Below are positions 1 through 21,103 of a DNA stretch of 21,103 nt, piece by piece. Origin of the DNA: a virus. The notes below the pieces were generated by a model that was not told the DNA's origin, ran no database searches, and saw only the letters and a list, made by a program, of their open reading frames with translations. The stretch covers positions 1 to 21,103 of IMG/VR virus record IMGVR_UViG_3300030090_005454; one strand, written 5' to 3'. The position numbers and the translations under genes are program-made. Position 1 is the stretch's first letter, and the number at the start of each line of letters is the position of its first letter.

Positions 1-1015
1 TATTGTATTTACCTTCTAAGAATACGCCAAGACTCTTATTTAACCTCCACCCAAAGATAAGGCCTGCACCGTAATCTAACCATTGCCCCCCTTCAGTGGT
101 TTCAAAGTAAGAATACTCATCGTCTGTCTTAAGATGATAAGGCATTACGCTCACCCAGTTGTGCATCCAAAATTCCTTAGAGTACTTGTAGTAGTCATAC
201 CCTACAACTAAAGAGTAATTCCATACACTCGGAAGCTCGCTTCTTTTCCTAGCAACATAGTCGTTAATAACTTGAGGTATAACAACCTGCTCCCATACAT
301 CGACGCTATTAGCTACAAGTGTACCGTCAGGGGCAAAGTATTCCCCACCTTGTACGTCTACAGTATAACCTTCTTGTAAAGCAAGGCTTGTGTAATGTAT
401 GTTGTTGTTTGATAACACCCACTCTTCCAAAGGATTATATCCGTATGGTTCAGATATACGCTGAGCCACTCCAATATTAAAACTAAGACGGTCATTTGCA
501 TTGAGTCTTAATCTTTGAGATCCCTCAAAATATTCTACATCAGCAAAACCATCTTGCAGGTATTCAGCTTTAGCTATCCAGTTTTTAGCTACGTATCGTA
601 AGAAATAATCTTGATCTAAAAAGTTTCTACCCTGCTGTCTACGCCAGTCAGCTTCAAACAAAAACTCAAATCCTTTTACTCTACCTATAGTAGCAGCATC
701 ACTGTATGACTTTTCTGTACCATCATAGAATACGTTAGCTCTGTTTTCGTAACCAAACCTAGCAATCTTACGAACACCTGCTGTAAAAGAATAATCAAAA
801 GGAGTTTCTAATACATCCGTTTGCAGTCCATTAGTGACAGAATAAATATTGTCATCAGCTACAGAGTTACCCCCACTAAAAGCTGTGTAGAATGTAGCAA
901 ACTTAAATGTCTTTTTTAGAGTCTGTCCTTTTGCTTCTATCGATGTACCTAGCATAAACACTAGGATCATTATAGCAATATAAATTATTGGAGTAAGATC
1001 TCTTTTATGTGTCAT
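1..1015 (-). CDS. Putative outer-membrane beta-barrel protein, C-terminus beyond window
   Basis: An open frame runs leftward from an ATG at 1015 off the window edge, giving 338 residues of an incomplete protein. The start is basic and then hydrophobic (residues 1-31, ending near IEAKGQ), which looks like a Sec signal peptide. The rest has alternating polar and aromatic residues and short turns (FATFYTAF, YSLVVGYDYYKY, GAGLIFGWRL), as expected for beta strands of an outer-membrane barrel. No family was recognised. The start overlaps the stop of the preceding 49-residue gene by one base (TGATG), so it is probably co-translated with that gene and with the T9SS cargo gene further upstream. A surface location is inferred; receptor modification, attachment of the neighbouring cargo or superinfection exclusion are all possible. 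Confidence 0.72.
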   Translation of the reverse strand, partial: MTHKRDLTPIIYIAIMILVFMLGTSIEAKGQTLKKTFKFATFYTAFSGGNSVADDNIYSVTNGLQTDVLETPFDYSFTAGVRKIARFGYENRANVFYDGTEKSYSDAATIGRVKGFEFLFEADWRRQQGRNFLDQDYFLRYVAKNWIAKAEYLQDGFADVEYFEGSQRLRLNANDRLSFNIGVAQRISEPYGYNPLEEWVLSNNNIHYTSLALQEGYTVDVQGGEYFAPDGTLVANSVDVWEQVVIPQVINDYVARKRSELPSVWNYSLVVGYDYYKYSKEFWMHNWVSVMPYHLKTDDEYSYFETTEGGQWLDYGAGLIFGWRLNKSLGVFLEGKYN

Positions 1016-1164
1016 CACACTTCGAATCCAAGGTTTAATATCATAAATCTAAACTTACTTCCGTAGCTTACTTCTAATACTGTAAGCGTTCCTAGCCTAA
1101 AAGAAAGCTCGTACACTTCTTTTTTGTTTCCAGCGTTCCAGCTGTTTATCCAATTAATCTTCAT
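1015..1164 (-). CDS. Small protein of 49 residues, unknown function
   Basis: The ATG at 1164 overlaps the TGA of the 824-residue gene (ATGA, 4 bases), and its own TGA overlaps the ATG of the barrel gene by one base. This coupling on both sides is the main reason to believe it. The product begins MKINWINSWNAGNKKEVYEL, lacks a signal peptide, and looks like a short beta-rich cytosolic polypeptide. No homolog is recognised. Confidence 0.55.
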   Translation of the reverse strand: MKINWINSWNAGNKKEVYELSFRLGTLTVLEVSYGSKFRFMILNLGFEV

Positions 1165-3635
1165 GATTTAATAATTTTCTTTTTAATAATTCTAGAGTTG
1201 TATTGTATTACCACTTCGTACACACCGTTAGAAAGATGTGAGAGGTCTATAGTCTTGTTAGAAGTTTGTATAACAACTTGACCTAAATAGTTATACAAAG
1301 ACACCACCGCAGTTGATGGAGCTTGTATGTATAGCAATCCGCTTGTTGGGTTTGGGTATACATTATATATATCATCTATGTCGTATACACCTTGTGGCCA
1401 ACCTTGCTCACAGTACGAGTAAAGATCTACGCATGTTTCATCCCATGCAACCTCACAACAGTATGGGTCGATGTCTATAATCCAAGCATAACAACCATCG
1501 TTAAGCCAGTACGGTTCACCAGGCCCACCTATACATCCTGCATCATATAAGCAAGCTTCTTCATCAGAAGTATTTGCTAACTCATTGTAATTAAAAGCAT
1601 TAGGGTCCATACAGTCGACCAATACTTCAATACACGAGCCGTTGTCTGTATTAGCCATTTCATCATAATTAAGGGCAGTGCTATCAGTACAGCCATAAAT
1701 GTAAGGAATACAACTAAAATCTTCTGTGTTAGCGGATGAGTTATAGTTAAGCATGCTAGGGTCAGTACACCCATAAACGTAAGGCTCACAATTAGTAGGG
1801 TCATATTCGGCATTTGCAGCGGGATTATAATTAAACATAGTATTGTCGGTGCATCCATAAACAAAAGACTCGCATTCCCCGTCATCAATATTTGCATTAG
1901 GATCATAGTTGTAAGCTCCTGGATCCATGCAGCCATATATATAAGGTATACAGCTATCATCATCCACATTTGCAGATGGTAAATAATTATACGCTAAAGA
2001 ATTCATACATCCCAATACCACGGGAACGCAACCTTCATTATCTACATTTGCCTCTTCGTTATAGTTAAAAGCATCTTGATCCATACATCCAAATACAGCT
2101 ATTGTTTCACAGCTACCGTCATCATAGTCAGCTTCATAACCTTGAGTGTAATACTCTAAGTAACCAGCCTGTGCACATCCAGCTTGGTAATAACAACTAC
2201 CATCTTCTGTGTTTACGTTAGGATTGTAATTTTGAGCAGTCTCATCTAAACATCCATAGGTATATGGCTCACAGTAATTACCACATCGTAAGTATGGTGT
2301 ATATACCTGATCAGGGTCTATAGGATCTAACCATGGATTAGTTCCTTTTTCAAATACTATGTTGCCGTTAGGACTAATCAGTTTAAAACCACATTGTGAT
2401 ACGTCAGTACTTGTTCCACCTTCACCAAAGAAACTGCCAAACTCTACTTCATAAAACTTAAACTCTACGTGCGTTTGAGAGCTTACTGTTATATCATAGA
2501 ATGCTTGTTCTTCTGTGCAGGTAAATGCACCAATAGGTTCACCATCTTGCACAACACCTAGATAAGATCCATCCCAACCATCACCACCTCCGTCAAATAG
2601 CATAAGCGTGTATTCACACTCAGGAATGTAATCCATAATATTTGCCTCTGGATCATAGTTAAATGCATTCTCGTTAAGACATCCTGGAACAGCAGGAGTT
2701 ACACATAAATTAGAGTCATTATTTGTAGCAAGAGAATTAAACTCTAAGTATTCTGGATCTAAACATCCAAACGGAGGGTTGTCTGGGGGGCAGGGGTTTA
2801 GTAAGTTCGGTTCACTAATAGCCTCGTATCCGTAGTCAGGATTCTGACCTTCGAATGGTAGTATGCTGTATATCGTATTACCACACTCTGTATACACAAG
2901 AACGTCTCCATCGGTAAACCCTCCTGTTGTAGATCCTGCAAGTCCGTCTCCAAACGTGTCGTATATGTTAAAGGTAAACTCTACTCCAAGAGGTATGCAA
3001 TATTCTGTTGTTACAGTAAGTCCTTCTGTTTGGTAAAAACCTACATCCTCACTAGCTAATACTACTGGTATGCTGTCTGTAGTAACTATCTCCCAGCTTG
3101 TTTCAAACGATGAATATGTATCTGCCGTAATACTTACATACACTTTTTGTGTAAATAGATCCCCACATTCTGACACCTCACCATACTGACAAGACTCTCC
3201 AAACTCACTTTCTATACCAGCAAAAGGATTGTAGTTTGTAGCCAAAGAATCTAAACAACCTATACCGCAGTTAGGGTTTTCAATAATTAATGTATCCATA
3301 ATCTCACCAGGAGACTCTACTATAAAGTAATATTCATCATTTGATACAGGTGAAGAAGACACCCCTCCATAAAAACTATTGAAAAACCACTGACCGTATG
3401 GGACAAACTGTAAGTCGTCTAAGTCGTCACCTCTGTAAAATCCTATTGGCTCGCAACCAGGAGTAGAAGGCTCCCACATAACTTGTAGTTGACCTTGGTT
3501 TGGTGCAAATGGAAAACAATCAATCTGGCCTTGAAGACCTTGAACACCACAAGGTAAAGGAGGCAGACTGTCTATAGGTGGTTGAGCAAAAACTAAACAC
3601 GGTAAAATAAAAAGCGCAAATAAAAGTTTCTTCAT
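1161..3635 (-). CDS. Large secreted protein with T9SS C-terminal sorting domain and GCxD cysteine repeats
   Basis: 824 residues. The N-terminus (MKKLLFALFILPCLVFAQ) is a clear Sec signal peptide cleaved near residue 18. Two beta-rich segments with DGxGDGW/YDTFGDGL motifs lie near residues 160-250 and 340-430. About a dozen repeats of the type GC(L/M/T)DxxAxNYxxxANxxDGSC start near residue 127, seven of them in tandem from about 515 to 695. A Cys-rich element (DPYCCEVAWDETC) lies near 715-741. The last 70 residues (YPNPTSG, LYNYLGQ, LSNGVYEV, then a basic KKKIIKS end) match the type A T9SS sorting domain that sends cargo across the outer membrane of Bacteroidetes. The protein should therefore be displayed on or released from the host surface through host machinery. 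A TAnnTTTG box sits just before the start. The exact role (adhesin, receptor mask, exclusion factor) is unknown. The C-terminal call is confident; finding it among phage genes is unusual. Confidence 0.9.
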   Translation of the reverse strand: MKKLLFALFILPCLVFAQPPIDSLPPLPCGVQGLQGQIDCFPFAPNQGQLQVMWEPSTPGCEPIGFYRGDDLDDLQFVPYGQWFFNSFYGGVSSSPVSNDEYYFIVESPGEIMDTLIIENPNCGIGCLDSLATNYNPFAGIESEFGESCQYGEVSECGDLFTQKVYVSITADTYSSFETSWEIVTTDSIPVVLASEDVGFYQTEGLTVTTEYCIPLGVEFTFNIYDTFGDGLAGSTTGGFTDGDVLVYTECGNTIYSILPFEGQNPDYGYEAISEPNLLNPCPPDNPPFGCLDPEYLEFNSLATNNDSNLCVTPAVPGCLNENAFNYDPEANIMDYIPECEYTLMLFDGGGDGWDGSYLGVVQDGEPIGAFTCTEEQAFYDITVSSQTHVEFKFYEVEFGSFFGEGGTSTDVSQCGFKLISPNGNIVFEKGTNPWLDPIDPDQVYTPYLRCGNYCEPYTYGCLDETAQNYNPNVNTEDGSCYYQAGCAQAGYLEYYTQGYEADYDDGSCETIAVFGCMDQDAFNYNEEANVDNEGCVPVVLGCMNSLAYNYLPSANVDDDSCIPYIYGCMDPGAYNYDPNANIDDGECESFVYGCTDNTMFNYNPAANAEYDPTNCEPYVYGCTDPSMLNYNSSANTEDFSCIPYIYGCTDSTALNYDEMANTDNGSCIEVLVDCMDPNAFNYNELANTSDEEACLYDAGCIGGPGEPYWLNDGCYAWIIDIDPYCCEVAWDETCVDLYSYCEQGWPQGVYDIDDIYNVYPNPTSGLLYIQAPSTAVVSLYNYLGQVVIQTSNKTIDLSHLSNGVYEVVIQYNSRIIKKKIIKS
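1551..2090 (-). repeat. Seven tandem coding repeats, GCxDxxAxNY type
   Basis: Seven contiguous units of 21-26 residues encode GC-D--A-NY---AN-DDGSC-like sequences in the T9SS cargo gene. Each unit has conserved cysteines at both ends and an acidic loop resembling calcium-binding repeats. The units are diverged at DNA level, so they are old protein repeats rather than recent duplications or a CRISPR array. Confidence 0.85.
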
Positions 3636-3639
3636 ACGG

Positions 3640-3647
3640 CAAAGATA
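3640..3647 (-). promoter_or_regulatory. Possible -7 box TATCTTTG for the surface cassette
   Basis: Read leftward, TATCTTTG matches the Bacteroidetes TAnnTTTG element and ends four bases before the ATG at 3635. If used, the transcript would start at or next to the ATG, so it would be nearly leaderless. No clear TTTG -33 element is visible upstream. Confidence 0.4.
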
Positions 3648-3654
3648 TTAATTG

Positions 3655-4791
3655 TTATGGAACATATTTTTCACCTAAAAGTCTACCTAAGTTCTGAGCT
3701 TTTATTTTAGTTATGTCTTTATTTATAACTCCAAACGCTGCTATATAAGATCCTACATCTGCCGCTGGCTTAGAAAATGAATATGTAAGCGAAGTTAAAT
3801 TTCCTATTCTACCAAAAGCTCCAAATTGAAACTTAAACCCAGCCTGGTTATCAAAACCACTAGATCCAAAACCAAATCCAATGACATTTTCAATTAAGTC
3901 TACAGGCTCATGACCTATTTGCTCTCCGTTTTGATTGAATACATAAATCTCACCAATAGAGTCTCTATATATAACATGCACAAAAGGTTGACCAGCTGCA
4001 GCTGTTTGAGAAAGGTCTGACTCTTGATAATCAAGTTGAAAAGTAAGGTTGTTGCTAGAGTCTCTATCATAAATCTTAAGATCATTATCTTCAAACTCTA
4101 TAGCAGGTCTATACATATTAGGTTGAAAGCTATTGTCAGCAAACCCTGTCTCCCAGGCACCAGCGGCTGCAGAGTCTGGCGTTAAAATAGATGTAAGGTT
4201 AGATGTAAGAGCAGGAGGAACCGATGCGTTAAAGCCTGTTTCATATGCAAAGACTTGATATATAGCAAAGGGTCCATTACCAGATTCATAATTAGAACCA
4301 TAGGTTTGATCATATGCCGCTTGATTAGCACCTGGGCTAGGACCAAGTTCAGCAGAAACACCAAATTGCGTACCACGAAAAGATAAAAATTGAGAACCAG
4401 TAGAGACATTAGAGTCTTTAAATAAGATAGCACCCGTTGTTGAAAACGGATTGTCAGCATCATCGGTGTCAAAAGTTGGATGCCGTTCACCAATTGTGTT
4501 TTTGACATTATAACTTGTACCCAGAGTTCCATTGTTAGTCCACTCTGTAACATCAGCTCCATTAGTAAACCCTTGCCCATCAGCTTGGAAAGCTACCTCT
4601 GCATCTGCAAGTAGAGTTTCTAAATCAACAGCATTATTAGGTGAAGACAAACTAAGTCCTTGAGGTTTGTTTACCTCAAGTTTGGTAACGCCTCTTTCTA
4701 GCGAAGAGGTAAGGGTTGCTAAAATATCAGTACTGGAGCTAAATGATAAATCTACATTTTTCCTTTTAGGTGTTGTAAAATTTATAGCCAT
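3655..4791 (-). CDS. Putative virion protein with concanavalin/LamG-like jelly-roll domain
   Basis: 378 residues, no signal peptide. The middle part has the pattern seen in LamG/concanavalin A-like phage and surface proteins: ADGQGFTNGADVTEW, then NNGTLG, RHPTF, and GAILFKDSN followed by aromatic beta strands. The end (LGRLLGEKYVP) resembles the C-terminal helix that often closes this fold. The ATG overlaps the stop of the preceding 133-residue gene by one base (TAATG), and the portal gene lies just upstream, so a structural role such as a tail-side, fibre or decoration protein is likely. Domain assignment is by eye. Confidence 0.6.
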   Translation of the reverse strand: MAINFTTPKRKNVDLSFSSSTDILATLTSSLERGVTKLEVNKPQGLSLSSPNNAVDLETLLADAEVAFQADGQGFTNGADVTEWTNNGTLGTSYNVKNTIGERHPTFDTDDADNPFSTTGAILFKDSNVSTGSQFLSFRGTQFGVSAELGPSPGANQAAYDQTYGSNYESGNGPFAIYQVFAYETGFNASVPPALTSNLTSILTPDSAAAGAWETGFADNSFQPNMYRPAIEFEDNDLKIYDRDSSNNLTFQLDYQESDLSQTAAAGQPFVHVIYRDSIGEIYVFNQNGEQIGHEPVDLIENVIGFGFGSSGFDNQAGFKFQFGAFGRIGNLTSLTYSFSKPAADVGSYIAAFGVINKDITKIKAQNLGRLLGEKYVP

Positions 4792-5192
4792 TATGCATCG
4801 TAATCTGTGATATCAGCATTAACAGTGAACTGACCAAAGAACCAAGTTTGATAAAAAGATGTAGCTGATTTAAAAGACTGTATGTCATACACATAGCTCC
4901 CCTCTTGTATATTATCCATAGCTATAACACCTCCTTCAATAGTTAAAGTACCATCAGCAGCTCCAGTTGCTGTAAGACCTCCTGGTATTCCAGCCGAACT
5001 TAAAACAACATTATCTCTACTGGATCTATCAGTAGATGTTCTAACATCTATATTAAATGTATAATTACCAGGGCCGATATCAACAGCATCTCCATTTGAA
5101 TCTTTAACAGTAACAGTAAAAGAAAAATTATCGCCCTTACGAACAGTAATGTCAAGCTCTTGAGCTATATCTAAATTTAATGTAGTTGCCAT
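4791..5192 (-). CDS. Small beta-rich, probably structural phage protein
   Basis: 133 residues. The pattern DITVRKGDNFSFTVTVKDSNG, a YTFNIDVRTS strand, an EGGVIAMDNIQEGSYVYDI stretch and a closing FFGQFTVN strand suggest an Ig-like beta sandwich, as in small baseplate or neck-associated proteins. It starts two bases after the portal stop codon begins its last base (1 base gap) and shares one base with the next gene. Co-expression with the portal is near certain; the exact virion role is not known. Confidence 0.6.
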   Translation of the reverse strand: MATTLNLDIAQELDITVRKGDNFSFTVTVKDSNGDAVDIGPGNYTFNIDVRTSTDRSSRDNVVLSSAGIPGGLTATGAADGTLTIEGGVIAMDNIQEGSYVYDIQSFKSATSFYQTWFFGQFTVNADITDYDA

Positions 5193-5193
5193 T

Positions 5194-7647
5194 TTACTCT
5201 GATAATAATTGTGTTATAGTTTGTTCTAAAGGATCTTCTGGTTGGTCCTGCAGCTCACCCCTCCTATCTCTTCTTTGAGATATTAACTTTGACTGCTGAA
5301 CGGCTTGCTTCGTAACACGCTCATCTTTTCTATCTTCTTTAAGAACCTCAAGCTTTTCTTTAAACTCCTGATCGTCAGTTTTAAATCCTAACGTAGCCTG
5401 AGCTCTAATTATCTCTATCTCTTTACGTTGCTCGTGGGCTATTTTACTTACCTCTATTTCTGCTTGAGCTTTAGCTTGAATCTTTTGCATTTCAATCTGA
5501 GCTTCAGCTTGCATTTTTTGAGCTTCCATTTGCTGCTTCATCTGCTCAGCTTGCATGGCCATTTGTTGCTGCTGTTGTTGCATAGCCATCTGCTGCTGTT
5601 GTTTGGTCGCTTGCCTCTTTTTTCTTCTAACCATCAAAAGCCTTTGAGCCTGATTAACATCTTTAAGATCTCGTATGGCTAATACATCTTCTAGATCTAT
5701 TTCCTGCTGACCTAAAGAAACTTGTATCATTTGCTCTAGCGATTGCTTGTCTTGAGCCTCCATATCTTTTACAACCTTAACGCCAAAATTGTACATCGAC
5801 AAATCATTAAAAGAAGATAAAACGCTCATATTGTTTTCACCTATAGCGTTAGCATAAACCCTATATACGACAGACTCCTCAGGTAATATTTGCAAACACT
5901 TAACAACGTCTGAGCAAACCTTCTTGTATAAAACCATAGAAGCATTAGTAATGTTATAAATAGCGTTATTGCTAGCTTGCATGGCTTGTTCTCTAACTCC
6001 AACTAAAGAATCTGATTTAGGCGTTGAAGCATCCATAACTTCATTAATACCTGTAGCGTCTCTGATTAAACGTAAGTAATGGTTGTACAATCCTATAAGC
6101 TCGTTGATGTTTCTGATACTGTTGCCTATCTCACGAACTGGAGGGTTTTGGAATCCTCCTTCTGGATTTTTACTTCTGTAGTAAAACACCCCAGTCTGTT
6201 CGTATATATCGTGCAGGTCTAGCGGTTGTAGTTCACCGCCTTTACCTAGCTGCACGTTTTCTAAACCTTCAATATCAATAATAAGACCGTCAGGTTTAGC
6301 TTTTGCAATAGACTGTTGAATTTTAAGATGTGTTATTTGAAGCATATCAGCAAACCCTATACAGCTATCAACTAATGACTTAGGACACATTTCTTGCATG
6401 TTTACTGCAACACAAGAATAAGACATCTTAGCTCTAGAAATATCATGAACATTTTTAGGAATGTTCTTTTTTCTACCATAGTCAAATAAATAATCACACC
6501 CTAAAACGTAACTACCACCATATACAGTTTCTACATTCATCTGATGAGCAGTCCTGTCATAAACAGATCCATGCTTTTCTTTATAGGAATAACCTTTATA
6601 GTAGAAACCAGAATTACCGTGCTTACTTTCTTTTTCTTCAAAGTGAATACAGTCAACAGCAAGGAACTCAAAGTCTAATACGTCAACCATATAGTCGTCA
6701 TAACCATAAGTGGTTTTACCTTTTATGTTATCGTAAAAAGTGTAGTTTAACGAAGATGAATTATTACCGTCTCTACCAGCTGCGTTATGTGCAATTTTTT
6801 CATATTGCTTTTCTGTAAGCTGATCTCCAGCTAATCTTTTTAGCTCAGCTATTGTAATCTTTTTAATATGGCCCGCATACACAAGATCGTTCATTCCAGG
6901 ATCTTCTGTCTGACTGTGAATAAACATCACAGGGTCTACATAATTAGTAGAAATACCATAGTTAGGATCGTTGTTTCTTTTAACAACTGCCATACCGCAA
7001 GTCACAAGATCATTAACGCACCTTCTAAGTATATCGTCATTAAAGTCGTTCCACTCAAGAGTCATCATAGTGCCTATCTGAGCAGCTATCTCTGCATCAG
7101 TCTTTATACTTGTACCCATGAAGATTTCAGCCTCTTCTAAAGTTTCTGGTATTTCGTTTGGATCTCCATTTATTTCTAATCCATTCTGCTTGAGTTTCAT
7201 TAACTCCTTCTTAGCTAAAACAGAAGCTTCAACCTTTTTCTTTTCTGCGTCTTTTTCAGAAGATGATAATGGATCAATAGCCTCAACATTGGGTTGAGGG
7301 TTTCTTGAAAGAATGTTGTTTACAACAATTTTAGCAAACTTAGGTAAGATAGGTACAGGAGTGTAGTCAAGATTTAAAAGTGTTCCAGAATTACCATTTG
7401 GGTCGAGAGAAGTTAAAAGTTTTTTATATGGAGTTGTATCTTGAGTACCGTTTGCGTACTTTCTACTTCTAGTAAATGTATCTTTTTTAGTCCTGTATAT
7501 AGAACGTGAATCCGCTCCACTCCCCCATTGGTTTTCAATAGCTTTTGCATATTGAAGACCGTACTCCTGCATAGACTTTTCTTCTGCTGGCGCTAACGGA
7601 TTTGGAAAACCTTTAGGTGAATTACCCTTTTTATTACTACTGTACAT
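5194..7647 (-). CDS. Phage portal protein
   Basis: 817 residues. The portal forms the ring at the capsid vertex through which DNA is packaged and ejected. The sequence has portal-like features: an early FAKIVVNNILSRNPQPNVEA segment, LRRCVNDLVTCGMAVVKR and YVDPVMFIHSQTEDP in the stem/wing region, and RDATGINEVMDASTPKSDS near residue 540. The last 150 residues form a long Gln/Met/Lys-rich coiled coil, with runs of glutamine near 670-700. Length and pattern recall portals of crAss-like phages of Bacteroidetes (from memory). It lies directly after TerL in the same direction, the usual order, and has a TATATTTG box in the gap before it. Confidence 0.82.
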   Translation of the reverse strand: MYSSNKKGNSPKGFPNPLAPAEEKSMQEYGLQYAKAIENQWGSGADSRSIYRTKKDTFTRSRKYANGTQDTTPYKKLLTSLDPNGNSGTLLNLDYTPVPILPKFAKIVVNNILSRNPQPNVEAIDPLSSSEKDAEKKKVEASVLAKKELMKLKQNGLEINGDPNEIPETLEEAEIFMGTSIKTDAEIAAQIGTMMTLEWNDFNDDILRRCVNDLVTCGMAVVKRNNDPNYGISTNYVDPVMFIHSQTEDPGMNDLVYAGHIKKITIAELKRLAGDQLTEKQYEKIAHNAAGRDGNNSSSLNYTFYDNIKGKTTYGYDDYMVDVLDFEFLAVDCIHFEEKESKHGNSGFYYKGYSYKEKHGSVYDRTAHQMNVETVYGGSYVLGCDYLFDYGRKKNIPKNVHDISRAKMSYSCVAVNMQEMCPKSLVDSCIGFADMLQITHLKIQQSIAKAKPDGLIIDIEGLENVQLGKGGELQPLDLHDIYEQTGVFYYRSKNPEGGFQNPPVREIGNSIRNINELIGLYNHYLRLIRDATGINEVMDASTPKSDSLVGVREQAMQASNNAIYNITNASMVLYKKVCSDVVKCLQILPEESVVYRVYANAIGENNMSVLSSFNDLSMYNFGVKVVKDMEAQDKQSLEQMIQVSLGQQEIDLEDVLAIRDLKDVNQAQRLLMVRRKKRQATKQQQQMAMQQQQQQMAMQAEQMKQQMEAQKMQAEAQIEMQKIQAKAQAEIEVSKIAHEQRKEIEIIRAQATLGFKTDDQEFKEKLEVLKEDRKDERVTKQAVQQSKLISQRRDRRGELQDQPEDPLEQTITQLLSE

Positions 7648-7672
7648 GTATTTTTAATAAGCGCATTATTTG

Positions 7673-7680
7673 CAAATATA
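7673..7680 (-). promoter_or_regulatory. Possible -7 box TATATTTG before portal gene
   Basis: Read leftward, TATATTTG sits in the 51-base gap between the TerL stop and the portal ATG at 7647, about 25 bases before the start. It matches TAnnTTTG. No good -33 element was seen, so it could be an internal promoter or chance. Confidence 0.4.
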
Positions 7681-7698
7681 CTAAACGTATGATTATCA

Positions 7699-9822
7699 TT
7701 AGTAAGCCTTGAACCTTCTAAGAAAGACCCTATCAGAAAGATCTGATTTTTTAGGTTTAGGCTTTACCTTTTGCGCAGCAAGTAAACATAAGCCAGAGCT
7801 AATAGTTAAGTCAAACTTTGTTCTATTTGTTATTTGATATCCAATCCAATCTTCTAAAGTTCTGTTAAAATACATCTTTCCCATCTCGCCAGTGTCATAA
7901 TTAATACCAACATGATCATGTATATAAGACTCAATAGCATGAGCATGAGATTGAATAACATCTTGAGAGTTAGAAGGTATGCCTTTTGTTTTTGATTTTA
8001 TTGTAGAGGAGTTTGCTGCAAGTAAATGCCTAGGTCTATCCATTAAATATCCGTCATAACCCCTTGATTCAAAGTGTCTTGCAATACCATACTTATTGTT
8101 TTCAATTAATATAGGGTACCCATAAAATACAGCAGCCATAAGAACATCTTCATAAAAGATTTTTGCTAGAGGCGGGCGGGATGCATACTCAAGTACAAAC
8201 GTGTTTGATGGATGCTCCATATGAAACTTATTGTATAAGTGTAGCGCACCCTTAGACCCCCGTCCATCGACGGTGGCATCAAGGTCATAAGAGTCAACCC
8301 CGCCTACTCCCAGCTCTGCATTTGGCGCAATTTTTTTTCCTCTATTTAACAGCCTTTGGTTTCTTAGTTCTACTGGAGGTATCCAAGCAACTCTAAATCT
8401 ACCATTAGGATCTGGAGCAAAGACTACCTCTGTGTCTTTTTCACCACCTTTCCAGGTAAAGTTACCAACTACTACAGGGTTAGGAAATAAATCATCATTA
8501 AATTGTATTTGCTCGTATATCTTACCTATATTAAATAAACTTCCTTCTATACTATCCCTAAAAGCTTCATCAGTAGTAAACGGAAACTGTCTTACTACTT
8601 CATTTAATTCAGAAGCATCATGCTTGAGGCTGTCTCTTTCGTTCTTTAAATACTCTTTAGCCCCCATAGTAATGGACTCTCCGTCAAGTCCTTTGACTTC
8701 AGATTCTGGAGTGTCAACTACTGGCATCCCGTACTTATCAAAAAAACCCTCTAATGATTCTTGAGCTGGTATAAATAATCTATATAGCCCAGTCCTAGTC
8801 CTCCCATTCGCATTCCTCTCCGAGGGATTCGAATCCTTCCATAGATCCTTGTATTCTTTTCCACCTTTGTCCATTGGATTTACGGTGCTTCCGATTAGAG
8901 CCTTTCCTATTATTTTTCGCCCTACGATCAAACAAGTCCTCTGAATCCTCCAAGCGTCTCTTATGTCTGTTGGTTTTTCCCATTTTCCTGCTTCGTCTAA
9001 ATACAACATGTGTAGCTTCTCACCGTCGTATGCGTTGTTAGTTGTGTTCTTCCAATTAATAACTGTGTTTAGCGCTTCACCTACTTGGGATATTTTATTG
9101 TTTTTAGTGATACGCTTTGACGGCTCTCTAAAAGCTAACTCCATACGTGGATTAGTAGTACCGTCTTGTATAGGTTTAAAGAAAAATGGATAGCTTCTAA
9201 ACATGTAAACCACCTTCTTCATAAAAATATTTTCCTGAGCATCTTTACCAGTCTTCGACTGTATACCCATAAGCTTGTCTTTTACTTGCGTAGCTTCGTC
9301 AACAAGCACTGAAGAGCATATATTAGTATACCCAGAACGACGGCACTTAGTATAAAGCTGACCAATGCAACGTGGATCAGCTTCGCATGCAGCCATGTGT
9401 ATAAAGATTTCACGTTGAAAGTTAAGAAAATACGGATAGCCAACATCTAGCTTGGTCCACTGTAGCATCATGTAATGCCTCCCCGTAATATATGTAGGTG
9501 TACCGTTGTTATAAAACCAAAAACCCTCACGCCTACGTTTAAACTCTTCTTCGATATATGGACGAAACCTTTCTCTGAACTCCCTTGGCATTTCCGCCCA
9601 CTCATCCATAGAACGAATACGAGACAATTCCTTGGGCATAGGTATCCTTTGCCACACCTGCATATCGTTTGATTTTTTATATCCGACAATGTTTTTCTTT
9701 GACGGCCTTTTTGGAAGGCAAATGAGTAACCCACCGAGTTCGATAAGCTCACCTTCCGTACCGTTGGGACAAATCTTAACAGCAGGTTCTTCATATTCTT
9801 TTATGTCTAATAAATTATTCAA
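7699..9822 (-). CDS. terL: Terminase large subunit (DNA-packaging ATPase/nuclease)
   Basis: 707 residues. TerL pumps DNA into the capsid and cuts the concatemer. The ATPase half shows a Walker A-type segment KCRRSGYTN (residues 159-167), in which the usual GKT lysine is replaced by the R/S-rich form found in some terminases, and Walker B HMLYLDE (271-277). The RNase H-like nuclease half shows GGVDSYDLD (D510/D513), ILIENN (E574) and a late KFDLTIS (D672), a full acidic set. HYMMLQW before the ATPase recalls crAss-like terminases (from memory). The start must be non-ATG: the frame closes upstream at a TAA, the only usual start before residue 54 is the TTG at 9822, and this overlaps the end of the HNH gene by 8 bases. 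Translational coupling to HNH is therefore likely. Confidence 0.92.
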   Translation of the reverse strand: MNNLLDIKEYEEPAVKICPNGTEGELIELGGLLICLPKRPSKKNIVGYKKSNDMQVWQRIPMPKELSRIRSMDEWAEMPREFRERFRPYIEEEFKRRREGFWFYNNGTPTYITGRHYMMLQWTKLDVGYPYFLNFQREIFIHMAACEADPRCIGQLYTKCRRSGYTNICSSVLVDEATQVKDKLMGIQSKTGKDAQENIFMKKVVYMFRSYPFFFKPIQDGTTNPRMELAFREPSKRITKNNKISQVGEALNTVINWKNTTNNAYDGEKLHMLYLDEAGKWEKPTDIRDAWRIQRTCLIVGRKIIGKALIGSTVNPMDKGGKEYKDLWKDSNPSERNANGRTRTGLYRLFIPAQESLEGFFDKYGMPVVDTPESEVKGLDGESITMGAKEYLKNERDSLKHDASELNEVVRQFPFTTDEAFRDSIEGSLFNIGKIYEQIQFNDDLFPNPVVVGNFTWKGGEKDTEVVFAPDPNGRFRVAWIPPVELRNQRLLNRGKKIAPNAELGVGGVDSYDLDATVDGRGSKGALHLYNKFHMEHPSNTFVLEYASRPPLAKIFYEDVLMAAVFYGYPILIENNKYGIARHFESRGYDGYLMDRPRHLLAANSSTIKSKTKGIPSNSQDVIQSHAHAIESYIHDHVGINYDTGEMGKMYFNRTLEDWIGYQITNRTKFDLTISSGLCLLAAQKVKPKPKKSDLSDRVFLRRFKAY

Positions 9823-10285
9823 AGTCTTCCTCGCTAAAATTTAAAAACAATTCAAGCTGCTCTACTATAGGGACACAATCTTCTTCTATTATACTTTCAG
9901 CATATTTACCTGCACCCCACTCTCCAGATCTTCTTTCGTCGTAATGGTGTATTGAGTGGCAGTTTGCACAAATAACGTCGCATTTTTCTACCTCAGCCTT
10001 TACAGTTTTAAAAATATATCCTTTACCTATAAGTTGAGCAACACTAGATTTTTTATCATCTCTGTCTCTGTGATGTAGCTGAAGACATCTTTTATCTTTT
10101 ATTCCACACTCGCAACATCCCTTTTCTTCCTTATACTTATCTACCCACTCGTATATCTTTCTCTTTTGCTCAGCTACGTTTTTAGCCCTGCATGGTATAC
10201 AAGATTTAAAATATGTATTGTTATGAGCTCTATAGTAAAACTCAGTTAAAGGTTTTACCCTTTGACAAGTTTGACATCGTTTCAT
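9815..10285 (-). CDS. HNH endonuclease, packaging-associated
   Basis: 156 residues. The N-terminus has a CxxC pair (C4, C7) matched by C29/C32, likely a zinc ribbon. The HNH core follows: GCCECG (57-61), LQLHHRD (68-74), then CDVICANCHSIHH (102-114) with the CxxCH metal site and catalytic histidines. HNH proteins next to TerL are common in tailed phages, where they assist cutting of genome ends. Its start overlaps the preceding gene by ATGA, and its end overlaps TerL. A free-standing homing nuclease is the alternative, but the tight overlaps favour a packaging role. Confidence 0.88.
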   Translation of the reverse strand: MKRCQTCQRVKPLTEFYYRAHNNTYFKSCIPCRAKNVAEQKRKIYEWVDKYKEEKGCCECGIKDKRCLQLHHRDRDDKKSSVAQLIGKGYIFKTVKAEVEKCDVICANCHSIHHYDERRSGEWGAGKYAESIIEEDCVPIVEQLELFLNFSEEDFE

Positions 10286-10578
10286 TTTGAGAATCTTTCA
10301 GCAAAACCTCCAGTATAGTCTTTCGACCCCTCTATTTCTCCTGTTGTATTTAAGTCTTTAATCATTTGTTCAAGCCTTTGCCTTTGTATGATTAATTCTT
10401 TACAATCAGTTGCTGTTTGTTTTATAGACTGAAGTTCAGCTTTACGTGCTGACCCATTTATTTCTGGATCGACGGGTTTTTTAACCTCATCAATCATATT
10501 ATTAATTGCTACCTCCATACTTCTCATAAGTCTTTCAGCAGCATTAATAGTAGTAAATTTATTCTTCGACGACGACAT
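10282..10578 (-). CDS. Small coiled-coil protein upstream of HNH and TerL
   Basis: 98 residues, mostly helical and charged (AAERLMRSMEVAINNMIDEV, then KAELQSIKQTATDCKELIIQ and RQRLEQMIKDLN). It overlaps the GroES-like gene by 20 bases and HNH by 4 bases. Its position just before HNH-TerL would suit a small terminase subunit or packaging accessory factor, but no DNA-binding motif is evident, so this is only a guess from context. Confidence 0.65.
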   Translation of the reverse strand: MSSSKNKFTTINAAERLMRSMEVAINNMIDEVKKPVDPEINGSARKAELQSIKQTATDCKELIIQRQRLEQMIKDLNTTGEIEGSKDYTGGFAERFSK

Positions 10579-11146
10579 ATAAAAAATCTTCTGATCGAGT
10601 ACGATAATACTCTTTACCGTCTATCTTAATACGATAGTCTCTACTGTTACCTATGCCAACAACATCGCCTACCTTAACCCCTAGCTCCTCACAAGAACTG
10701 CATGCATAAGCAATCCTACCTTGTGTTGGATTTTGTTTTTTAGTTTCAACAATTTCAATAATGTCAGACTTTAACCCAAGGTTTTCTTCCACTGGCTCTA
10801 ACAAACACCACGAAGATAAAGCGTTAACCTCTCCAGTATCTTTGCATTTGTATGCAAAAGCTTGAGAGTCTATTGCATTGTCTGGGCTGTATAAAACCAT
10901 ATAACAGTCTTCCATACCTGGTAAAGGAGTACCTCCTTGTAAAACCACGTGGTGGTGAAAATACAAAGTATCTCCTTCCTTTACTGGTGTTTCGTACTTA
11001 AGAGGAAGAGCAACAACCTCACCCTCCATAACTCTATGCTCAAACTCGTTAAACTTAGTTTCTATGTAAATCTCTTCATCGCCGAGCTTTACAGTATCGT
11101 TAAACTTTTTAGGAATGTTAACGATAAATTTTCGTAATGATTTCAT
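10559..11146 (-). CDS. GroES-like co-chaperonin fold protein
   Basis: 195 residues. The C-terminal part (residues 155-195: VKVGDVVGIGNSRDYRIKID, then GKEYYRTRSEDFLYVVVEE) follows the last strands of GroES, where GDxVxFGKYxGxxVxIDGxEY is followed by an acidic EDILAV-type end. The N-terminal half (MEGEVVALP, VKEGDTLYFHHHVVLQGG) also matches a GroES beta barrel. Total length is about twice that of GroES (about 95) and longer than T4 gp31 (111), so it may contain a long insertion or a duplicated fold. Phage co-chaperonins work with host GroEL to fold the capsid protein. Placement among virion genes fits. No mobile-loop motif was pinned down, so this is a fold-level call. Confidence 0.6.
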   Translation of the reverse strand: MKSLRKFIVNIPKKFNDTVKLGDEEIYIETKFNEFEHRVMEGEVVALPLKYETPVKEGDTLYFHHHVVLQGGTPLPGMEDCYMVLYSPDNAIDSQAFAYKCKDTGEVNALSSWCLLEPVEENLGLKSDIIEIVETKKQNPTQGRIAYACSSCEELGVKVGDVVGIGNSRDYRIKIDGKEYYRTRSEDFLYVVVEE

Positions 11147-11156
11147 TATATTTTAT

Positions 11157-11411
11157 TTAATACCCTCCACCTCCGCCGCTAACTGATGGTGACGATCTAG
11201 GAAGAGGGTTTCTTTTTAATTCATTTTGTACGCTTAAGACGTAAGATCTAACTTGACTGTTAACTGGAGTCAATAAGTCATGTTGTTCAGTTTTATGAAA
11301 AGATCCTACCATAGCTCCTTGACTTACATGAATATGAAATCCCCCTATGTAGTTATCTCCATTAGGTAAAGTAAATTCACCTCCTGATGTGTATAGATCT
11401 GTCTTAGTCAT
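11157..11411 (-). CDS. Small conserved-type marine phage protein (HIH motif), unknown function
   Basis: 84 residues: MTKTDLYTSGGEFTLPNGD, then YIGGFHIHVSQGAMVGSFH, and a Gly/Ser-rich tail ending SGGGGGY. The LYTxGGEF and YxGxxHxHxxxGxMVG pattern recurs in small virion-associated proteins of marine phages, including cyanophages (from memory). The His pair could bind metal. It begins one base before the end of the preceding gene's spacer and lies in the late leftward operon. Confidence 0.65.
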   Translation of the reverse strand: MTKTDLYTSGGEFTLPNGDNYIGGFHIHVSQGAMVGSFHKTEQHDLLTPVNSQVRSYVLSVQNELKRNPLPRSSPSVSGGGGGY

Positions 11412-11648
11412 TTAAAAATTTAAGTCAAATTCAACTATGCATGGCATATCGTCGATAGCTTTCCATAGAGTTTGTGAATCATCGATGCTAATATACACAA
11501 GATATCTTTTTTTATTCCAGTGCGCAAGATGTCTTTCATCTAACATTATAGTTGATACTTTGCCGCCACCTGCTCTCATGCCCACGTAATAAGCCATTGC
11601 ATCCTTCGGGTCTTTCCCGATAATAATTTTTCTAATAAGTCCTTCCAT
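11412..11648 (-). CDS. Hypothetical protein, 78 residues
   Basis: The product (MEGLIRKIIIGKDPKDAMAY onwards) is a short alpha/beta protein without signal peptide or membrane segment. Its stop codon directly abuts the ATG of the 84-residue gene, and it starts 4 bases after the stop of the 102-residue gene. It is supported by operon packing only; no family is recognised. Confidence 0.6.
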   Translation of the reverse strand: MEGLIRKIIIGKDPKDAMAYYVGMRAGGGKVSTIMLDERHLAHWNKKRYLVYISIDDSQTLWKAIDDMPCIVEFDLNF

Positions 11649-11652
11649 TATA

Positions 11653-11961
11653 TTAATCTTCTAAGTCTATGCCCAACCCGTCTAGTAAATCATCTAGATC
11701 TGGCTCGTCATCTTCACTATATTTATTTTCATTATTGTCCCAAGTAGACCCTACAAAGGTAATAACACTTGCTAATTCATCATCAGACTCTATGTTGTAA
11801 CTATAAATAGCCTTTAGTCTAGTATTTCCCATAATATCTTCATCCATTAATCCTATTACCATAAGCTGCATAACTCTGTCCCTTACCCCATACTTCTCTA
11901 TAACTTTATCCATCTCAAAAGATAGTCTCTGTATTTCTAGTAAGAATCCTTCGTCTTCCAT
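11653..11961 (-). CDS. Acidic hypothetical protein, 102 residues
   Basis: The first gene of the long leftward packaging operon. It has a helical N-terminal half (FLLEIQRLSFEMDKVIEKYG) and a strongly acidic C-terminus (EDDEPDLDDLLDGLGIDLED), which may contact basic partners. The ATG at 11961 lies beside a divergent rightward promoter-like box for the winged-helix gene. No family is recognised. Confidence 0.6.
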   Translation of the reverse strand: MEDEGFLLEIQRLSFEMDKVIEKYGVRDRVMQLMVIGLMDEDIMGNTRLKAIYSYNIESDDELASVITFVGSTWDNNENKYSEDDEPDLDDLLDGLGIDLED

Positions 11962-11968
11962 ATCTTTG
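11961..11968 (+). promoter_or_regulatory. Possible -7 box TATCTTTG for the winged-helix gene
   Basis: TATCTTTG lies 19 bases before the ATG at 11988 and matches TAnnTTTG. It overlaps the start codon of the divergent 102-residue gene, so the two start regions share only 26 bases. The -33 region is not convincing. Confidence 0.4.
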
Positions 11969-11987
11969 ATGATATTAATTTAATATT

Positions 11988-12413
11988 ATGCCTAAGAGTA
12001 GAGTTGCTAAGAAAAAACTCTTTAGAGAAAGTTCGAAGCTTAATCAAAAATACGTAAAAAGAAACCAACTTAAGAATTTAAGAAAGGCTCTTCTTTCAAC
12101 GCAGGATAGATATGATGTGTTTCAAAAGGAGCTTATGTTTATGCTTTGGGCGTACGACCTAGAGTTCTTTACAGCTAAGCATGCATCAGAAGATTATGGT
12201 ATGAGCGAAAAGAAACTCAGAGAAAGGATAATACAGCCGCTACTTAAAGTGGGCTATCTGTACAAGCACTTTGACAGACTGACTCCATCTGACACTCTGG
12301 AAGATCACATCTTTCGCAGTGAGACGAAGTACAATTACAGGGTAAGGTATGCCCTGACTCAGCAAGCTCGGCTGCTCGTTCAGGACATGTACAGATCTTT
12401 GGGTTTTGCATAA
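11988..12413 (+). CDS. Probable winged-helix DNA-binding protein
   Basis: 141 residues, encoded against the direction of its neighbours. A very basic N-terminus (PKSRVAKKKLFRESSKLNQK) is followed by a winged-helix-like domain: LEFFTAKHASEDYGMSEKKL (HTH), IIQPLLKVGYLYKHF (recognition/turn), the wing to RVRYALTQQARLLVQDMYRS. This order (FF-x-A, S-x-x-x-L, L-x-x-x-G-Y, RY-x-L-T) recalls MarR-like proteins. Likely role: transcription control of late genes, or a DNA-binding packaging factor. It converges on the LamG gene end at 12450, with no clear terminator in the 36-base gap. Confidence 0.65.
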   Translation: MPKSRVAKKKLFRESSKLNQKYVKRNQLKNLRKALLSTQDRYDVFQKELMFMLWAYDLEFFTAKHASEDYGMSEKKLRERIIQPLLKVGYLYKHFDRLTPSDTLEDHIFRSETKYNYRVRYALTQQARLLVQDMYRSLGFA

Positions 12414-12449
12414 TTTGTAAAAATTGTTTTGTAAATGTTGGGTGCACTA

Positions 12450-13262
12450 TTAAGAAGGGGAGTCTGAATCGATTGCTAGTGTTCCGCTATTTTGTACGCC
12501 TGTTCCGTGTCTATTATTGCCACTAATATCGAGTAGCCCGTCAGAATTTGTAGCATGATCTCCTGGTGCATCTCCTAGAGGTAGGTAAAATTCAAGATTT
12601 GTTTTTAATTGAGAAACACTTAAAAGTCTTTTTCTCCCTTTATGGTTGTATATTTTTGAAATGTCTTTAACTCCGAGAGCTCTACTGTAAAACATCAAGT
12701 CTTTATAGAACCCTCCAAAACCTCCAGAGGTTGCAGCATTGCCACCAAGCGTAAAAATACCACCAATATCTATGTCGGTAGATGAGTCCATTGTTTGAGT
12801 CTCCATCGTTAAAGCCGCTCCATCTACATAGATTTTACTATCGCTAGCTGAAGACCTATCGCAAACAACAGCTATATGATGCCATGTATCTAAACTCATA
12901 CCGTGAGTATTAGATTCTAAACTAATTATTGTGGAATTTGAAATGACAACATTAAAATCTAAACAACTTCCAGTTACGCCTGATACTTCACCTACAGCAA
13001 AAGATGCAACATTACTTTTGTTTGCCGCTTGAGCAAACACTCTTGGGTTTTGTCCTGATGTTTGAAAAGCTCCTAAAGAACTAGGACGCTTATACCAAAA
13101 GCAAAAAGAAAAATCATTAGTACCTATTATATCAGCGTCGGCTATCTCTACTCTAGTTTCAACGCTAAGGGACTCAGTTAAACGTATACAGCTTTTACCT
13201 CTTGGTTTAGATCTTTTCTTAGGTGTTCTTACCCCACCTGATGATGATATTCCTCCTATCAT
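12450..13262 (-). CDS. LamG-like jelly-roll protein
   Basis: 270 residues. A basic segment (TPKKRSKPRGKS) precedes a LamG/concanavalin-like domain: FSFCFWYKRP near residue 51, TWHHIAVVCDRSS then SKIYVDGA near 125-150, and IFTLGGNAATSGGFGGFYKDLMFYSRAL near 167-195. The W-HHIA-V and IYVDG motifs are typical of the Laminin_G_3 type. A GDAPGDHATNSDGLLDISGN segment follows at the end. No signal peptide. Its ATG overlaps the stop of the putative lysin by one base (TAATG). A glycan-binding virion or fibre component is a reasonable guess. Confidence 0.7.
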   Translation of the reverse strand: MIGGISSSGGVRTPKKRSKPRGKSCIRLTESLSVETRVEIADADIIGTNDFSFCFWYKRPSSLGAFQTSGQNPRVFAQAANKSNVASFAVGEVSGVTGSCLDFNVVISNSTIISLESNTHGMSLDTWHHIAVVCDRSSASDSKIYVDGAALTMETQTMDSSTDIDIGGIFTLGGNAATSGGFGGFYKDLMFYSRALGVKDISKIYNHKGRKRLLSVSQLKTNLEFYLPLGDAPGDHATNSDGLLDISGNNRHGTGVQNSGTLAIDSDSPS

Positions 13263-13783
13263 TACGCTTCTCCGTTAAAAAATTCTGTTATGTCTGCTGG
13301 CTGTAATATAAGACTTTCTGCAAAGTCTCTATATACAATAGTAACTTCTTCTCCCTCTTCTAATGCTTTGGCTATGTCTGGGTATACTCTCATATAAGCT
13401 GCAGTGCTCTTCCCTATAAAACCGTTCTTTTTGATGCTGTTGTTTTCTTGCGTATCGCCCAGTAGCAAGCATCCCGCAGTGTCCTCATCAGTATTACCAC
13501 AGTGAAGAAGAATATATTCAAAGCCTGGGACATCCAAGACATGAAGCATACCTTTATGTATGTCAGCAAATCTTTTACTGTATTTGGAGTGATATCCACC
13601 CACAGTTCGAAGACCGAGCTTATACTCTCCTTCAGGTATGCAAGTTTCTCCGTATACTTTTTCCGCGCGACTTTCGTCTTCCAGCGTGTAGCATAGAAAT
13701 TTTCTTCGTTCATTCGTTATGTCAAATAGCAATCCGTTAGTAGAGTCTTTACCTTTGTTGAATCTTATTACTTCTAGTTTCAT
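13262..13783 (-). CDS. DUF5675-type protein, putative cell-wall lytic enzyme
   Basis: 173 residues. The pattern TLEDE, CIPEGEYKLGLRT, then ILLHCGNTDEDTAGCLLLG (H94, C105) matches DUF5675, a phage-associated family. Its H-x-G-N...D-T-x-G-C-L-x-x-G motif resembles the L,D-transpeptidase-type His/Cys site, which suggests action on peptidoglycan. It has no signal peptide, so if it is the endolysin a holin would be needed, and none was recognised. It precedes the LamG gene with a one-base overlap. Family call good; enzymatic role inferred. Confidence 0.75.
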   Translation of the reverse strand: MKLEVIRFNKGKDSTNGLLFDITNERRKFLCYTLEDESRAEKVYGETCIPEGEYKLGLRTVGGYHSKYSKRFADIHKGMLHVLDVPGFEYILLHCGNTDEDTAGCLLLGDTQENNSIKKNGFIGKSTAAYMRVYPDIAKALEEGEEVTIVYRDFAESLILQPADITEFFNGEA

Positions 13784-13868
13784 TTTTAATTTTATTGAGT
13801 CTAATTTTTTCTGCTTCTATAGCTGGATCTTTACGTTTTTTCTTCGGGTTAAAATATTTTTTCTTCAA
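13749..13868 (-). CDS. Possible tiny lysine-rich protein (TTG start)
   Basis: A 39-residue frame begins at TTG (13868) and runs into the start of the DUF5675 gene with a 35-base overlap. The product (KKYFNPKKKRKDPAIEAEKI) has a coding-like basic/helical character, and it sits downstream of a TATATTTG box at 13918-13925 that would otherwise leave a leader of more than 130 bases. There is no ATG in this frame, so the call is tentative. Confidence 0.25.
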   Translation of the reverse strand: MKKKYFNPKKKRKDPAIEAEKIRLNKIKNETRSNKIQQR

Positions 13869-13874
13869 TCAAAA

Positions 13875-13906
13875 TTTGTTTTTACGAAAACTTTATCGTA
13901 TACTGA
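13875..13906 (+). promoter_or_regulatory. Weak rightward promoter candidate for the secreted 99-residue gene
   Basis: TTTG at 13875-13878 is followed after 20 bases by TATACTGA at 13899-13906, a partial match to TAnnTTTG. It lies about 50 bases before the ATG at 13958. Confidence 0.25.
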
Positions 13907-13917
13907 GATCAGCAGTT

Positions 13918-13925
13918 CAAATATA
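13918..13925 (-). promoter_or_regulatory. Possible -7 box TATATTTG for the lysin/LamG operon
   Basis: Read leftward, TATATTTG matches TAnnTTTG and lies in the divergent gap upstream of the DUF5675 gene. The distance to that ATG is about 135 bases, which leaves room for the tiny frame at 13749-13868. Confidence 0.35.
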
Positions 13926-13957
13926 CAACTGATTTACTAACCTTTAATTCACATACT

Positions 13958-14257
13958 ATGAAGAATTTAATTTTAATTATCGCTATGTCGATATCCGCAA
14001 CAGCCTTTTCTCAGACTGTCTTAGTAATAAATGACCTTAAATACAATGAAGGTATAGACACAGAGTGGAGCGTATTATACATACCACACTACCCAGAAGT
14101 TGAAGGTGAGTACCTTGAAGAAGATAACCAATGGTACTTTAATGTTAGAGGAGATCACAGGGTATTTACTTTAAGAGCTAATAATCCAGGTATCTACCAA
14201 GTTAAACAAGAGCTAGACGATGTTATTATTCAAATATCATCAGTTCGTGTAGATTAA
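13958..14257 (+). CDS. Small secreted protein (moron-like unit)
   Basis: 99 residues with a clean Sec signal peptide (MKNLILIIAMSISATAFSQ, cut after about residue 19). The mature part of about 80 residues looks like an all-beta domain (TEWSVLYIPHY, QWYFNVRGDHRVFTLRANN, IIQISSVRVD). It lacks cysteines and a T9SS tail, so a periplasmic location is likely. The gene faces against both flanking leftward operons and is followed immediately by a strong terminator, the classic build of a moron, an added host-modifying gene with its own transcription. No homolog is recognised. Confidence 0.72.
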   Translation: MKNLILIIAMSISATAFSQTVLVINDLKYNEGIDTEWSVLYIPHYPEVEGEYLEEDNQWYFNVRGDHRVFTLRANNPGIYQVKQELDDVIIQISSVRVD

Positions 14258-14260
14258 AAA

Positions 14261-14288
14261 AGCCCCGAAAGGGGCTCTTTTTTTTGTG
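14261..14288. terminator. Strong intrinsic terminator, probably bidirectional
   Basis: A 6 bp GC-rich stem AGCCCC/GGGGCT closes a GAAA loop (14261-14276) and is followed by a run of T on the + strand. The A run just before it gives a T run on the - strand. It lies 4 bases after the stop of the secreted 99-residue gene and also downstream of the leftward operon ending at 14313, so it can serve both. Confidence 0.9.
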
Positions 14289-14312
14289 TAGTATTTTTAT
14301 TGTTTGCGATGT

Positions 14313-14978
14313 TTACCTGCCACGTGATTCAAAAATTTGCCCAGCGTAGTTTCTAGCCTCTTCTGCAAACTTATCTCTCATTTTCTGTATTTGCTCAGGA
14401 TCATTCCTAACTTCATCTCCAAAGCCAGCTACATAATTATCAAACTCAGACATTAGATCTCTAAAAATAGATGTATAGGTATCGCCTTGAGTTTGGCTAA
14501 CGTCTCTATCCAAAGCACGATTTCTTACAAGTCTTTCAAATTGATCATCATCGCCTGCATCAATGAACACTCTCTCATCACCCACCATAAAGAAATCTTT
14601 TTTAGGATTAACAAGATCAGGATTTTTTTCCATATAGCCTCTTCTAACTGTTTCAAAGTCTACAGGAGATTCTTCACCAAAAGCTATTGTTACTCCTTCA
14701 CCTGGTTTAGACATTAATCCTTCATCTATCATTGATCGCTCTTGTTGGCGTCTTTGTGTTTGAGTAAACTCACTGTCATCAAAAGGATTTAATATAGGAC
14801 GACCTGAAGAATCATGAGCACCTCCATGCCTATAGTGCTTACCTCCGTGCTCCATCTTCATCTTACCACCCATCATATACTTAGCAAGCATACGAGCTAA
14901 TCTTCTGTTTGACATTCTTCCGCCACCTGCGTACTTCATTCTTCCACCGTGGCCCATTTTGTTGTAAAGTGTTTTCAT
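14313..14978 (-). CDS. HGG-tag protein A, unknown, probably virion-related
   Basis: 221 residues. The first 55 residues are rich in Gly, His, Lys, Arg and Met (MKTLYNKMGHGGRMKYAGGG, later EHGGKHYRHGGAHD). This segment resembles the start of the 292-residue protein two genes upstream. The remaining 165 residues are acidic and helical (FETVRRGYMEKNPDLVN, FRDLMSEFDNYVAGFGDEVR). No known domain. The shared basic tag suggests a common targeting, packaging or processing signal. It is the last gene before the bidirectional terminator. Confidence 0.7.
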   Translation of the reverse strand: MKTLYNKMGHGGRMKYAGGGRMSNRRLARMLAKYMMGGKMKMEHGGKHYRHGGAHDSSGRPILNPFDDSEFTQTQRRQQERSMIDEGLMSKPGEGVTIAFGEESPVDFETVRRGYMEKNPDLVNPKKDFFMVGDERVFIDAGDDDQFERLVRNRALDRDVSQTQGDTYTSIFRDLMSEFDNYVAGFGDEVRNDPEQIQKMRDKFAEEARNYAGQIFESRGR

Positions 14979-14989
14979 ATTTTTTTATT

Positions 14990-15418
14990 TTATGCTGCAG
15001 CGAATATTTCTACATTACATGATGCAGTGTCTGCCTGTATTCCTATTGAGTCTATAGCGGCTAGTGAAACAGACGCTGGGCTAGTTGCATCGTTAGCATC
15101 TATCACCGAGTTATTAAGCAGGAAGCTGTCCCCTGCCTCTAGTTTAACGAAGTATTCTTCATTGTTGCCTCTCACCCTTACTGTAACAAAATTAGTACTG
15201 TCTAAATTAGTAAGTCTTAAGTAGTCTAAAGTTCCATCAGCAATCTGACCAGCAGCAACCGCACTATCAAATAAGACAACTGTTTGCTCAGCAGAGTGTA
15301 AACAAGTTACTATTCTATGATCTATTTGCGTTACTGTCTCTGTGTGTGTGTTGGTTGATCCCCTTGACGCACCATTTAAAGTAACAGCCTCTGTTATTGT
15401 AATTGTTAAGTCTGCCAT
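14990..15418 (-). CDS. Virion-type beta protein of marine phages
   Basis: 142 residues. It begins MADLTITITEAVTLNGASRG and continues STNTHTETVTQIDHRIVTC; it has a YLRLTNLDSTNFVTVRV strand pair and KLEAGDSFLLN in the middle. The MADLTxTxTExVxLNGxxRGSTN start and RxTNLDxTNxVxxxV middle recall small structural proteins of marine phages, including cyanophages (from memory), whose exact virion position is unclear. The ATG overlaps the stop of the 292-residue gene by one base. Confidence 0.68.
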   Translation of the reverse strand: MADLTITITEAVTLNGASRGSTNTHTETVTQIDHRIVTCLHSAEQTVVLFDSAVAAGQIADGTLDYLRLTNLDSTNFVTVRVRGNNEEYFVKLEAGDSFLLNNSVIDANDATSPASVSLAAIDSIGIQADTASCNVEIFAAA

Positions 15419-16296
15419 TATCTTCTTCTAAATAAACCCCTACGTCTTGTTTGCGGCATAGTAACGGGTGAAGTTTCTCTCATTTGTAATTTTTGGTCTG
15501 TTCTTGGAGTGTCTATTGTTCCAGCTTCAAGACGTTCTACTTGCATTCCAGACTTTCCGCTATATCCTCCTTGCGTTATTCCTGGTCTTATTGTTCTTAG
15601 AGCTTCAAAGAATTCATTCTGCCATTCTTCTGGTACATTATTTTCTTTAAATGCCTCTGCTATTATAGCTCTTTTCTCTTCAGTAAAATCTTTAGAAACT
15701 CCAGGACCTCTGGTGGTCATATCTATACCCATGTACGGATTACTGCTGACAGCGTCAAATACATTAGAAAACATCATAGCCTTTCTTTCAATATCGTCTG
15801 GTGATGGTGCTGGCATGTAGTTAGATGCATCTGGATCTTTAGACTGTCCTCCTGTTTTAAGTCTTTCGAGTGAAGAAGCTTCAACGCCAGGTCCCATTCC
15901 TTGAGACTTCTGCTCTAACATCCAATCAACAACCTCATCCATACCACTGTAGTTTTGGTTTGTGGATTCAAACTTTTCTACTGGCATTTCTTTAGGGCCT
16001 CTACCAGTAAACTCATTGTACTTATCCTGTAAGAAGTTCATTATGTTAGAACCCATTCCACCTTCCTCTTCATGCTTTCCTCCATGTGGGTAGTGTTTTC
16101 CTCCGTGCTTGTAATCTATTCCTAGTTCTTCGTCTATCTTACGTTCAAAATCATCCTGCTTCTTTCTCTTTTTTACTAGGTTTGCAACATACTCATCGCG
16201 AGCTTTTATTTGTTCAGCAGTCATCTCAGGGACGCGCTTTCCTCTTCCTTGTCTCTGGAATTTATGACTACCTCCGTGTCTATATAGTGTTTTCAT
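15418..16296 (-). CDS. HGG-tag protein B, unknown, probably virion-related
   Basis: 292 residues. The start (MKTLYRHGGSHKFQRQGRGK) and a second basic block near residues 60-80 (DYKHGGKHYPHGGKHEEEGG) match the tag of the 221-residue protein. A highly charged helical stretch lies between them (ARDEYVANLVKKRKKQDDFE). The rest is acidic to neutral with a helical segment EEWQNEFFEALRTI, and the C-terminus is very basic (TRRRGLFRRR). No known domain. It begins about 27 bases after a TATATTTG box. Confidence 0.7.
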   Translation of the reverse strand: MKTLYRHGGSHKFQRQGRGKRVPEMTAEQIKARDEYVANLVKKRKKQDDFERKIDEELGIDYKHGGKHYPHGGKHEEEGGMGSNIMNFLQDKYNEFTGRGPKEMPVEKFESTNQNYSGMDEVVDWMLEQKSQGMGPGVEASSLERLKTGGQSKDPDASNYMPAPSPDDIERKAMMFSNVFDAVSSNPYMGIDMTTRGPGVSKDFTEEKRAIIAEAFKENNVPEEWQNEFFEALRTIRPGITQGGYSGKSGMQVERLEAGTIDTPRTDQKLQMRETSPVTMPQTRRRGLFRRR

Positions 16297-16322
16297 ATGA
16301 GTATGTGATATTATTTATAGGG

Positions 16323-16330
16323 CAAATATA
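16323..16330 (-). promoter_or_regulatory. Possible -7 box TATATTTG for the HGG operon
   Basis: Read leftward, TATATTTGCC lies about 26 bases before the ATG at 16296 and matches TAnnTTTG. It sits in the gap after the 52-residue gene. A matching -33 element is not clear. Confidence 0.45.
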
Positions 16331-16334
16331 CTAC

Positions 16335-16493
16335 TTAATCTCCTTTCTTTCTCTCCCACATATTAAGTGCAATAGCAACAGCTTGTTTCATTGGTTTGCC
16401 TTCAGCCATAATCTTCTTGATCTTGTTTGCAACAAACTTTTTCTTAGAATCTTTTTTTACAACGTCCATCCAGATCCATTCTTTTTTAAACAT
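16335..16493 (-). CDS. Small basic phage protein, 52 residues
   Basis: Starts at ATG 16493 and begins MFKKEWIWMDVVKKDSKKKF. The C-terminal half (KIMAEGKPMKQAVAIALNM) matches a motif seen in many small phage proteins, where a basic helix is followed by EGKPxKQAVAIAL (from memory; function unknown). It is the first gene of the leftward side next to the central non-coding region. Confidence 0.65.
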   Translation of the reverse strand: MFKKEWIWMDVVKKDSKKKFVANKIKKIMAEGKPMKQAVAIALNMWERKKGD

Positions 16494-16805
16494 AGGTATC
16501 CTGTATACTACTTTTATATAATACAGCTATCTCTGACTCTTTATGTGTATACACATTAATATTCTGAGTAGCTTTACTCTTATATGGTTACGAAGTTACT
16601 ACTTATTTTTTTAAAAATCAACCCTAAAGCAAGAGTTTAACAGACTCTACTTGAATTATATGTTAATCAGTTAGTTATGTGAAGTTTATCAACTGTATTA
16701 TGTTAAATAGTTTATAAGAGACAGCTTCAAAACTGTCGGATCTGCCGAGTAGTCCTAAAAATTTGACGAGTAATATGTAGGGTGGGGATAATGTATATAT
16801 ACATA

Positions 16806-16956
16806 CGCTAGCGCACGCAACCCGAAACGGATTTGCAAAACGTGGCACCGTAACTTCGTTACGTTTTGCGCATAACTTTCAGCTTTTTTGCACTGAGTAT
16901 CAGTCAGTTAAGCTTACTCAGTTGTAGCATTACGTTAGCACACGACTCGGAACGAG
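16806..16956. repeat. Imperfect direct repeat, CG(C/T)TAGC(G/A)CACG
   Basis: The sequence at 16806-16817 recurs at 16933-16944 with 10 of 12 bases identical. Similar AC(C/T)CG(A/G)AACG follows both copies. The copies are 127 bases apart. Confidence 0.45.
16835..16869. repeat. Nested inverted repeats GCAAAACGT and CGTAAC-TTC-GTTACG
   Basis: GCAAAACGT (16835-16843) pairs with ACGTTTTGC (16861-16869). Within it CGTAAC/GTTACG (16849-16863) forms a perfect 6 bp stem with a TTC loop (GAA on the - strand, closed by C-G). The two structures share bases, so they are alternatives. Confidence 0.6.
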
Positions 16957-17009
16957 CTCTGCGAGAGGGTGGGACAACCACACACCTACACTAGAGCTTT
17001 AACCCTATT

Positions 17010-17030
17010 ACCCCTTTCAGGGGTTTTGTT
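17010..17030 (+). terminator. Rightward intrinsic terminator with no gene before it
   Basis: ACCCCT TTC AGGGGT (17010-17024) is followed by TTTGTT. There is no T run in the other direction, so it works rightward. The nearest rightward gene upstream ends 2.7 kb away with its own terminator, so this one must stop an RNA begun in the non-coding region, or read-through. Confidence 0.6.
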
Positions 17031-17104
17031 ATTGACATTACCAACTTACTATTGACAATTATAATACTAAGCGTAGCTTAGTATTAAGCTTTGTATTGAC
17101 AATT
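17030..17104 (+). repeat. Three TATTGACA copies around a long palindrome
   Basis: TATTGACAtt/TATTGACAATT occurs at 17030, 17050 and 17094. Between the second and third copy lies a perfect 11 bp inverted repeat with loop GTA (17062-17086, TAATACTAAGC and its complement). The arrangement suggests an operator or replication iterons. Confidence 0.55.
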
Positions 17105-17191
17105 CAATTATCAGTACAAAATCTCCTCGTGTCATGCATGCCTCATGCGCTCTCAAGCGCTCGCGCCATAGCCCGAATTTTCGCCTGTTTC

Positions 17192-17220
17192 CACGCGGGT
17201 TACTACGTAACCTTCCCGCG
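17192..17220. repeat. GC-rich hairpin GGTTAC-TAC-GTAACC with CGCGG flanks
   Basis: GGTTAC/GTAACC (17198-17212) is a perfect 6 bp stem with a TAC loop (GTA on the - strand, closed by C-G). The outer CGCGG and CCGCG extend the stem past a small bulge. Confidence 0.55.
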
Positions 17221-17254
17221 GGAGAAATCGCGCACGAAATTAACCCTCCAAAAA

Positions 17255-17286
17255 CTTGACATCGGTGTTTTATTTCCCTAACTTTG
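17255..17286 (+). promoter_or_regulatory. Bacteroidetes-type promoter for the rightward small-gene module
   Basis: CTTGAC (17255-17260) is followed after 18 bases by TAACTTTG (17279-17286), a full match to TAnnTTTG with a TTG-type -33 element. It lies about 50 bases before the ATG at 17335 and is the best promoter in the window. Confidence 0.7.
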
Positions 17287-17312
17287 TTGTCGTTGATTCA
17301 CTCGGAATTGAC

Positions 17313-17337
17313 ACAAACCAAAAATTTTTACATCATG
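17313..17337 (+). promoter_or_regulatory. A-rich translation leader, first copy
   Basis: A 25-base block, ACAAACCAAAA ... TACATCATG, ends at the start codon of the 121-residue gene. It recurs at 17820-17844 before the next gene with 23 of 25 bases identical. It has no Shine-Dalgarno core. Shorter versions precede most later genes. It supports the start at 17335 over upstream in-frame codons. Confidence 0.6.
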
Positions 17338-17700
17338 TCAGACATCACGACACAAGCAATCAAAGATTGCAAGAAAGCAGTTAACCAAGCGAAGTTCAAC
17401 CCAACGAAGGCACGCAAAGCACGAGCAATCAAGCTCCTAACGGAGCTAGCGGAATCTGTTGCTAACCTCGAAGAGGTTAAGGCAAAGCCAAAGCGCAAAG
17501 CAACCAAGCGAAAGCCAAAGAATCAGAGACTCGAAGAGTCTCAGGCAAAGCAGTCGGTAGCTGAGAACTTCATACCCGAAGCGGTTGCAGAGGTGAACAC
17601 GCTACCCGAATTCAGTGAGCTCCGCTCAATGGGTTACTCTGTTGAAGATGCAGTTCGCTACTGCAAGGCGCTCATGGACGGTGCGCCACAGCCAGCGTAA
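17335..17700 (+). CDS. Lysine/alanine-rich basic protein, first gene of the rightward module
   Basis: 121 residues from the ATG that follows the A-rich leader; an earlier in-frame ATG at 17284 lies inside the promoter and is less likely. The N-terminal half is helical and basic (CKKAVNQAKFNPTKARKARA), then a very basic linker (KAKPKRKATKRKPKNQR), then an acidic-to-neutral helix (EFSELRSMGYSVEDAVRYCK). A nucleic-acid-binding role is plausible but no family is recognised. Three perfect inverted repeats lie inside the coding sequence (17432-17447, 17463-17479, 17526-17542). As the promoter-proximal gene it is likely expressed first. Confidence 0.75.
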   Translation: MSDITTQAIKDCKKAVNQAKFNPTKARKARAIKLLTELAESVANLEEVKAKPKRKATKRKPKNQRLEESQAKQSVAENFIPEAVAEVNTLPEFSELRSMGYSVEDAVRYCKALMDGAPQPA

Positions 17701-17709
17701 CACTCACAC

Positions 17710-17757
17710 AAGCCAAGCACACAGGGTGCGAAGGGGTTCGAATCCCCTCTTGGCTTC
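17710..17757 (+). ncRNA. tRNA-like minihelix (acceptor stem plus T-arm only)
   Basis: AAGCCAAG (17710-17717) pairs perfectly with CTTGGCTT (17749-17756). Just inside lies a canonical T-arm: AGGGG, loop TTCGAAT (17737-17743), CCCCT. The D and anticodon arms are replaced by 14 bases that can fold as a small CAC/GTG hairpin. The 3' end is CTAA, not CCA. It could be a deletion-derived tRNA remnant, a processing signal for RNase P, or an integration site copying a tRNA end. It cannot decode. Confidence 0.6.
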
Positions 17758-17758
17758 T

Positions 17759-17809
17759 AACCTTTAGAAGGTTTAATATACACTCTCTTCATTTATGAAG
17801 AGTGTATAT
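17759..17809 (+). repeat. Two hairpins after the tRNA-like element
   Basis: AACCTT-TAG-AAGGTT (17759-17773) is followed by a long AT-rich hairpin (17776-17784 pairs with 17801-17809, with CTTC/GAAG continuing after a CT bulge). No T run follows, so these are not standard terminators. They may stabilise or process the mRNA before the next gene. Confidence 0.55.
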
Positions 17810-17841
17810 AAACCCTCTTACAAACCAAAATTTTATACATC

Positions 17842-18237
17842 ATGACACAAGAGAAAAAAGCTTACATCGACACGCTACTTGACGGGGGATACACACACCT
17901 TTGGGATAGCACAATCAACCCAACCGAAGGTTACATCGTAGGTGGTTTAACTGAGGCAACCACTATGTATGCAGAGGTTGACGGCAGCGCATACCCTGAC
18001 ACAAGAGCGCACTTCAAAGCGTTCAAAAAGCTATGGGATAAGTATTACACGCTTTTGGACGACAAATTCGCTCGACTCATGATGGGATGCGGTATAGGCA
18101 CATGGGTACACGAGGGGCAGATATACTTCGACATTGTGCAACACATAAACGAACTAGACATAGCCACAAAAATAGCCAAGAGACGTGGCGAAATCGCAAT
18201 CTACGACTGTAAAAACCAAAAAGAAATATTACTATGA
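17842..18237 (+). CDS. Hypothetical protein, 131 residues
   Basis: The ATG follows the second copy of the 25-base leader. The product begins MTQEKKAYIDTLLDGGYTHL and has an alpha/beta character, with GYIVGGLTEATTMYAEVDGS, a helical KAFKKLWDKYYTLLDDKFAR and IGTWVHEGQIYFDIVQHINE. No signal peptide or known motif is seen. Its stop overlaps the next ATG (ATGA). Confidence 0.7.
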   Translation: MTQEKKAYIDTLLDGGYTHLWDSTINPTEGYIVGGLTEATTMYAEVDGSAYPDTRAHFKAFKKLWDKYYTLLDDKFARLMMGCGIGTWVHEGQIYFDIVQHINELDIATKIAKRRGEIAIYDCKNQKEILL

Positions 18238-18401
18238 CACAATTAGAAAAAGCATCATTCGTGCTTAATGCACACCACGACACACCTAGCGAAGAGCTAG
18301 ACGGCAAACTTTACATCAACGTATCGGAGTACCTGAATGTAGCCATACACGATGAAGAGGTAGAGTACCTCGCTGAACAATATGACAATTTAAACCAATA
18401 A
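18234..18401 (+). CDS. Small acidic protein, 55 residues
   Basis: Starts at ATG 18234, overlapping the preceding stop by 4 bases. The product MTQLEKASFVLNAHHDTPSE continues to an acidic helix (HDEEVEYLAEQYDN) and ends LNQ. The last two codons and stop, AAC CAA TAA, lie inside the motif that leads to the next start. A perfect inverted repeat (GAGGTA-GAG-TACCTC, 18357-18371) lies in the gene. Function unknown. Confidence 0.6.
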   Translation: MTQLEKASFVLNAHHDTPSEELDGKLYINVSEYLNVAIHDEEVEYLAEQYDNLNQ

Positions 18402-18407
18402 AACATG
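18393..18407 (+). promoter_or_regulatory. Stop-start motif AACCAATAAAACATG (type example)
   Basis: This sequence contains the stop codon of one gene and the start of the next. Close copies end at the starts 18713, 18859, 19672 and 20840. Related ACCAA/ACATCATG forms precede 17335, 17842, 19544, 19925, 20198 and 21032. It probably acts as the ribosome loading site of the module. Confidence 0.55.
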
Positions 18408-18554
18408 AAGAAATTTATCATCATTAGAATCGCTAGACTCATCAGAAGAAAGGTTTACGTTGCAAAAAATCTGCAACTCAAGCACATAGGTTACATGTAT
18501 GAGTATAGCTACGCTAGGTTGCTCAGGTCTTACTTAAAAGCTCTAATGCTATGA
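18405..18554 (+). CDS. Small basic protein, 49 residues
   Basis: Starts at ATG 18405 right after the stop-start motif. MKKFIIIRIARLIRRKVYVA begins a strongly basic, amphipathic protein with many Arg, Lys and Tyr, which might bind membranes or nucleic acid. Its stop overlaps the next ATG (ATGA). No homolog recognised. Confidence 0.55.
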   Translation: MKKFIIIRIARLIRRKVYVAKNLQLKHIGYMYEYSYARLLRSYLKALML

Positions 18555-18700
18555 GTAGGATATTCAACCCATATAGAGGGTTTAGCTTTGAAGAGCTAGA
18601 ACTAGCATACGAATACTTCACATGGTGTGAGGATACAGAAGGCGTAAACTTAGTAGCAGAAGCATTCTGCGAACAAGCAAAATTAGATATTAACTTTTAA
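18551..18700 (+). CDS. Small acidic protein, 49 residues
   Basis: Starts at 18551, coupled by ATGA to the preceding basic protein. The product MSRIFNPYRGFSFEELELAY continues through a helical acidic segment with two cysteines (WCEDTEGVNLVAEAFCEQ). Being encoded as an overlapping pair with a basic partner, it may bind it, but this is only a suggestion. Confidence 0.55.
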   Translation: MSRIFNPYRGFSFEELELAYEYFTWCEDTEGVNLVAEAFCEQAKLDINF

Positions 18701-18712
18701 AACCAATAAAAC

Positions 18713-18856
18713 ATGGATACAGAAAAAAATTACTCAGTGTGGGTAGGTGGTACAGAAGTAAACGACTACCTACTAACCTTAGATGATGCTGTTGAGCTTG
18801 CACACGAATTTAGTGTGCGTGGATACAGCGATGTTAAACTTGACAAATACCAATAA
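18713..18856 (+). CDS. Small phage protein of the VWVGGxEVNDY type, 47 residues
   Basis: Begins MDTEKNYSVWVGGTEVNDYL and has a helix LDDAVELAHEFSVRGYSDVK. The YxVWVGGxEVNDYxLT...A...A...GYxDV pattern recurs in small proteins of marine phages (from memory), function unknown. The start follows AACCAATAAAACATG, and the stop again lies in an ACCAATAA sequence. Confidence 0.65.
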   Translation: MDTEKNYSVWVGGTEVNDYLLTLDDAVELAHEFSVRGYSDVKLDKYQ

Positions 18857-18858
18857 AA

Positions 18859-19134
18859 ATGAGAGAATTTAATAAAGGATTTGAATTGTACATAGGGGAG
18901 AAACTATCTCCTGAGGTAATATCGTTCCTCGAAAACAATTCACTTGACGCAATAGAGCGCAAGGCAAAAGACTTAGAATTTAAGTCTTGGTGTCCCGTAG
19001 CTATGCAAGACGATAGCAAGGAACTACGTGATGCTATGAAGCAGACGAGCGAGATGCTATTCAAGTTCATCAGCTTTGAAAAGCAAAACGAAGCAATTAA
19101 CTCGTACCATGACAATTTAGAAAACAATCAATAA
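18859..19134 (+). CDS. Hypothetical helical protein, 91 residues
   Basis: MREFNKGFELYIGEKLSPEV leads into a largely helical, charged protein (DAIERKAKDLEFKSW, DSKELRDAMKQTSEMLFKFI) ending NNQ. No motif recognised. The start is 2 bases after the preceding stop. An 8 bp inverted repeat (18968-18988) lies in the coding sequence. Confidence 0.65.
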   Translation: MREFNKGFELYIGEKLSPEVISFLENNSLDAIERKAKDLEFKSWCPVAMQDDSKELRDAMKQTSEMLFKFISFEKQNEAINSYHDNLENNQ

Positions 19135-19145
19135 AGCATACTAAC

Positions 19146-19448
19146 ATGGGATTACTAGAAAAAGCAGACCACGACTACGAAATGTATCGTGATGACGGAT
19201 ATCTATGGGGTGTACCGCATACACGTGAGATCGATTTACCAAAGTACAAGCAGAATCTGTCTGTGCGCAAAGAGTATTACGGCTCGTATGGGTGGCGAAT
19301 CATCGTCAAAAGCTACGAAACCGACGTCGCATGGGGTTGGGAGCATGTAGGCACGCTAGTCGCACCCAAATGGTACTCACCTACTACGTCTAAGCATGTC
19401 AACTATGCAGCTGAGCAGCTAGACATGGAAGTAAAAAAACTATACTAA
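19146..19448 (+). CDS. Hypothetical protein, 100 residues
   Basis: MGLLEKADHDYEMYRDDGYL continues with many aromatic residues (YYGSYGWRIIVKSYETDVAWGWEHVG) and ends with a helix (HVNYAAEQLDMEVKKLY). The beta-rich, Tyr/Trp-rich centre suggests a compact domain; no family recognised. It ends the first run of small genes, before a promoter-like gap. Confidence 0.65.
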   Translation: MGLLEKADHDYEMYRDDGYLWGVPHTREIDLPKYKQNLSVRKEYYGSYGWRIIVKSYETDVAWGWEHVGTLVAPKWYSPTTSKHVNYAAEQLDMEVKKLY

Positions 19449-19472
19449 TAACTACGTTATTACAAAAATAAA

Positions 19473-19504
19473 TTTGGAATTTGGAAAAGTCTGTTGTATA
19501 TTAG
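19473..19504 (+). promoter_or_regulatory. Internal promoter of the small-gene module
   Basis: TTTGG (19473-19477) is followed after 19 bases by TATATTAG (19497-19504), one mismatch from TAnnTTTG. It lies in the 95-base gap between the genes ending at 19448 and starting at 19544, the largest gap in the right half of the module. Confidence 0.6.
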
Positions 19505-19543
19505 CAGTCCGATTCAAACCAATCGAAAACCAATTAATACATC

Positions 19544-19669
19544 ATGGACGTAATAGATAACATTATCGAAGTGTACCGCATGGAAGGGTACACAATCACT
19601 CGTGAAGAGGCAGTAGAAATCAACGATGCAATAGACTTTGCATACGAAACATGGACAAAAAACCAATAA
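19544..19669 (+). CDS. Small protein, 41 residues
   Basis: Begins MDVIDNIIEVYRMEGYTITR and ends with a helix EEAVEINDAIDFAYETW and a terminal NQ. It is the first gene after the internal promoter, and its ATG follows ACCAATTAATACATC. The NQ-stop is again part of the motif that leads to the next gene. Function unknown. Confidence 0.55.
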   Translation: MDVIDNIIEVYRMEGYTITREEAVEINDAIDFAYETWTKNQ

Positions 19670-19671
19670 AC

Positions 19672-19914
19672 ATGAAAACATTTAAAATAGAAGTGGTGCG
19701 TACATACACCACAACAATCGAGGTAGCTTTACCTGACGAACTCACAACATCAGCCGTTGAAAGAATAACACTAGGCAATACAGTTGAGTGGGATACAAAG
19801 GGTAAGAGTTTTGAAGATGACCTATACCACGAGATATGGGATACGCTAGGTGAAGCAGAGCTTGAGCAATGCGACACAGACATACTATCCGTAAAAGCAA
19901 AAGTAAACCAATAA
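19672..19914 (+). CDS. Hypothetical beta-alpha protein, 80 residues
   Basis: The start at 19672, directly after AACCAATAAAC, is preferred to an in-frame ATG 21 bases earlier that would overlap the preceding gene. The product MKTFKIEVVRTYTTTIEVAL shows a beta hairpin, then a helical acidic part (FEDDLYHEIWDTLGEAELEQ), ending VNQ. This strand-strand-helix layout with polar surface is common in small phage proteins. Confidence 0.62.
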   Translation: MKTFKIEVVRTYTTTIEVALPDELTTSAVERITLGNTVEWDTKGKSFEDDLYHEIWDTLGEAELEQCDTDILSVKAKVNQ

Positions 19915-19924
19915 AATATACATC

Positions 19925-20191
19925 ATGAAAAGAGAATACGAAAAGCCAATGCACGGCTCTAAAAAAGTTAATGCTTTGCAAAATGGCGAGGCAGGTTTAA
20001 TACACCGAATGAAGATGATAATTGACGATGCTCAGGTAGTCATAGACCACCTCGAAAGCGGTAAAGGTATGAACGAGCAGACTATACATGCTGACGATGC
20101 ATGGACACATATATCTAACATAGAGATAGCCATAGACTTAGGCAGTACCGAGTGCATGGCATGGAAAGAATTTTCAAAACTAAATAAATAA
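19925..20191 (+). CDS. Hypothetical helical protein, 88 residues
   Basis: MKREYEKPMHGSKKVNALQN leads into helices (IHRMKMIIDDAQVVIDHLES, ADDAWTHISNIEIAID). The leader (ACCAATAAAATATACATC) is a longer form of the module motif. No family recognised. Confidence 0.65.
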   Translation: MKREYEKPMHGSKKVNALQNGEAGLIHRMKMIIDDAQVVIDHLESGKGMNEQTIHADDAWTHISNIEIAIDLGSTECMAWKEFSKLNK

Positions 20192-20197
20192 TACATC

Positions 20198-20437
20198 ATG
20201 AAATCATTACTAATCAAATCACAACTATTCGGGGACTTAGTAATCCCTGCAATGGACTTCGAAGAAAGCAGAGATATATGGGAAAGCTTATGCCCATACC
20301 TTGATATCAACGTATTCGGTGAGAATAACGATGACATACAAGCTAACATATACCCCTTGAAAGATGGGATAACATGCACTGACAGAGAACTCGAAGTTAT
20401 AGAAAACGTAGAACTAATTGACGACTTAACATCATGA
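20198..20437 (+). CDS. Hypothetical acidic protein, 79 residues
   Basis: MKSLLIKSQLFGDLVIPAMD continues as an acidic alpha/beta protein (ESRDIWESLCPYLDI, EVIENVELIDDL). It starts 6 bases after the preceding stop, preceded by AATACATC. Its stop overlaps the next ATG (ATGA). No family recognised. Confidence 0.65.
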   Translation: MKSLLIKSQLFGDLVIPAMDFEESRDIWESLCPYLDINVFGENNDDIQANIYPLKDGITCTDRELEVIENVELIDDLTS

Positions 20438-20622
20438 ATATAACAGACAAAATAATTGACTTCGAGTGCGGTCTTTTAGATGACACGGGAGTGCTAGAGC
20501 TATTCGCTGAGCTAATCAGTAATGGCATGGCATGGACACTACAAGGTAGCTACGGGCGAACTGCATCAGCCCTGATCGATGCAGGTTACATAGATAGAAA
20601 CGGAAACATCACAATGATATGA
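20434..20622 (+). CDS. DUF7417-like small phage protein
   Basis: 62 residues: MNITDKIIDFECGLLDDTGV, then ELFAELISNGMAWTLQGSYG and RTASALIDAGYI. The pattern (E-x-G-x-L...ELFxxLIxxGxAWxLQGxYGRxAxxLIxxGxI) matches a widespread small phage protein of unknown function, from memory DUF7417-like. It is coupled by ATGA overlaps on both sides. Confidence 0.8.
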   Translation: MNITDKIIDFECGLLDDTGVLELFAELISNGMAWTLQGSYGRTASALIDAGYIDRNGNITMI

Positions 20623-20765
20623 CAATACATCAACTACGAGAACTAAGAGAGCGAGTGCAAGAGGACTTGCTTACACACTTTGACGACATGCCAGACCGCA
20701 CTTTGAGAACTATGTGCGAGATAATAGTAAGTAATTTTAATAAATATGAAGGACAAACAACGTAA
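20619..20765 (+). CDS. Small protein, 48 residues
   Basis: Starts at ATG 20619, overlapping the previous stop by 4 bases. MTIHQLRELRERVQEDLLTH opens a helical, charged protein (RTLRTMCEIIVSNFNKYEG). No family recognised. Confidence 0.55.
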   Translation: MTIHQLRELRERVQEDLLTHFDDMPDRTLRTMCEIIVSNFNKYEGQTT

Positions 20766-20886
20766 ACCAAAAACACAATCAGGGTTCGCATCATTCAGCA
20801 TGCACGAATTAGCAGAACTAATTACTAAACCAATTAAACATGACAAAAGAAGAACGAATAGAACACATAAGCAACGCACTAAATGA
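20746..20886 (+). CDS. Possible small basic protein overlapping neighbours
   Basis: A 46-residue frame from ATG 20746 overlaps the previous gene by 20 bases and the next by 47. The product MKDKQRKPKTQSGFASFSMH continues ELAELITKPIKHDK and ends in a basic tail. It fills an otherwise empty 74-base gap, but the long overlap with a better supported gene makes it doubtful. Confidence 0.35.
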   Translation: MKDKQRKPKTQSGFASFSMHELAELITKPIKHDKRRTNRTHKQRTK

Positions 20887-21019
20887 ATCAGGTGCATACA
20901 AGAAACTTGAATACTTCCTTGTGTATGAAGATGAAACGAATGACTTCTTACTTACAGACATGGAGAACTTTGCATACGACCTCGAAGAATTTATAGAGGG
21001 GTGGGCTAGTAATAAATAA
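20840..21019 (+). CDS. Small acidic helical protein, 59 residues
   Basis: The ATG at 20840 follows AACCAATTAAAC, the module motif. The product MTKEERIEHISNALNESGAY continues to an acidic helix (FAYDLEEFIEGWASNK). No family recognised. The good leader favours it over the overlapping 46-residue frame. Confidence 0.62.
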   Translation: MTKEERIEHISNALNESGAYKKLEYFLVYEDETNDFLLTDMENFAYDLEEFIEGWASNK

Positions 21020-21031
21020 AACCAAAACAAA

Positions 21032-21103
21032 ATGAGTTACACAATACAAGAACAAGCAAACAAATACATAGATATAATAGCTGAAGACGGCAACAACTCT
21101 GTC
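21032..21103 (+). CDS. Start of a further small gene, cut by the window edge
   Basis: ATG at 21032 follows AAAACCAAAACAA and opens a frame (MSYTIQEQANKYIDIIAEDG) that runs off the window after 24 codons. Too short to classify. Confidence 0.55.
   Translation, partial: MSYTIQEQANKYIDIIAEDGNNSV

Follow-up and report, generated by a model that had tools for sequence, protein, structure and literature searches.

The gene at 1161..3635 (minus strand), first noticed as a cargo gene of the type IX secretion system (T9SS) in a phage genome, is one member of a conserved viral cassette that also encodes an outer-membrane beta-barrel, a coiled-coil protein and a thioredoxin-fold protein. The initial annotation, made from the window analyzed here (21,103 bases at the left end of an IMG/VR virus record 24,328 bases long), missed this main point. 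Phage T9SS cargo in itself is not new, having been reported in 2019-2020; the conserved cassette is our main result. It turns an isolated phage cargo into a widespread gene set, a search with the barrel alignment finding the barrel family in at least 582 viral contigs. As an explanation of the whole, a late envelope cassette that displays a lectin-like adhesin by way of the host T9SS seems to us somewhat likelier to be right than wrong.

The cargo gene begins with ATG and encodes 824 amino acids; 69 viral contigs, spread over about 54 datasets, carry relatives. Its N-terminus, MKKLLFALFILPCLVFAQ (residues 1-18, 3582..3635, minus strand), resembles a signal peptide, as first read from the sequence, and the hydrophobic-segment statistic agrees: a signal-like segment occurs in 86 of 97 distinct cargo relatives vs 36 of 817 other phage ORFs used as controls. 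An AlphaFold (AF2) model built on 27 relatives has a pTM of 0.27 overall, so single domains can be read from it and their arrangement cannot. Residues 30-123 (3267..3548, minus strand) form a fibronectin-III-like domain, assigned by fold only (VIA-align Z up to 9.0), which some relatives lack. A first beta-sandwich with a DTFGDG motif (residues 162-258, 2862..3152, minus strand) is delimited by modeled strands at a pLDDT of about 80 and by conserved D, G and C columns. The second, with a DGGGDGW motif (residues 340-450, 2286..2618, minus strand), has a CBM60-like fold match to structure 2xfd_A that is weak and close to background (Z 8.1, 89 residues aligned). The GCxD cysteine-rich repeats pointed out in the initial annotation follow at residues 461-700 (1536..2255, minus strand); eight motifs are counted in the sequence, their cysteines mostly invariant in alignment A4, and many cysteines of the cysteine-rich tail behind them are likewise invariant across relatives. 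Matches of the cargo to cellular proteins fall mainly in this repeat region. GCxD repeats are also numerous in a 3061-aa phage protein (3917-13102 in L071 and L072) without signal peptide or sorting domain, so the repeat occurs in a probably virion-type protein as well.

The C-terminal sorting domain (CTD; residues 759-823, 1167..1361, minus strand) is recognized above curated cut-offs by both HMM libraries: Pfam PF18962 (E 3.4e-11, 43.7 bits against a cut-off of 27, residues 759-822) and NCBIfam TIGR04183 (E 1.8e-11, 43.9 bits against 23, residues 759-823). It is the only T9SS sorting domain in the whole virus record. Modeled at a pLDDT of about 80-87, the predicted fold of residues 754-824 matches the CTD of RgpB (5ag8; Z 9.7, rmsd 1.6 A), the T9SS-bound CTD of NucA (8glk_D; Z 8.8, 30% identity) and that of FspA from a T9SS-complex structure (8glj_D; Z 8.5, 33% identity), with further matches to mirolase and PorZ. 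The cargo is thus a genuine T9SS type A protein, with a signal-like N-terminus and a CTD established by HMM and by Ig-like fold. Given a working T9SS in the host, which is assumed here, it is very probably exported by that system; three Bacteroidota metagenome-assembled genomes (MAGs) with cassette contigs in them show 15-42 CTD matches.

The virion-gene neighborhood described at the outset is genuine. The window encodes a portal protein at 5194..7647 (minus strand; phrog_6547, E 6.3e-192) and a terminase large subunit at 7699..9822 (minus strand; phrog_6681, E 3.8e-204), with a GroES-like gene and a DUF5675 gene nearby, and the cargo gene lies two genes after the portal, among virion genes. 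Two minor observations concern this region: a Laminin G-like protein (PF13385; 12450-13262, minus strand) without evident signal peptide adjoins the DUF5675 gene, and a 99-aa ORF at 13958-14257 (plus strand), with a signal-peptide-like N-terminus, runs on the strand opposite to its neighbors. Locus L004, a contig reaching beyond the left edge of the window, encodes the identical cargo (100% over residues 1-824). Its gene order is a baseplate-like gene, a 378-aa gene, cargo, a 49-aa gene, barrel, coil, the thioredoxin-fold gene and several small genes, and the block sits between the portal and scaffold/capsid-type genes (virion structural gene phrog_13704).

By terminase, the nearest isolates are Manatee Spring podovirus (50%), Elemovirus (42%), Cellulophaga phages phi46:3 and phi38:1, and Tenacibaculum phage Gundel_1. 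None of these five genomes contains a T9SS sorting domain, and those whose annotation was examined continue from the portal into structural or hypothetical genes, without the cassette. Elemovirus, the two Cellulophaga phages and Gundel_1 share related terminase and portal genes and the same module order with the window, but have neither the sorting domain nor a barrel relative. Since structural genes follow the portal in these cultured relatives, the cassette appears as an extra insert in the lineage of the window. The initial annotation had suggested looking for the same arrangement in other phages, with a divided outcome: many viral contigs carry it, and none of the deposited or cultured phages tested does. 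A search for integrases of the tyrosine type found none in 43 related, possibly incomplete records, and the cassette phages are therefore likely to be lytic.

Gene clustering around the 69 cargo relatives returned the barrel, a coil protein of about 94 aa and a thioredoxin-fold protein of about 112 aa as constant companions. To count linkage, 106 distinct full barrels were collected, and the 77 with 3 kb of sequence on both sides were used. At 75 of the 77, a sorting-domain cargo gene is encoded on the strand of the barrel, no more than 3.5 kb away. The sorting-domain model behind this count was built from cassette cargos; the models of Pfam and NCBIfam, which are independent of it, give agreeing results in the records tested. 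The distance from cargo to barrel is at most 400 nt at 61 loci, 32 of them with a 4-nt start/stop overlap. All four genes occur at 66 of the 77; the thioredoxin-fold and coil genes are absent near some barrels. The order is cargo-barrel-coil-thioredoxin at 53 loci and barrel-coil-thioredoxin-cargo at 12. In the window, a 49-aa linker gene (cluster 13; 1015..1164, minus strand), sharing 4 nt at its start with the end of the cargo gene, separates cargo from barrel, and relatives of 60-62 aa take the same place at many loci.

The independent models give similar figures by record: PF18962 passes its cut-off in 45 of 50 records with cargo relatives, and TIGR04183 in 40 of 43 viral records with a barrel, nearly always as a single domain per record. 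At two of the 77 barrels (L029, L030) no cargo with a recognized CTD was found. The cargos there and at L057 end instead in another conserved tail, ITDLLGRP...YIYSDGSIERK, possibly a different type of sorting domain. At L106, L112 and L115, the barrel is preceded by two consecutive sorting-domain cargos, of which the second is short (411-521 aa) and differs in its type of N-terminus.

The terminase family of the window is present in 40 of 45 cassette records, in two of them only remotely, and none was seen in the sequence available for the other five. One record (L028) carries a tape-measure-like gene, which extends the cassette beyond a single short-tailed lineage. Distances between cargo bodies do not track those between portals (r 0.09, n=31), while barrel, thioredoxin-fold and coil distances correlate mutually (r 0.68-0.76). 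This pattern suggests that cargos are exchanged as the three envelope partners travel together.

The barrel gene of the window (2..1018, minus strand) is cut at the contig end after 339 of 358 aa; a full copy lies at 12618-13694 in L004. Its AlphaFold model has 12 strands (pLDDT 73.6, pTM 0.63), and the best matching solved folds are Tsx (Z 13.4), NanC, KdgM, NalP and OMPLA, mostly 12-stranded barrels. A C-terminal GxxPhixPhi beta-signal is present in 106 of 106 barrels. The family is specific to phages, with its at least 582 viral contigs, and among 84,980 prokaryotic genomes it occurs in five contigs only (L073-L077); it is absent from the 50,697 deposited phage records searched. The five are MAG contigs with cassette genes inside them, one labeled Nitrosopelagicus, and are probably phage contigs binned with cells. 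The barrel has no meaningful family in Pfam (no match for the L004 copy) or NCBIfam, and PHROGs gives no clear label for the barrel, the thioredoxin-fold gene or the linker.

Membership by sequence in the bacterial PorP/SprF family was considered and rejected: 27 barrel members have no match to the NCBIfam PorP/SprF models at E up to 1. The partner CTD is of type A, not type B. PorV and PorP structures do not appear among the best fold matches listed for the barrel, which may nonetheless share their fold. One PorP/SprF-like trait is present, the barrel gene lying directly downstream of the cargo gene in most of the 77 loci. Coevolution was also weighed as proof of contact. Overall, barrel distances correlate better with the CTD (0.70) than with the cargo body (0.48), but the 13 loci with a CTD distant from the barrel show the reverse, 0.85 for the body and 0.68 for the CTD. 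The correlation is therefore explainable by linkage, from which it cannot be distinguished, and it was rejected as proof.

The two remaining genes lie beyond the contig end of the window. The coiled-coil gene (13694-13978 in L004) encodes a protein with one N-terminal membrane segment and a C-terminal helix- or coiled-coil-like tail, predicted to reside in the inner membrane. Among 296 genomes of the order of the Flavobacteriales MAG, the family is convincing in one, the phage-bearing MAG itself. The thioredoxin-fold gene (13975-14313 in L004) encodes a protein with a signal-like N-terminus, predicted to be periplasmic, that scores below the Pfam Thioredoxin cut-off (E 0.0042, 17.5 bits against 23.5). 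All 25 aligned sequences have NxxN instead of CxxC, which leaves no thiol chemistry possible at that site; the Pro-Thr motif is invariant. Matches to Streptomyces phage thioredoxins (E 5e-4) reflect the general fold only, and special kinship was rejected. Because the cargo has many conserved cysteines, the protein could plausibly serve it as a chaperone or binder.

We propose that the parts work together as follows. The cargo would be exported by Sec into the periplasm, where it may be held, or its folding aided, with the thioredoxin-fold protein as a plausible chaperone. Its CTD would then take it through the SprA translocon of the host to the cell surface. Display there, the natural reading of such a protein and the one given in the initial annotation, may block superinfection, change adhesion or mask receptors, the three roles that annotation supposed. 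In the outer membrane, the phage barrel would serve this cargo specifically, as its shuttle or anchor, much as in the SprB/SprF pair of bacteria. The displayed lectin-like adhesin would alter the surface of the infected cell, most likely so that further phages or newly released progeny no longer adsorb to infected cells and debris.

These steps are not equally probable. We give an even chance to the barrel being the partner of the cargo, which it would then contact. A little short of even, in our estimate, is the full picture of marine, apparently lytic Bacteroidota phages that bring their own T9SS cargo with a cognate shuttle or anchor barrel, a redox-dead thioredoxin and a coil helper, and borrow SprA from the host to rebuild the surface of the infected cell. 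An exclusion-type purpose for the cassette is put forward tentatively, as an idea more apt to fail than to hold; superinfection exclusion, if any, would probably act during lytic infection, since no tyrosine integrase was found. That cassette phages routinely remodel the surface of the infected cell is suggested by the cargo adjoining a phage-only barrel in hundreds of related viral contigs.

The bacterial precedent is close in genetics. The gene for a type B cargo adhesin often stands immediately ahead of one for a PorP/SprF barrel, by which the adhesin is collected or anchored, and type A cargo shares PorV (PMC12618676, PMC9143113). The cassette resembles the SprB-SprF and PG1035-PorP pairs in placing a T9SS-CTD adhesin gene directly before an outer-membrane barrel gene (PMC12618676, PMC9143113). 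Those pairs have type B CTDs and PorP/SprF barrels, whereas the cassette has a type A CTD and a phage-only barrel modeled with 12 strands. A dedicated partner is proposed because the genetics are SprB/SprF-like, yet the CTD is type A and the barrel lacks a sequence match; a private shuttle is not required, since host PorV normally handles type A CTDs. If dedicated display is true, the phages possess their own counterpart of SprB/SprF, made for a type A CTD. The cassette would be a natural test case for an own outer-membrane partner of type A cargo against shared PorV, and it would offer a direct way into the changes that Bacteroidota phages make to the outside of the host cell as they infect it.

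The remark that little had been described on phage-borne T9SS cargo is right only in part. The report on Cryophage (2020) describes phage-encoded type A cargo and already suggests hijack of the host T9SS and superinfection exclusion (PMC7468147). Cryophage (MT820023) is like the window in encoding a secreted protein with a sorting domain of type A; its cargos are an endoglucanase, a GH39 protein and a PA14 protein, unlike the cargo here, and it is set apart further by description only, the available text mentioning no barrel, coil and thioredoxin cassette (PMC7468147). Sorting-domain proteins were reported in crAss-like phages of Bacteroidetes in 2019, where, as in the window, they are encoded close to the head section of the genome; these are gut phages with a BACON-domain context, and no cassette is described in the part of that report available (PMC6949934). 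A search of the open-access literature, with most subscription papers and bioRxiv preprints outside it, found no description of the barrel-coil-thioredoxin cassette.

Lysis is a serious rival to display, because 30 of 71 loci have a holin-like gene nearby (phrog_3427 holin), at no more than 200 nt from the cassette in 15. The barrel, coil and secreted proteins would destabilize the envelope late in infection in place of spanins, the cargo being accessory. The coil protein has the layout of i-spanins, with its N-terminal membrane segment and helix-like tail, and DUF5675 occurs in 15 of 71 loci. We nevertheless consider a lysis cassette unlikely. In the sequence available, 41 of 71 loci have no holin-like gene, and no lipoprotein o-spanin partner was identified. 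A T9SS adhesin of several hundred residues has no obvious lytic role, and disruption of membranes from inside needs no CTD. We prefer masking or alteration of the surface to lysis because, of all partners of the barrel, the exported adhesin is the most constant.

Still less probable is a moron of host origin. It would be a captured bacterial adhesin or lectin with no phage partner of its own, exported to benefit the host through adhesion or polysaccharide binding, the kind of role proposed for the Cryophage enzymes. GCxD repeats are indeed common in Flavobacteriales proteins (61 of 196 genomes in the order of the Flavobacteriales MAG), and enzymatic phage T9SS cargo exists (PMC7468147). The cargo, however, is tied to three other genes, and barrel and coil are nearly absent from bacterial genomes; nearly all lineages have a single cargo per record, the scanned cargos contain no enzyme domain that we could find, and long-term host benefit would bring little gain to apparently lytic phages.

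We think it very unlikely that the protein is a tail fiber or receptor-binding protein merely resembling T9SS cargo. Its gene does lie among virion genes, two after the portal, and its domains are carbohydrate-binding-like, but the signal-like N-terminus would direct it away from the cytoplasm, the site of virion assembly, and the CTD is conserved in both sequence and fold. Its neighbors likewise have signal-like N-termini (barrel 96 of 106, thioredoxin-fold protein 85 of 90, vs the same 36 of 817 controls). An assembly chimera of host and phage DNA, named at the outset as what would undo the finding, is practically ruled out and has nothing in its favor, since the cargo locus recurs in independent assemblies: dozens of contigs, drawn from about 54 datasets, share its gene order, and L004 encodes the identical protein.

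A few further observations were made among the related records. A type B T9SS CTD (CHU_C, PF13585) occurs as a separate gene in nine viral records (G063, G065, G081, G083, G088, G090, G093, G021 and G035), the locus noted being L028 (1-837). Several of these genes, ORFs of about 300-600 aa, are encoded on the strand opposite to the cassette, about 2 kb or less away from it. In L043, a very long viral contig of 297,623 bases, a T9SS cargo of 1321 aa is followed a few genes later by a distant barrel (21% identity); the contig may belong to a jumbo phage or be cellular and misclassified. Stop-codon reassignment is known in some crAss-like phages; in record G022 (L029), the terminase frame at 85975-87984 contains three in-frame TAG codons, which suggests reassignment there too.
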